Positions 1 to 64,000 of a stretch of DNA of 64,000 nt are shown here, in pieces. The stretch's first letter is position 1; each line of letters begins with the position of its first letter. Source of the DNA: Aliarcobacter sp. (GTDB taxonomy: Bacteria > Campylobacterota > Campylobacteria > Campylobacterales > Arcobacteraceae); assembly GCA_028688995.1 (NCBI GenBank), contig JAQTXB010000005.1, positions 158,725 through 222,724 of the forward strand. Reading direction: 5' to 3'. The translations under genes and the position numbers were made by a program. The notes beneath the pieces are model-generated. The model had not been told where the DNA came from. It was given only the letters and a program-made list of their open reading frames with translations, and searched no databases.

Positions 1-311
1 AAGCAAGAGCAACATTTGCTAACCAAAAAAATGATTTAATATCTGGATTATTTGTGAAAATAAGAATTGATGGTTTAATATATAAAAATGCTATTAGTAT
101 TCCACAAACTTCACTTCTTCAAGATACTACAGGAGCTTTTGTTTATATAGTAAAAGATAATGAAGCAGTAAGAACTCCAGTTAAAATTGAGAATATTTCA
201 AAAGATACTTATATTATAAATGATGGATTAAATGAAGGTGATATTGTTATTACAAATAATTTAACTAAATTAAAATCTGGTTCTCCTATTACCTTAATGT
301 CAAAGGAATAA
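1..311 (+). CDS. RND efflux periplasmic adaptor (MFP), C-terminal part, truncated by window start
   Basis: Open frame running in from the left edge; C-terminal text (IPQTSLLQDTTGAFVYIVKDNEAV...GLNEGDIVITNNL) typical of HlyD/AcrA-type adaptors; directly precedes an RND permease. Confidence 0.8.
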   Translation, partial: ARATFANQKNDLISGLFVKIRIDGLIYKNAISIPQTSLLQDTTGAFVYIVKDNEAVRTPVKIENISKDTYIINDGLNEGDIVITNNLTKLKSGSPITLMSKE

Positions 312-314
312 AAA

Positions 315-3300
315 ATGTTTTCAGAATTTTTTATTAAAAGACCAATTTTTGCAACAGTTTTATCAGTTATTATTGTTATTGCAGGAATTATATCAATTAA
401 AGGTTTACCTGTTGAAGAGTATCCCGAAGTTATTCCTCCACAAGTTAGTGTAATGGCAACATATACGGGTGCAAATGCTGAAACTATTTCAAAAACAGTT
501 GCAGCTACTCTTGAACAGCAAATTAATGGTGTAGAAAATATGATGTATATGTCTTCTACTTCATCAGATGGATCGCTTACTCTTGATATATATTTTAAAA
601 TAGGTACAAATATTGATGATGCAACTATTAATGTCAATAATCGTGTTCAAATGGCTTTAAGTAGTTTACCAACAGAAGTTCAAACTCAAGGTGTGACTGT
701 AACAAAACAATCTTCTAATCTTTTACTTATGATTTCATTGTTATCCCCTAAAAATACTTATGATGAATTATATATGGCCAATTATGCTACAGTTAATATT
801 GTTGATAAATTAAAAAGAGTTACAGGTGTGGGAAATATTACACTATTTAGTGATAAAGAATATTCTATGAGAATATGGTTGAAAGCAGACCAATTAGTAA
901 AATATAATCTTACACCAACGGATGTACTGAATGCTATATCAGAACAAAATTCACAATTTGCAATAGGACGTTTAAATGAAACTCCATCAAATAATTCTCA
1001 AGCATATACATATACGATTACAACCCAAGGACGACTTGATAAAATTAGTGATTTTGAAAATATAATTTTAAAATCTAATACAGATGGTTCATCTTTAAAA
1101 TTAAAAAATGTTGCAACAATAGAATTAGGTTCTAATTCATATAGTGGGAATACAACACAAAATTCTCAAGAGGTAGTTCCTATTGGAATAAATTTACAAT
1201 CAGGAGCAAATGCTGTACAAACTGCTAAATTAATAAAAAATGAAATGGAAAATATAAGTCTTTCTTTCCCAAAAGATATAACATATAATATTCCTTATGA
1301 TACAACTTCATTTATACAAATTTCAATAAATGAAGTTATAAAAACATTTATTGAAGCACTTTTATTGGTAATTGTTATTGTATATCTTTTTTTACAAAAT
1401 GTAAGAGCCACAATTATTCCAATTATTGCCATTCCCATATCAATTATTGGTACATTTGCAGGAATGTATTTATTAGGATATTCAATAAATCTTTTAACTT
1501 TATTTGGATTGGTTCTTGCAGTTGGAATAGTTGTTGATGATGCAATTATTGTTATTGAGAATGTTGAAAGAATTTTACATTCAAATAAAGATATTACTGT
1601 AAAAGATGCAACAATTAAAGCTATGAAAGAAGTAACTGCACCTGTAATTGCTATAGTATTAGTTCTTTGTTCAATCTTTATTCCTGTTTCATTTATGGGT
1701 GGTTTTACAGGAGCTATGTACCAACAATTTGCTATAACTATTGTTATTTCAGTTGTTATATCTGGATTTGTAGCCTTAACTTTAACACCTGCTTTGTGTG
1801 CAATATTTCTAAAAAAAGTTGAACCAAAACCATTTTTATTTGTCAGAAAATTCAATGATTTTTTTGATATAACAACTAATTGGTTTATAAAAGGAGTAAA
1901 TTTAGTAATAAAACATAGTGTAATTAGCCTTATAATATTCATTAGTTTGATTGGAATAACCTATCAATTATTTCAAAAAGTACCATCTAGCTTAGTTCCT
2001 TTAGAAGATAAGGGTTATCTTATAGCTTCAGCTTCTTTACCACCTGCTTCATCATTACAAAGAACTATTAATGTAGGTAAAGAGATGAGTGATATTACTA
2101 AAAATATTTCTGAAATAGAAAATTCAATCATAATTTCTGGCTATGATATGTTTGGTGGAGGTAATGGAATAACAGCCTTTTTTACTTTAAAACCTTGGAG
2201 TGAACGTTTAGAAAAAGAACAATCAGCTGATTCAATTAGTGAGATTTTAAATAATGAATTTTATAATATAGCAGATGCTACTATATTTACTTTAACTGCA
2301 CCTCCAATTGATGGTTTAAGTAATTCAAGTGGATTTGAAATGTATCTACAAGATAAATCGGGTGGAAATTTAGAATCATTAAATAACACAGTTAATGCAA
2401 TTATAGAAAAGGCATCTAGTCGTCCTGAATTATCTATGGTTAGAAGTAGTTTAGATATATCTATTCCTCAATATCATATAACTGTAAATAAAGCAAAGGC
2501 TAAAGCCTTAGGTGTATCAATTAATGATATTTACAAAACTCTTCAAATGATGTTAAGTTCATATTATGTAAATGATTTTAATTTATTTGGAAAAACTTAT
2601 AAAGTAAATCTTCAAGCAGAATCAAATTTAAGAGAAAAACCTGATGATTTAAATTCAATTTTTGTAAAAGCAGAATCTGGAAAATTTATTCCAATGAGTA
2701 GCTTAGTTACAATGGAAAGAACTGTAGGTTCAAATACTTTAGATAGATTTAATGGCCTACCTTCTGCAAAAATTGATGGTGAAGCTTCTTTAGGATATTC
2801 ATCAGGAGATGCGTTAAAAGCTATTGAAGAAGTAGTTAAAGAAATTGCTCCTGAAGGATATGGAATTGCATGGGCAGGTACTTCTTATCAAGAAAAAGAG
2901 ATGAGTGGAAGTTCTCTACAGGCCTTTGTATTTGGATTAATATTTATCTTTTTAATTTTAGCTGCACAATATGAAAGATGGTTAATGCCATTAGCAGTAA
3001 TTACAATAGTTCCTTTTGCTGTATTTGGGGCAATTCTTGCAGTATATTTAAGGGGTTTAGGAAATGATATTTATTTTCAAATAGGTTTATTAATACTTAT
3101 TGGGCTTTCTGCAAAAAATGCAATTTTAATAGTAGAGTTTGCTATGCAAGCACAAGAAAAAGGTAAATCTATTTTAGAAGCTACTCTTGAAGCTGCAAGA
3201 CTTAGATTCCGCCCTATTATTATGACTTCATTGGCTTTTACAATTGGTGTTTTACCTTTAGCAATTAGTTCAGGGGCTGGTGCTGGAAGCCGTCATGCCA

Positions 3301-3434
3301 TAGGTACAGGAGTTATTGGAGGAATGATTGTATCTACAACTATTGCTATTTTCTTTATTCCACTATTTTACAGTTTATTAGCACGCCTTAATGCAAAATT
3401 TACAAAAAAAGGGAGAAGAAAAAATGAAGCTTAA
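315..3434 (+). CDS. RND multidrug efflux permease, HAE1/AcrB family
   Basis: 1039 aa; FFIKRPIFATVLSVIIVIAG N-terminus, GxxVDDAIIVIENVER and late GLSAKNAILIVEFA motifs. Confidence 0.95.
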   Translation: MFSEFFIKRPIFATVLSVIIVIAGIISIKGLPVEEYPEVIPPQVSVMATYTGANAETISKTVAATLEQQINGVENMMYMSSTSSDGSLTLDIYFKIGTNIDDATINVNNRVQMALSSLPTEVQTQGVTVTKQSSNLLLMISLLSPKNTYDELYMANYATVNIVDKLKRVTGVGNITLFSDKEYSMRIWLKADQLVKYNLTPTDVLNAISEQNSQFAIGRLNETPSNNSQAYTYTITTQGRLDKISDFENIILKSNTDGSSLKLKNVATIELGSNSYSGNTTQNSQEVVPIGINLQSGANAVQTAKLIKNEMENISLSFPKDITYNIPYDTTSFIQISINEVIKTFIEALLLVIVIVYLFLQNVRATIIPIIAIPISIIGTFAGMYLLGYSINLLTLFGLVLAVGIVVDDAIIVIENVERILHSNKDITVKDATIKAMKEVTAPVIAIVLVLCSIFIPVSFMGGFTGAMYQQFAITIVISVVISGFVALTLTPALCAIFLKKVEPKPFLFVRKFNDFFDITTNWFIKGVNLVIKHSVISLIIFISLIGITYQLFQKVPSSLVPLEDKGYLIASASLPPASSLQRTINVGKEMSDITKNISEIENSIIISGYDMFGGGNGITAFFTLKPWSERLEKEQSADSISEILNNEFYNIADATIFTLTAPPIDGLSNSSGFEMYLQDKSGGNLESLNNTVNAIIEKASSRPELSMVRSSLDISIPQYHITVNKAKAKALGVSINDIYKTLQMMLSSYYVNDFNLFGKTYKVNLQAESNLREKPDDLNSIFVKAESGKFIPMSSLVTMERTVGSNTLDRFNGLPSAKIDGEASLGYSSGDALKAIEEVVKEIAPEGYGIAWAGTSYQEKEMSGSSLQAFVFGLIFIFLILAAQYERWLMPLAVITIVPFAVFGAILAVYLRGLGNDIYFQIGLLILIGLSAKNAILIVEFAMQAQEKGKSILEATLEAARLRFRPIIMTSLAFTIGVLPLAISSGAGAGSRHAIGTGVIGGMIVSTTIAIFFIPLFYSLLARLNAKFTKKGRRKNEA

Positions 3435-4851
3435 TATTTATTCAATTTTTCTTATAGTTTTAATTTTAAATGGTTGTTCTACATCAAATGATTTAGTTAT
3501 TCCTCAAATAGAATTTCCTTCAGAATATAATAATAATACTGCTATTGATAAAAAAGATAGTATTGTTGAAGAAATGTGGTGGGAAAATTATCAAGATAAA
3601 AGATTATCTTCATTAATAGAAGAAACTCTAAAAAATAATTACGATTTACAAGCTGCAATGGTAAATATCTCTTTAAGTAGAGCTTCTTTATCATCAAAAG
3701 TATCAGAGCGTTATCCAACTCTTGAATTACAAGGCTCAGCAAATAAGCAAAAAACAAGTGCAAATGTTTTTGAATCAACTACTCAAAACAAGTATAACAA
3801 TTACTCATTAAGTGCTGTTTTAAATTATGAACTTGATTTATGGGGAAAATATAAAAATGCCGAAAACTCTGCAAAGGCATCTTTTCTTGCATCTTATGCT
3901 GCACGAGATACAATCAAACTTTCACTTGTCGCAAGTGTAATAGATAACTATTTTACACTTATTAGTTTAAATGAACAACTTAATATTATTAATCAAATCA
4001 TTTTAGCAAAAGAAGAAGAATTAAAAAGATACCAAAGACAATACAATGTAGGTTCAATATCAAAAATAGATATTTATCAAGAAAACTCTTCTTTAACAAA
4101 TATAAATATTGAAAAAAACTCAATCCAACAAGCCATATCTTTACAAAAAAGTACCTTAGCTATTTTAGTTGGAAAAACACCAAAAGAAATTGATGAATTT
4201 TGTAAAGAAGTTTTTGAAGAAAAATTACCTAAAGATATTATAGTTCCTGTAAATCTACCCTCTGAATTACTTAATAATCGACCTGATATTAAACAAGCAG
4301 AAGAAAATTTAAAAGCTTCTAATTATGATATTGCTGTAGCAAAAGCAATGTATTTTCCCAATATAAGTCTAACAGGACTTATAGGTTTTGAAAGTATAAA
4401 TTTAGATAACATATTTCAATCAAATTCAGCTAAAAATAGTTTAGGAAGTAACTTAGTTAGTCCAATTCTAAATACAGGAAAAATATCTGCAAATGTGGAT
4501 AGTGCAAAAAACAATAAAGAATTAGCAGAAATAAATTACAAAAAAACTGTACAACTAGCATTTCAAGAGGTCTATGACATATTAAATAAAAGAGATATAA
4601 TTCTTCAAGATATTGAACATCAAAAAGTACATTATACAAATATGTCAGAAATATTTAGAATAACTCAAAATCAATATCAACAAGGATATATAGATTATAT
4701 TGCTTTACAAAATGCAAAACTCAATTATCTTTCGAGTCAAACTAATTTAATTAGATTAAATCAATCATTATTAAGTTCAACGGTTTCTCTTTATAAAGCT
4801 TTAGGTGGTGGATGGAATAAAGAATATTTAACACATATTGAAAAACTTTAA
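3424..4851 (+). CDS. Outer-membrane efflux lipoprotein, TolC/OprM (NodT) family
   Basis: ORF 3391..4851; likely start 3424 (MKLNIYSIFLIVLILNGCS lipobox) after GGGAGAAGAAAA; overlaps the permease end; NNYDLQAA and NRPDIKQAEE motifs. Confidence 0.9.
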   Translation: MKLNIYSIFLIVLILNGCSTSNDLVIPQIEFPSEYNNNTAIDKKDSIVEEMWWENYQDKRLSSLIEETLKNNYDLQAAMVNISLSRASLSSKVSERYPTLELQGSANKQKTSANVFESTTQNKYNNYSLSAVLNYELDLWGKYKNAENSAKASFLASYAARDTIKLSLVASVIDNYFTLISLNEQLNIINQIILAKEEELKRYQRQYNVGSISKIDIYQENSSLTNINIEKNSIQQAISLQKSTLAILVGKTPKEIDEFCKEVFEEKLPKDIIVPVNLPSELLNNRPDIKQAEENLKASNYDIAVAKAMYFPNISLTGLIGFESINLDNIFQSNSAKNSLGSNLVSPILNTGKISANVDSAKNNKELAEINYKKTVQLAFQEVYDILNKRDIILQDIEHQKVHYTNMSEIFRITQNQYQQGYIDYIALQNAKLNYLSSQTNLIRLNQSLLSSTVSLYKALGGGWNKEYLTHIEKL

Positions 4852-4896
4852 AGTACAATATTCTATACTTTAATCAAAATATAATAAGGACAATAA

Positions 4897-5493
4897 ATGC
4901 CAAAAATAGTTAATTCAAATGAAAAAATCGATTTTATATGTGAAAAAGCCTATGAGGAGTTCATAAAAAATGGAGTAAACAGTTTTTCTTTGAATAAATT
5001 TATTGAATCTTTAAATATGTCAAAGGGGCAATTTTATCATTACTTCAAAACAAAAGAAGAACTAGTTTTTGAAGTAATTGATAGAAAAAGTGAAAAATTC
5101 TTTGTTAATACAGAAAAAGAAATAAAAGAAGCTCAAACATTTTTGGAAAAACTTTTAGCTCTTTTTTCTTTTTATTTAGTTTTATCTGCTCCTGAAAACA
5201 AACCTTTTGATAAATTTATGAAAGATACTTTTTATATGTATTTAAATATAGAAAATGAATTTATAAAACAAAAAAATGCAGAATGTTATGATTATTTGTT
5301 TAATGCCACAAATGAAATATTTGATGAAATGATTGCGCAAAAAACTTTGAATGAAAATGCTAAAAAATTCATTCCAAGCCTAATCGCAACTGCTGATGGT
5401 ATGTATTTACAATCTATCACTTTAGAAAACTACAATCTAAAAGAAAATCTAATTGATTACGTTAAAATGTTAGATGAATTACTAAAGAAATAA
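4897..5493 (+). CDS. TetR/AcrR family transcriptional regulator
   Basis: N-terminal HTH (SFSLNKFIESLNMSKGQFYHYFKTKEELVFEVI); downstream of RND operon. Confidence 0.9.
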   Translation: MPKIVNSNEKIDFICEKAYEEFIKNGVNSFSLNKFIESLNMSKGQFYHYFKTKEELVFEVIDRKSEKFFVNTEKEIKEAQTFLEKLLALFSFYLVLSAPENKPFDKFMKDTFYMYLNIENEFIKQKNAECYDYLFNATNEIFDEMIAQKTLNENAKKFIPSLIATADGMYLQSITLENYNLKENLIDYVKMLDELLKK

Positions 5494-5505
5494 ACCTTAA
5501 ATTTT

Positions 5506-6042
5506 TCACATTTGTTTTTCAAATTTGAACATTTCATCATCTTGCTCATCAAAATTATAATCTGATTTTTGATTTGGGTCAGGATGATATTTACTAAAAT
5601 ATTCCACTATTTTAAAACCACATTTATTCACATAAAAATGAATATTTCTTTTCTCAAAATAAGGAGTTGTAGTTTCCCATACTTTTGTTTTTGGATGTTT
5701 TTTTTCTATTGCTTTCCAAGCTTTATATCCGACACCTTTACTATGACAATTAGTTGCTATAAAAAATAACAATAACTTGTTGTGTTGAGTAACTTCATCA
5801 ATAGCCACAATAGCTCCACCAACAATATTTTCATCTAAAAGTACTTGATACACAATTGCACCAGCGTATTTAACAGAATCTTCAAAATCCAAATCAGAAG
5901 GAATTGGCTCATCTAAAACATGTCCAAACTCCTTTTCAGCTGATATTCTAAATGCTTCTTGTAAATCTGTTTTAAATTTATCAAGCTCAGTTTTTTGAGC
6001 AACTCTAAGAGTAACATTTGATTTGTTTACGCTATTTTTCAT
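5506..6042 (-). CDS. GNAT-family acetyltransferase
   Basis: GNAT-like core (LLLFFIATNCHSKGVGYKAWKAIEKKHP...FYVNKCGFKIVEYF). Confidence 0.7.
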   Translation of the reverse strand: MKNSVNKSNVTLRVAQKTELDKFKTDLQEAFRISAEKEFGHVLDEPIPSDLDFEDSVKYAGAIVYQVLLDENIVGGAIVAIDEVTQHNKLLLFFIATNCHSKGVGYKAWKAIEKKHPKTKVWETTTPYFEKRNIHFYVNKCGFKIVEYFSKYHPDPNQKSDYNFDEQDDEMFKFEKQM

Positions 6043-6056
6043 AATTTATTTCCTAT

Positions 6057-7379
6057 TTATATAATTTTATTTGGGCTAAATCTTATATACAAAATCACAG
6101 CTATTATAAAAGTAACAAATTCAGCCATTGGTATTGCCATAAATATACCATCTAAATCAAAGAAAAATGGCAAAGTAAATATAAAAAATACTGGCAAAAT
6201 AAAACTTCTCGATATTGCAATAATCATTGAAGCCAAAGGTTTATGTATTGCTGTTAAATATGCAGAAATTACAAGATTAAAACCATCAAAAAGAAAAGCT
6301 ATCCAAATAAACGTAGCAAAACTCAAAACAATTTCTTTTGTTTTATAATTATTATCTTCTAAAAAAACATTTGCAAGAGTATTTGGTGTAAATATGATTA
6401 ACAATATCATCACTATACCTACCAAACCAGTAGTTATAAAAGCTAATTTTAAAAAACCTTCTATTCTTTTATTTTCTTTTGCACCAAAATTTTTACTAAT
6501 AATTGGTTGTAAAGAATCACTTATTCCAAAACTTATCATTATTCCAATCAATAAAAGATAATTAATAACTGAAAATGCTGCAATTCCCTCTATACTAAAA
6601 TTTTTCATCATCACATAGTTAAAAATCAAAGTTGTTATTCCTACAGAAATCTCATTTACAAACTCAGAAGCTCCATTGTATGAAGCTTTTATAATTTGCA
6701 TATAACTTCCTATTGGTTTTACAAATTTCAAAGTTGCTTTTTTTGAAAAAAAATGAGGTAATAAAATAAATATCAAAGCAAGTTGAGAAATACCAGTTGC
6801 TAATGCTGCTCCAAAAATACCTTTTTGTAAATATACAATCATAAACCAATCTAATACCACATTTATAAGAGCACTTGAAAGTAAAGCAATAAAAGCAAGA
6901 TTTGGTCTATTATCAACTCTTACAAAATAATCTAAAACAACTCCTATCATCAAAAAAGGAATAAAAATCAACATAATAGATAAATACTCTATTGCAATTT
7001 TTGTTAAGTTCTCATCTGCTCCAAAAAGATGTAAAATAGTTTCAATATTTAAAAATAAAATTGTAGAAAATAGAAAACTAAATAAAGTAATACAAACAAT
7101 AGCTTTACTAAAAATCATAGATGCAGTTTTAATATCTCCCTGCCCTATTAGTTTTCCAGATGTAACACTACTACCAATTGCTAACATTAAAGCAAATCCA
7201 AACAGTAAAGAAAAAATAGGAAAAGTTATATTAATTGCTGCAAGTCCAAAATCTCCTACATAATTTCCTATAAAAAATCCATCAACAATATTTGCTGATG
7301 AAATGGCCAACATACCCAATACAGAAGGTATTGAGTACTGAAAAAAAACAGATGATATTTTATCTTTTATTACGTTCAT
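6057..7379 (-). CDS. MATE family efflux transporter
   Basis: 440 aa, ~12 TM segments, MATE-like N-terminus (SVLGMLAISSANIVDGFFIGNYVG). Confidence 0.9.
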   Translation of the reverse strand: MNVIKDKISSVFFQYSIPSVLGMLAISSANIVDGFFIGNYVGDFGLAAINITFPIFSLLFGFALMLAIGSSVTSGKLIGQGDIKTASMIFSKAIVCITLFSFLFSTILFLNIETILHLFGADENLTKIAIEYLSIMLIFIPFLMIGVVLDYFVRVDNRPNLAFIALLSSALINVVLDWFMIVYLQKGIFGAALATGISQLALIFILLPHFFSKKATLKFVKPIGSYMQIIKASYNGASEFVNEISVGITTLIFNYVMMKNFSIEGIAAFSVINYLLLIGIMISFGISDSLQPIISKNFGAKENKRIEGFLKLAFITTGLVGIVMILLIIFTPNTLANVFLEDNNYKTKEIVLSFATFIWIAFLFDGFNLVISAYLTAIHKPLASMIIAISRSFILPVFFIFTLPFFFDLDGIFMAIPMAEFVTFIIAVILYIRFSPNKII

Positions 7380-7389
7380 ATAATTTCTC

Positions 7390-7986
7390 TTAATTTATTT
7401 TTGATAACTTTTCAATCTCTAAACAGTAGTTTATTAATTGGGTTTTTAAATCATAATTTTCTATCTTAACTGATAATAAAAACATTCCATTCGCTCTTGC
7501 AAAAAAAGATTTTACTAACTTCTTTGAATCTGGATGAAAATTTCCTTTTTGAATTTCATCATCAAAGATTTGTTCTAAACTGTCAAATATATTTTTATAT
7601 ATACTATTATTAAACACTTTTATTTTATCATTACTTGAAGTAAGGTACATAAGAAAAGTATTAATATATAATTTTTTTAAATCACTGAAAGATTTTTCTT
7701 CATTTAAATATATCTCAAAAATTAAATTTATTTTATACATATAACTTTCTTCATATTTATATTTTTCTTTTATATTATTCATTATCTCAAACGATTTTTT
7801 TGACATAACTTGATAGATTAATTGCTCTTTTGTTGAAAAATAGTGATAAAACTGCCCTTTTGACATATTAATATCTGTGATAAATTTATTTAAAGAAAAA
7901 TCATCGATTCCAATTTCAACAAATACTTTGTATGCTTCATCACAAATATAATCAATTTTTTCATCTTTATTTACAATTTTTGGCAT
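7390..7986 (-). CDS. TetR/AcrR family transcriptional regulator, paralogue of 4897..5493
   Basis: MPKIVNKDEKIDYICDEAYKVF...FSLNKFITDINMSKGQFYHYFSTKEQL; closely similar N-terminus to the other TetR. Confidence 0.9.
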   Translation of the reverse strand: MPKIVNKDEKIDYICDEAYKVFVEIGIDDFSLNKFITDINMSKGQFYHYFSTKEQLIYQVMSKKSFEIMNNIKEKYKYEESYMYKINLIFEIYLNEEKSFSDLKKLYINTFLMYLTSSNDKIKVFNNSIYKNIFDSLEQIFDDEIQKGNFHPDSKKLVKSFFARANGMFLLSVKIENYDLKTQLINYCLEIEKLSKIN

Positions 7987-7999
7987 ATTTATCCTTTTA

Positions 8000-8057
8000 T
8001 AAACTGATGGTCTAATTATACTTATGAATACTTTATTTAATATAAACCATCAGTTTA
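8000..8057. promoter_or_regulatory. Putative TetR operator pair
   Basis: TAAACTGATGGT at 8000-8011 and its exact reverse complement ACCATCAGTTTA at 8046-8057, just upstream of the minus-strand TetR gene. Confidence 0.55.
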
Positions 8058-8146
8058 TTTAGAATAATATAAATTTATTATGGACAAATCTAAAGATAGT
8101 TTTTTTAAGATATAATGAATACATATAACTTAATAAAGGAGTTAAA

Positions 8147-8248
8147 ATGGCAAAAGGTAAAGACGTTAAAAAAGCAATAAAAAAAGAACCTGCGAAATCA
8201 ATGAAAGAAAAAAAAGCTGATAAAATAGCTAAAAAAAATTCAAAATAA
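8147..8248 (+). CDS. Small lysine-rich basic protein, 33 aa
   Basis: Hand translation MAKGKDVKKAIKKEPAKSMKEKKADKIAKKNSK*; AAAGGAG Shine-Dalgarno about 7 nt upstream; ends in a strong terminator hairpin. Below the ORF-track size cutoff. Confidence 0.7.
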   Translation: MAKGKDVKKAIKKEPAKSMKEKKADKIAKKNSK

Positions 8249-8274
8249 AGAAGAGTTTTTCTCTTCTTTATTTT
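8242..8274. terminator. Bidirectional intrinsic terminator shared by convergent genes
   Basis: AAAATAAAGAAGAG-ttttt-CTCTTCTTTATTTT perfect inverted repeat with flanking A/T tracts. Confidence 0.85.
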
Positions 8275-8774
8275 TGTACTAAAATTGATTCTTGTTTTAC
8301 AGCAAGTTGATTAAGTTCTTCAAAACGACTGCCATTAAATAGTTTGAATGATGCTGCAATAAATATTAAAACCAATGGAACAATTATTTTTCCACTCATT
8401 AAAAAAAGAACAACTCCAATAACTGCAATTATTTGAATTATTGCCCAAATAGTAAAAAGCATTGAAAGATAATTAGCAAAAAATACTGGCTCATCAATTG
8501 ATTTATTTGTCTCTTTTATTTTAAACATTGAATCTGATGCTAGCATACTTTTACGAATAATAATCACAATTGCAATTACAGTAACAGCCACAAGAAATGA
8601 AGAATATTTAAGTAGAGAAATAGTTTCAAGATCCTTTAAAATAGGTTGGAGTGGAGCGTATTTATATATGTAAAGCATAACTATTCCGTATATAATATCT
8701 CCGAAAACCATCATCAAATGTACAATTCTAAAGGATTGTAGTTTTTTTCTAATTAATGTACTCATCTCTTCCAT
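8268..8774 (-). CDS. Hypothetical membrane protein, 168 aa
   Basis: Full ORF with ~4 hydrophobic segments; ends in shared terminator. Confidence 0.65.
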   Translation of the reverse strand: MEEMSTLIRKKLQSFRIVHLMMVFGDIIYGIVMLYIYKYAPLQPILKDLETISLLKYSSFLVAVTVIAIVIIIRKSMLASDSMFKIKETNKSIDEPVFFANYLSMLFTIWAIIQIIAVIGVVLFLMSGKIIVPLVLIFIAASFKLFNGSRFEELNQLAVKQESILVQK

Positions 8775-8894
8775 TTCGTTAACTCCAAATTAATAATTTT
8801 CTAGAGTGTATTATTTTATTTGTTAATTTTTAATAATCTAATGTATACAAAATATCTGAATTACTATCTCTCTTGAAAACTTAAAAGTTTCCGC

Positions 8895-9380
8895 TTTCTC
8901 TTACTTTTTGGTCTCAAAAAAGTAAGCAAAAAAGACTGCCGAATTGATGAAGGCAAAGCTTCCTAAGATTTTAGTCTTTTTTTTCTGCGTTGCGGAACTC
9001 GTCGAAAAAGTGCATTTAGCACTTTTCTCTCCTCAAACAGTCCTCACTTTTCACCGAAAAAAAAGCCTAAAATCTTAGCTTCATCAAAGGCAGAATAAAT
9101 CCCGAGTGTTCAAACTATCTTTTTTAAATTGAGTAAAGAAAAGTTGTTAGTCAAAAAATCAAAAATGCAAATGTCCTTATCCCATATTCCAACATCTACA
9201 GAAGCTGAGCGTTTGTTTTCTCTTTTCGAAAAGGCTTGCAACTGTTTGAGTAAATAAATGTGCTAAATGCACATATTTATGAGTTTTGCAAGACAGAAAA
9301 GATAAAACAATAAGTGAAGGAACCCAAAGGGCTTCGAAGCCGTTGGTGGCTTTGCTTACTTTGTCCACACAAAGTAAGAA
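8895..9380. repeat. Inverted pair of ~145-bp nested-palindrome intergenic repeats
   Basis: Left copy anchors CTTACTTTTT..AAAAAGTAAG (8900-8926), GTGCATTTAGCAC (9010-9022), CTCAAACAGT (9032-9041); same anchors inverted at 9355-9378, 9260-9272, 9241-9250 with nearly identical spacing. Confidence 0.65.
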
Positions 9381-9424
9381 GAAGTAATGAGCTTTATATT
9401 TTTTAAGAGGAAATAGTTTTAATA

Positions 9425-10054
9425 TTAATATGAAATATAATACCAATTCTTTTCAATAAATTTTATTTTTAATTTTGCATCATCATATCTTTTAGGATCT
9501 CCACCATCAGCAACATATAAAAACCCTGAATAATTATCTTTAAATCCAATAAAATTATAAAATAATATATAAGTCTTATTTTCAATTTTTTGAATTGTTA
9601 TTCTATTCTCAGTCGTAATATTTGGATATTCATTTGAAATGTTTACTGAACATATATTTCTATTATCAGACCTATCTACACAAATTCCATCTACTGGAAA
9701 TTCTTTGTTATTTAAAATTTCAGTTACTATTTTATTATATATCTTTTTATTTTTTGAAAATTTTAAATTTTGTTTAAACTCACCAATTATAATAAAAACC
9801 ATAATTAAAATACTAACTGCATTAATACATATAGGAATAAAACTTTTCCATCCAATCTTTTTAAACTTTAATAAACAAGTTAAACTAGCTATTAATACAA
9901 TTAAATACAATACAATTATTATTAAAAATAAAAACCCTAATAAAACAGAATCACCTAAATTAGGAGAATCTGTTGGTTCAAAAATAAATATAAATAAAAT
10001 CAACAAAGAAAAAATTATAGAAAATCTGAATCTCCACTTTATTTCATCAAACAT
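9425..10054 (-). CDS. Hypothetical membrane protein, 209 aa
   Basis: Three predicted N-terminal TM segments followed by a soluble C-terminal domain. Confidence 0.6.
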   Translation of the reverse strand: MFDEIKWRFRFSIIFSLLILFIFIFEPTDSPNLGDSVLLGFLFLIIIVLYLIVLIASLTCLLKFKKIGWKSFIPICINAVSILIMVFIIIGEFKQNLKFSKNKKIYNKIVTEILNNKEFPVDGICVDRSDNRNICSVNISNEYPNITTENRITIQKIENKTYILFYNFIGFKDNYSGFLYVADGGDPKRYDDAKLKIKFIEKNWYYISY

Positions 10055-10072
10055 AAAATTCCTTAAAAAAAT

Positions 10073-10102
10073 AAAGCCCCATCAAAACTTGACGGGGCTT
10101 TT
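10073..10102 (-). terminator. Intrinsic terminator downstream of valS
   Basis: AAAGCCCCATCAA-aac-TTGACGGGGCTTT hairpin; T-rich run on the minus strand after it. Confidence 0.8.
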
Positions 10103-10129
10103 CAAAAATCTAACTAAAAAAATCTCTTA

Positions 10130-12793
10130 TTAACTCAAAGACTTCAACTCAGCCACAACCTTAGCCAATTTATCTTCAGCCGATGCTAACCCTGCTCTAT
10201 TCTCTTCTAAAACATTTGCTGGTGCATTTGCTACGAATCTTTCGTTATTTAACATTCCAGATAGTTTTGCTATCTCTTTTTCTAATTTTTCTTGTTGTTT
10301 AGAAAGTTTAGAGATAATTGGTGTCATATCAATTTCACCAGTTGGGATATAAACTTCTAGGTTATCACTTACATCTGTGATTGAGTTTTCTTGCTTTTCA
10401 GTTACAAACTCAATATTTTCTACTTTTGCTAATTTTTCAATAAATGGTTTAGCCATTTCATTATCAATATTTTTATTGATTTTTAAATACGCTTTTGCAA
10501 TTTTTGAGTTACCCATATCTATGATAACTTTTGCTCTTCTAATAGCTGTAATTGCTTCTTCTATGATTGCAAACATATCTTCGATTTCTTGATTTTTTGC
10601 TATTTCTTTTGGGAAATTCATAATCATCAATGAATCACCCTCTTCAAGTGTTGTTCCACTTAATTTGTGATATAAATAATCAGAAATAAATGGCATAAAT
10701 GGAGATACCATTTTTAAAGTTTCTTTGAAAATTGCTCCAAGTTCTACTACTGAATCTTTTGAAGCTTTTGCATATTCGATTCCCCAGTCGCAGAATTCAT
10801 TCCATACAAATTTATATAAAATACTTGCTGATTCGTTGAATTTATAAGTTTCTAACGCATTTCTTAACTCATCAACTGCATCACTTAATTTACTTTGCAT
10901 ATAAAGACCAAGTGGTGTTTTAATAGTAATATCTTTTAAATCAGGGAAAGTTTCCACATTTAACTGTAAGAAATTACTTGCATTATAAAGCTTATTTGTA
11001 AAGTTTCTAAATTGCTCTAGATTTTTTGCACCTAGTTTAATATCTCTTCCTTGAACACAAAGATATGCAAGTGTAAATCTAATAATATCAGCAGAATGTT
11101 CATTTACCATATCAAGTGGGTCGATTACATTTCCTTTTGATTTTGACATTTTTGCACCATGTTCATCTCTAACTAATGCGTGCATATAAATATCTTCAAA
11201 TGGTAATTGTTTTTTAAAGTGTTCACCCATCATCATCATTCTAGCTACCCAAAAGAACATAATATCAAAACCAGTGATTAGTAATGAATTTGGATAAAAA
11301 TCTTCTTCATCTGTATCATTATAAAGTTCTTTTAATTTTCCATTATTTCCCCAACCTAATGGCGACATAGCCCAAAGAGCTGAAGAAAACCAAGTATCAA
11401 GTACATCTGGGTCTTGAGTATAATGTTTTCCTCCACATTTTGGACACTTCTCTGGCTCATCAGCTTTGTCTGCCCATTGATGACCACAATCATCACAAGT
11501 GAATACAGGAATTCTATGTCCCCACCAAAGTTGTCTAGAAATACACCAAGGTCTTAACTCATCCATCCAAGCTGTATATGAGTTTATCCAATGTGCAGGG
11601 TGGAAAAGTGTCCCATTATGTTCTCCAGTTGCAGCTCTTTCTTTTGTAGTTTCTTTTGTTTTTCTAATTGATTCTTGAGCCATTTCAGAGCTTAAAAACC
11701 ATTGTTGAGAGATAAACGGTTCAACAATATTTTTACATCTATAACAATGCCCTACTTGGTGAATATGCTCTTCAATTTTTACAATATATCCAGCATTTTC
11801 TAAAGCTTTTACAATAACAGGTCTTGCTTCAAGTCTTTCTAGTCCAGCAAACTCTCCACAATATTCGTTTAAAATACCTTTTTCATCAAATACTTTGATA
11901 AACTCTAAATCGTGTCTTTTTCCAACTTCGTAGTCATTTTGGTCATGTGCAGGAGTTACTTTTACAACACCTGTTCCAAATTCCATATCAACATGAGAAT
12001 CTGTAATAACTTTGATTTTTCGCTCAGTTAAAGGTAATAATACTTCTTTTCCAACGATTGATTTATATCTCTCATCGTTAGGATGAACCATGATTGCTGT
12101 ATCCCCAAAGTATGTTTCAGGTCTAGTAGTTGCTACTTGAAGTTCACCACTTCCATCTGCAAATTTATAAATCATATGATAAAACTTACCGTTTACCTCT
12201 TCATGTTCAACTTCAATATCTGATAATGCACCATCGTGTGTACACCAGTTTACCATGTAGTTATTTTGAGTGATATGACCTTCGTTGTATAAAGAGATAA
12301 AAGCTTCTTTTACAGCTTCTTTTAATCCCTCATCCATCGTAAATCTTTCTCTTTTCCAAGCAGGCGTAACTCCAAGTTTTCTCATTTGGTGAACTATATT
12401 TCCACCAGATGTCTCTTTTTGAAGCCAAGCTCTCTCTAAAAACTTTTCTCTTCCGATTTCTTCTTTAGTTGTACCCTCAGCCAAAAGTTGTTTTTCAACA
12501 ACATTTTGTGTTGCAATTCCTGCGTGGTCAGTTCCTGGTTGCCAAAGAGTTTTAAACCCATCCATTCTTTTATATCTTGTAATAATATCTTGTAATGTAA
12601 ATGTTAAGGCATGACCAATATGTAAACTTCCTGTTACATTTGGTGGTGGCATCATGATTGAAAATGTTTTTTGTTTTCCGTTTGCATCTGATTCTTGAAT
12701 AGATTTATTTCCATCTATTTCAAAATAACCTCTGCTCTCCCAAATTTTATAAAAACTATCTTCTACTTTTGACGGTTCGTATTTTTCGCTCAT
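10130..12793 (-). CDS. valS: Valyl-tRNA synthetase
   Basis: 887 aa; PPPNVTGSLHIGHAL (HIGH), KMSKSKGN (KMSKS), C-terminal coiled coil. Confidence 0.98.
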   Translation of the reverse strand: MSEKYEPSKVEDSFYKIWESRGYFEIDGNKSIQESDANGKQKTFSIMMPPPNVTGSLHIGHALTFTLQDIITRYKRMDGFKTLWQPGTDHAGIATQNVVEKQLLAEGTTKEEIGREKFLERAWLQKETSGGNIVHQMRKLGVTPAWKRERFTMDEGLKEAVKEAFISLYNEGHITQNNYMVNWCTHDGALSDIEVEHEEVNGKFYHMIYKFADGSGELQVATTRPETYFGDTAIMVHPNDERYKSIVGKEVLLPLTERKIKVITDSHVDMEFGTGVVKVTPAHDQNDYEVGKRHDLEFIKVFDEKGILNEYCGEFAGLERLEARPVIVKALENAGYIVKIEEHIHQVGHCYRCKNIVEPFISQQWFLSSEMAQESIRKTKETTKERAATGEHNGTLFHPAHWINSYTAWMDELRPWCISRQLWWGHRIPVFTCDDCGHQWADKADEPEKCPKCGGKHYTQDPDVLDTWFSSALWAMSPLGWGNNGKLKELYNDTDEEDFYPNSLLITGFDIMFFWVARMMMMGEHFKKQLPFEDIYMHALVRDEHGAKMSKSKGNVIDPLDMVNEHSADIIRFTLAYLCVQGRDIKLGAKNLEQFRNFTNKLYNASNFLQLNVETFPDLKDITIKTPLGLYMQSKLSDAVDELRNALETYKFNESASILYKFVWNEFCDWGIEYAKASKDSVVELGAIFKETLKMVSPFMPFISDYLYHKLSGTTLEEGDSLMIMNFPKEIAKNQEIEDMFAIIEEAITAIRRAKVIIDMGNSKIAKAYLKINKNIDNEMAKPFIEKLAKVENIEFVTEKQENSITDVSDNLEVYIPTGEIDMTPIISKLSKQQEKLEKEIAKLSGMLNNERFVANAPANVLEENRAGLASAEDKLAKVVAELKSLS

Positions 12794-12960
12794 TAAAAAT
12801 CCTATCTTTTTCTATAATATACGCGATTATATCTACTTTTTTCTTATGATGTTATTTTACTAATTGCACTAAATAACTCTATATTTAAAATACATTATTA
12901 ATTTTTCTAATAGATGTGCTATAATTTTTTGTACTAACTTTTAATATTAAGGAGAGAAAA

Positions 12961-13635
12961 ATGTTAAAAATAATTATAGGAAGTTTTGTATTAAGTGCTT
13001 CACTTTTTGCAGTTGACTTACAAAGTGATGGAGTTGAAGTAAATTACAAAAATTCAAAAGATGAATTAAAAAATATTGTTATTAAAAGAGAAAAAAAAGA
13101 CGAGTGTAAAAATGTAAATTTCGACCCAAAAACTGTTTATGGGGGAGAACATCAAGCTGCTGATTCAGTTGATGCAAACTGTAAAAGAGCCTTTGTAACT
13201 TATATGGGGAAAATTGCTCCAATGAAATTTTCACCAAAAGTTGAAACATATGGAGAAGTTGAAGTTTTAGAGTTTATAGAAAAAGCAAAAACAGATAAAA
13301 ATATGATGTTAGTAGATTCAAGAACTGAAAATTGGTTTTTCCATGAAACAATCCCAAGTGCTATAAATATTCCATATGTTTATATGAAACAATCTCAATA
13401 TCCTGATGAATTTAAAGAGTATTTAGAAATCTTAGGAGTAAAAATCACTGGTGATAAATATGATTTTAAAAATGCAAAAGAGATATTATTATTTTGTAAT
13501 GGCGCATGGTGTGGACAATCTCCTGAATCTATGAAAGCATTAATTGCAATTGGTTATCCAGAAGAGAAACTAAAATGGTACAGAGGTGGAATGCAGTCTT
13601 GGTTAAGTTTAGGACTTACAACAGTTAAACCATAA
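12961..13635 (+). CDS. Exported rhodanese-domain protein
   Basis: Signal peptide; rhodanese core ...MLVDSRTENWFFHETIPSAINIPY...ILLFCNGAWCGQSPESMKAL...WYRGGMQSW. Confidence 0.88.
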   Translation: MLKIIIGSFVLSASLFAVDLQSDGVEVNYKNSKDELKNIVIKREKKDECKNVNFDPKTVYGGEHQAADSVDANCKRAFVTYMGKIAPMKFSPKVETYGEVEVLEFIEKAKTDKNMMLVDSRTENWFFHETIPSAINIPYVYMKQSQYPDEFKEYLEILGVKITGDKYDFKNAKEILLFCNGAWCGQSPESMKALIAIGYPEEKLKWYRGGMQSWLSLGLTTVKP

Positions 13636-13665
13636 AAAAAGAGAGTTTTAGGACTCTCTTTTTTT
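13635..13665 (+). terminator. Intrinsic terminator
   Basis: AAAAAAGAGAGTtttaggACTCTCTTTTTTT. Confidence 0.85.
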
Positions 13666-13677
13666 AACTCTACTTTT

Positions 13678-14709
13678 TTAATCTTTAAAAAACCTATCAA
13701 AATCTTCCACAAGTGACATATCAAGTTTTCCATCTTTTGCTTCTTTTTTCATAATTTCGATAGCTTTTTCATGGCTAAAAGCAGTTCTATAAACTCTTGG
13801 TTCTTTTAAAGCATGATAAATATTTAAAGTATTCATTAACCTATCTTTTAAACTTAAATCTTTTGCACTTAATCCCAAAGGATAACCACTTCCATCAACT
13901 CTTTCTTGAACTTTTGAAGCCCAAACTGCAATGTCATTAAATCCCATAATATTGTTTAAAATCTTTTTTGAATAGTATGGATAAGCTTTTATAATTTCAT
14001 ATTCATTTGAAGTTAGTGGCTCTTTTTTATTTAGAATTTTTGATGGAATCGTTAGTTTTCCAATATTTTGTAAAGAGTTTGCAATTAAAAAAGTTTGTTT
14101 ATCTTTATTTTCAAAATCATACTCTTTTGTAATTTTTTCACATAAAATCAAAAGATTTGAATTTGGATTTACAATTTTATGAAAAACTGTTGTGATTTTT
14201 AAAATCTCTTCAAAATCTAAAATAGTTGTAAAATCATATAAAGAAGCATAAATAAACATCAAAATATCATTTTCATTTAATAAATCTAAGAAAAATCCAA
14301 CTTGAGAAGAAATATCTAAAAGTTCACTTTTATTCTCTTTTATATACTCTTTTGCTTTTATTCTATTCTCAATATTATCAATTCCTAAAGAGAACTCTTT
14401 ATCTAAAAAACTAGCAAATGAGATAATTTCTAAAAACAAAGGATTATTCAAAGTTTCACTTTTTTCTAAAAAAGGAAGTTGTTCTAAATCCTCTTTTTTA
14501 AAATCATAACATAATGAATAAGAGCATAAATCTGCTAGTTGTTTTGGTTCAAGATTGTGTTTTATTCCTAAATGTAAAGCTATAAAAGCCACTCTTTTAT
14601 AGTGTCCTAAAGTTGTGTTTTCTAAATCTTTTTTTCTAAAATCAAAGGCTAAACTTGTTGCTAATAAAAAATTATTTAGATTAAAAGGCATCTGTTTTTT
14701 CTTATCCAT
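13678..14709 (-). CDS. Degenerate HD-GYP domain protein
   Basis: QERVDGSGYPLGLSAKDLSLKDRLMNTLNIYHAL matches the HD-GYP region; metal-ligand His/Asp motifs appear altered (LQNIGK, KAYPYYSKKIL). Confidence 0.75.
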   Translation of the reverse strand: MDKKKQMPFNLNNFLLATSLAFDFRKKDLENTTLGHYKRVAFIALHLGIKHNLEPKQLADLCSYSLCYDFKKEDLEQLPFLEKSETLNNPLFLEIISFASFLDKEFSLGIDNIENRIKAKEYIKENKSELLDISSQVGFFLDLLNENDILMFIYASLYDFTTILDFEEILKITTVFHKIVNPNSNLLILCEKITKEYDFENKDKQTFLIANSLQNIGKLTIPSKILNKKEPLTSNEYEIIKAYPYYSKKILNNIMGFNDIAVWASKVQERVDGSGYPLGLSAKDLSLKDRLMNTLNIYHALKEPRVYRTAFSHEKAIEIMKKEAKDGKLDMSLVEDFDRFFKD

Positions 14710-14800
14710 TTTTTAAATCCTGTCTATAAAATTAAAACTATTACTTATATAAAAGTGATATTACAATATAATTTTTAATTATAAATTAAAAAGGATAACT

Positions 14801-15721
14801 ATGCTAAAAAAAGTTCTATTTTCATTAATATTTTCATCAATTTCTGTTTTTGCATTTGATTACAATTTAAAACCAGTAAAAATTACAAAAGATGTTTGGT
14901 GTTTTTTAGGAAAACTTGAGATTCCATCAAAAGAAAATGGTGGTTTTATGTCAAATAGTTGTTATATAAAAGCAGATAATAGTTATGTTTTAATTGATAC
15001 AGGAGCTAGTTTTCAGTTTGCAAAACAAGCCTATGAAGCCATGTCAAAAATAGAAAAACTACCAGTTAAATTAGTAATAAATACTCACAGTCATGATGAT
15101 CATTGGCTTGGAAATAATTTTTACAAAGAGACATTTAAGGCAAAAATTTTAGGACCATCACTTATTAACACTCAATATTCAAGCGATTCAAAAACAAGAA
15201 TGTTTGAAGTAATAAAATCTGATGCAATAAAAGGAACAAAAATTATAAAAATTGATGAGATTGTAAATGAAGTTAAAAACATAAAAATAGGTGATAAAGA
15301 AATTACGATTATTCCTGTTGGAACAAAAGCCCATACTTCAGAAGATTTATTTGTTTTTATGCCAAATGAAAAGGTTCTTTTTTCAGGTGATTTAGTAATG
15401 AATGGAAGAGTTACTTCAAATAGAGATGGTTCAGTTATTGGTTCAATTAAAGCCCTTGATATGATAAAAGAAAAAGATTGGAACTATTTAGTTGCTGGTC
15501 ATGGATTAGATACTTCAAAAACAGCAATAAATGAAGCTGTTGAGTATTTTACTTTATTAAAACAAAGAGTTTTAGAAGCTATTGAAAATGAGACAAATGG
15601 AAGTGAGATTACAAAAGTTGTAACAATGGATGAATTTAAAAATAAAGCTATGTATCAAGAATTAAATAGCAAAAATGTATTTGATGCCTTTAGAGAATTG
15701 GAATTTTACGAAGGAAATTAA
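14801..15721 (+). CDS. Exported metallo-beta-lactamase-fold hydrolase
   Basis: Signal peptide; INTHSHDDHWLGN (HxHxDH), AHTSEDLFVF, LFSGDLVM, LVAGHG motifs; resembles quinoprotein-relay/SoxH-like hydrolases. Confidence 0.85.
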   Translation: MLKKVLFSLIFSSISVFAFDYNLKPVKITKDVWCFLGKLEIPSKENGGFMSNSCYIKADNSYVLIDTGASFQFAKQAYEAMSKIEKLPVKLVINTHSHDDHWLGNNFYKETFKAKILGPSLINTQYSSDSKTRMFEVIKSDAIKGTKIIKIDEIVNEVKNIKIGDKEITIIPVGTKAHTSEDLFVFMPNEKVLFSGDLVMNGRVTSNRDGSVIGSIKALDMIKEKDWNYLVAGHGLDTSKTAINEAVEYFTLLKQRVLEAIENETNGSEITKVVTMDEFKNKAMYQELNSKNVFDAFRELEFYEGN

Positions 15722-15841
15722 ATATTTTTATTTTATTGTAGTTTCACTATGTGAGAGTAAAAAAAACTAAATTTAAAATAAATCTTCTTTTAAATTGCTT
15801 TGCTATATTATCTACTTAATTAATAAAATTAAGGAGAACTT

Positions 15842-16408
15842 ATGTCAAAAAAAATTTTAATATTAGCTGGTGATTTTGTAGAAGATTATGAACTTATGGT
15901 TCCTTTTCAATGTCTAAAAATGTTAGGTTATAGTGTTGATGTTGTTTGTCCAGATAAAAAAGCAGGTGAACAAATTAAAACTGCTATTCATGATTTCGAA
16001 GGTGACCAAACTTATACAGAAAAACCTGGTCACAACTTCACTTTAAATGCTTCATTTGCTGATGTAAATGAATCAACTTACGATGCCTTAGTTATTCCTG
16101 GAGGTCGAGCTCCTGAGTATATTAGATTAAATGCAAGAGTAATTGAAATTGTTCAAAACTTCAATAGTGCAAATAAACCAATTGCTTCTATTTGTCATGG
16201 TATTTTAGTTTTAGCAGCTGCTGGAATTATAAAAAATAAAACTTGTTCTTGTTATCCAGCTTGTGCTCCTGATGTTGGGCTTAGTGGTGGAACATGGGCA
16301 GATATTGGCTTTGAAAGTGCAATCGTTGATGGGAATTTAGTAACAGCTGCTGCTTGGCCTGCTCATCCTGAATGGTTAGCTAAATTTAATGAGTTATTAG
16401 TAAAATAA
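15842..16408 (+). CDS. DJ-1/PfpI family protein
   Basis: [44 protein letters not shown] motif with nucleophile Cys. Confidence 0.93.
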
Positions 16409-16439
16409 ATTCGTTATAATAAATCTAAAAAGGTTTATT

Positions 16440-17174
16440 ATGGCTTCTTCTATAAAATCTTTATCTAAAGGTTTAAAAGTTTATAGGTTTATCATAGATT
16501 TTGGTAAACCTATTTTGGCAGTTACATTGTGTGAAAAATTACAAATTGATAAAAGCACAATGTCAAGACTTTTAAAAACCCTAAAAGATGAAGATTTTAT
16601 CTCTTATTTAGAAAATTCAAATGAAATAATTGCAAATGATATTTCAAATAAAACAAATCAAACTACAAAAATAGAACTACTTATAAAATCAACAAAAGTT
16701 TTACTTGAAGAGATTTCAAAAAAAACAAATGAATGTGCCTATTTAGGTATTTTTGATGATTATAAAGTTTCATATATAAACCAAATTGATTTATCAAACC
16801 AAAAGTTAAAAACAAGAAATAATATTGGTGTTCAAGTAAATCTTCACACAAGTGCTTTAGGAAAATCAATGTTAGCTTTTGGAAATTATGATTTAGAAAA
16901 AATCAAATTTAATCAATTCACAAACAATACAATTACAGATATAAACAAATTAAAAATTGAGATAGAACAAGTAAAAAGTAGAGGTTATTCAGTTGATAAC
17001 AAAGAGTATCAAGATGGAATGTGTTGTGTTGCTGTTCCACTTTTTAATAAAGAGAATATTTTGATTGGTTCAGTTGGAATTTCTGGAAATTCTGCAAGAT
17101 TAAAAGCTAATAAACTAGATGAAATTGGAGAAACTATCTCAGATATAGTTTCAAAATATTCTATTGTTTATTAG
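16440..17174 (+). CDS. IclR family transcriptional regulator
   Basis: N-terminal winged HTH (SLSKGLKVYRFII...LQIDKSTMSRLLKTL) and IclR effector domain (LHTSALGKSMLAF...GVAVPLF-like). Confidence 0.9.
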   Translation: MASSIKSLSKGLKVYRFIIDFGKPILAVTLCEKLQIDKSTMSRLLKTLKDEDFISYLENSNEIIANDISNKTNQTTKIELLIKSTKVLLEEISKKTNECAYLGIFDDYKVSYINQIDLSNQKLKTRNNIGVQVNLHTSALGKSMLAFGNYDLEKIKFNQFTNNTITDINKLKIEIEQVKSRGYSVDNKEYQDGMCCVAVPLFNKENILIGSVGISGNSARLKANKLDEIGETISDIVSKYSIVY

Positions 17175-17195
17175 CCTTTTCAGATTTAAACTATT

Positions 17196-17984
17196 TTACT
17201 CTTCAACTAATTCTAAAATAGCATTTATAGATTCATTTGTCATATCTAAATCTAAATGTGGAGCATCTTTTGCTTCTACAAGTATTGCATTTAGACCTTT
17301 TGATTTTGCTAAATTATAAAAATCTATTGTAGTTTTTGGAACTGAAATATCATCAGCTGTTCCATAAACAAGAGCAAATTTTGTTTTTTTACTAACTTTA
17401 TCTAAAACATCAACTATTGAAATTAAACCTTTAACATCAGTTTTTTCATGGATATTATAAACACCACCTGCACAAACAATATTATTTATAAGTTCTGGGT
17501 CAATTCCAGTTAAAGTTGCACCCATCATACATCCAGCACTATGGCCAATATAAGTAAGAGTTGAAGCATCATATTTATCTTTTAGAGCTTTAACTAATTC
17601 ATCTAAAAATTCAACATACTCTTTTTTTGCAGCTAAATTTTCAACTCCATTGTGAGACAATGAAGGAAATTTATTTGTTGAACTTTTTGAATATCCAGGA
17701 AGTGCAACAGCAATCGTTGTAATATCTGTACGCATTGCTATATCTTCAGCAAAAGGAGCATATCGCGCAAGTGTATCAGTTCCATCTTTCCAAGTTCCAT
17801 GAACTATGATATTTAATGCACCTTCTACTTCACCTTTAAATTTTTTATATTCAATACACTCATTTCCTGCATAAATAAAATTATCACCTTTTTTTGTACA
17901 CTCATCATTTGAGATTGTTGTGGCATTTAAATATAAACTTGAAGATAAAACCAAACTTGATAATAATAAACTTTTTTTCAACAT
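17196..17984 (-). CDS. Exported alpha/beta hydrolase
   Basis: Signal peptide; IVHGTWKDG oxyanion region and GHSAGC nucleophile elbow. Confidence 0.8.
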   Translation of the reverse strand: MLKKSLLLSSLVLSSSLYLNATTISNDECTKKGDNFIYAGNECIEYKKFKGEVEGALNIIVHGTWKDGTDTLARYAPFAEDIAMRTDITTIAVALPGYSKSSTNKFPSLSHNGVENLAAKKEYVEFLDELVKALKDKYDASTLTYIGHSAGCMMGATLTGIDPELINNIVCAGGVYNIHEKTDVKGLISIVDVLDKVSKKTKFALVYGTADDISVPKTTIDFYNLAKSKGLNAILVEAKDAPHLDLDMTNESINAILELVEE

Positions 17985-18017
17985 TTCATTCTCCTGTTTT
18001 AAATTAAAAAACTTAAA

Positions 18018-18458
18018 TTAATAAGCAGTAATTCCAATATATCCATCTTGTTGTTTTTCAATAACTTCAACAATTCCAGCTTGAGTAAAACTAATTCCAT
18101 CTATAAAATCTGACTCTTTCCATTTCATAGTTTCCATTGTATTTCTACAACCAATAAACTCAACATCATATTCCATCAAAGATTTAATTCTTTCAAGAGT
18201 TTTTTTATCATAATCTTTTTTTAAAACTCTCATTCCTTTTCCATAAGCAACAACAACTATTTTTAGACTTTCAGCTGGATACTCTTTTAAAATATTGTAC
18301 ATAGAACCAATTGTATGTTCAACTGTTTCTAAATCACCAACATATAAAGAATAAACCACTTTTCTTGGATTATCAAAACTAGGTTGTGGTTCACTAAACT
18401 TTGCTTGGGCATAAGAAAAAACTGCCATAAATACAACTAATATAAATTTTTTTATCAT
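18018..18458 (-). CDS. Exported DsrE-family protein
   Basis: Signal peptide; DsrE-like core (KVVYSLYVGDLETVEHTIGSMYNILKEYPAESLKIVVVAYGKGM...FIGCRNTM). Confidence 0.75.
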   Translation of the reverse strand: MIKKFILVVFMAVFSYAQAKFSEPQPSFDNPRKVVYSLYVGDLETVEHTIGSMYNILKEYPAESLKIVVVAYGKGMRVLKKDYDKKTLERIKSLMEYDVEFIGCRNTMETMKWKESDFIDGISFTQAGIVEVIEKQQDGYIGITAY

Positions 18459-18461
18459 CTT

Positions 18462-18908
18462 TTATCCTTCTATTTTTACTATCATATCTTTTGATATATT
18501 ACCACTTTTTATGATTTTACAATAAACTCCCCTATGACCTTTTAATAAAATTGGTAAATTTTCATCAAAAACAGCCAAATGATTACAAATGGTACAAACC
18601 TGAGTGATTTCAATAATTGAATCACCAATTATTAGATTTGTTCCTATTTCCAAACTATGTGGGTCAAAATCCAACAAAACATTTTCACCTAAACAGCCAA
18701 ACTCTAAATTTATACCATTTTGCAATGCAATTTCATAGGATTTTAATCCTACAATCATAACAGTTTGTTCTAGTTTTTTCCCTGCAAATTTATCATTTTC
18801 AATTCCAAAGCCCTCGATTAGATTTAAAAATGACACTTGTGGTCTTGGAAGTCCACTTGAATCTTTTGTAGCACTAAAAGTATTTAAAACTTTTCCCATA
18901 CTTTTCAT
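18462..18908 (-). CDS. MOSC domain protein
   Basis: IEGFGIENDKFAGK...GLKSYEIALQNGINLEFGCLGENVLLDF...IIEITQVCTICNHL. Confidence 0.8.
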   Translation of the reverse strand: MKSMGKVLNTFSATKDSSGLPRPQVSFLNLIEGFGIENDKFAGKKLEQTVMIVGLKSYEIALQNGINLEFGCLGENVLLDFDPHSLEIGTNLIIGDSIIEITQVCTICNHLAVFDENLPILLKGHRGVYCKIIKSGNISKDMIVKIEG

Positions 18909-18909
18909 A

Positions 18910-19698
18910 TTATTTTATATTCTCTTTCAAAATTTCTAAAAAATCACTTTTTATCCAACTTCCAGGATACTGTTTTATATAAGTTCCCTCTTTTGAAACT
19001 ATAAAAAATGTTGGAGTTATTTGTTTATAAACTTCTTGTAAAGAAAAAGGAAGTTTAGTTTCATCCACATCAACTTTCATATAAACAAAGTTTTTATTAG
19101 TTTCATTCTTCACTTCATCTAAACTAAGAACTTCTTTATCCATCTTTTTACAAAAAAAACAACTTTTTGAAGTTGCATACACAATGATTTTTTTATTTTC
19201 TTTTTGAGCTTTTTTTAAAATTTCTGTTTCATCATTTAAAGCTAACTCTTTTGTTTTTATTGTTTGAGTTTTATATTTTTTATAATTCATAAAAAATATT
19301 GCAAGATTTGAATACTCTTCACTACTCAAGCCTAAAATAGGTTTTTTAACATCATAATATTTTAAAATATGTTCATCACAAATTGAATTAAATCTATCAG
19401 GATTTTCTAAATAAGATTTTAAGAAACCCTCAATTTCTAGTTGTTGCATTTCAGGATCAGTTTCATCACCAATTTTTTTTGAACTATCCATTATTTCATA
19501 AGCTAACATATTTACAGTTGGTGATTTTAGATTTAAAAGCTTATTTTCTTTTTCAAAAAAATTCTCTTTTAAAATATTTATATCTATAGCATTTCCATGA
19601 CAAGAGGAACATTTATTTTTAAAAATAGCTTCACCCTCTTTAAAATCTGCATTTAAATTAACAATTAGAAATAGACAAAATAGTAAAATTTTTATCAA
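18910..19698 (-). CDS. Cytochrome c-thioredoxin domain fusion, periplasmic
   Basis: Signal peptide; heme motif CSSCH then thioredoxin-like SCFFCKKMDKEVL...TPTFFIVSKEGTYIKQYPG. Confidence 0.85.
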   Translation of the reverse strand: MIKILLFCLFLIVNLNADFKEGEAIFKNKCSSCHGNAIDINILKENFFEKENKLLNLKSPTVNMLAYEIMDSSKKIGDETDPEMQQLEIEGFLKSYLENPDRFNSICDEHILKYYDVKKPILGLSSEEYSNLAIFFMNYKKYKTQTIKTKELALNDETEILKKAQKENKKIIVYATSKSCFFCKKMDKEVLSLDEVKNETNKNFVYMKVDVDETKLPFSLQEVYKQITPTFFIVSKEGTYIKQYPGSWIKSDFLEILKENIK

Positions 19699-19756
19699 AA
19701 TAGAATCCTTTTTTCAACTTAATAAATATTTACTATAAAAAATTTATTAAATCGAA

Positions 19757-19786
19757 AAAGGTATAAAGAGAGTTCTTTATACCTTT
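19757..19786 (-). terminator. Intrinsic terminator downstream of soxB
   Basis: AAAGGTATAAAGA-gagt-TCTTTATACCTTT, followed by TTTTTC on the minus strand. Confidence 0.8.
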
Positions 19787-19795
19787 AGCCTAAAA

Positions 19796-21559
19796 TTAAA
19801 TAATTCCAGGATTACCTTTAATTCCTATAATATCAGGAGTATCAACTTTTACATTAGTAATATGTTTAACATTTTTTAGATATGTTTCTACAGTTTCCCA
19901 AACAGGTTCACCCTCAGATTTTGCTCCAACAGTTGACCAACCAGCTACTTTGTAAGATTTACTAGCATCTAGTTTTTCACCAGTTTTTGTTAAAACAATA
20001 TCAGTGATTCTTTCACCCATTTTTGCTGTTGGATTTATTCTATATGAAATTCCACCTGTTCTTACCATATCTCCACCTTGTTGGTAGAATGGATCTTCAT
20101 TAAATAAGTTATCAGCAACATCTTCTAAAATAGCTTTAATATCCTCACCTTTAATATCTCTTGCATAAGTTTCTGGATATGTCATAGCAGTTTGAGTCAT
20201 TAAATCATCAAATGTGATTGTTTGACCTGGCATTACAGATGTTCCCCATCTAAATCCAGGAGATAATGAAATTTGTGCTTCTTTTACTTCTAAAAGTGCA
20301 TCACAAATAATTTGATCCCATGAACCGTTAAAGTTTCCTCTTCTAAACAATGTTTGTTCAGTTGTTGCTATTGGGCGTGTAAGTTCTTTTAAGAATGGAA
20401 GTCTTACATCTTCAATATATTTTTTCATCTCTTTATTTTCAGGAATTAAATCAGAGAAAATAGGAAGAAGTGTAAATTTGAAGTCTTTGATTTTTCCTTT
20501 TTGAATATCTAAATCTAGAACATTTAAGAATTTACCATTACTTCCAGCATTACAAACATAAGTTGTACCACTTGCATTTTTAACAGGAACAGCTTCAGGA
20601 ACACCATCATGAGTATGTCCACCCATAATAAAGTCAATTCCAGTTACAACTTCTGCCATTTTTTTATCTGTATCAAAACCATTGTGAGAAAGTACAATAA
20701 TAGCATCAGGTTTTTCTTCTGCTTTAATTTTATTAACAATCTCTTGCATATTGTCTTCTTTTATTCCAAATGTCCAATCAGGAATAAATCTTTGAGGATT
20801 TGCAATAGTTGTATAAGGGAATGCTTGACCGATAATTGCAACTCTTGCTTTTCCCATAGTTTTAATTGTGTATGGTTTAAATGCTAATCCACTATCTTCA
20901 TCAAAAGCTTCAGCCCCATTCATTAAAGCATCTTCTTTCACAAAGATATTTTGTGCTAAAAATTCTGCTTTTAGCTCTTTTACATTTGCTAAAACTTCTT
21001 CAGCTTTATATGTAAATTCCCAATGCCCAACAGCCACATCAACACCAAGTAGATTCATAGCACCAACCATATCTCTACCTCTTGTATAAAGAGCAGTTGC
21101 ACTTCCTTGCCATGTATCTCCACCATCTAATAAAATAGTTTTATCTGCACCAAAACTATTTTTTAAATAATCAACTACAGTTTTAATTTGTGCAAAACCA
21201 CCAACTTTTCCCATAACTTTTGCATGTTTTTCAAAATCTACACAAGAGTATGCATATTCAAGTCTTTTATTACCTTTAATTCCATAATAATCAAGTAATT
21301 TCTCACCTACAATATGTGGTGGTTTACCAAAATTACTAAAAAATCCAAGATTAACACTAGGCTCCCTAAAATAAACAGGAAGTAATTGTGCATGAGAATC
21401 TGTCATATGTAAAAATCTAGCATTCCCAAATGGCTTTAATTTATAATAATCTTCTAATTTTTTTGTATCTGTCATTCTTGTGTGAGAATTTGCAAATACA
21501 GGCGCAGCTCCAAGCATTGCAACCATATAAACAAACTCTCTTCTACTTAATTTACTCAT
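19796..21559 (-). CDS. soxB: Thiosulfohydrolase SoxB
   Basis: Tat-type SRREFVYMV signal; HMTDSHAQLLPVYFREPSVNLG SoxB motif; 5'-nucleotidase-like metallophosphatase fold. Confidence 0.97.
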   Translation of the reverse strand: MSKLSRREFVYMVAMLGAAPVFANSHTRMTDTKKLEDYYKLKPFGNARFLHMTDSHAQLLPVYFREPSVNLGFFSNFGKPPHIVGEKLLDYYGIKGNKRLEYAYSCVDFEKHAKVMGKVGGFAQIKTVVDYLKNSFGADKTILLDGGDTWQGSATALYTRGRDMVGAMNLLGVDVAVGHWEFTYKAEEVLANVKELKAEFLAQNIFVKEDALMNGAEAFDEDSGLAFKPYTIKTMGKARVAIIGQAFPYTTIANPQRFIPDWTFGIKEDNMQEIVNKIKAEEKPDAIIVLSHNGFDTDKKMAEVVTGIDFIMGGHTHDGVPEAVPVKNASGTTYVCNAGSNGKFLNVLDLDIQKGKIKDFKFTLLPIFSDLIPENKEMKKYIEDVRLPFLKELTRPIATTEQTLFRRGNFNGSWDQIICDALLEVKEAQISLSPGFRWGTSVMPGQTITFDDLMTQTAMTYPETYARDIKGEDIKAILEDVADNLFNEDPFYQQGGDMVRTGGISYRINPTAKMGERITDIVLTKTGEKLDASKSYKVAGWSTVGAKSEGEPVWETVETYLKNVKHITNVKVDTPDIIGIKGNPGII

Positions 21560-21622
21560 TTTTATACCTTTTATTAGTTTAAAATACTAATTTTTTATTG
21601 TATTTTTAAATTTATGGGAATA

Positions 21623-21656
21623 AAAAAAGTCAAGAGTAATAAATCTTGACTTTTTT
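21623..21656 (-). terminator. Intrinsic terminator between 144-aa ORF and soxB
   Basis: AAAAAAGTCAAGAgtaataaaTCTTGACTTTTTT. Confidence 0.75.
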
Positions 21657-21679
21657 AAACCTATTAATAAAATATTTTA

Positions 21680-22114
21680 TTAATATTTATACCCATCACT
21701 TGGACTTGCCAATTTCCAAGTTTTTTTAGCCTCTTCTTCTTGAGTTAAAGCACTAATTGCAAAAGAACAAGCTCTCCATGCACCGTATTCAACAGCTACA
21801 TCCCCAGTTTTTTTCTTTTTATCATCAACTATATCTATTGTTTTAGCACCTGATTTTATTGCAGCATCAACAGCTTCAATATATTGACTAGCTTTCATTC
21901 CCAATCTCATAAATTCAACATTGTGTTTTACTGCTATTTCATTATATTTTGTTGCTGTTGCTAATACTTTTTCAATACCATTCGCTTGAACATTACACTC
22001 TTTTTTTACATCTAATTTAGATATTTCAGAAGCATTAACACTTACAACTAATCCAGAAGTTAATAATGCTGTTGCTGTTACGAATTTTAAAATTGTTTTT
22101 TTCATAATATCCAC
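21680..22114 (-). CDS. Exported hypothetical protein in sox cluster
   Basis: 144 aa with signal peptide, two Cys (KKECNVQ, RACSFAIS), located between soxA and soxB. Confidence 0.75.
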   Translation of the reverse strand: MDIMKKTILKFVTATALLTSGLVVSVNASEISKLDVKKECNVQANGIEKVLATATKYNEIAVKHNVEFMRLGMKASQYIEAVDAAIKSGAKTIDIVDDKKKKTGDVAVEYGAWRACSFAISALTQEEEAKKTWKLASPSDGYKY

Positions 22115-22118
22115 CTTA

Positions 22119-23036
22119 TTATTTTCTTACATCTGGACCGTCAACAGCCATACCATTTGACATATACGCAAGGAAATATAATAACTCTTTCATTTGTGTA
22201 CTTTCATCTTTTGGAGGAACTTGACCTTGATCTACAATACAACCTGATATTCTTCGCTCAATCGTACCTAATTCATCCCATTTTAATCTATATACAGGGA
22301 AATGTGTCATTTGTCCAGTTAATGGAGAAAGTTTTTCATTTCTAACTCTTACACCTGCTCCTTGAACATGACACTCAGCACAAGAAAGTTTTAAATAACC
22401 TTTTTGACTGTAATAATACTCTTTTCCATTTTCATAAGCTTTTTTAGCATCAGCACTTAATATTTTAATATCCACTTTTTTACCAGCTTCAGTTGTTGTA
22501 CTAGCTAAGTATGCTTGGAAATTTGCCATATCACCTTTTTGCGTATTCCACTCAGCTTCACCATTAGCTCTTAAACAATCATTAACAGCAGAAGTTAAAG
22601 ATACTAACTGTTTTTTCTTTTCATCAAAATATGGGTAATTCCCTGTTACTTTTGTATCAGGAAAACAAGTTGCTAATGAGTTTCCATTAGCAAATTTTTT
22701 GTTATACAATGTCTCACCTTTTTCAATACCTGAATCATAAGGTGGCATCTCTTTAATTGCCTCATATTGAGATTTAGCATCTTTAGAGAATGAATAAGCT
22801 CCTATTGCAAAATCATTATGTTTTAAATTTTTTGCATAATCATTTTTCAACTCTTCATCTGTTGAATACGGGAAAAAAGTATTTTTATTTTTTTCTGGAT
22901 CAGCAAACTTTGCTTCAAAATACTTTATTGTTGCAACCCTATCTTTTTCTGCTTGAGCATTGAAATCAGCTGCATATAAAGAGCAAACTGTAAGTGCTAT
23001 TATTGCTGTAGACTTTACAAATTTTGATAACATCAT
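22119..23036 (-). CDS. soxA: SoxA, c-type cytochrome subunit of SoxAX
   Basis: LSCAECHVQGAGVRVRNEKLSPLTGQMTHFPVYRLKWDELGTIERRISGC; only one CxxCH. Confidence 0.95.
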   Translation of the reverse strand: MMLSKFVKSTAIIALTVCSLYAADFNAQAEKDRVATIKYFEAKFADPEKNKNTFFPYSTDEELKNDYAKNLKHNDFAIGAYSFSKDAKSQYEAIKEMPPYDSGIEKGETLYNKKFANGNSLATCFPDTKVTGNYPYFDEKKKQLVSLTSAVNDCLRANGEAEWNTQKGDMANFQAYLASTTTEAGKKVDIKILSADAKKAYENGKEYYYSQKGYLKLSCAECHVQGAGVRVRNEKLSPLTGQMTHFPVYRLKWDELGTIERRISGCIVDQGQVPPKDESTQMKELLYFLAYMSNGMAVDGPDVRK

Positions 23037-23070
23037 ATCTCCTTTTATTTTAATTGCATAAAGTTTGTAA

Positions 23071-23376
23071 CTATTTTATTTTTTCACTACTTGTATCTGT
23101 ATTACCTTTTAAATCTTTCCAAGTAAGTTCAATTGTATCACCAACAGCTGCACCTTTAAATGAAAACTTTAGGTAAGGATCTTTTGATAAGAATTGACTT
23201 GTTGATGCTTCATACACAACTTTATCTCCAACTTTTGCAACTACATAAGTAATAAAGTTAGCCTCTTTTTTTGCTCTTTCTGCTTCTTGGTAACTTAACA
23301 TTGGATGTGTAGCTAATGCTTTTACTTCAACTATTCCGTCTTTTAATTTTGCTTTGATTTTTGTAGTATCTGACAT
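23071..23376 (-). CDS. soxZ: SoxZ sulfur carrier subunit
   Basis: 101 aa; KIKAKLKDGIVEVKALATHPM...LKFSFKGAAVGDTIELTWKDLKG. Confidence 0.96.
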   Translation of the reverse strand: MSDTTKIKAKLKDGIVEVKALATHPMLSYQEAERAKKEANFITYVVAKVGDKVVYEASTSQFLSKDPYLKFSFKGAAVGDTIELTWKDLKGNTDTSSEKIK

Positions 23377-23442
23377 TTTTTTTCCTTTTTTCTATCTATT
23401 TTTTTATGTTATTTATAATTTTTTATGAATAAGTTGAAAAAA

Positions 23443-23895
23443 TCAACCACCACATCCACCAATAGTTACTTTTACTAATTTAGAAGCTGAATATAATTTT
23501 CCATCTGCTTCTGCAACAACTGTAACTGTACCTGTTTTTGCTAGTTTAATTCTAATTGCATAATCAGCAACAGAATTTTCATTTAAACTAAATACAGCAA
23601 CTGCACTTTCAGGATTTGCATCTTGGAATACTGCAATTCTTGTAGCTTTTAATTGAGTATCAAAAGAAACTGGAATAACAGCACCATTTTCAGCAATATC
23701 AGGAGCACTTAAATTAATACTTCCCTCAGTTAATGTATTTGATCCAAAAAGCTCTTTTATAGCTTCATCTACTTTTGTTGCAGTCCATGCTTTTGGTAGA
23801 GTTTCTCTAAAATCAACAGCACTTAATTTTCCAGGAATTGCCGCAATTGCAACTGCACCTAATCCTAAACTTAAAAAACTTCTTCTATTCATCAT
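23443..23895 (-). CDS. soxY: SoxY sulfur carrier
   Basis: Tat-type NRRSFLSLG signal; C-terminal VTIGGCGG swinging-arm motif. Confidence 0.97.
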   Translation of the reverse strand: MMNRRSFLSLGLGAVAIAAIPGKLSAVDFRETLPKAWTATKVDEAIKELFGSNTLTEGSINLSAPDIAENGAVIPVSFDTQLKATRIAVFQDANPESAVAVFSLNENSVADYAIRIKLAKTGTVTVVAEADGKLYSASKLVKVTIGGCGG

Positions 23896-23910
23896 GTGTT
23901 ATCCTTTGTA

Positions 23911-24264
23911 TTAATTAATTGTTTTTAAATAAGCGATTACAGCTTTAATTTCATCATCACTTAACCAACCATTTTTACCAAATGCTGGCATTGTTGAAAT
24001 TGGGTTTGTTGTATTTGGGTCATAAATTTTTGCATATAAAGCTTCATCTGGCCAAGCTGATAAAGATTGTAAAATAGGTCCCATACTTCCTGGGCCATCT
24101 ATAGCTTTACCATTTACAGCATGACAAGCTAAACAATTTCCCTGAGTATTAGTATTAAAGATTTTTTCACCTTTTTTAACTAACTCATCATCTGATGCAA
24201 AACCACTAACTACCACTAATCCACTAATTGCAGATACTGCTAGTAACTTTTTAATTACATTCAT
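23911..24264 (-). CDS. soxX: SoxX monoheme cytochrome c
   Basis: CLACHAVNGKAIDGPGSMGPIL...YDPNTTNPISTMPAFGKNGWLSDDEIKAVIAYL. Confidence 0.94.
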   Translation of the reverse strand: MNVIKKLLAVSAISGLVVVSGFASDDELVKKGEKIFNTNTQGNCLACHAVNGKAIDGPGSMGPILQSLSAWPDEALYAKIYDPNTTNPISTMPAFGKNGWLSDDEIKAVIAYLKTIN

Positions 24265-24277
24265 AAGCTCTCCTTTT

Positions 24278-25465
24278 TTATTTACTAGAATTAATCATAT
24301 AATCGATTACTTCTTTCATTTTCTCATCTGTTAAATCAAGACCACCTTTAGGGGGCATAGAATTTATACCATTTATTCCATTATGATAAACTTTATCAAT
24401 TCCCTTCTCAACAACCTTTGCCCAAGCAGCTTTATCACCTAAAACAGGAGCTCCAAGAGCTGGATTACCATGACAAGTTACACATGTCTCTTCATATGTT
24501 TTTTGTGCAACAGATATAGTACCTTTATCTTCAGTTTTTGGCAAATCTCTTACTGTTGATGCGTGTTGATTTGCATTTGCAGTTAAATCATTTTCGATTT
24601 TTAAAAGAAGTGTATTTACATCCTCTTTTATACAATCTTTCATACATTTTGTCCCTGTTCCATAAATTTTAGGATTAGAAAGTAATGCAGTCATATTTTT
24701 TACACCTTGTCTAGGATCTGGTGTATCAACTTCAGGATAGAATCCATCGTGATTTGGCATCACAATTTTTTTCATTTTTTCTTTATCTAACACAAACTCA
24801 TCTTCTAAATCTTCACCTTCATATTGAATACCATTTACAGATAACATATATGCAGTTAAAGCATAAGTTTCACTATTTGTTAAACTTTTTGGATGAGGGA
24901 AAGGCATCGAGTCTTGAATATACCAATATAATGTACTAGCATATGGCCAATATGAACCTATAGTTCTAATTGGAGTATCTGGATTTGGATTTTCATCAGC
25001 TGGGTTTAATCTTTGAATTTTTAAAGACTCTTTTGTTCCACCTGCAAGTCTTGGATAACCTTTTCCACCTGTACCAAAGTCACCATGACACATAACACAA
25101 TGTTTATCATATAACTCAGCACCAGTTTCAACAGAACCTTCTGCTTTTTTAGGTTTTCCATCATCTCCTAAAACTACTTCACCATTTTTCATATCAAATT
25201 CAGGTAAACCAGTTCCATCAGGTCTTACATCAACATTCCAAGCTGTTATTTCTTTTTGTGTTACTGCTCTACCAATATTAGAATCTTTAACCTCTTGAGT
25301 ATTTACATAATAAGAGTTATATTTACCATCTTTAATTGGATATTTAACAGCACCATCAACTGATGTCTCTTTTGAAGCAGCAATTGCAGAACTTGCTAAT
25401 AGTGTTGATAAACCAATGCTAAAAAGAGTAAATTTAAGCTTTTTTGTGTTTTCTAATTTGAACAT
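24278..25465 (-). CDS. soxD: SoxD, diheme cytochrome c subunit of SoxCD
   Basis: Signal peptide, two heme motifs (CVMCH, CVTCH), adjacent to soxC. Confidence 0.92.
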   Translation of the reverse strand: MFKLENTKKLKFTLFSIGLSTLLASSAIAASKETSVDGAVKYPIKDGKYNSYYVNTQEVKDSNIGRAVTQKEITAWNVDVRPDGTGLPEFDMKNGEVVLGDDGKPKKAEGSVETGAELYDKHCVMCHGDFGTGGKGYPRLAGGTKESLKIQRLNPADENPNPDTPIRTIGSYWPYASTLYWYIQDSMPFPHPKSLTNSETYALTAYMLSVNGIQYEGEDLEDEFVLDKEKMKKIVMPNHDGFYPEVDTPDPRQGVKNMTALLSNPKIYGTGTKCMKDCIKEDVNTLLLKIENDLTANANQHASTVRDLPKTEDKGTISVAQKTYEETCVTCHGNPALGAPVLGDKAAWAKVVEKGIDKVYHNGINGINSMPPKGGLDLTDEKMKEVIDYMINSSK

Positions 25466-26768
25466 TATTGCACTCTCCTTTACTTGTAATTTCCCATGTC
25501 ACAATTGCATTTCTATGATATACTGATTCAACACCAATTGCAGATGTCTCTTGATCAATTGTAGGTTGAATATTTCCAAAATCATCATATGATCTACTTG
25601 ATAATAATAGAGGTTTTCCATCCCATCTGTAAACATAAGAGAATCTTGTCCAAGATTTTGGTAACACTAAACCTTTTAGTTTAGCTTCAATCCAATTATC
25701 TCCACCATCAAAAGATATATCAACACCTTTGATTGTTCCATGTCCAGACCAAGCAAGTCCTTCAATTTCTACCATATCACCTTTTTTCAAATGTGTCCAT
25801 GGTTTTTCAGGACAAGGGCTTGTAATTACTGAGTTAACTTCATTAACCCAAAAATATCGAATAGCTTTTCCTGATTTTTGTAACATTGTATATTTAGAAG
25901 TTTCTTCTTTTGAATGCCATGGTTTATCTGAGAATTCTAATCTTCTTAACCATTTAGTATTAAGATTTCCTTCCCAACCTGGAACAATAAGTCTTACAGG
26001 ATAACCTTGTTCAGGTCTTAATGCTTCACCATTTTGTCCCCAAACAACCATAACATCATCTAAAGCTTTTTCAACTGGAATACTTCTTGGATTTGAAGCA
26101 TTATCACTTCCTTCAGCTAACATCCAAACTGCATCTTTTTCTAAACCAATATCATCTAAAATAGTTTTTAACATTACACCAGTCCATTGAGCAGCACTCA
26201 TTAAACCTTTCATAAATTGTAAACTATTAAATTGAGGTCCTCTCCACTCTGGACTTCCATTTGCAGGACACTCTATAAAGTAAATTCTTGATTCGCTAGG
26301 GTATCTTTTTAAATCTTCTAAAGTTAAAACTATCTCTTTTTTAACTTTACCATGAATCATTAATCTCCACTCATTAGGATCAACATGGGCTGTTCCTCCA
26401 TGATCTCTTGTAAAAAACAGTCCATTTGGTGTGATAATACCTTCAGATTCATGAATTGGACACATTGATACAGAAGCATATGCATCCCCTGATGAGAATA
26501 AATCATGTGTTCTTCTAATATTATTGTGTTCATATGGTGATGGTATTCCATATAAGTTTTTATCTACTGGATCACCTAGCTTTTGTCCCCAAGGTACCTC
26601 ATTTATTATAGCCGCTTCATCTGCTTTAACAGACACTGGCGATAAAATTGATGCTGCACTTAAAGCACCAGCTGAATAAATAGCTGTTTTTCTAAAAAAA
26701 TCTCTTCTGCTTGTAACTTCAACAGAATTGGATTTAACATCATTTTGTAAAGCTTTGCTGTCTTTCAA
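25434..26768 (-). CDS. soxC: SoxC, molybdopterin-dependent sulfane dehydrogenase subunit
   Basis: Tat-type SRRDFFRKTAIY; sulfite-oxidase fold (YFIECPANGSPEWRGPQF...). Confidence 0.95.
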   Translation of the reverse strand: MKDSKALQNDVKSNSVEVTSRRDFFRKTAIYSAGALSAASILSPVSVKADEAAIINEVPWGQKLGDPVDKNLYGIPSPYEHNNIRRTHDLFSSGDAYASVSMCPIHESEGIITPNGLFFTRDHGGTAHVDPNEWRLMIHGKVKKEIVLTLEDLKRYPSESRIYFIECPANGSPEWRGPQFNSLQFMKGLMSAAQWTGVMLKTILDDIGLEKDAVWMLAEGSDNASNPRSIPVEKALDDVMVVWGQNGEALRPEQGYPVRLIVPGWEGNLNTKWLRRLEFSDKPWHSKEETSKYTMLQKSGKAIRYFWVNEVNSVITSPCPEKPWTHLKKGDMVEIEGLAWSGHGTIKGVDISFDGGDNWIEAKLKGLVLPKSWTRFSYVYRWDGKPLLLSSRSYDDFGNIQPTIDQETSAIGVESVYHRNAIVTWEITSKGECNNVQIRKHKKA

Positions 26769-27040
26769 CTTTTACCTCCTAAACAATTTGATAATACTTA
26801 CAATATAATAATATTTATAAATATACTTCATAAAATCCATTATAAGTTTTATAACTTAAATAAAAACTTAATTTATTAGTTTTTCTTATGTAAAATTTGA
26901 AATATTTACTTTTATAATAGCATTAAAATAGCATTTTAACTCCGATAATTACGCTATATATAGAAATATATAACTCATGAATATTCATTCATTAATTGTT
27001 ATAAATATATAAATGATTTTAATATATTATTAGGTTTTTT

Positions 27041-27076
27041 ATTACTCACACAAAAGAATTATTTTATGTGAGTAAT
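27041..27076. other. Strong inverted repeat (stem-loop) downstream of antiporter gene
   Basis: ATTACTCACACAAAA-gaatta-TTTTATGTGAGTAAT; lacks a clear U-tract. Confidence 0.55.
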
Positions 27077-27078
27077 AT

Positions 27079-28245
27079 TTATAAATTTGTTTTTTCTAGT
27101 TTGAAAAATCTATAGAATTTTCGAATAAGTATCATGAGGAAAAGTCCATCTACCATACTTGCAATGATAAATGAAAAATACTCTTCTTGTGTAATTAAAC
27201 CATAATTAAAAGAGAGCATTGCAATTGCTACCATAAATGTTAATGGCATAGAATCACTAAGAGCAAAAAGTGTAGTTTGTTTAAATTTAAGATATTTATA
27301 AAAAGACAAATAAGAACTTATTAATCTAATACAAATAATTGTTACCATAATAAAAAGAGCATGTTGTAAAATTTCTAAATTAATCATATCTAATTTTACA
27401 GTTGAACCCGTGTAAATAAAGAAGATAGGTACGAAAAAACCAAAACCAAAAGATTCTATTTTTTCAAGTAACTCATGTTTTTGATTAAAAAACATTTTAA
27501 AGAATAATCCAGCTGCAAAGGCACCTAAAACAACATCAATTTTTAAAACTAACATAATAGAAACCAAAATCAATAAAGTAGAAATTGAAAATCTTATATC
27601 TTGATTATATCTATCATCATGTGAATCTGGTATTAGAAAATTTTTAAGTTCAGGAAACCACCAAAATAGTATATATGAAATTCTCAAACCTAAAATACTA
27701 ACAACTATAACACTAATTATTGTTAAAATTGAAAGGAAAAATTGTATATTAAATCCATACTCTATCCAACCACTAAATAAAGTAAGTGCAAGGATACTTA
27801 TAACTTCACCAACAACACCAATTGATAAAGCAAGATTTAACCAAGGTTCATCTTTCCCATACTCTTTTATAAGCATCATAATCATACCTAAAGAGAAAAT
27901 AGGAAGTGCAACAAAATAGGTAATACCTAAATTAAAAAGCCAACAAACTAATGCTGAAATAGAATATAAAGAGATAAAATATAATATTACATTAAGAGCA
28001 AGGGTTGCTTTTATAATTTTCACAAGTTTAAGATTTATCTCAAGACCTGCTAAAAACATCAAATAAACAAATCCAAATTTAGCCACAAGTTTTAATGTTT
28101 CATCATCATATAATAGGCCTAAATATCCTGCAAATAGTCCTAAAAATATCTCAACTACAACAACTGGTGTTCTGACTAATTTTGATACTCCAGGAGCAAC
28201 CATAATTATTGCACATACTGTTATTATTAAAAAAAACTTTTCCAC
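27079..28245 (-). CDS. Cation:proton antiporter, CPA2/Kef type
   Basis: 388 aa, ~12 TM; VRTPVVVVEIFLGLFAGYLGL and VVLGAFAAGLFF motifs. Confidence 0.88.
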   Translation of the reverse strand: MEKFFLIITVCAIIMVAPGVSKLVRTPVVVVEIFLGLFAGYLGLLYDDETLKLVAKFGFVYLMFLAGLEINLKLVKIIKATLALNVILYFISLYSISALVCWLFNLGITYFVALPIFSLGMIMMLIKEYGKDEPWLNLALSIGVVGEVISILALTLFSGWIEYGFNIQFFLSILTIISVIVVSILGLRISYILFWWFPELKNFLIPDSHDDRYNQDIRFSISTLLILVSIMLVLKIDVVLGAFAAGLFFKMFFNQKHELLEKIESFGFGFFVPIFFIYTGSTVKLDMINLEILQHALFIMVTIICIRLISSYLSFYKYLKFKQTTLFALSDSMPLTFMVAIAMLSFNYGLITQEEYFSFIIASMVDGLFLMILIRKFYRFFKLEKTNL

Positions 28246-28304
28246 TCATATTCCTAAAATGTACAATTAAAAAATTCTGCTATTTTATTATCTTTGACTT
28301 AAAA

Positions 28305-30353
28305 CTAAGATTCTTCACTATCTTTTATAACCATTCCTGCTTCTTTTAGAAATGGACTGGCAACAAAGGTCATCTTTTTTATTTTGTCATATTTTGCAAA
28401 AGATAAATACAAAATATCTTTAGCCCTTGTAACTGCAACATAGAATAGTCGTCTCTCCTCTTCTATGCTTCCACCTTTACTCATTAGTTTTCTATTTGGA
28501 AATCTTCCATCCATTAAATCTATTACATAAACTTCTTTAAACTCTAAACCTTTACTTGCATGAATTGAAAGAAGATTTACGCCATCGCCTTCACTCATCT
28601 CACTTCCACCTAAAATCATAGAGTTTATGAATTTTGATAAATCTTGAAAATTTCTTGATAAATTTTTCAAAAGCATCACTTTTCTATTTATTTTAGCCAG
28701 AGATTTTGTTTTTTGGCTTGGATTTATAGTTCCATCTTTTTGTGTTGCTCTTTTTGTAGATAAAAAATCTTTTAATTTAGAATACGCCATTGAAGATGAG
28801 ATATTTGATACTAAAGTTTCTGGAATTTTTGTTCTTCTTAAATGTTTCATTAACAGATAAATATCATATAAATATTTACCACCATCTACATTTAGTTTTG
28901 GATGTTTTAAAATTGGATTTCCTAAAAAAGCCTCTTCAAAATTACAATCTTTAAACTTTGAAATAGAACCTAACTCAATAAAATCATCAAAAAGACCAAG
29001 TTGTCTATTTTTGATTTTTCCATTTTCATAAGGGTTATTTATATCAGATCGAGGAGAAAAAAGACCTTTTAACAAATCTCCATCACCAAGTTTTATAAGT
29101 GCATCAAAAATATCTTTTGCAATTGCTTTTCCAATTCCTTTTCCATGCTCAACCACGTGAATAAAAGCCATCATATCATTGTGTGTGATTTGCATAACTA
29201 AAACATCTAAAATAAATTTTACTTCAACCGAATCAAAAAAACTCATTCCACCTTTTCTTTTTGCTGGAATTGAAAACTCCCTTAAATTTGCTTCGATTCC
29301 ATCTGCACTTGAATTATTTCTATAAATAATTGCAATTTCATTATGTGGAGTTGAGCTTTTTGATATTAATTCTGAGATATATTCATATTGTGAAAAAAGC
29401 TCATTAAAGGCTAATAATTTTGGTTTATGTTCATTTTCAGTTCTTACAACTTCAAGTTTTTTTTCATAAACTCTTTCATTGTACTCTATAACTTTTGTAG
29501 CTAAATCTAAAATTGGTTTGGTAGAACGATAATTTTTCCGTAAAGTAAAAACTGTTGCATTTTCATATCTTTTTGCAAATGTTGAAATAATTCCAATGTC
29601 TGAGCCATTAAAAGCATAAATACTTTGATCATAATCACCAACACAAAATAGAGATTTTGGTCTAAAAGCATCAAGAAGTCTTCCTTGAAGAGGATTTGTA
29701 TCTTGGTATTCATCTACTAAAATCTCTTTAAATTCAAACTCTTTCTCCTTTAAAGTATCTAACATAATTGTTAACAAATCATCAAAGTTTGCATATCCAT
29801 ATTTTGTTTTTAGTTCATGAAACTCAGCAACTACATCTTCATAAATCAAAGTATATAGTTCATGACTTGCATTTTTTGATTTTATCCAATCCCCAAACTC
29901 TTCACCATCATTTGAATTTAAATATAAAGAGTACATATCATATAAATATCCACCATCATAAGGATTAGCTTCATCATCCCTTTCAAAAAATACTCTTTTT
30001 TCATAGATAGATTTAAATAGTGTTTTTAATTCATTTGGTTGCTTTAGAGTTATATTTACATTTAATTCTTTTAAAAGTTTATATGAAACAGAGTGAAAAG
30101 TTCCAGCCATGATTTGTTTAGCTATATCTTTTCCAAAAAACTTAGCAACCCTTGCAACCATTTCAGCTGCTGCTTTATTTGTAAAAGTTAAAAGTAAAAT
30201 TTCACTTGGTTTTACACCACTATTTATAAGTGTTGCAATTCTTCCAACTATTGTAGACGTTTTTCCAGTTCCGGCACTAGCAATTATAAGATTATATCCA
30301 GCAGGACAAGTAGCGGCACTAAGTTGTTCTTGATTTAGATTCGATAAAGGCAT
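28305..30353 (-). CDS. UvrD/Rep-family ATP-dependent DNA helicase
   Basis: LNQEQLSAATC, IIASAGTGKTSTIVGR (Walker A), LVDEYQDTN (Walker B), LLSIHASKGLEF, EERRLFYVAVTRAK. Confidence 0.95.
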   Translation of the reverse strand: MPLSNLNQEQLSAATCPAGYNLIIASAGTGKTSTIVGRIATLINSGVKPSEILLLTFTNKAAAEMVARVAKFFGKDIAKQIMAGTFHSVSYKLLKELNVNITLKQPNELKTLFKSIYEKRVFFERDDEANPYDGGYLYDMYSLYLNSNDGEEFGDWIKSKNASHELYTLIYEDVVAEFHELKTKYGYANFDDLLTIMLDTLKEKEFEFKEILVDEYQDTNPLQGRLLDAFRPKSLFCVGDYDQSIYAFNGSDIGIISTFAKRYENATVFTLRKNYRSTKPILDLATKVIEYNERVYEKKLEVVRTENEHKPKLLAFNELFSQYEYISELISKSSTPHNEIAIIYRNNSSADGIEANLREFSIPAKRKGGMSFFDSVEVKFILDVLVMQITHNDMMAFIHVVEHGKGIGKAIAKDIFDALIKLGDGDLLKGLFSPRSDINNPYENGKIKNRQLGLFDDFIELGSISKFKDCNFEEAFLGNPILKHPKLNVDGGKYLYDIYLLMKHLRRTKIPETLVSNISSSMAYSKLKDFLSTKRATQKDGTINPSQKTKSLAKINRKVMLLKNLSRNFQDLSKFINSMILGGSEMSEGDGVNLLSIHASKGLEFKEVYVIDLMDGRFPNRKLMSKGGSIEEERRLFYVAVTRAKDILYLSFAKYDKIKKMTFVASPFLKEAGMVIKDSEES

Positions 30354-30427
30354 GGATTAGTTTGTTGTATTTTTAAAAAGTTTTATCATTTCGCAATAGT
30401 AGCATAATAGATTTAAGAAAGATTGAA

Positions 30428-30460
30428 AAAAAAGGGATGTCTGGGAACATCCCTTTTTTA
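30428..30460. terminator. Intrinsic terminator
   Basis: AAAAAAGGGATGTctgggaACATCCCTTTTTT. Confidence 0.88.
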
Positions 30461-30632
30461 CACAAGGAAACATAAAAATTATTTTGTCTAAGAAATCTAT
30501 CTTAAGCGCTCGCATAAATAAGTCGCTGCGTCAACTTATCTATAAAGAAATTTTAACAGCTTATAATTAACTAAAATCTAATCAAGAATTAACAAATAGT
30601 TAACTTAAATCTTATTTAAATCACCAACTTGA

Positions 30633-32684
30633 TTATAAAATATCTTTTGCTGGACTGTAAAAATATCCTTGACCAAAATCTATTCCTAATTTTGTTATAT
30701 ATTCATCAACTTCTAAGCTATCAACAAACTCTGCAACTGTTTGAATACCTGACTCTTTTGCTAACATTATCATTGCTTTTACAATATTTTCTGAATTTTT
30801 ATTTGTGGTTATATCTTTAATTAAACTACCATCTAATTTTAAAATATCTGGATTCATATTAAATATATGAGTAAAGTTTGAATATCCACTTCCAAAATCA
30901 TCTATAGCTAATTTACATCCATAACTTTTAATTAAGTCAATAAATTTAAATACTTCATCATAATTTTCAATCTGCTCACTTTCAAGCAATTCAAATGTTA
31001 TAAAATGTGAAATATCCCTATTAATTTCTAAAATTGAAGAGATAAAATATAATGTTGATTTATCTTTTATATCTTGATAAGAGATATTAATAGATACTCC
31101 TAAATTCTCTTTTTTAATAAATTCTATTGACTTTTCTATAACTAACTTTGTAATTTTAGGATAGAGTTTTGATTTTTTTGTAAGTTCCAAAAAGAAAAAA
31201 GGAGCAATTGCTTTTCCTTCATCATCAATAAGTCTAACTAATGCTTCATATTTAACTATATTTTTTGTTTTTAAATCAACCAAAGGTTGAAAAAATGGTC
31301 TTATTTTATTGTTTTTTAAAGCCTCTTTTACTTTTTTCAGCATATTAATATTTTCAATACTATGCTTTTTATTATTTAATTCACTTGTATAAAAAGAAAC
31401 TTTATCAAAACTATTTTTAGTTTGTAAAATTGCTAACTCAGCATTTCTTAAAAATGGTTCTTCTTGTGAAATTCCAGCTTGAATATATACAGGAAGCTCT
31501 AACTCTTCATAAATAAATAAGCTATTTTCTATTTGTGTAATTATCTCTAAAGCCATAGAATTTAAATAAAATTTATCTTTTGTTTCAACTACAATTGCAA
31601 AACAATCAGCATTCACCCTATAGATTTTTTTCTTATTTATGTCAAACTTTTTTACTCTTTTAAATATTTCACACAAAGAATTAAGAATATAATCACCACC
31701 TTTATATCCTGCAATTGAATTAATATCACTAAAATCCGTAATATCAATTAAAATTACAGAGAAATCATTGATACTTTTTGAATCTTCATAAAAAGCATTT
31801 CTATTTAATAAACCCGTTAATTTATCTGTTCTTAGAGTTTTTTGTTTCTGTTTTTCTAAATCTACAATTTTGTAAGTATCATTTTTTATTTTTATAGAAT
31901 AATAAACTATTAACAAAAAGAAAAATATATATGCAGTTAAAATAATAAGAAATAAATTTTGCATACTAGCTTTTAATTTATTAGACTCTTTATCTAAATC
32001 AATAAACATTTCATCAATAATATCATCTAATTTACTATGTTCAATAGTGTTAAATAAAATTTTAAATTTTGGTAACTCTTCATATAAAACTTTTATATGT
32101 ACAAAATTAAGTTCATACATTGGGTCTATGGATTTTGTATTTTCAAAATATTCATATATCTCTTTTGATATATTATTATCTTCATTAAAATTATTCTTAG
32201 CACTCATAAAACGAGTTAATATTTGAATATATTTTTCTCCATATATTTTTTCATATTTTCCCAAATCTCTTAAATTTCTCTCCAGAATAAATAGTGAATT
32301 TTTAATTTTCGCATTAATCATCAAAAAGCTATATGTATTTTCTGTAACCAATGTATATTCATTTTCAAATTGGGAAAAATCTTTATATACAATTGGGAAA
32401 TTATCTTTTAACTCTTTTTTATTATCTAAATCTTTTATATGTAAATTTGTGTGTTTTAAATGCTCAACAATATTATCATTACTAAAACGTAAAAAAATTA
32501 TTGATTGCTTTAAAATATTTAAATGTTGGTGCCAATTTAATCGTAACTCATTTATATTTTGAGTCATATCATAATAGTTGTTATTAAATCTATCTAATCT
32601 AGATTTGAAATCAAATGATAAATATAAAACAACAAAAAATGAACAAATTATTGTAAAAAGTCTAAAATCAAATTTGTTAATCAT
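30633..32684 (-). CDS. Membrane GGDEF(degenerate)-EAL protein, likely c-di-GMP phosphodiesterase
   Basis: Two TM helices flanking a sensor; GGDEF-site text RVNADCFAIVV; intact KYEALVRLID, AIDDFGSGYSNF. Confidence 0.92.
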   Translation of the reverse strand: MINKFDFRLFTIICSFFVVLYLSFDFKSRLDRFNNNYYDMTQNINELRLNWHQHLNILKQSIIFLRFSNDNIVEHLKHTNLHIKDLDNKKELKDNFPIVYKDFSQFENEYTLVTENTYSFLMINAKIKNSLFILERNLRDLGKYEKIYGEKYIQILTRFMSAKNNFNEDNNISKEIYEYFENTKSIDPMYELNFVHIKVLYEELPKFKILFNTIEHSKLDDIIDEMFIDLDKESNKLKASMQNLFLIILTAYIFFFLLIVYYSIKIKNDTYKIVDLEKQKQKTLRTDKLTGLLNRNAFYEDSKSINDFSVILIDITDFSDINSIAGYKGGDYILNSLCEIFKRVKKFDINKKKIYRVNADCFAIVVETKDKFYLNSMALEIITQIENSLFIYEELELPVYIQAGISQEEPFLRNAELAILQTKNSFDKVSFYTSELNNKKHSIENINMLKKVKEALKNNKIRPFFQPLVDLKTKNIVKYEALVRLIDDEGKAIAPFFFLELTKKSKLYPKITKLVIEKSIEFIKKENLGVSINISYQDIKDKSTLYFISSILEINRDISHFITFELLESEQIENYDEVFKFIDLIKSYGCKLAIDDFGSGYSNFTHIFNMNPDILKLDGSLIKDITTNKNSENIVKAMIMLAKESGIQTVAEFVDSLEVDEYITKLGIDFGQGYFYSPAKDIL

Positions 32685-33616
32685 TATCTATTCTCAAAAT
32701 TTTTAGGTATTTCACCAGTCAAAGTTTTCAAAAAGCTTTCAATATCGTTTATTTCATTTTCTTCTAAAACAACTCCAATATTAAAATATGCCATTGTATA
32801 TATTGTATCTTTTAAAGAGGCTACACTTCCATCATGAAAATATGGAGAAGTTTTTTCAACATTTCTAAGACTTGGAACTTTATATACATTAATATCTTCA
32901 ACATTGTTAGTAAGAGAAAATCTATCTTGCCATTGGGAATCTCTTTTTTGCTCATATTTAATAACTGAACCAAATTTTTGATAAGAGTTTCCACCAATAT
33001 TTATCCCATTATGACAAGATACACAACCATACGAGATAAAAAGTTCCATGCCATTTTTTTCATTTTCATCTAATTCAACTTCGTTTCTTAAATATTTATC
33101 AAATTTAGAATTTACAGAAATAAGAGTTTTTTCATACTCAATAATTGCATCAAGCATCTTTTCAAAGCTTGGGTTTTGATTATATGCTTTTTTAAATAAT
33201 TTTTGATATTTTTCTGAAGTAATTAATCGCCCTTCTATAATTTCTTTTGAACTTGCCATCTCTATATCATTAATGAGTGGCCCACTTATCATTTGTTCTC
33301 TTAATGTTTTACTTCTACCATTCCAAAAATATGCTAAATTGTAAGGTAAATTAAATACACTAAGTGCATTCATATTTCCTTCTTTGCCATCATGACCAAT
33401 ACTAAACTGTTTTGTATCAGCCCCATAATTGTCATGGCATGAATAACAAGAAGTATCTTGATTTTTTGATAATATTTTATCGTAGAAGAGTTCTTTCCCT
33501 AAATTAACAATATTCTCATTATAGTTTTCAACGAGAGGTAAAGGTTTAAATAAATCCTGTGCTTGGCAAATAGATACAATTGCAAGTAATGTTATTTTTA
33601 ATAATACAATTTTCAC
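32684..33616 (-). CDS. Di-heme cytochrome c peroxidase (CcpA/MauG type)
   Basis: CYSCHD and CVSCHN heme motifs; LGKELFYDKILSKNQDTSC; VPSLRNVEKTSPYFHDGSVASL. Confidence 0.93.
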   Translation of the reverse strand: MKIVLLKITLLAIVSICQAQDLFKPLPLVENYNENIVNLGKELFYDKILSKNQDTSCYSCHDNYGADTKQFSIGHDGKEGNMNALSVFNLPYNLAYFWNGRSKTLREQMISGPLINDIEMASSKEIIEGRLITSEKYQKLFKKAYNQNPSFEKMLDAIIEYEKTLISVNSKFDKYLRNEVELDENEKNGMELFISYGCVSCHNGINIGGNSYQKFGSVIKYEQKRDSQWQDRFSLTNNVEDINVYKVPSLRNVEKTSPYFHDGSVASLKDTIYTMAYFNIGVVLEENEINDIESFLKTLTGEIPKNFENR

Positions 33617-33691
33617 TATTACCTTCCTTATAGGATTTTGAAGCGCTATAGTATATTATTTTATTTATTAAAACTCTAAATAAAAAATTAT

Positions 33692-34252
33692 TTATTTAAT
33701 TGTAGTATACCTTATTTTTTGTTGTTGTAGTTTGAAATATGCAATTACAATTATAAAAACAATATAAATATATTGAATTATACTTAATGCTTTTTGAGCC
33801 ATAATCCAATGAATTGTAATAAGAAGTAAAGAAAGATATACTAATTTATGATATTTATTATATTTTCTAAAAAGAGCTTTTGTTGATGTAATTGCCATAA
33901 ATAGAACAATAGAAAAAGCTATCATTCCTAAATAAATAAAAGGTTTATCAACTGTCTCTTTTATAATAAAACTAAAATCAAAAGAAGCATCTAAAACTAT
34001 AAAATTCAACAGATGCAAAAGTGCATAAAAAAAACCTAAAAGCCCAATCTCTTTTCTATATTTGATTAGATTTATTTTTTCTCTTATCATAGAAAGAGTT
34101 ATAGATACAAATATAATAACAGTGGCACCTGCACCAGTTATTGTATAAATATATTTTATTGGGTCACTTACATCATCAAAAATAAATAATCTAAGCAACA
34201 AATAAACTATTGGTAAAAAAGCAATTAAATAAATAGAAAATCTTATCATCAT
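33692..34252 (-). CDS. msrQ: MsrQ heme-binding membrane subunit
   Basis: Six-TM ferric-reductase-like protein directly next to MsrP with 4-nt overlap. Confidence 0.85.
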
Positions 34253-35208
34253 ATAAACTTTGTTAAATCCATACCAGAATAAAGAGAACCTACTTCATTC
34301 TCGTAGCCATTAAACATTAAGGTATTTTGTTTTAGAAAACTTCCTAAAACTCTCTCTTTTTTTTGAGACCATCTTGGATGATCAACATTTGGATTTACAT
34401 TTGCATAAAAACCATACTCTTTTGGATTTTGAACTTGCCAAGTATTTAAAGGCTCTTTTTCTACAAAAGAGATTTTAACTATTGATTTTATAGATTTAAA
34501 TCCATATTTCCAAGGAACCACAAGTCTAATTGGTGCACCATTTTGTTTTGGCATTAAATCCCCATAAAGTCCAATTGCTAAAAAAGATAAATCATTCATA
34601 GCCTCATCAATTCTAAGCCCTTCAACATAAGGATAATCCAAAGCTGCAAAAACTCCTCTTTTTTGGTCAGGAAAACTTGAAGAATCAACTAAAGTTTCAA
34701 ATCTAACATATTTAGCACCTGAAAGTGGTTTAACTTTTTTTATTAAAGAGCTAAGTGTATAACCATTCCAAGGAACAACCATACTCCAACCCTCAACACA
34801 TCTAAATCTATAAATTCTCTCTTCAAGTGTTAACATCTTTTTTAAGTCATCTAAGTTAAGCTCCATTGGATTTTCAACTAAACCATCAATTGTGATTTTC
34901 CAATTCTCAGTTTTTAAAGTATGAGCCATATTTTTTACAGCACTTTGATTTGTAGTGAATTCATAAAAATTATTATGTGAAGTTATTTGTTCAAAAGTAT
35001 TTAATTTTAGATTATTTTTATTCTCATCTTTTAGAAAATCAAGGGTAATTTTTGGCAGATTTTCTTGGGCTAAAAGTTCCATAAGAGAACCACTTGCAAC
35101 CAACGAAGCAGCACCAAGTTTTATAAAACTTCTTCTTTTTTCAAATAGCTCTTTTGGTGTAACTTCATTTTGTAAAATTTCCCAAGATTTCTTTTTAATA
35201 ATATTCAT
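34249..35208 (-). CDS. msrP: MsrP protein-methionine-sulfoxide reductase catalytic subunit
   Basis: Tat [51 protein letters not shown]. Confidence 0.95.
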
Positions 35209-35274
35209 TAAATACCCTTTTTTATAATTTCCATATTATAGATATTTTATATAAAGGGTACGTTTAGTTTAAAA

Positions 35275-36468
35275 CTATTTTCCCTTTATCAAAATGGTAA
35301 TATATTTACTTGACCACAAAAGTAAAACAATCAATAATAAGCTAACTGTTAGATTTACAAAAAATATATAATCCAATTCAAAGTTTGGGATAAATGAAGT
35401 AAATATTCTTAGTATTGTCACTATTTGAACACATATAAATATAAATGTAGCAAAATTATTTGCATGAATCATACTTCCTGAATGTCCTAAAATAACCCTA
35501 GTTCCAAAACCAACAAGCATAGTAATAAAATATCCTAAAGCTAAAGTGTGAATTACAGCTTTTTCAAAAATAATATTTGGGTCATAAAATACCATTAATC
35601 CTTGAAGAATAGAGATAAAAAATGCAATTGGAATCCAATAAAGTCCAAAAAATAAAATCCACATTATTGAAGGAACTTTAAATATTGGAAGTTTCCATTT
35701 AATTAGCTCTTTTGTAATAATTATAAACAAAGGAATATCTGCTATTAGATTTATTCTTGCATTGTCAAAAGATAAAAGAATAACTTTTAATACTAAAAAA
35801 CCAAACACTAAAAATAAAAGATTTTCACTTTTATTAATTTTATATGTTGCATCTTTTGCTGTTGTAAAAAAAGGAATCATTCTTTGTGAAATTGTAAAAA
35901 TTATCATAAAAATAAATAGATAAAATCCACCATTAATAGCAATTCTTGAAACTTCATAAGAGTAAGTAAAATCTAAATTGGAGATTATAAATAAAACATG
36001 AAAAATAAGTCCTGTAGAAAATGCAATTAAAACCCATTTTGTATCTTCTTTTATTTTTACAGCACTTTTTTTATGAATTAAATAAAGTAATCTAAAACTA
36101 AAAACTTGAGCTATAAGCATCATTATTTGGAAAACAAAAGTGATTTTAGAATAAAAAATTAGCGTTAAAAGAATCCCAAAAGAAGCAATAAAATACAATA
36201 AGAATTGATTCATATAAACTTCTGTTTTTATCTCAGCTTGAGCTAAAAATCGAGGAAAAACAACAAATAAAAATCCTAAAAAGAATTGAATAAAAACAAC
36301 AAACACCATACTATAAGCATGAAATGTTAAAACTGTACTATCTAATGTTAAAATATTTGAATATGAAGCAATAAATAAAAACATAAAAAGTGTAAAGAAT
36401 AAAATACCACTTGTAAAAAATGGTTGATGTGGTTGAGAAGAGAACTTCTTATACCAAGTAGACAACAT
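35275..36468 (-). CDS. NnrS family membrane protein
   Basis: 397 aa, ~12 TM; HQPFFTSG N-terminus, RVILGHSGSMI motif. Confidence 0.88.
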   Translation of the reverse strand: MLSTWYKKFSSQPHQPFFTSGILFFTLFMFLFIASYSNILTLDSTVLTFHAYSMVFVVFIQFFLGFLFVVFPRFLAQAEIKTEVYMNQFLLYFIASFGILLTLIFYSKITFVFQIMMLIAQVFSFRLLYLIHKKSAVKIKEDTKWVLIAFSTGLIFHVLFIISNLDFTYSYEVSRIAINGGFYLFIFMIIFTISQRMIPFFTTAKDATYKINKSENLLFLVFGFLVLKVILLSFDNARINLIADIPLFIIITKELIKWKLPIFKVPSIMWILFFGLYWIPIAFFISILQGLMVFYDPNIIFEKAVIHTLALGYFITMLVGFGTRVILGHSGSMIHANNFATFIFICVQIVTILRIFTSFIPNFELDYIFFVNLTVSLLLIVLLLWSSKYITILIKGK

Positions 36469-36484
36469 AATTTCTCCTAAAAAT

Positions 36485-36513
36485 AAGCCACTTTAAAAAA
36501 AGTGGCTTTTTGA
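36485..36513. terminator. Intrinsic terminator
   Basis: AAGCCACTTTaaaaaaAGTGGCTTTTT. Confidence 0.8.
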
Positions 36514-36567
36514 TTTTGAGAAATTATATCAATTATAAAAGTCTAAAACCTTGATTGTAAACAAGAG

Positions 36568-37311
36568 TTATTTATATACTGTACCTTTTAAATTATCATA
36601 AGCTTTACACGCTTCTTGAAGATTCATACCACAAGCCTTTGTAAATAGTTCAAGAGCTTTGATATTATCTTTTCTATAATATTCATCTTCAATATACATA
36701 ATTCCAAGATTATAACAAGCTTTTGCATACCCTAAATCACAAGATTTTGTATAAAGGAGAGCTGATCTTCCTAGATTCTTTTCAACTCCATCTGCATTAT
36801 TGTATCTAACAGCTAAATTATAACAAGCTTTTGAATGGTCTAAATTACAAGCTTTTGTCAGATAATCTACAGTTTTGAAAGTATCTTTTTCAACTCCATC
36901 TCCAACAGAAAACATATTTGAAATGTTATAACATGAAGCTGCTAATCCAGCCTCACAAGTTTTTTCGTATAAACTTAACGCTTTTTTTGCATCTAATCTA
37001 ACCCCATAACCCTTTTGGTACATATAAGCTAAATTATAACAAGCTTTATCATGACCATCATCACAAGCTTTAGCAAAAGCTTCTGCAGCTTTAAAATATT
37101 CTTGTTCAACATTTGTTCCATTATAATACATAAGTCCTAGATTGTAACATCCAGAAGAGGCACCATTATCACAGGCTTTTTTAAATATTTCGATAGCTTG
37201 TTCGTTATTTCCATTTTGATATTCCACATAACCATCATTCACAGCCGCTGCAAATAAAGATTGTAGACCTAACAAAAAAAACAGTGTAATTTTTAATGAT
37301 TTTTTTAACAT
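36568..37311 (-). CDS. Exported Sel1-like/Hcp-type cysteine-rich repeat protein
   Basis: Signal peptide plus ~36-aa repeats (ACDxGxxxxCYNLGxMYxxGxGVxxD). Confidence 0.93.
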   Translation of the reverse strand: MLKKSLKITLFFLLGLQSLFAAAVNDGYVEYQNGNNEQAIEIFKKACDNGASSGCYNLGLMYYNGTNVEQEYFKAAEAFAKACDDGHDKACYNLAYMYQKGYGVRLDAKKALSLYEKTCEAGLAASCYNISNMFSVGDGVEKDTFKTVDYLTKACNLDHSKACYNLAVRYNNADGVEKNLGRSALLYTKSCDLGYAKACYNLGIMYIEDEYYRKDNIKALELFTKACGMNLQEACKAYDNLKGTVYK

Positions 37312-37376
37312 GATTTACTCCTACTAATAAATTTAGTGTGAGTTATTATACTACTTATTTAGATAAAAAAGAGAAT

Positions 37377-37405
37377 AAAAAGCCACAAAAGTGGCTTTTT
37401 AAAAG
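37377..37405 (-). terminator. Intrinsic terminator downstream of tpx
   Basis: AAAAAGCCACaaaaGTGGCTTTTT. Confidence 0.75.
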
Positions 37406-37413
37406 ATTAAAGA

Positions 37414-37962
37414 TTAGTGGCAACCGCAACCAGTTCCACAAGAACCAGAAGATGCTACAACACCATTAGCCGCTGCTAATGCTGCTTCATAATTTGGCTC
37501 TTCAGTAATTTCAGGACAAATTTCTTTATAAGTAATAATTCCTTTTGCATCAATTACAAATACTGCTCTACAAGCAACACCAGCTAATGCTCCTGAAGAG
37601 ATTAGAACTCCATAAGATTTAGCGAAAGCTTTTGCTCTGAAATCTGAACCAACAGTTAAGTTCTCGATTCCTTCAGTTGTACAAAATCTTTTCATTGCAA
37701 ATGGTAAATCCATAGAAACTACGATTACTTCTGCATTTTCAATTTTTGCTGCTGCTTCATTGAATTTTCTAGTTTCAGCTGCACATACTGCTGTATCTAA
37801 AGAAGGAACTACAACTACGATTTGAGTTTTACCTTTTCCTCCACCAACTTGAACATCTGATAAATCTTGTGCTACTACAGTTACAACTGGTGCAATATCT
37901 CCAACTTTTACATCTGTTCCACTTAAAGTTACTTCATTACCTTTTAATTTTGTTGTTGCCAT
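37414..37962 (-). CDS. tpx: Thiol peroxidase (Tpx-type peroxiredoxin) with Cys-rich tail
   Basis: VVVPSLDTAVCAAETRKFN, MDLPFAMKRFCTTEG; ends ...SSGSCGTGCGCH. Confidence 0.93.
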   Translation of the reverse strand: MATTKLKGNEVTLSGTDVKVGDIAPVVTVVAQDLSDVQVGGGKGKTQIVVVVPSLDTAVCAAETRKFNEAAAKIENAEVIVVSMDLPFAMKRFCTTEGIENLTVGSDFRAKAFAKSYGVLISSGALAGVACRAVFVIDAKGIITYKEICPEITEEPNYEAALAAANGVVASSGSCGTGCGCH

Positions 37963-38066
37963 TATTATTTTCCTTTAATTTATTTAAATTTATACGAAAT
38001 TATAATCAAATAGGATAAATTTACTCTTAATTATTTGCAATCAAGATGTAATTATTTTATCTGTTA

Positions 38067-38906
38067 CTATTTAACTCTAATACCATCTTCTTCAAGGATA
38101 ATTTTATCCTCACTTATTAGTTTTGTCAATGATGCTTTGAAAGCTTTTTTACTAATTCCAAAGACTCTGTGTATATCGTCTGCTTCACTTTTATATGTAA
38201 AATCTAATTTTCCACCATTTTGAACTAATATATCAAAAACTTTATCTCCTGATGGTTTTTCACCAATTTTTTGTAAAGATATATCTATTTTATTATCATC
38301 TCTAATATTTTTTACATAAGCTCTTTTTTTATCGCCAATTTTTAAATTTTCAAAGATTTCTGTGTGATAAATCATTCCATCGTAAGAGTTATTTACTATA
38401 ACTTTATATCCAAGTGGTGTTTTTGAATAAAGTATAATCTCAACCTCAGCATTTTTTTCTAAATCTTTTATCTCTTTTAATAAATCATACTTTTCTGAAG
38501 CTATTAATCTATTAGTTCTTTCATCAAGTTGAAGTTGTAAAACTTTTCTATTACCAATAGTGTAAGTTCCCTTTTGTTTATTTTTAGGAACCAAAATATG
38601 TTTAGGTAATCCAATATCCACAAAAGAGCCAAATTTCATAGAATCAACAATCTCTAAAGAAGCAAATTCATATAAATATACATAAGGTTTTAACGTAGTA
38701 GCTACCAGTCTATCTTCACTATCTGTATATATAAATACATCAAGAAAACTGCCTATTTCCATAGACTTTGTGACATAGGCATTTGGAAGTAAAACTTCTG
38801 TTTGGTCATCACTAATTAGATAGATTCCAGGTTCGCTAACTCTATTAACTGCAAGAGTATTTAACTCACCCACGTAAATGTGTTCATTTATTTGTTTTTC
38901 ATTCAT
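38067..38906 (-). CDS. S1 RNA-binding-domain protein, CvfB family
   Basis: ORF 38067..38954; probable start 38906 (MNEKQINEHIYVGE). S1-type repeats (MKFGSFVDIGLPKHILVPKNKQ) and C-terminal winged helix (GKLDFTYKSEADDIHRVFGISKKAFK). Confidence 0.82.
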   Translation of the reverse strand: MNEKQINEHIYVGELNTLAVNRVSEPGIYLISDDQTEVLLPNAYVTKSMEIGSFLDVFIYTDSEDRLVATTLKPYVYLYEFASLEIVDSMKFGSFVDIGLPKHILVPKNKQKGTYTIGNRKVLQLQLDERTNRLIASEKYDLLKEIKDLEKNAEVEIILYSKTPLGYKVIVNNSYDGMIYHTEIFENLKIGDKKRAYVKNIRDDNKIDISLQKIGEKPSGDKVFDILVQNGGKLDFTYKSEADDIHRVFGISKKAFKASLTKLISEDKIILEEDGIRVK

Positions 38907-39104
38907 TTTGGTTTTTCCGTTTCTATTTTTTGTTTTATCGCAGATTATAGCCAAATAATCCTTTTTAGTTATTTTCTTCCCCTTTTTCTCTGATATGCAG
39001 AAATATTAAACTTTTTTAACTATTTTAATATGAAAAAATGTCATATATTGTGCTACAAGTTTCTTAATTAAAGAGGTTATTATTTATTTTTGAGTTTTTT
39101 TATA

Positions 39105-39133
39105 TGCATTCCCAACGTAGACGTTGGGAACGA
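39105..39133. repeat. REP-like palindrome
   Basis: TGCATTCCCAACGTAGACGTTGGGAACGA; 10-bp perfect arms (TTCCCAACGT/ACGTTGGGAA) with 2-nt centre, GC-rich in an AT-rich gap. Confidence 0.6.
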
Positions 39134-39159
39134 AAAAATGTTTGGAATGAGGGAAGTAA

Positions 39160-39954
39160 CTATCTTTTAAAAAGTTTCACAATCGCTAAAACAACAACTG
39201 CTACTAAAATAATACTTGCACCTGAACTAATATCATAAGAGTAAGAGACAAGCAATCCTAGGATTGTAAATATCGTGGCTAAAATAGAGCTAATTATCAT
39301 CATTGTTGATAATTTTGTTGAGAAACTCTCAGCTAAATATGTGGGAATTGTTAAAAGTGCAATTACTAAAATCAATCCTACAGCTTTAATAGCTGCCACC
39401 ACACAAAGTGCTGCTAGAATCAAAATTAGGGTATAAAAGAACTTTACATTTGTACCTCTTAAACTTGCAAATTCACTATCATAAGAAACTGCCAAAATCT
39501 GTTTATAAAAAAATACAACTATTGAGATAATGAAAACATCTAAAACACTCATATAAATCAAATCATCCCTTGAAACGGCAATGATTGAGCCAAAAAGATA
39601 TGACATCAAATCCACATTATATCCAGGTGTCAAATCCACAAATATAATACCAATTGCCATTCCACTAGCCCACATCATACCAATAATAGCATCAATTCGT
39701 GTTCTATTTTTTAGAGTGATTATTGCAATTATAACAGCTGTTAATACTGCAAAAACAGTTGCCCCAAATAGCACGGGAAGTCCTAAATAAATAGCAAGTC
39801 CAATTCCTCCATAAGAGCTGTGAGCGATTCCACCTGTTAAAAAAGTAATCTTATTTACAACAACAAGCGAACCTATTATTCCTGCTGCTATTGATATTAG
39901 AATTCCAGCGATTAAGGCATTTTGAATAAAATCATATTGTAATATTTCTAACAT
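39160..39954 (-). CDS. Metal (Zn/Mn-type) ABC transporter permease
   Basis: ZnuB/MntB family: LQYDFIQNALIAGILISIAAGIIGSLVVVNKITFLTGGIAHSSYGGIGLA. Confidence 0.92.
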   Translation of the reverse strand: MLEILQYDFIQNALIAGILISIAAGIIGSLVVVNKITFLTGGIAHSSYGGIGLAIYLGLPVLFGATVFAVLTAVIIAIITLKNRTRIDAIIGMMWASGMAIGIIFVDLTPGYNVDLMSYLFGSIIAVSRDDLIYMSVLDVFIISIVVFFYKQILAVSYDSEFASLRGTNVKFFYTLILILAALCVVAAIKAVGLILVIALLTIPTYLAESFSTKLSTMMIISSILATIFTILGLLVSYSYDISSGASIILVAVVVLAIVKLFKR

Positions 39955-39963
39955 TTTTTGCCT

Positions 39964-40725
39964 TTAATGATTGTGGTCACAACAAACATGAGATTTTCCC
40001 AAAGCTGATAAAAGCTCAACTTCACATAAATGTTCATTTTGTGTATTTATATTTTTTTGCATATTTTCCAATGAGTGGTAAACTAGATTTTTATTTATAT
40101 GCGCTACATTTTTTGCATAGTTTAATAAAACTGAAATATCATGGCTAACTACAACTATACAAATAGATTTATTTAGCTCTTTTAACAACTCATAAATCTC
40201 TCTTTGACCTTTTACATCAATACTTGCAGTTGGTTCATCAAGTAACATGATTTTTGGATTTGAACAAAGTGCTCGGGCAATAAAAACCCTTTGTCTTTGA
40301 CCTCCACTTAAATCACCAATTTTTGAATTGGCAAATTCTGCCATACTAACTTTTTTTAAAGAATCCATTGCACAAGATATATCTTCCTTTGAATAACCAA
40401 ATATTTTTCTTTTTGAACTTGTATGTCCCATTAAAACAATTTCCAAAGCTGTAATTGGAAAATCTATATTTAAATTTGTATTTTGAGGAACATATCCTAT
40501 TAAACTATTTTTTATTTTTTTATCAATTTTTCCAGTTTGAGGTGTTAATAAACCTAAAATTAGTTTTAATAAAGTAGATTTTCCTCCACCATTGGGACCA
40601 ATTATTGCTAAAAAATCATCATCTTTTATTGATAAATTTATATCTTCTAATACATCTGTTTTATTATATTTGTAAAATAAATTACTAATATTTATTAATT
40701 CCACTACAAAAACCTTTACTTGCAA
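39964..40725 (-). CDS. Metal ABC transporter ATP-binding protein
   Basis: GPNGGGKSTLL Walker A, LSGGQRQRVFIARAL signature, LLDEPTASID; C-terminal CCDHNH. Start codon uncertain. Confidence 0.92.
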   Translation of the reverse strand: MQVKVFVVELINISNLFYKYNKTDVLEDINLSIKDDDFLAIIGPNGGGKSTLLKLILGLLTPQTGKIDKKIKNSLIGYVPQNTNLNIDFPITALEIVLMGHTSSKRKIFGYSKEDISCAMDSLKKVSMAEFANSKIGDLSGGQRQRVFIARALCSNPKIMLLDEPTASIDVKGQREIYELLKELNKSICIVVVSHDISVLLNYAKNVAHINKNLVYHSLENMQKNINTQNEHLCEVELLSALGKSHVCCDHNH

Positions 40726-40764
40726 CTTTGTTGCAATAGTATCAAAGATTAGATAAATCTAATC

Positions 40765-41508
40765 TCAAATTTCATTTCTTAACCAAGAATAAGCTAATCC
40801 CAAATATTCATGAATTGCTGTTTCACTATTTCTAATATTTTTTCCAGAAAAATATGAAGAATAAGAATCATCTTCATAAGCCAAATGATTTGTAGGACTT
40901 GCTATTACATTAAGACCCTCTTTTTGAAATAATAAAATTGATCTTTTCATATGACTTGCACTTGTTACTAAAATTAAAGCTTCATCTCCAACAACTCTTT
41001 TGGTTTCAATTGCCTCTTCTTTTGTATCTTTTGTAGTATCAAGTCTAATAATATCTTCTTGTTTTACACCCAAAGAAATAGCCAATTTTTCTTGCATGAA
41101 AGCATGAGAATTTTCATCACTAGCACCATATCCTGAAAGAATTAATTTTGCATTTTCAAGATTTCTATAATGTTTTATTCCTTCAACTAATCTATTTATT
41201 CCAACCATTTTTACCTGTGAAGTAATACTTAAACTCTCATCACTTTTGTGTCCACTTCCTAAAACTAAAATATAATTTACCTTTGGTGTTTGTAATAGCG
41301 CTTGATGTGAATTTTCAAGTGGAGCTAAAAGAGCATTTGAAAATGGTTGAAAAGAAAATATTAAAAACCAACTAAGTCCTAAAAACAAAAATATCTTCGC
41401 TTTTTTATAAGAGTTAAACATCAAATAAATAAAGGCGATAAAAAGTAAAAAAAGACCAATTGGAATTGGCAACAAAAAAGCTGAAACAATTTTTTTAAAT
41501 ATAAACAT
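40765..41508 (-). CDS. DUF218/YdcF (ElyC-like) membrane protein
   Basis: TM N-terminus; YILVLGSGHKSDESLSITSQVKMVGINRLVEGI...LILSGYG...LVTSASHMKRSILLFQKEGLNVI. Confidence 0.88.
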   Translation of the reverse strand: MFIFKKIVSAFLLPIPIGLFLLFIAFIYLMFNSYKKAKIFLFLGLSWFLIFSFQPFSNALLAPLENSHQALLQTPKVNYILVLGSGHKSDESLSITSQVKMVGINRLVEGIKHYRNLENAKLILSGYGASDENSHAFMQEKLAISLGVKQEDIIRLDTTKDTKEEAIETKRVVGDEALILVTSASHMKRSILLFQKEGLNVIASPTNHLAYEDDSYSSYFSGKNIRNSETAIHEYLGLAYSWLRNEI

Positions 41509-42300
41509 CTATTTTCCTATGAGAGCTGATGTATATCCCACAACCCTACTTTTATCTTTTGTCACATCAGCACTTGTACAATAGTTTAGTACCTTAGTTT
41601 CATAATTATTCTTAATCGCCCAATTTATAATCGCTTTTACACCAGTTTTTCCACAAGCTTCACAATAATCAAACATCTCTAAATCTTTTTTATCTATTGC
41701 ATTTAAACAAATATTATCTTTTTTATTTGCCTCTTCAAGGGTGTAAAAGTGGCTTAAATCTGTACTTATAACTACAAAATTCAACTCATCTTCTAAAACC
41801 TCATCAATCACTTTTGATAAATTTTTATAATCAATTTCACCATAAACTATCTCTACTAATTTTACATCACCGAAATAATGTTTTATAAATGGAGCTTGCG
41901 TTTCAGTTGAATGCTCAAATTCACATTCAACGTTAAAATCTAAAAAATCATATTTATCTATTAAATTTTGAGAAAACTCTTTATCAATTTTTAGATTTCC
42001 AAGTGGCGTTTCATATTCATCATAAAGTGCAACACTAGCACCTTTTAAATAAACTCTATGTGATGGACCAATTACTACCACTCTTTTTATATCTTTTATT
42101 GAAGCTGAAACTAACTTGTAAGCCATATTTGCAGTAAAACCACTATAAATATATCCAGCATGTGGAACTATTATGGCTTTAATGTTCTCAAATGTTTCAG
42201 CATTTATAGCAAAACTATTAAAATGCTCAAAAAACTTTAAAATCTCTTCTTTTTTCTCAGGATAAAAACTTCCACTTACAACTGCTTTTCTTATATTCAT
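41509..42300 (-). CDS. amrB: AmmeMemoRadiSam system protein B (Memo family)
   Basis: VSGSFYPEKKEEI, IVPHAGYIYSGFTA, VVIGPSHRVYLKG, ISTDLSHF. Confidence 0.94.
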   Translation of the reverse strand: MNIRKAVVSGSFYPEKKEEILKFFEHFNSFAINAETFENIKAIIVPHAGYIYSGFTANMAYKLVSASIKDIKRVVVIGPSHRVYLKGASVALYDEYETPLGNLKIDKEFSQNLIDKYDFLDFNVECEFEHSTETQAPFIKHYFGDVKLVEIVYGEIDYKNLSKVIDEVLEDELNFVVISTDLSHFYTLEEANKKDNICLNAIDKKDLEMFDYCEACGKTGVKAIINWAIKNNYETKVLNYCTSADVTKDKSRVVGYTSALIGK

Positions 42301-43283
42301 TTGAAAACTCCATCAAGTTTTGTTTTACATTTAGGACAACATCCATCAAGAACTTTGTTTTCTAAAACATTAAAATATTCTCTTCTTATTAATATTTCAC
42401 CACAATTCTTACAAACAGTATCATTTTCAAAACTGCTATTTCCCATATAAACATAGTTTAACCCATGACTTTTTGCAATATCATAAGCCATTTCTAGACT
42501 CTCATCTTTTGTTCGTTCTAAATCTTGTTCTTTATAATCTGGGTGAAAAGCACTAATATGCCAAGGAACATCAACTCCAAGATTTTCTTTTATAAATTTA
42601 ACTATATTTTCTAATTCAACTTTTGAATCATTTTTTGAAGGAACTATCAAAGTTGTAATTTCTAAATGAATGTCATTCTTTTTTATGTTTATCAAATTAT
42701 CACAAACAACTTTTAAATCACCACCTAAAGATTTTTTATAATAGTTTTTATCAAAAGATTTCAAATCAATATTCATAGCATCAATAACACCTTTCATATC
42801 AGATATTACTTCACTACTTTCAAATCCATTTGAAACAAAAACAGATTTTATATCAAACTCTTTTGCCTTTAAAGCTATATCTTTAGCAAATGGATAAAAA
42901 ATTGTTGGTTCATTATATGTATATGAAATTGATTCACATTTTTTTTCTATAGCAAGGTTTACAATTTCTTCTACACTAAAATAGTTGTTTTTATTTATAT
43001 TCGAAGTTTGCGAGATTTGCCAATTTTGACAAAATGGACATCTAAAGTTACAACCAACAGTTCCTAAACTAAGAGATTTTGATGAAGGTAAAAAATGATA
43101 AAGAGGTTTTTTTTCTATTGGGTCAATATTTAAAGCACTTAAATATCCATAAACCAAACACTCTATTTTTTCACCAATATTTTTATTAACTCCACAAACT
43201 CCTGTTTGATTCTCTTTTAATTTACAATAATATGAACATAATAGACAAACTAATCTATCTTTTTCTTGTTTATAAAATTTCAT
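42297..43283 (-). CDS. amrS: AmmeMemoRadiSam system radical SAM enzyme
   Basis: CNFRCPFCQNW (CxxxCxxC), N-terminal CLLCSYYCKLKENQTGVCGV, C-terminal zinc-ribbon-like Cys pairs. Confidence 0.95.
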   Translation of the reverse strand: MKFYKQEKDRLVCLLCSYYCKLKENQTGVCGVNKNIGEKIECLVYGYLSALNIDPIEKKPLYHFLPSSKSLSLGTVGCNFRCPFCQNWQISQTSNINKNNYFSVEEIVNLAIEKKCESISYTYNEPTIFYPFAKDIALKAKEFDIKSVFVSNGFESSEVISDMKGVIDAMNIDLKSFDKNYYKKSLGGDLKVVCDNLINIKKNDIHLEITTLIVPSKNDSKVELENIVKFIKENLGVDVPWHISAFHPDYKEQDLERTKDESLEMAYDIAKSHGLNYVYMGNSSFENDTVCKNCGEILIRREYFNVLENKVLDGCCPKCKTKLDGVFK

Positions 43284-43825
43284 TTTATCTTCTTAACTTC
43301 ATAAGTAAAAACTAAAGGATGAAAATCTAAACAATTTACTTCAAAACTTCCTTTATAACAAAGATGCGAGAAAAACTCTTCAAAAGTTGGAAGTTGTTCC
43401 CAAACTTGCGGTAAAAATGTACTTCTTCGTCCATCTTTTTGTAAAATTACACCATGGATATTTGGTTTTATTTTTGATTTTAAATCTTCTATATCATTAT
43501 AAATCACTTCAACTGGCGTTGATAATATAGAAATTTCAATCTTTACTTTTTTAAACTCGTCAAGGGTTAGTTCATAAAATCTTGGGTCTTCAAAAGCTGC
43601 TGCAAAGGCATTTGAAATCAAATCATCTAAAAGTGGACGATGTGCTTGCAAAGTTCCAATACAACCTCGAAGTTGATTATTTAAAGTCAATGTTACAAAA
43701 GTTGCACCATTTTGGGCTAAAAATGGAAAATCTTTTAAGAGTTGTTCTTTATTTATTTTTATACTTGAATCAAACTTCTTTTCTATTGATTTTTTTGCAA
43801 TATCTAATAAAACATGATTTTCCAT
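43280..43825 (-). CDS. amrA: AmmeMemoRadiSam system protein A (AMMECR1 domain)
   Basis: GATFVTLTLNNQLRGCIGTLQAHRPLLDDLISNAFAAAFEDPRF...LPQVWEQLPTFEEFFSHLCYKGSF. Confidence 0.95.
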   Translation of the reverse strand: MENHVLLDIAKKSIEKKFDSSIKINKEQLLKDFPFLAQNGATFVTLTLNNQLRGCIGTLQAHRPLLDDLISNAFAAAFEDPRFYELTLDEFKKVKIEISILSTPVEVIYNDIEDLKSKIKPNIHGVILQKDGRRSTFLPQVWEQLPTFEEFFSHLCYKGSFEVNCLDFHPLVFTYEVKKIK

Positions 43826-43839
43826 TTTAAACTCCTATT

Positions 43840-44778
43840 TTAAATTTTGATAATATCCTTTATCGCTTCAATAAATTCATCACTATCATTTACACACTTA
43901 CAAACTTTATACTCTTTTATTCCTAAATTATGTGCTATTTCTCTATACTCAATATCCAACTCGAAATCTGTTTCAGAATTATCAACGATAAAGGCAATTG
44001 GATAAATTATCACTTTTTCATCTTTGAAGTTTTTTATCATATCTTCAAGTGAAGGTTCAAGCCATTTCAAAGGCCCTACTTTTGATTGATAAGCTAAATT
44101 TATTGATTTAAAGTTTTTTCCTTTAAGTTCTAGTTTTTCACTTAATATTTTAACATGTTCAATCATTTGTTGCTCATATGGATCACCTGCATCAACTATT
44201 TTTTGAGGAAGACCATGGGCTGAAAAAATCAGATTATATTCATCCGGATTTTCTGTATTGTTTAGAATCTCATTTACAATACACTCATTAAATTTATCAT
44301 TTTTATAAAAAGTTTCAATGTATCTTATATTTTTTCCAAAACTGTAAGGTAAATAATCAATGAAATCTTCAACCGATGATTTTGTAGTTGTTGTTGAATA
44401 TTGAGGATATAAAGGCAACATTACTATCTCATTTATTCCATCATTTAAAATTTCTTTTATAACATCTTCTGCAAAAGGTGGAGTATATCTCATCACTTGA
44501 TAAGTTTTAAAATCTTCAATTTTTTCATTACATTTATTTACTAATTTTTCAGTTAATGGATTTATAGGCGAAGCATTTCCTATATGTTCATAATTTTTCC
44601 AAGCACTATCAAGTCTTGAAGTTGTAATAAAAAATGCTATCATTTTTCTTATAATTGGATTTTTTACTGTTATTATGTTTTTATCATTAAACATATTTGT
44701 TAAAAACATTTTTAATTCAGCTTTATTTCTAGCTCCACCCATATTTAGTAAAACTAGAGCTTTTTTATTTTCTTGCAT
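43840..44778 (-). CDS. hemH: Ferrochelatase
   Basis: ALVLLNMGGARNKAELKMFLTNMFND; IVMLPLYPQYSTTTTKS; FSAHGLPQKIVDAGDPY; YQSKVGPLKWLEPS. Confidence 0.96.
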   Translation of the reverse strand: MQENKKALVLLNMGGARNKAELKMFLTNMFNDKNIITVKNPIIRKMIAFFITTSRLDSAWKNYEHIGNASPINPLTEKLVNKCNEKIEDFKTYQVMRYTPPFAEDVIKEILNDGINEIVMLPLYPQYSTTTTKSSVEDFIDYLPYSFGKNIRYIETFYKNDKFNECIVNEILNNTENPDEYNLIFSAHGLPQKIVDAGDPYEQQMIEHVKILSEKLELKGKNFKSINLAYQSKVGPLKWLEPSLEDMIKNFKDEKVIIYPIAFIVDNSETDFELDIEYREIAHNLGIKEYKVCKCVNDSDEFIEAIKDIIKI

Positions 44779-45367
44779 TCTCTTCTAACCTTATTATTTT
44801 ATCACTACACCACAAAGCCATATCTAAATCGTGTGTTATTAACAAAATTGCACACTTATCTAAAAGTGTAATTAACAATTTCATCACATCATAAGCTATG
44901 ATATTATCCAATGCTGATGTTGGTTCATCAACCAAAAGTAAATCTGGTTTCATCAAAAGTGCTCTTAAAATTGAACATCTTTGAAGTTGCCCTCCACTTA
45001 ATTCATGTGGTTTTTTATTCAAAAGTTCTTTTTCTAAAGTCAATTTTATTAAAAAATCTTCTAATTCATTTTGGGAAATCTCTCCCACTATATCTTTTAT
45101 CTGTTCAATTATTGAATAAGTCGGATGAAAAGAGTTATATGGATCTTGAAAAATCATAGCTATTTTTGATTTATCTATCTTTCCACTTATTGGTTTTAAA
45201 CTTCCTAAAATAAGCTCAAAAAGTGTAGTTTTCCCACTTCCACTTTTTCCAAAGATAGTTACTAACTCACCCTGACTTAATTCTAAAGAAAAATCTTTGT
45301 AAATAGGATTCTCTTTTTTATAATAAAAATTTAAGTTTTTTATATCTAAAACTCTTTTTTTGTCCAA
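44765..45367 (-). CDS. ABC transporter ATP-binding protein, DppF/NikE-like, orphan
   Basis: GKSGSGKTTLFELI, MIFQDPYNSFHPTYSI, LSGGQLQRCSILRALL, LVDEPTSALD; no neighbouring permease. Confidence 0.88.
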   Translation of the reverse strand: MDKKRVLDIKNLNFYYKKENPIYKDFSLELSQGELVTIFGKSGSGKTTLFELILGSLKPISGKIDKSKIAMIFQDPYNSFHPTYSIIEQIKDIVGEISQNELEDFLIKLTLEKELLNKKPHELSGGQLQRCSILRALLMKPDLLLVDEPTSALDNIIAYDVMKLLITLLDKCAILLITHDLDMALWCSDKIIRLEENARK

Positions 45368-45551
45368 TTTTACACCTTTTTAAAAAACATACTATATAAA
45401 AAAGTGCCTTTATCTTCCCAAAATAAAAAACTTTTTTAACTTCACAAAATATCTACAATTATCAGAAACAATTCTACTTGTAAGTTAAAATATTAAGCAT
45501 AAAAAAAGAAAAAAAAGCTAAAATATTTTTTCTAAAATTTAAGGAGAAAAA

Positions 45552-45845
45552 ATGAAAAAAATCGTATTATCTGCAATCTTTGCTGCTGCTACAGCTGCTT
45601 CTTTATCAGCTGCATCAATTGCTGCATGTGCAACTTGTCATGGTGCTAGCTTTGAAAAAGCTGCTTTAGGTAAATCTGCTGTTGTTAAAGGTTGGGATGA
45701 AGCAAAAACTGTTGCTGCATTAAATGGTTACAAAGCTGGTACACTAAATACTTACGGTATGGGTGCTGTTATGAAAGGTCAAGTTGCTAAATTAACTGAT
45801 GCAGACATCGCTGACATCGCAAAACAAATTGCAGCAATGAAATAA
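45552..45845 (+). CDS. Periplasmic monoheme cytochrome c (c553-like)
   Basis: Signal peptide; ACATCHGASFEKAALGKS; AAGGAG RBS. Confidence 0.92.
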   Translation: MKKIVLSAIFAAATAASLSAASIAACATCHGASFEKAALGKSAVVKGWDEAKTVAALNGYKAGTLNTYGMGAVMKGQVAKLTDADIADIAKQIAAMK

Positions 45846-45852
45846 TTTTTCA

Positions 45853-45878
45853 AACTAGTCAATGAAAATTGACTAGTT
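45853..45878. terminator. Convergent intrinsic terminator
   Basis: AACTAGTCAATgaaaATTGACTAGTT, T-rich on plus strand. Confidence 0.8.
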
Positions 45879-46118
45879 TTCCTCTTTTTTTAATTTCTCT
45901 TTTTCACTTTCTAATTTTTCAGCTTTCGCAGCTTTCAAACTTTTTTCTTTATTAATTGCATCATTTAAATCTTCAACACTATCAAATAATAATCCATTTA
46001 CAATTTTATTAGAATCATCAAATTGACCTGTTTTAGCAGCCCAAATAAAAAGGAATAACATTCCTGCTGAAATTATAATTCCCACAATTAACATAAAAAA
46101 AAGTGTGTCATTTATCAT
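45873..46118 (-). CDS. ccoS: cbb3 oxidase assembly protein CcoS
   Basis: Small TM protein AAKTGQFDDSNKIVNGLLFDSVEDLN; adjacent to CcoI-type ATPase. Confidence 0.88.
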   Translation of the reverse strand: MINDTLFFMLIVGIIISAGMLFLFIWAAKTGQFDDSNKIVNGLLFDSVEDLNDAINKEKSLKAAKAEKLESEKEKLKKEEN

Positions 46119-46152
46119 TTTTTATTCCTTTTTAATGGCTTTATACAAAGCT

Positions 46153-48591
46153 TTATTTCATTTTTATTCTAAGTGAATTTAATACAACCATCAATGAACT
46201 TAAACTCATTGAAAGCGCTGCAAATAATGGTATTACAAGTCCAGCCATTGCTAAAGGAATTGTAACTGTATTATAAATCAAAGATAAAGTTAAATTTTGT
46301 TTTATAAATTTATATGTTTTTCTTGAAATAATAAAAGCATCTTTTAATGAAGTTAAAGATGAATTTAATAACACTATATCAGAAATTGCCAAAGAGACAT
46401 CTGCTGAATTTCCCATAGCAATTGCAACATCAGCATTACTTAAAGCAACACTATCATTTACTCCATCGCCAACCATTACAACAACTTTATTCTCTTTTTT
46501 TAACTCTTTTATATAATTAGCCTTTGAAACAGGTGTTTGAAAAGAGAAATATTTTTTAATTCCTAATTGTTTTGCAATATTTGAAGCAACATTTTCATTA
46601 TCACCTGTTAACATTACAACTTCAATATTTTTATCTTGTAAAAATTCCACCAACTCTTTTGCATTATCTTTTATTTCATCTTCAAGTTCAAAACTAGCAA
46701 TTACTCTTTTATTTATAGCAAATAAATATACTGTTTTATTTGAATCAAATTTATAATAAATTTCATTCTCTTTTAATAGTTCTACATTTCCACCTAAAAG
46801 CTCAAAAAGTTTTCCATCAACATTTGTATAAGTTGCTCTCATACCTTTAGCTTCGATATTTTTTACATTATCAAGTTTTTTTTCTGTTAATTCATATTTT
46901 GTTTCTAAATATTTTTTTATTGAGCAACTCACAGGATGAGTAGAAGCTGCTAATAAAGAGTATAAAAGATTTAATTTATGAATATTATCATCTAAAATTC
47001 TCATTTTTACAACAGTTAATTCACCTTTAGTTAAAGTTCCTGTTTTATCAAAAACAACTGTATTTGCAACAGCTAATGATTCAATAAATTTTGCTTCTTT
47101 AAATAAAAGCCCTTTTTTTGCAAGTTCTGAAATTCCAACCAAACTAGCCATCGGAGTTGCTAGTGCTAAAGCACATGGACATGCTATTACGATAACAGAA
47201 ACAGCTACGATAAATGATTTTTCAAAATGATTTGCGCCTGAATAATTAAAACCTAAATCTACTCCCAAAAAATACCAAACTAAAAATGTAGCTGTTGCTA
47301 GGGATAAAATTGTAACTGTAAAATATTTTGAAATTTCTGCTGCTTTTGTTTGTATCTTTGGTTTTGAATTTAAAGAATCTTCCAAAAGTGTAACAATTGA
47401 CGAAAATGTAGAATTTCTAAAATCTTTTGTAACTTCAAATTCAATTAAAGCATTACTATTTATTGTTCCACTAAATACTGTATCACCTATTTTTTTGTAT
47501 ACTGGAATTGATTCACCAGTGAGTGTTGATTCATCAAAGAAACCTTCACCTTTTGTAATTATTCCATCAACTGGAACTTTTTCACCAGCTTTTATTTCAA
47601 TAATATCCCCTAATTTAATACTGTTTAGAGCAACTGTTTTTTTAATATTATTTTCAATTACAACAGCTTCCAAAGGTAAACTTGATTTTATTTTATCTAA
47701 GGTATCAACTGCTGATTTTTTCCCAATTACTTCTAAATATTTTCCAACTAAAACAAAAGTAATAATCATAGCAACAGAATCAAAATAACTTTCACCCTTT
47801 GCACCAAAAAGAATAAACATTGAATAAACATAAGTCAAAGTTGAACCAGAAGCCACTAAAAAATCCATATTAACCATACGATTCTTTAATCCGTAATATC
47901 CACCTTTAAAAAATATCCATCCACTATAAAATAGAACTGGTGTTGAAAGTAAAAATTCACCAATGTGAATCATATTTTTTACTTCTTCTGAAATTCCTGT
48001 AAAAAATCCAGTATATTTAGCAACACTTAACATCATAATATTCATACTTGCAATTACAGCAACCATCATACGAATAAAATAGTCTCTTTTTGCTTTTGAA
48101 GCTTGCTCATCTGCAACACTTGAATCATAAGCATATGCGTTATAACCAATGGCTCTAATTTTTAAAATAATCTCTGAAAGTTTTAATTTTTCTTCATCCC
48201 AAACAATTCTAGCTTTATTTGAAGTAAAATTTATATTTGCTTCAATTACTCCTTTTGTTTCATATAAAACTTTTTCATTTAACCAAACACAAGCAGCACA
48301 ATGAATCCCCTCAATAATCAAATCTATTTGGCTAAATCCATCTTTTGTAGTACTTACATAATTATCTAAAAAGTTTTTAGAATCAAACTTACTAATATCA
48401 TCATTTGCAATTTTTAAAGGTGGAGCAATTGTTTTATTTCCTAACTTATCATAAAAAGAGTCAAGTCCATCATCTTTTAAAATATGGTAAACACCTTGAC
48501 ACCCTTTACAACAAAAATTTAAATCGTTCTCTTTTATCATTACATTTTCACTAAATTCCAAATGGCAATGATTACACTTGATTTTTGACAA
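46153..48591 (-). CDS. ccoI: Heavy-metal P-type ATPase, CcoI (copper, cbb3 maturation)
   Basis: N-terminal CNHCHLEF..CCKGCQGVYHIL; CAAC HMA motif; CPC in IACPCALALATP; DKTGTLTKGE. Confidence 0.93.
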   Translation of the reverse strand: MSKIKCNHCHLEFSENVMIKENDLNFCCKGCQGVYHILKDDGLDSFYDKLGNKTIAPPLKIANDDISKFDSKNFLDNYVSTTKDGFSQIDLIIEGIHCAACVWLNEKVLYETKGVIEANINFTSNKARIVWDEEKLKLSEIILKIRAIGYNAYAYDSSVADEQASKAKRDYFIRMMVAVIASMNIMMLSVAKYTGFFTGISEEVKNMIHIGEFLLSTPVLFYSGWIFFKGGYYGLKNRMVNMDFLVASGSTLTYVYSMFILFGAKGESYFDSVAMIITFVLVGKYLEVIGKKSAVDTLDKIKSSLPLEAVVIENNIKKTVALNSIKLGDIIEIKAGEKVPVDGIITKGEGFFDESTLTGESIPVYKKIGDTVFSGTINSNALIEFEVTKDFRNSTFSSIVTLLEDSLNSKPKIQTKAAEISKYFTVTILSLATATFLVWYFLGVDLGFNYSGANHFEKSFIVAVSVIVIACPCALALATPMASLVGISELAKKGLLFKEAKFIESLAVANTVVFDKTGTLTKGELTVVKMRILDDNIHKLNLLYSLLAASTHPVSCSIKKYLETKYELTEKKLDNVKNIEAKGMRATYTNVDGKLFELLGGNVELLKENEIYYKFDSNKTVYLFAINKRVIASFELEDEIKDNAKELVEFLQDKNIEVVMLTGDNENVASNIAKQLGIKKYFSFQTPVSKANYIKELKKENKVVVMVGDGVNDSVALSNADVAIAMGNSADVSLAISDIVLLNSSLTSLKDAFIISRKTYKFIKQNLTLSLIYNTVTIPLAMAGLVIPLFAALSMSLSSLMVVLNSLRIKMK

Positions 48592-48676
48592 AAAGACTCC
48601 TACTACATTCTAAAAAAAACTATACACCCGATTATTTAGATATTATGGTTAATTATGATATTATATCTTAATAACT

Positions 48677-50317
48677 TTGGAGAGAATCTTAATAATGATA
48701 AACAACATTTCAATACTAAAAAATATAACTATTTTATATGCCGAAGATGAAAAGGATTTAAGAGAAGTTACACATCAAATATTAAAAGGCTTTACCAAGA
48801 AACAATATGTTGCACAAAATGGACAAGAGGGTTTAGAACTTTTTAAAGAACATGAAAATGAAATAGATTTAATTATTACAGATGTTAATATGCCTATTCT
48901 AAATGGTTTAGATATGGTAAAAGAGATAAAAAAAATCAATCTAAATATTCCAATTATAGTAGCAACTGCATTTTCAAACAAAGAGTATTTACTTGAAGCT
49001 ATTGATATTGGAATTGATAAGTATGTTTTAAAACCAATTGATATTGCAAAACTTCTTCAAGTAATGTCACAATCTTTAATATATCATGAATTAAAAGATT
49101 TATATACAGATAAACTAACAAATCTTCCAAATAGAAATAAACTAAAAAAAGACTTAGATGAGAACCACATAGATTTAATGGCTTTATTAGATGTTGATGA
49201 GTTCTCTACAATAAATGACCTTTTTGGTGAAAAAATTGGAGATACAATTTTATTTGAATTAGCAAATAAACTAAAACATTTTTTTAATGAAGATGATTAT
49301 ATTGTTTATAGAATTGAAGCAGATAAATTTACAATAGTTTCTAAAAAAAACAATCAAGATGTAAATGAATTTTACAATTTATGTAAAACTTTTGCAGATA
49401 AAATAGAAAAAGAATCACTACTTATTGATGAAGATGAAATAGATATAAATATAACAATTGGAATTGCACAAGGTGATGGAGCGAGGGCATTTAAATACTC
49501 ACAAAGGGTAATTAATTATGCAAGAACAAAACTTCAAAGAATTATGATTTATAATGAATCTTTTAAAATCCAACAATCTTTTGAAGAGAATATAAAATGG
49601 GTGAAACAATTAAAAATTGGATTTAGAGAAAATCTATTCCAAGCATATTTTCAACCTATCGTTGATACAAAAACAAAAGAAATTCACAAATATGAAGCAC
49701 TGATTAGATATATCACAAAAGAAGGTGTAGAAATAGCTCCTTTTCATTTTATTAATGTTGCTAAAAAAACAAAACTTTATCCAAATATTATAAAAATTGT
49801 TATCCAAGATGCATTTAAATTAATTAAAAATAAAAATAAAAGAGTCTCTGTAAATATCTCTTTTGATGACATTGCAAATGAAGAAACAACAGCATTTATT
49901 TATGAAATACTTGAGAAAAATAAAGATTTCACTGAATTTCTTGAATTTGAGATACTTGAATCTGAAGAGATTTCAGACTTTAATGAAGTTGCAAAATTTA
50001 TTGCTGAAATAAAGAAATTTAATTGTATTGTTGGAGTTGATGATTTTGGTGCAGGATATTCAAACTTTAATCTATTAACCTTATTAGATATTGACTTTGT
50101 TAAAATTGATGGTTCATTAATTGAAAGAATTAATAGTTCAAAAGATTTAGAAATAATAGTAAATACAATTGCAAACTTCTCAAAGGAGTTTAAAGTAAAA
50201 ACGGTTGCTGAATATGTGTCAGATGAAGATATTTATAATAAAATTAAAGAGTTAAATATAGATTACTGTCAAGGTTATTACTTCGATAAACCTCTAAGTT
50301 ATGATTCTATCAAGTAA
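48677..50317 (+). CDS. Response regulator-GGDEF(degenerate)-EAL protein
   Basis: REC domain (YAEDEKDLRE...ITDVNMPILNG...KPIDIAKL); RIEADKFTIVS at GGDEF site; EALIRYI, GVDDFGAGYSNF. Start may be 48695. Confidence 0.92.
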   Translation: MERILIMINNISILKNITILYAEDEKDLREVTHQILKGFTKKQYVAQNGQEGLELFKEHENEIDLIITDVNMPILNGLDMVKEIKKINLNIPIIVATAFSNKEYLLEAIDIGIDKYVLKPIDIAKLLQVMSQSLIYHELKDLYTDKLTNLPNRNKLKKDLDENHIDLMALLDVDEFSTINDLFGEKIGDTILFELANKLKHFFNEDDYIVYRIEADKFTIVSKKNNQDVNEFYNLCKTFADKIEKESLLIDEDEIDINITIGIAQGDGARAFKYSQRVINYARTKLQRIMIYNESFKIQQSFEENIKWVKQLKIGFRENLFQAYFQPIVDTKTKEIHKYEALIRYITKEGVEIAPFHFINVAKKTKLYPNIIKIVIQDAFKLIKNKNKRVSVNISFDDIANEETTAFIYEILEKNKDFTEFLEFEILESEEISDFNEVAKFIAEIKKFNCIVGVDDFGAGYSNFNLLTLLDIDFVKIDGSLIERINSSKDLEIIVNTIANFSKEFKVKTVAEYVSDEDIYNKIKELNIDYCQGYYFDKPLSYDSIK

Positions 50318-50338
50318 GGTTAATTTAACCAACTTGAT
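50309..50338. terminator. Palindrome overlapping two convergent stop codons
   Basis: ATCAAGTAAGGTTAATTTAACCAACTTGAT. Confidence 0.55.
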
Positions 50339-50940
50339 ACAATACTATTTTTTTCAAAAAGTGTACTTTTTATTCTTGTAATATTTGCAATGCAAACCAA
50401 TTGTTTTGCTGCTGTTTGTAAATCATCATTGATTATTAAATAATCATAATCTTGGAAATACTCCACTTCACCCTTTGCATTTTTAATTCTTTTTTCAATA
50501 ATCTCAAGGCTATCTGTATTTCTACTATTTAATCTTGTTTCTAAAACTTCTAAAGATGGTGTTGTTATAAAAACCGATGTAACGATAGAATTTAGTTTAT
50601 TTCTTACAATTTCATGTCCTTGAACATCAATGTCAAAAATTACTAGTTTTCCTTCACTCAAAGCCTTATTAATAGGTTTTAGTGAAGTTCCATAATAGTT
50701 ATCATGAACTTTTGCATATTCAAGAAAATCACCATTTTCTATATCTTTTTCAAACTCTTCTTTAGTTACGAAAAAATAGTCAACTCCATTTGTTTCACCA
50801 ACTCTAGGAGCTCTGGTAGTTGTTGAAATAGAAAAATAGTAATCATCAATATCTTTATAAACTTCTTTTAACAGTGTAGATTTACCACAACCACTAGGCC
50901 CTGAAAGTATTAAAATAGCACCTTTTTTGTCGTTAATCAA
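50320..50940 (-). CDS. gmk: Guanylate kinase
   Basis: GAILILSGPSGCGKSTLLKEV; ISTTTRAPRVGETNGVDYFFVTKEEF. Confidence 0.97.
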   Translation of the reverse strand: MINDKKGAILILSGPSGCGKSTLLKEVYKDIDDYYFSISTTTRAPRVGETNGVDYFFVTKEEFEKDIENGDFLEYAKVHDNYYGTSLKPINKALSEGKLVIFDIDVQGHEIVRNKLNSIVTSVFITTPSLEVLETRLNSRNTDSLEIIEKRIKNAKGEVEYFQDYDYLIINDDLQTAAKQLVCIANITRIKSTLFEKNSIVSSWLN

Positions 50941-50943
50941 AAC

Positions 50944-51753
50944 TTATCCCTTTAAACTTAATCTAACATCAACACTTTCACCACTTGAAAGTCTATCTAT
51001 TACTGTTTGATCAAATTTTTCTAATAAAGGTCGTAATTCATTAATATGAAAATTACTCAATACTAAATTATAAGGCTTAATAGGTGTTTGAGTTAAATCA
51101 AATTCATATTCTTTAACTTCATCTAAGGCATCATCAATAATTGCAGCAATATCTTTCCAATCACTTTTTTCTAGGTTTATTTCATTTTGAATATTGTCTT
51201 CTCTTAAAATATTATTTATTTTACTCAATTCACTATGATCTAAAATTCCCCCACTATTTAAAGATGTGGGGTCAACTATACTTTCATCATTTTCACTGAA
51301 AAATTCATCTTCATCAAAATCATCTTCTTCTAAATTATCCAATGATTCAATATATTTTGTAGTAATTGGAATAATTACGTCTTCATCTTCTACATATGTA
51401 TTATTAAATGATTTAGAAGAACTATTTTTTTCATTCTCTTTATCTTCTTTTATTATCTCTATTTGTTCAGTTAATATAGCTTCTAATTTTGTAGGTAAAA
51501 ATGGTCTTGGAATGATAAAATCTCTAGATTTATCAAAAGGAAGTTCTTCTGAACTAATAGCACCTAATTTTCTTGAAAACTGTTTTATTGTATTAAATTT
51601 ATCATCTATAAAACTTTGATCAATAATAATTAAATCATATTTGTCATTTACACTATTTGTTTTTTGAATTGTTAAAGTTATATGCAATCGTTTACAAACT
51701 AAAGTAAAAATATGTTCAATTATTCCTGCGTCACATATTAATAATATAGTCAC
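50944..51753 (-). CDS. Hypothetical protein, 269 aa, acidic central linker
   Basis: Receiver-like N-terminus (LLICDAGIIEHIFTLVCKRL...YDLIIIDQSFIDDKF) and acidic low-complexity middle (NLEEDDFDEDEFFSENDES). Confidence 0.7.
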   Translation of the reverse strand: MTILLICDAGIIEHIFTLVCKRLHITLTIQKTNSVNDKYDLIIIDQSFIDDKFNTIKQFSRKLGAISSEELPFDKSRDFIIPRPFLPTKLEAILTEQIEIIKEDKENEKNSSSKSFNNTYVEDEDVIIPITTKYIESLDNLEEDDFDEDEFFSENDESIVDPTSLNSGGILDHSELSKINNILREDNIQNEINLEKSDWKDIAAIIDDALDEVKEYEFDLTQTPIKPYNLVLSNFHINELRPLLEKFDQTVIDRLSSGESVDVRLSLKG

Positions 51754-52433
51754 TTTATCTCCTGCAATATTAAATCTTCTAACTTATAAACCTTATCACA
51801 TCTCATTGCTAATTCATGTTCATGGGTTACGAGTATCAATCCTGCATCATTATTTCTTATATAATTAAATATTGTATTCATAACAATATTAGCAGTATCT
51901 TTATCTAAATTTCCTGTTGGTTCATCTGCAAAAATGATTCTTGGTTTTTTAGTCATAACCCTTGCAATTGAAAGTCTTTGCTGTTGACCACCACTTAATT
52001 CACCAACACCTTGATTTATTACATAATCAATATTTAACTCTTTTAACAGATTTTTGTCAATATCTTCGCCACTTAAAAGTGTAGCAATTTCAAGATTTTC
52101 AATTGCAGAAAATCCACGAAACAGATAGTGTGCTTGAAATATTATACCAAAATCTTCTCTTCTTATTTTTAATAATTGATTCTGTGTTAAGGAATAAATA
52201 TCTTTACTTTTAAAAACAACACTACCAACTGATGGTTTTAAAAGAGAAGATAAAATATTTAAAAGTGTAGATTTTCCACTTCCACTTGTACCTATAATTG
52301 CAATTGATTCTTTTTTGTAAAGAGATAAATTAATATCATTAAAAAGCTCATAATCAAATTTATGAGATAAATTTTTAGCTTGAAGTAAAAGGTCATCTGC
52401 AATGAGTGTATCCATTTTATTAGCTTCACCCAT
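51750..52433 (-). CDS. ABC transporter ATP-binding protein, LolD/FtsE/MacB type
   Basis: GTSGSGKSTLLNIL, LSGGQQQRLSIARVM, FADEPTGNLD. Confidence 0.9.
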   Translation of the reverse strand: MGEANKMDTLIADDLLLQAKNLSHKFDYELFNDINLSLYKKESIAIIGTSGSGKSTLLNILSSLLKPSVGSVVFKSKDIYSLTQNQLLKIRREDFGIIFQAHYLFRGFSAIENLEIATLLSGEDIDKNLLKELNIDYVINQGVGELSGGQQQRLSIARVMTKKPRIIFADEPTGNLDKDTANIVMNTIFNYIRNNDAGLILVTHEHELAMRCDKVYKLEDLILQEIK

Positions 52434-52477
52434 TACATATTTCCTTTTTTTATTTATACATAGTTGTTAAACTATGA

Positions 52478-53524
52478 TTATTTTCCCATTTGTTTTGCAA
52501 CTTCAGCTGCAAAATCTTCTTCTTTTTTCTCAATACCTTCACCAAGTTCAAATCTAATGTACTCAGTAATTTTAATAGATGCATCAACTTCAGCAATTGC
52601 TTGCTCTACAGTTTTTTTATCATCCATTACATATGCTTGAGATAAAAGTGCAAATCTACCATCTAATTGAGTATTATCTGTAATATATCTTTCGATTTTT
52701 CCAGGAATAATATTTGCCCAAATTTTTTCTGGTTTACCTTGTTCTTTTAATTCTGCTTCAAAATTAGCTTTTGCTTTTGCAATAGCTTCATCTGTTAATT
52801 GTGATTTAGAAACAAAATCAGGAATATTTTTTAATGGTTTCCCTAATCTTTTTAATTCATCATTATCAGCAATAATTTCCGCAACAATTGCTCTATTTTC
52901 AGATTCAACAAATGCAGGATCTAAATCAGTATAAGAGATAACTGTTGGTTTCATTGCAGATGCATGCATTGCAATATTTCTTAATAATGCAGCTGTTTTT
53001 TCTTTTGCAGCTTCATCACAAGTTGCAGCTAATAAAACTCCAACTCTACCTGTTGCATGAACATAACCATTTACAACTTGACCAGTTACAGTAGTTAATT
53101 TTCTAGCAACTAAGTTTTCACCAATAGTTGCAATTTTTTCATTTAAGTATGTTGGGAAATCTTGTCCATTAATTGAAGAAGCAGCTAATGCAGCAGCATC
53201 TTCAATTCCATTATTTTGTGCAAAAGAAGTAATTTCTTTTGTAATATTAATGAAATTTTCATTTTTTGCAACGAAATCTGTTTGAGAATTTAACTCTAAC
53301 ATTGTAGCTTTAGTATTGTCTGCATTAACTAAAACAGCAATTAAACCCTCAGCAGCAACATTTCCAGCTTTTTTAGCAGCTTTTCCAAGACCAGCTTCTC
53401 TTAAAGCTTGAACTGCTTTTTCTAAATCACCATCAGTTTCATTTAGTGCATTTTTGCAATCAAGCATACCTGCACCAGTCATTTCTCTTAGTTCTTTAAT
53501 TAATTGTGGAGTTGCACCTGCCAT
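52478..53524 (-). CDS. tsf: Translation elongation factor Ts
   Basis: ATPQLIKELREMTGAGMLDCKNALNETDGDLEKAVQALRE; adjacent to rpsB. Confidence 0.98.
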   Translation of the reverse strand: MAGATPQLIKELREMTGAGMLDCKNALNETDGDLEKAVQALREAGLGKAAKKAGNVAAEGLIAVLVNADNTKATMLELNSQTDFVAKNENFINITKEITSFAQNNGIEDAAALAASSINGQDFPTYLNEKIATIGENLVARKLTTVTGQVVNGYVHATGRVGVLLAATCDEAAKEKTAALLRNIAMHASAMKPTVISYTDLDPAFVESENRAIVAEIIADNDELKRLGKPLKNIPDFVSKSQLTDEAIAKAKANFEAELKEQGKPEKIWANIIPGKIERYITDNTQLDGRFALLSQAYVMDDKKTVEQAIAEVDASIKITEYIRFELGEGIEKKEEDFAAEVAKQMGK

Positions 53525-53526
53525 AA

Positions 53527-54318
53527 TTATGCTTCCTCAGTTTCTAAAAATTCGTCTTCACCTTCAGAAACAGCTTCAGCTATTAACGCTTCAGTCTCTT
53601 CTTGTGATACAGGCTCAACATCACCACCAATATCATCAGCTAATACAGCTTTTCCTTCATTCATTGCTGCAGCCATTTCGTTACAGAATAAGTGAATTGA
53701 TCTAATTGCATCATCATTTCCAGGAATTGGTAAATCTACAACATCTGGGTCACAGTTTGTGTCTAAAGGAGCAACAACTGTAATTCCTAATCTTCTAGCT
53801 TCTTGAATAGCAATTTTTTCTTTAACAGCATCAAGAACAAACATCATATCTGGAAGTTTGTGCATTTCTTTGATACCACCAAGGTATAATTCTAATTTTT
53901 CTTCTTTTCTAGAAAGCATTAATGCTTCTTTTTTAGTTAAAAGATCTAATTGACCTTCTTCTCTCATTTTTTTAATAATTTCTAATTTTCTAATTGATTT
54001 TTTGATTGTTCCAAAGTTAGTTAACATTCCACCTAACCATCTATGATTAACATATGGCATTCCACAAGAAATAGCAGCTTTTTTAATAGCTTCACTAGCT
54101 TGTTTTTTTGTACCAACGAAAATCATTGTTTGACCATCAGCAGCTCTATCTTTAACAACATTATATGTATATCTGAAATATCTTAATGTTTTTTGTAAAT
54201 CTATAATATAGATATTTTTTCTAACACCGAAAATGAATTTTTTCATTTTTGGATTCCATCTTCTTGTTTGGTGTCCGAAGTGTACACCACACTCTAATAG
54301 GTCTTTCATTGTAACCAT
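53527..54318 (-). CDS. rpsB: 30S ribosomal protein S2
   Basis: [30 protein letters not shown]. Confidence 0.98.
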
Positions 54319-54448
54319 GAGTAATTCTCCTTGAATTATATTTTTTGTAATTTGGGTTTAGCCTCTGTATCCCTTAATGCCTAGAAATCTAGTCACAACC
54401 CATACAAGGATTGATACATGTGAGGTTCTAATTTAAAATTAGAGTTGC
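54319..54448 (-). promoter_or_regulatory. rpsB-tsf 5' leader, candidate structured autoregulatory element
   Basis: ~130 nt between a TATAAT-like -10 (minus strand, ~54450-54455) and rpsB, with short stem-loops CTAATTTTAAATTAG and CTAGAtttCTAG. Confidence 0.35.
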
Positions 54449-54586
54449 GATTATATTTAAAACAAGATTAATTCTTCTTTAATCTATACCAATAAATATA
54501 CTAATATATTTCAAATAAAATTGTTCATCTTATTTATTAATAAAAGGAATAGAAATTGTATATAAAAAAATAAAAAAGGAATCTCA

Positions 54587-55147
54587 ATGACACCAATTGA
54601 ATTTATTAAAGAAAACAACTTAGAATGGCAACCTTCATTCTCAAGAAACATTAATAGTACTCTATTTGGATATAGAGGAGCATTAATAATCCAAGAAGGT
54701 AAAAAACTTTCAGAAACAAAAGTTATGCCTCCAAAAGCACAAGCTAGACAAGTTATCATGATTAGTGAAAATGATAAAATAAAATTCTTTGCATGTGAAT
54801 TGGAAACTTTTGGATATTTTGAACAATTTTTTGATAAATATAAAAATTTCTTTGACGCTGATTCAGTGAATTTATTATATGTAATTGATTTAGATGCTAA
54901 TGGTGTTTTTGAATATCAAGGTGTTAAATTTGCTGCCTTTATGTTAGATGAAAGTTCTGTATGGAATGAAGTTTTAGATTATCTTTCATTAGAAAAAGGT
55001 GAATTAAAAAAACTATCTAATGAAGAAAAATTAGAAAAAATTTATGATGAACTAGCAACAATGAGTGTTGAAGCAGTTGACAAAACTTATGATGAGATGA
55101 AAGCATTAATGGGTAATACTAAAAAATCTTTAATGGGTGCTGTGTAA
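54587..55147 (+). CDS. Hypothetical cytoplasmic protein, 186 aa
   Basis: Full ORF without obvious signal peptide or recognised motif. Confidence 0.65.
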   Translation: MTPIEFIKENNLEWQPSFSRNINSTLFGYRGALIIQEGKKLSETKVMPPKAQARQVIMISENDKIKFFACELETFGYFEQFFDKYKNFFDADSVNLLYVIDLDANGVFEYQGVKFAAFMLDESSVWNEVLDYLSLEKGELKKLSNEEKLEKIYDELATMSVEAVDKTYDEMKALMGNTKKSLMGAV

Positions 55148-55217
55148 ATAATCTATAAAAATACAGAAGAAGTGGTATTATTATTTATGATATAATTCCT
55201 CCAATTAAGGAATAAAT

Positions 55218-56558
55218 ATGATAAAAAATACCTCTTCAGCTTTTAAAATTTCAATAATATATCTTTTTTTTAGTCTTCTTTGGATTTATTTTTCAGATAA
55301 TGCTATAAATTTTATAATTAAAGACCCCGAAAAACTTCAATTCTTGCAGACTATTAAAGGCCTATTTTTTGTTACTATTTCTTCAATTTTACTTTATTTA
55401 TTATCAAAACAATTTTTTGTAAATCTTCAAGAAGAAAAAGACAAGCTTTCTAATACAAATAATATCTTAGAAAATATAATAGAAAATGCACCTATTATAA
55501 TATTTTGGAAAGATAGAAATGGAGTTTATAAAGGCTCAAATAAACTATTTTTAGAATTAATGAATTTAAAAGATGAAAATGAGCTATTAGGTAAAAAAGA
55601 TTCTGATTTTAATATAGTAGAAAATGAAGATTTTATGAGTGATGACGCATATGTTATGACAAATAAAAAACCTAAATTAAACTATACAGAAACAATCAGT
55701 GCAAAAAATAATGATATTAGAATAGTAAATACTTCAAAAGTTCCTTTATTAGATGAAAAAGATAATGTAATAGGAGTGCTTGGAGTTATTCAAGATATTA
55801 CTAGCCAAATAAATAATCAAAATAAATTAAAAGAGCATGAATTACTTTTAATTCAACAATCAAAATTAGCTTCAATGGGAGAAATGATTGCAAATATTGC
55901 ACATCAATGGAGACAACCATTATCAATTATTTCAACTTCTGCAACTGGTATTAAAATACAAAAAGAGCTGGGAATGTTAGATGATGATTCAGAGATAAAA
56001 GCTCTTGATTGCATAAATGAGAATGCCCAATATTTATCAAATACAATAGAAGATTTTAGAGATTTTTTCAAAAAAAGTAAGATTAAGAGTTTAATCAATT
56101 TAGATGATTTATTAGAAAAAACTTTAAAACTTATTCTTACTAGATTAAAAAATAAAGAAATTACTATTGTAAAAAGTAGTCTTGATGTTGAATTTGAAAC
56201 CTATGAAAGAGAGATGATTCAAGTAATTATGAATATTATAAATAATTCAATTGATGCTTTTGAAAATAAAGATTATGATAAATTTATATTTTTTGAAACC
56301 AAAAAATTTGAAAACAAAATTGTAATAAAAATAAAAGATAATGCTGGTGGAATTGATGAACATATAATTAATAGAATTTTTGAACCATATTTTACAACAA
56401 AAGAGTCAAAACAAGGAACAGGAATTGGATTATATATGTGTAATGAAATTATAGTAAAACATTTAAATGGAAAAATTTTTGTTGTAAATGAAAGTTTTGA
56501 TTATTTGGGAAAAACATATAAAGGTAGTCAATTTACAATTGAAATACCTTTGATATAA
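55218..56558 (+). CDS. PAS-domain sensor histidine kinase
   Basis: Two TM segments, PAS (NIIENAPIIIFWKDRNGVYKGSNKLFLEL), H-box (MIANIAHQWRQPLS), ATP-binding GTGIGLYMCNEI. Confidence 0.95.
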   Translation: MIKNTSSAFKISIIYLFFSLLWIYFSDNAINFIIKDPEKLQFLQTIKGLFFVTISSILLYLLSKQFFVNLQEEKDKLSNTNNILENIIENAPIIIFWKDRNGVYKGSNKLFLELMNLKDENELLGKKDSDFNIVENEDFMSDDAYVMTNKKPKLNYTETISAKNNDIRIVNTSKVPLLDEKDNVIGVLGVIQDITSQINNQNKLKEHELLLIQQSKLASMGEMIANIAHQWRQPLSIISTSATGIKIQKELGMLDDDSEIKALDCINENAQYLSNTIEDFRDFFKKSKIKSLINLDDLLEKTLKLILTRLKNKEITIVKSSLDVEFETYEREMIQVIMNIINNSIDAFENKDYDKFIFFETKKFENKIVIKIKDNAGGIDEHIINRIFEPYFTTKESKQGTGIGLYMCNEIIVKHLNGKIFVVNESFDYLGKTYKGSQFTIEIPLI

Positions 56559-56562
56559 TTCT

Positions 56563-57843
56563 TTATTTTATATGTTTTAAAATTTCTTCTTTATCTGAAA
56601 AAGGAAACTTTTTATCATATATAATTTGAGTTGCTTCATCACCTTTTCCAAGAACTAAAACTACAGAATTTTCATTTGCCATTTCCATAGCTTTTTTTAT
56701 TGCTTCTTTTCTATTGATTTCAACTTGAACACTTGGATGATTTTTTATTCCTTTTAGAATATCTTCAATAATCATATCAGGATCTTCATTTCTTGGATTA
56801 TCACTAGTTACAATTATATGTTTTGCAAACTGTGCAGCAACTTGTCCCATTAGTGGACGCTTTAATTTGTCCCTATCTCCACCTGCACCAAATACACAAA
56901 TTATCTCTTTATCATTAAAACTTTTTAAAACTTCTAACATTCCATCAGGAGTATGAGCAAAATCAACGATAGCTAAAGGATTAGTAGAAACTGTTTCCAT
57001 TCTTCCACTAACTCCTGCAAATCCTTCTAAGGCTTCGCAAATTTCATTTAATGGTTTTTGTGTTGTAATATGAACAGCAGCAACTGCTGCCATTAAATTA
57101 TAAACATTAAAAATTCCCATCATATTTGATGAAAAAGAGTGCATTTCTCCAAAGTGCGAAAACATAACATGTGTTCCATTTTTAAAAGAATATGCAGTTA
57201 CTTTATATGTTGATGGATTTTCTAATGAATAAGCAAAGCCATTTTTTGGATTGTATTTAACAATTGGATCATCTTTATTTATAAGTTTTGGTGTTTCATC
57301 ACTTAAAAAAGAGTTTTTTACATTTATATACTCTTCTATTGTTTTATGATAATCAAGATGATCTCTTGTAATATTTGTATGAATTTTTAGAGCAAACTCT
57401 AATCCCTCTATTCTTTTTTGCTCAATTGCGTGAGAACTCACTTCCATAACAAAAAAATCACAACCATTTTGCATAGCTTTTTGTATATGAGCAAAATTCC
57501 CAAGTTGAACAGGAGTTGTTAAAGAGTAATCTTCAACTCTTTCATCATTAATAAAAAATCCACGTGTTCCTTGAAGAGCTACTTTATACCCTAAATCTAA
57601 TAAAATTGAGTAAATAGCAGCTGCAGTTGTTGTTTTCCCATTTGTTCCAGTAATTCCAATAATTTTGATACTTGACATATCTAAATGATTTTTTAAATCT
57701 TTTGCCTCAACTATTTCTTTGCAACCATTATCAATTGCATTTTGTTTAAACTTTTCATTTTGTTTTGAAACAACAAAAACAGAATTTTCATCTGCTTCAT
57801 TTGAATTATCTGTATAAACTCTATTATTTATGATTAACTGCAA
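56563..57843 (-). CDS. murE: UDP-N-acetylmuramoyl-tripeptide synthetase MurE
   Basis: GITGTNGKTTTAAAI; MEVSSHAIEQKRIEGLEF; TSDNPRNEDPDMIIEDI. Confidence 0.97.
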   Translation of the reverse strand: MQLIINNRVYTDNSNEADENSVFVVSKQNEKFKQNAIDNGCKEIVEAKDLKNHLDMSSIKIIGITGTNGKTTTAAAIYSILLDLGYKVALQGTRGFFINDERVEDYSLTTPVQLGNFAHIQKAMQNGCDFFVMEVSSHAIEQKRIEGLEFALKIHTNITRDHLDYHKTIEEYINVKNSFLSDETPKLINKDDPIVKYNPKNGFAYSLENPSTYKVTAYSFKNGTHVMFSHFGEMHSFSSNMMGIFNVYNLMAAVAAVHITTQKPLNEICEALEGFAGVSGRMETVSTNPLAIVDFAHTPDGMLEVLKSFNDKEIICVFGAGGDRDKLKRPLMGQVAAQFAKHIIVTSDNPRNEDPDMIIEDILKGIKNHPSVQVEINRKEAIKKAMEMANENSVVLVLGKGDEATQIIYDKKFPFSDKEEILKHIK

Positions 57844-58417
57844 GTTTTTTCTCTTCTAATTTTTTATATAATTTTTCTATCTCTTTATCGTAAGAGAAAT
57901 ATTCATTAAATCCATCTAAATATGTGTATGCTGTACTATTAAAATCATTATCTATTAATTTTGTAACAAAATCAAAAAAATCATCTTTATTTTCAATTGC
58001 AACTTTTGTTGAAAACATAATATCTTCAAAGGCAATTCTAAATGAACCTCGAGAATCAATCAATTTTTTAAAATCTTCATATCTAATAGCATCTAATGAT
58101 TCAATTGTTGATGAACTTAACTCTTTTAATACTTCCATCATTTTATCAATATCACCATCATAAGCATTAACAACATCTTCAACATATCTTATAGCTTCTT
58201 CTAAATTTTGTTCTTTTACTATTGAAAAATAGTCATAAAGAGAAATTGCTTTCTCTTCATCTTCTGTTGCTATATCACAAAATAGTGCATATATTGGATA
58301 CTCTTTATTTTTTGGAAAATTTGATGATAATTGCGAATATAAAAATAAAGCTTTATCAAACTTCTTTTGTATAAAAAAAGAGTTTGCTTCATTTAATAAT
58401 TTATTCTCATTTATCAT
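57824..58417 (-). CDS. Hypothetical protein, 197 aa (helical/TPR-like)
   Basis: KKFDKALFLYSQLSSNFPKNKEYPIYALFCDIATEDEEKAISLYDYF; overlaps murE start by 20 nt. Confidence 0.72.
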   Translation of the reverse strand: MINENKLLNEANSFFIQKKFDKALFLYSQLSSNFPKNKEYPIYALFCDIATEDEEKAISLYDYFSIVKEQNLEEAIRYVEDVVNAYDGDIDKMMEVLKELSSSTIESLDAIRYEDFKKLIDSRGSFRIAFEDIMFSTKVAIENKDDFFDFVTKLIDNDFNSTAYTYLDGFNEYFSYDKEIEKLYKKLEEKKLAVNHK

Positions 58418-58695
58418 TAAAATTCCTCTAATTTATTTTCCATACCCTCTGGAACATTCACTATTTCTAGTTCTGGATGAATAGCAGCTTTTAACTCTTT
58501 TTCTACGATATATTTTAATGTACTTCCACTTGCACTACATCCAACGCAAGCACCTTTTAGTTGTACAAATACTTTAGCATTTCTAATATCTAATAATTCG
58601 ATTGCACCACCATCTCGTGCTAGCATTGGGGAAATTTTGTTTTTAATAATTGAACTTACAGGATCACGTAAGTCTTCATCAGAAAATGGCATCAT
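58417..58695 (-). CDS. NifU C-terminal-domain Fe-S scaffold protein
   Basis: LARDGGAIELLDIRNAKVFVQLKGACVGCSASGSTLKYIVEKEL. Confidence 0.94.
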   Translation of the reverse strand: MMPFSDEDLRDPVSSIIKNKISPMLARDGGAIELLDIRNAKVFVQLKGACVGCSASGSTLKYIVEKELKAAIHPELEIVNVPEGMENKLEEF

Positions 58696-58696
58696 T

Positions 58697-58810
58697 TTAT
58701 TTTACCCCTTTTGCTTTTTTCTTTACAAAATATATTCCAATAGCGGTAACAACTAAAATTACTGCTATTGTTTGAAATATAAATGTAAGTGTTACTTCTT
58801 CTTGAAACAT
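58697..58810 (-). CDS. Small single-pass membrane protein, 37 aa
   Basis: Hand translation MFQEEVTLTFIFQTIAVILVVTAIGIYFVKKKAKGVK*; upstream AGGAA; one TM helix followed by a basic tail. Below the ORF-track cutoff. Confidence 0.6.
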   Translation of the reverse strand: MFQEEVTLTFIFQTIAVILVVTAIGIYFVKKKAKGVK

Positions 58811-58817
58811 TTCATTC

Positions 58818-61568
58818 CTATTTTAAAACTTCTTCACATCTATTACAAAGTGTTTCTTCTTTAACTGCTGTGAACTTCCAACATCTTGGACATTTATGTT
58901 CAATTGCTTTATAAACCTCAAAATCTTTTCCATCTATTTGGAAACTTCCAAGTATATCAGAGTTTTGTTTATCTTTTGTTACACTACTTACTAAGAACCA
59001 GTCACTTGATTCTACTTCGTCTAAGGCTATTATATCTTCACAATTAGTGTAAATCATTAGTTCAAGTGTAGATTTTATAACTTTTTCTTTACTTAACGCA
59101 TCTTTTATTTCAGAGAATTTCTCTTTTGCTGCAAATAAAGTTGCTTCATTAATAGTTACTTCAATATTTGGTAATTCAACTTTTTTATAATCAAAAATAT
59201 CTTCACAATCACCTCTTAAAAATGCTGGGGCATATTCTAATAACTCATCCATTGTATAAGTTAGAATTGGAGCCATTGTTGAAATTAATTTTTTAGCTAT
59301 TAATGCCATTGCACTTTGAGATGCCAGTCTATGAATATCATTTTTATCATCACAATATAATCTATCTTTACAAACATCTAAATAAATTCCAGATAAATCA
59401 ACAACTAAGAAATTATTTAATTTATTTAAACCTTTTGAAAATTCATATACATTAAATGAAGCTTCAATTTCATCAAATACTTTTTTAGCTTTATTTACAA
59501 CCCATTTGTCTAAAGGTCCCATTTTATCAACTGATACTATTTCTTCTAAATCAGAAACATTTGCAAGTAAGAATCTTGCAGTATTTCTTATTTTTCTATA
59601 AAGTTCAGCATTTTGTTTTAAGATATTATCAGAGATTTTTTGATCATTTTGATAATCACTCATTGCAACCCATAATCTAAGTATTTCAGAACCATATTCT
59701 TTCATAATTTTTGCTGGTTCGACTGTATTTCCCTTTGATTTAGACATTTTTTCGCCTTTTTCATCCATAGTAAATCCATGAGTAACTAAAGCTTTATAAG
59801 GAGCAATTTCACTTGAAGCAAGTGTAGTTAAAAGTGAAGATTGGAACCAACCTCTATGTTGGTCACTTCCTTCTAAATACATATCAGCAGGAAAAGTTCC
59901 AGCATCATAATTTCTACTTCTTAAAACAGCATTTTGAGTTGAACCTGAGTCAAACCAAACATCTAAGATATCCAAAGTTTTTTCTAAATCATCAGGATTT
60001 AATCCACTTCCTGGATATAACAATTCAGAAATTTCTAAATCATACCAAGCATCACAACCTTTTTGTTCAAAAATCATAGCTGTATAATTTAATACTTTTT
60101 CATCAAAAACTATCTCATCAGTTTTTTTATTTCTAAAAAATGCAATTGGAACACCCCAATCTCTTTGTCTTGAAATACACCAGTCAGGTCTTCCTTCTAA
60201 CATTGCTTTTAATCTATTTCTTCCCCATTCTGGATAGAATTTTAAATTCTCAACAACTTCTAAAGCATTTTCTCTTAATGTTTTATTTTGTTTTCCATAA
60301 TTATCATCAATAGAAATAAACCATTGTTTTGTTGCTCTAAAAATAATTGGTGTGTGTGTTCTCCAACAATGTGGATAAGAGTGTCTAATATCAACTCTTT
60401 TTAATAAAGCACTTCCTAATTCTTCTAAAATTAACTCATTTGCTTTAAATACATTTAATCCTAAATATTTTTCAGTATCTCTAAAAAGTTTTTCTCTAAC
60501 TATTGTTTCATCATATTTTCCAAAGGCATCAACAGGCATGATTACGTCTAAACCATAAACTAAACCAATTTTATAGTCATCTTCTCCATGTCCAGGAGCT
60601 GTATGAACTGCACCTGAACCTGAATCCATCATAACGTGTTCACCTAAAACAATTTTAGAAGTTCTGCCATTTAATGGATTTATTGCAAATGTATTTTCTA
60701 AATCTTTTGGATTAATAGTTTCAACTATTTCCCCTTTGATTACTTCATTCTCAATTAAAGAATTATATAATTTTTTCGCAACTATAAATTTATCACTTGT
60801 TTTTACGTATTCTTCTTCACCATTTAATGAAATTCCTGTATTTGCAGGTAATGTCCAAGGTGTTGTTGTCCAAATAATAATACTTGCATCAATAGATTCA
60901 TGTTTAAATGCCACATAAATTGATGGAGATGTTTTATCTTCATATTCAACTTCAGCTTCTGCAAGTGCTGTTTGAGCAGCCCAAGACCAATAAACTGGTT
61001 TACTTCTTTGAATTAATAGACCTTGTTTTGCAATTGCGCATAACTCTCTATAAATATTTGCTTCAAATTTAAAATCCATTGTTAAATAAGGATTTTCCCA
61101 ATCAGCAATAACACCTAATTGTTTAAATTCGCTTTTTTGAATATCAACAAATTTAGTTGCATGATCTCGACACAATTGTCTAAGTTTTGATTTTGGAAGT
61201 ATTTTTTTCTTTTCAGAACCAATTTTTTCTTCTACTTTTTGTTCAATTGGTAAACCATGACAATCCCATCCTGGAACATATCTAATTGATTTTCCCTCAA
61301 AATAATGAAATTTATTGATAATATCTTTTAAAATTTTATTTAATGCATGTCCAATATGAATATTACCATTAGCATAAGGAGGTCCATCATGAAGTGTAAA
61401 CGACTCACAACCTATTCTATTTTGTTTCATTTTTTCGTAAACTTTTTTCTCATCCCATTGTTTATACTTAATAGGTTCATTGTTAGGAAGATTCCCTCTC
61501 ATTGGAAAATCTGTTTTTGGAAGTAGTAAACTCTCTTTATAATCCATCATCGCACCTTTGATATTCAA
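58818..61568 (-). CDS. ileS: Isoleucyl-tRNA synthetase
   Basis: HDGPPYANGNIHIGHALNKILKD; KMSKSKGN; C-terminal zinc site CPRCWKF...CNRC. Start may be slightly downstream. Confidence 0.98.
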   Translation of the reverse strand: MNIKGAMMDYKESLLLPKTDFPMRGNLPNNEPIKYKQWDEKKVYEKMKQNRIGCESFTLHDGPPYANGNIHIGHALNKILKDIINKFHYFEGKSIRYVPGWDCHGLPIEQKVEEKIGSEKKKILPKSKLRQLCRDHATKFVDIQKSEFKQLGVIADWENPYLTMDFKFEANIYRELCAIAKQGLLIQRSKPVYWSWAAQTALAEAEVEYEDKTSPSIYVAFKHESIDASIIIWTTTPWTLPANTGISLNGEEEYVKTSDKFIVAKKLYNSLIENEVIKGEIVETINPKDLENTFAINPLNGRTSKIVLGEHVMMDSGSGAVHTAPGHGEDDYKIGLVYGLDVIMPVDAFGKYDETIVREKLFRDTEKYLGLNVFKANELILEELGSALLKRVDIRHSYPHCWRTHTPIIFRATKQWFISIDDNYGKQNKTLRENALEVVENLKFYPEWGRNRLKAMLEGRPDWCISRQRDWGVPIAFFRNKKTDEIVFDEKVLNYTAMIFEQKGCDAWYDLEISELLYPGSGLNPDDLEKTLDILDVWFDSGSTQNAVLRSRNYDAGTFPADMYLEGSDQHRGWFQSSLLTTLASSEIAPYKALVTHGFTMDEKGEKMSKSKGNTVEPAKIMKEYGSEILRLWVAMSDYQNDQKISDNILKQNAELYRKIRNTARFLLANVSDLEEIVSVDKMGPLDKWVVNKAKKVFDEIEASFNVYEFSKGLNKLNNFLVVDLSGIYLDVCKDRLYCDDKNDIHRLASQSAMALIAKKLISTMAPILTYTMDELLEYAPAFLRGDCEDIFDYKKVELPNIEVTINEATLFAAKEKFSEIKDALSKEKVIKSTLELMIYTNCEDIIALDEVESSDWFLVSSVTKDKQNSDILGSFQIDGKDFEVYKAIEHKCPRCWKFTAVKEETLCNRCEEVLK

Positions 61569-61795
61569 AATATTTATAGTTTTTATAATTAAGGTATAGA
61601 TTATATCTAATTTAATTTAAAAATAAATTTATCCACATGATAAAGAAGTGATAAAATGATTTTTATATTAATGTTATGTTACTAATATCTATACTTTATC
61701 TATATTATTAAGAAATTTGTCTATTCTTTTAACTAAAATATAAATTTAATATGATACTATCTCACAATATTTCACAAAAACATAGGAACAGATAA

Positions 61796-63160
61796 ATGAA
61801 CGAAAAACACTATGAGGTAGTAATTATTGGTGGAGGGATCTCAGGAGCAGCGTTGTTTTTTGAGTTAGCAAAATATTCAGATGTAAATAACATTTGTTTA
61901 CTTGAAAAATATGAAGATCTTGCAACTTTAAACTCAAAAGGAACAAGTAACTCTCAAACAATTCATGTTGGAGACATTGAAACTAATTATACTTTCGATA
62001 AAGCAAAAATCACAAAAAGAACTGCAAAAATGATTGAGAAGTTCTGTTTAGAATATAATTTACAAGATAAAATTATGTTTAAACATCAAAAAATGGCTCT
62101 TGGAGTTGGAGAAAAAGAAGTTCAGTTTATAACTGATAGATATAATAAATTTAAAGAAATTTTCCCTTATTTAGAATTATGGGATAAAGAAGCTTTAAGA
62201 GAAAAAGAACCTTTATTAGTTTATGCAGATAAAGAAAGAACAAAAGATAGACCAGAACCAATCGTAGCTATGGGTACAAATGACCAATATACTACTGTAG
62301 ATTTTGGAGAAATGACAAAAGAATTAGTAAAAGCTGGACAAAAAGCAAATCCATCTAAAACAACTGATGTATTCTTTAATTCAGAAGTTGAAGAGATAGA
62401 AAAAGTTGGAAGTAAATTTAAATTAACAACAGTTAATGGTACAGTTTATACAGCTGATTTCGTAGTTGTTGACGCAGGAGCACACTCATTATTCTTAGCA
62501 CATAAAATGGGTTATGGAAAACATATGGGTTCTTTATCTATGGCTGGTTCATTCTATATTACAAATGGAACATACTTAAATGGTAAAGTTTATATGGTAC
62601 AAAATGATAAATTACCATTTGCAGCACTTCATGGAGATCCAGATATTTTAGAAAATGGAAAAACAAGATTTGGACCAACTGCACTTGCACTTTTAGTTCT
62701 TGAAAGATATAAAGGTGGAAAATCATTCTTCCAATGTTTAAAAACTATGAATTTTGATGGAAGTATTATGAAAATTTTCTGGGACTTATTAAAAGATTCA
62801 GATATTAGAAATTATGTATTTAAAAACTTCTTATTTGAAGTTCCAGGTATTAATAAAGGTCTATTTGTTAAAGATGCAAGAAAAATCGTTCCATCATTAA
62901 GTGTAGATGATATTGAATACGCAAAAGGATTTGGAGGAGTAAGACCTCAAGTTTTAAATAAAACTGAGAAAAAATTAATGCTTGGAGAAGCTTCAATTAC
63001 TGAACTTGAAGGAATTATATTTAATATGACTCCATCTCCAGGTGCAACTTCTTGTTTAGGAAATGCAGAAAGAGATATTAAAAAAGTTTGTGCTCATTTA
63101 GGAAAAACTTTCTATGAAGATCAATTCTTAGCTGATTTTACTGATCCAGAAATCGCATAA
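61796..63160 (+). CDS. mqo: FAD-dependent malate:quinone oxidoreductase
   Basis: YEVVIIGGGISGAALFFELAKYSDVNNICLLEKYEDLATLNSKGTSNSQTIHVGDIETNY. Confidence 0.88.
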   Translation: MNEKHYEVVIIGGGISGAALFFELAKYSDVNNICLLEKYEDLATLNSKGTSNSQTIHVGDIETNYTFDKAKITKRTAKMIEKFCLEYNLQDKIMFKHQKMALGVGEKEVQFITDRYNKFKEIFPYLELWDKEALREKEPLLVYADKERTKDRPEPIVAMGTNDQYTTVDFGEMTKELVKAGQKANPSKTTDVFFNSEVEEIEKVGSKFKLTTVNGTVYTADFVVVDAGAHSLFLAHKMGYGKHMGSLSMAGSFYITNGTYLNGKVYMVQNDKLPFAALHGDPDILENGKTRFGPTALALLVLERYKGGKSFFQCLKTMNFDGSIMKIFWDLLKDSDIRNYVFKNFLFEVPGINKGLFVKDARKIVPSLSVDDIEYAKGFGGVRPQVLNKTEKKLMLGEASITELEGIIFNMTPSPGATSCLGNAERDIKKVCAHLGKTFYEDQFLADFTDPEIA

Positions 63161-63312
63161 TATTCTTCCTCAATTACATATAAGATAAGAGAATTTCTCT
63201 TATCCTATATAACTTTCTTATAATTATTCTAAATTATATATTCTCAACATTATCTTTTTTTAATATTAAACCTATAGAATACAGTTTTAAACTAATTTAA
63301 AAGGATTAATTA

Positions 63313-63819
63313 ATGCTAAATAATATTTTTAATGAAAATGACATGTTAAAGCTACAAACTCTTTTAAGGGCTAATAAACAAACTATAACAGTGGCTGAAT
63401 CTTGTACCGGTGGATTAGTTGCAAGTATGATTACAAAAGTTTCTGGTTCATCAGATATTTTTAATGGAAGCATAGTAACCTACTCCAATAAAATAAAAAA
63501 TCAAGAATTAAATGTAAAAAATGAAACTTTAGAAAAATATGGTGCAGTTAGTTGTGAAGTTGTAAATGAGATGTTAGATGGAGTTATTAAAAAATTTGAT
63601 GCAAATTTTGCTATTGCTATTTCAGGAATAGCAGGTCCAAATGGCGGAACAAAAAACAAACCTGTAGGTACAGTTGTTATTGGAATATCAGATTCAAATG
63701 ACCATAAAATAGTGAATGTATATAATTTCAGTGGTTCAAGAGAAGAAGTTCAAATTCATGCTGCAAAAATTGCATTAAAAGAAATTTCGAAATTTATCCA
63801 AGAATCTCTTGACAAATAA
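63313..63819 (+). CDS. pncC: CinA C-terminal-domain nicotinamide-nucleotide amidohydrolase (PncC)
   Basis: TVAESCTGGLVASMITKVSGSSDIFNGSIVTYSNKIK; AISGIAGPNGGTKNKPVGTV. Confidence 0.92.
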   Translation: MLNNIFNENDMLKLQTLLRANKQTITVAESCTGGLVASMITKVSGSSDIFNGSIVTYSNKIKNQELNVKNETLEKYGAVSCEVVNEMLDGVIKKFDANFAIAISGIAGPNGGTKNKPVGTVVIGISDSNDHKIVNVYNFSGSREEVQIHAAKIALKEISKFIQESLDK

Positions 63820-63837
63820 AAATATTTGCACTATAAT
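63809..63837 (+). promoter_or_regulatory. Consensus sigma70 promoter for tRNA transcript
   Basis: TTGACA (63809-63814), 17-nt spacer, TATAAT (63832-63837). Confidence 0.85.
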
Positions 63838-63878
63838 TCCAGTCCAATTTAAGTAGAACAACTTAAATTACCAAATGT

Positions 63879-63954
63879 GACCCGTTAGCTCAGCCGGTAG
63901 AGCATCTCACTTTTAATGAGGGGGCCGATGGTTCGAATCCATCACGGGTCACCA
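63879..63954 (+). tRNA. tRNA-Lys (anticodon TTT)
   Basis: GACCCGT...CTTTTAA anticodon loop...GGTTCGAATCC...ACGGGTCACCA; 7-bp acceptor stem pairs, encoded CCA. Confidence 0.97.
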
Positions 63955-63978
63955 TTTATATTTTTGTTGCATAATCTT

Positions 63979-64000
63979 GGCCCCTTCATCTAACGGTTAG
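63979..64000 (+). tRNA. tRNA-Glu, 5' part truncated by window end
   Basis: GGCCCCTTCATCTAACGGTTAG matches the 5' half of bacterial tRNA-Glu; acceptor 3' side lies outside. Confidence 0.7.

Follow-up and report, generated by a model that had tools for sequence, protein, structure and literature searches.

What kind of sequence is the non-coding block lying beside valS in the window (the whole stretch of 64,000 nucleotides of Aliarcobacter sp. DNA analysed here), and how did it come to lie there? The original prediction, which was made from the sequence alone, had described it as two diverged copies of one element facing each other, and had proposed either a non-autonomous repeat family or a structured RNA. 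Based on the comparison of this block with related genomes and with other phyla, we consider it likely to be a mobile DNA element of ~550 bp that encodes no protein, present here as an intact, 'empty' copy, moved in trans and with terminators at its ends.

Architecture of the window copy

Two diverged half-units of ~230 bp face each other in positions 8869-9409 (Table 1), so that the block is slightly longer than the previously delimited 8895-9380. The general fold of each half consists of hairpin 1, hairpin 2 (CTTACTTT...AAAGTAAG) and the long hairpin 3, in which an outer stem, a middle stem, the AACTC / CTCAAACAGT core and an inner hairpin GTGCATTTAGCAC follow each other from outside to inside. 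The anchors named before were all read in the sequence, i.e., CTTACTTTTT at 8900 and AAAAAGTAAG at 8917 with CTTACTTTGT at 9355 and ACAAAGTAAG at 9369, GTGCATTTAGCAC at 9010 and inverted at 9260, CTCAAACAGT at 9032 and inverted at 9241 with the same 22 nt spacing in both copies, and the inverted pair CTAAGATTTTAG (8963) / CTAAAATCTTAG (9067) in the left copy. The repeat search found two sets of complementary arms, 9005-9041/9241-9277 (84%) and 8963-8985/9056-9078 (96%). The two halves are indeed facing copies of one element, as they align with each other by BLAST (E 4e-8) and both match the half-unit profile on opposite strands. This profile has 232 positions and was built from 23 full copies, the window copy among the seeds; it matches its own opposite strand, which makes the entire element an inverted pair. 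Both halves fold far below their shuffles (z scores in Table 1), which bears out the strong structure that had been supposed. Decayed coding sequence had been dismissed from the start, and rightly so, because the block has only short ORFs and its two halves are members of a non-coding repeat family. The terminal inverted repeats of the block are TCTCTTGAAAA / TTTTTTAAGAG; the family consensus of the terminus in the half-unit profile is GAAGAC..GTCTTCGCTTTTTTT, and in the family copies the terminal hairpin 1 resembles a terminator, with a hairpin followed by a T-rich stretch. The covariance model of the core, with seeds mostly from other phyla plus the two halves of the window, matched only these two halves within the 64 kb.

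Table 1. Features of the element and the adjoining gene in the window
Feature	Position	Strand	Evidence
Left half-unit	8869..9097	+	profile match E 7e-52, model 2-229 of 232; fold z -4.77
Left terminus TCTCTTGAAAA and terminal hairpin 1	8869..8893	+	fold; terminal inverted repeat; clean insertion edge in the G021 copy
Hairpin 2, CTTACTTTTT...AAAAAGTAAG	8900..8926	+	sequence; fold; same hairpin precedes the core in copies of Betaproteobacteria and Parcubacteria
Long hairpin 3: outer stem, middle stem CTAAGATTTTAG/CTAAAATCTTAG, core, inner hairpin	8936..9093	+	fold; repeat arms
Pan-bacterial core, TGCGGAACTCG, hairpin GTGCATTTAGCAC, CTCAAACAGTCCTC	8970..9070	+	covariance model R1, 54.2 bits, E 1e-16 (seed of the model included this core)
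88-bp segment separating the half-units	9098..9185	.	half-unit limits; position where wide pairs elsewhere hold a gene
Right half-unit, inverted	9186..9409	-	profile match E 5e-58, model 3-229; fold z -3.54
Right half-unit core, more diverged, TGCAAAACTCA...CTCAAACAGTTGC	9212..9311	-	covariance model R1, 33.8 bits, E 1.5e-9
Right half-unit hairpin 2	9355..9378	-	sequence; fold
Species-specific gene, 209 aa, weakly DUF6056-like membrane protein	9425..10054	-	Pfam E 2.6e-5, below cut-off; locus comparison

Insertion and dispersal

What inserts is the inverted pair as a whole, bounded by its terminal inverted repeats, as seen at one site for which unoccupied counterparts exist. In the congener G021, two convergent genes have a 565-bp copy between their stop codons, and nothing interrupts this junction in G025 or in the genome of the window (G000). 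The filled site reads TAAATAG/TTTCTCTTGAAGAAC...TCTTCAAGAGAAAA/GGAATTA and the empty one TAAATAGATTAAAGAATTA, the inserted copy being bounded cleanly by the inverted repeats TTTCTCTTGAAGA...TCTTCAAGAGAAA. No target-site duplication is visible at this single site, where the ~9% divergence of the flanks prevents a short duplication or target motif from being fixed. A second pair of filled and empty sites was looked for in genus g18 and none was found. The junction filled by the element in G021 carries a DUF4238 gene and no element in G029 (L416 685-1629).

The element is dispersed. The window's genome has one more full copy and one half copy, so the block is not single-copy, and matches were present in 8 of 31 genomes of the genus, its own included; full copies at most 91% identical occupy non-orthologous sites of related species. 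At the family level, 40 of 104 genomes matched by BLAST and 39 of 104 by the covariance model, with 1-20 cores per genome according to the latter. These dispersed copies, together with the empty sites and the lack of an enzyme of its own, agree with the non-autonomous repeat family that had been proposed. The element prefers gene 3' ends and convergent gene pairs: 31 of 89 elements in the family occupy convergent intergenic sites, where the background is 83 of 525 intervals; for other phyla the figures are 26 of 74 and 76 of 520. All these counts are approximate, since the gene calls followed a simple longest-ORF rule. A stop codon stands only 2-20 bp from many of the elements.

Near-identical solo half-units lie beside the same repeated set of ORFs, possibly ribosomal operons, at several positions in the G080 genome (L176, L177, L178). 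The right end of several copies carries a REP-like palindrome, GTATGCATTCCCATCGAGGACAATGGGAACGAGA (L069 5024-5260, L071 5590-5680), which occurs in three tandem copies in G029; it was rejected as a part of the element and is regarded as a separate repeat.

Four half-units were split, exactly at the conserved core, by insertions of the IS110 family (L140 5076-6665, L167 4314-5693, L170 3246-4765 and L174 4938-6745), the assignment being based on the Pfam family DEDD_Tnp_IS110 (E 5e-18) in the one of the four that was tested. In L170 the core is broken on its 5' side, GGAACT/CG, and both junctions carry CT; in L140 the break, GGACT/GTTTGAG, is on the other side. These breaks suggest a bridge/seek RNA programmed for this core, and they parallel the known habit of IS110/IS1111 elements of inserting into REPs (PMC1525189, PMC11187229, PMC11208160). 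The IS110 transposases, the only genes of this kind seen inside half-units, were rejected as the element's own gene, as they are insertions into the core and not parents.

A core shared among phyla

The core, CTGCGGAACTC followed by a variable hairpin and TCAAACAGTCCTCG, is present in many phyla. The 21-base pattern GAACTCG-N(3-33)-CTCAAACAGTCCTC gave at least 120 exact matches, compared with ~3.6 expected by chance, and among the matches listed were Beta- and Gammaproteobacteria, Myxococcota, Nitrospirota, Omnitrophota, Bacteroidales, Lachnospiraceae, Coriobacteriia, Gastranaerophilales and several Patescibacteria. MAGs account for many of the matches. Contamination can nevertheless be dismissed, as isolates (Dechloromonas hankyongensis, Niveibacterium, Novimethylophilus) are also among them and the stems and flanks vary from copy to copy. 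Conservation extends past the search pattern, with CTGCG before it and G after it. The internal loop GGAACTC / TCAAACAGTCC is kept across bacteria while changes in the outer and inner stems compensate each other: the share of paired cells is 87.6%, as compared to 74.3% for shuffles and 35-48% for slid controls, and two-sided stem changes number 82 against 32. Compensatory changes in the stems, which the original prediction had named as the check on its structure, are thus abundant across phyla.

The surroundings of the core differ among lineages. Betaproteobacterial and Parcubacterial copies have an AAAGTA-type hairpin before the core and a total length of ~600 bp, and those of Lachnospiraceae resemble single long hairpins. 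A search of E. coli for the core gave no copy. The plasmids, phages and viruses searched gave one 49-bp match on a Variovorax replicon and nothing else, and this essential absence from the searched plasmids and phages counts against the mobile-DNA reading. No description was found in a literature search by sequence strings and topic, whose coverage left out most subscription journals and preprints.

Paired cores and the genes within or beside them

The geometry of the cores was read in ten whole genomes of other lineages, chosen by way of the matched loci, where 113 listed cores gave 35 neighbour pairs less than 2.5 kb apart. Thirty-three of the pairs face inward, two outward and none are in tandem. 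The inward gaps are bimodal, 137-290 bp (n=17) or 896-1981 bp (n=16) with nothing between; the narrow pairs are empty, like the window copy, and all 16 wide pairs were read and each spans one or two unrelated small genes. This cargo includes GmrSD_N+HNH (523 aa), DUF4238 (323 aa), DUF3800 (293 aa) and DUF2971-like (222 aa, just under the cut-off) proteins, an HNH-like protein, two restriction-like proteins of which one is weakly PD-T7-5-like in PADLOC, an 8xMP membrane protein, a DnaJ-domain protein and others of no known family. Some of these are putatively defence-like, judging from family names and, for a minority, PADLOC/Pfam matches. None of the 16 wide inward pairs contains a transposase or integrase. 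Of the two outward intervals, one has a LysR-type regulator with a second gene and the other a MetY-like gene, all of them ordinary genes. The enclosure of single accessory genes is seen in Betaproteobacteria, and a cargo-bearing pair would be expected to move as a unit. No pair of the window's family encloses cargo; the variable gene there stands beside the pair.

In the window this neighbour is the 209-aa gene, 16 bp from the element and between it and valS. The same place is taken in congeners by a 192-aa protein (G021), an HNH protein (G029) or a 164-aa protein (G025), and has no gene in G002, G006 and G023. Upstream of recQ, adjoining the element, are AbiTii (G019), AIPR/AbiU-like (G021), HARE-HTH (G001) and other genes. 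The single gene held by these valS and recQ hotspots (window; L056, L061, L066, L068, L069, L071, L072) differs in almost every species. A species-specific gene was present at the two loci in 10 of 12 element-bearing species and in 3 of 15 without the element (p 0.002), in a post hoc test that was counted by hand, with species that are not independent and kinship uncorrected. Gene gains occur at these spots in the absence of the element too, and therefore a shared preference for permissive sites suffices to account for the difference.

In different genera, HNH-like partner proteins of one family end 2-19 bp from the element at three unrelated loci (L121 2224-4763, L137 5203-6129, L154 5241-8112, L162 1560-4227), and one and the same AAA ATPase precedes three of them. 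Two species of one genus share a two-gene segment (255 and 117 aa) with elements flanking it, in L157 2664-4986 and L161 4510-6956, and the genes on its outer sides differ between the two.

Candidates for a mobiliser

No protein family recurred in the element neighbourhoods of the at least 120 pan-bacterial stretches. An autonomous parent with the same ends was rejected, as no recurrent protein lies nearby or inside the wide pairs. A RAYT/Y1 transposase was rejected as well, the search with PF01797 giving none in the window's genome; six of the 31 congeners have this family, three with the element (G001, G019, G029) and three without an element match (G006, G013, G024). The YhbQ-type GIY-YIG nuclease is absent from the window's genome and was likewise rejected. 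Its co-occurrence with the element, p 0.002 with BLAST calls (phylogeny uncorrected), became p 0.12 with covariance-model calls, and of 30 genes for it only one had an element in the few kb taken around it.

Discussion

The element is best read as a paired-palindrome, transposase-less mobile DNA. A host or foreign nuclease or recombinase that recognises the folded core would move it in trans, as happens for REPINs, MITEs and inverted-site modules with enzymes encoded elsewhere, and the end hairpins may act as transcription terminators. If the ends do terminate transcription, insertion beside stop codons would be tolerated, and enclosed or adjacent genes could be exchanged without harm to their neighbours. 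Beyond what had been proposed for the locus, the core is pan-bacterial, the element is inserted as one unit, the inverted pair is its normal form and the same pair encloses an accessory gene in other bacteria.

Both the repeat family and the structure held up. We regard it as unlikely that the repeats are functional transcripts, regulatory or 3'-UTR, with the stems and loop as an RNA motif. The covariation, the conserved loop and the strong RNA folding of both halves fit such a structured RNA, and genes on the 5' side read into the core slightly more often (51 of 74, against 44 of 74 on the 3' side). But there is no Rfam match, solo half-units in the family have no strand preference relative to their neighbours (23 of 38 on each side), and the inserted unit is an inverted pair, which puts its halves on opposite strands; this unit and the weak strand preference favour action as DNA over action as RNA. 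A bidirectional terminator, spread passively by gene conversion or recombination with no dedicated mobiliser, seems to us rather improbable. The terminator-like ends and the preference for convergent gene ends are what it would predict, but it needs neither a size of 550 bp nor a loop sequence conserved across phyla, and neither clean de novo insertions nor two fixed classes of spacing.

Assignment to a known class, REP/BIME sequences moved by a RAYT (Y1) or a MITE from a known insertion sequence, is more doubtful still. REPINs and BIMEs are paired repetitive extragenic palindromes mobilised by RAYTs (PMC3116915, PMC2817692, PMC3733652), and the element resembles them in being intergenic, non-coding, palindromic, dispersed in inverted pairs, without a gene of its own and a target of the IS110 family. 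It shares their inverted-pair mobile form and not their short, high-copy palindrome, with ~230 bp per unit instead of 20-40 bp and 1-20 cores per genome, not hundreds; it has a conserved internal loop in place of the GTAG/CGTC tag and may enclose a gene, and no Y1 match occurs in the window's genome or in several element-rich congeners. Terminal inverted repeats, the lack of a transposase and a possible passenger gene are shared with MITEs and mobile insertion cassettes (PMC10969869 for MITEs). Unlike MITEs, the element has a core conserved across phyla and, as far as the diverged flanks of the one site show, no visible target duplication, and no parent insertion sequence, autonomous relative or common protein nearby was found.

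The element could also be an attachment site at which single accessory genes are exchanged at hotspots, and we hold this to be a real, though less than even, possibility. It would then be functionally like integron cassettes, in which single accessory genes carry structured recombination sites (attC) that act as a folded strand, or like pdif modules, in which inverted XerC/XerD sites bound one or two genes on Acinetobacter plasmids. The excess of variable genes at valS and recQ, the cargo enclosed in Betaproteobacteria and the HNH-like family ending close to the element speak for it. Against it, hotspots gain genes without the element (G011, G010; DUF4238 in G029), gene and element may simply favour the same permissive sites, and the species compared are not independent samples. 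With pdif modules the element shares the one or two accessory genes between inverted sites and, presumably, an enzyme acting in trans, but it is a chromosomal, structured repeat of ~230 bp with no recognised dif-like 28-bp site. Unlike integron cassettes, it is an inverted pair on both sides, dispersed and not arrayed, and the attC R and L boxes (RYYYAAC / GTTRRRY) are absent from its conserved core.

Taking the element as mobile DNA moved in trans, we tentatively suggest that it may represent a new pan-bacterial class of transposase-less mobile cassettes, in which an inward-facing pair with a folded core read in trans stands beside gene ends, either empty or with one small accessory gene, often defence-like. 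A bipartite core of ~30 nt in gene-less repeats, from Campylobacterota and Betaproteobacteria to Lachnospiraceae, Bacteroidales and Patescibacteria, implies a widely common trans-acting factor that is apparently unnamed. In at least some lineages the paired repeats bracket single genes of types known from phage-defence hotspots. With the precise core and the covariance model, a census and biochemistry are directly doable, and the enzyme would explain a route of gene shuffling that is missed by tools seeking transposases, integrases and phages.
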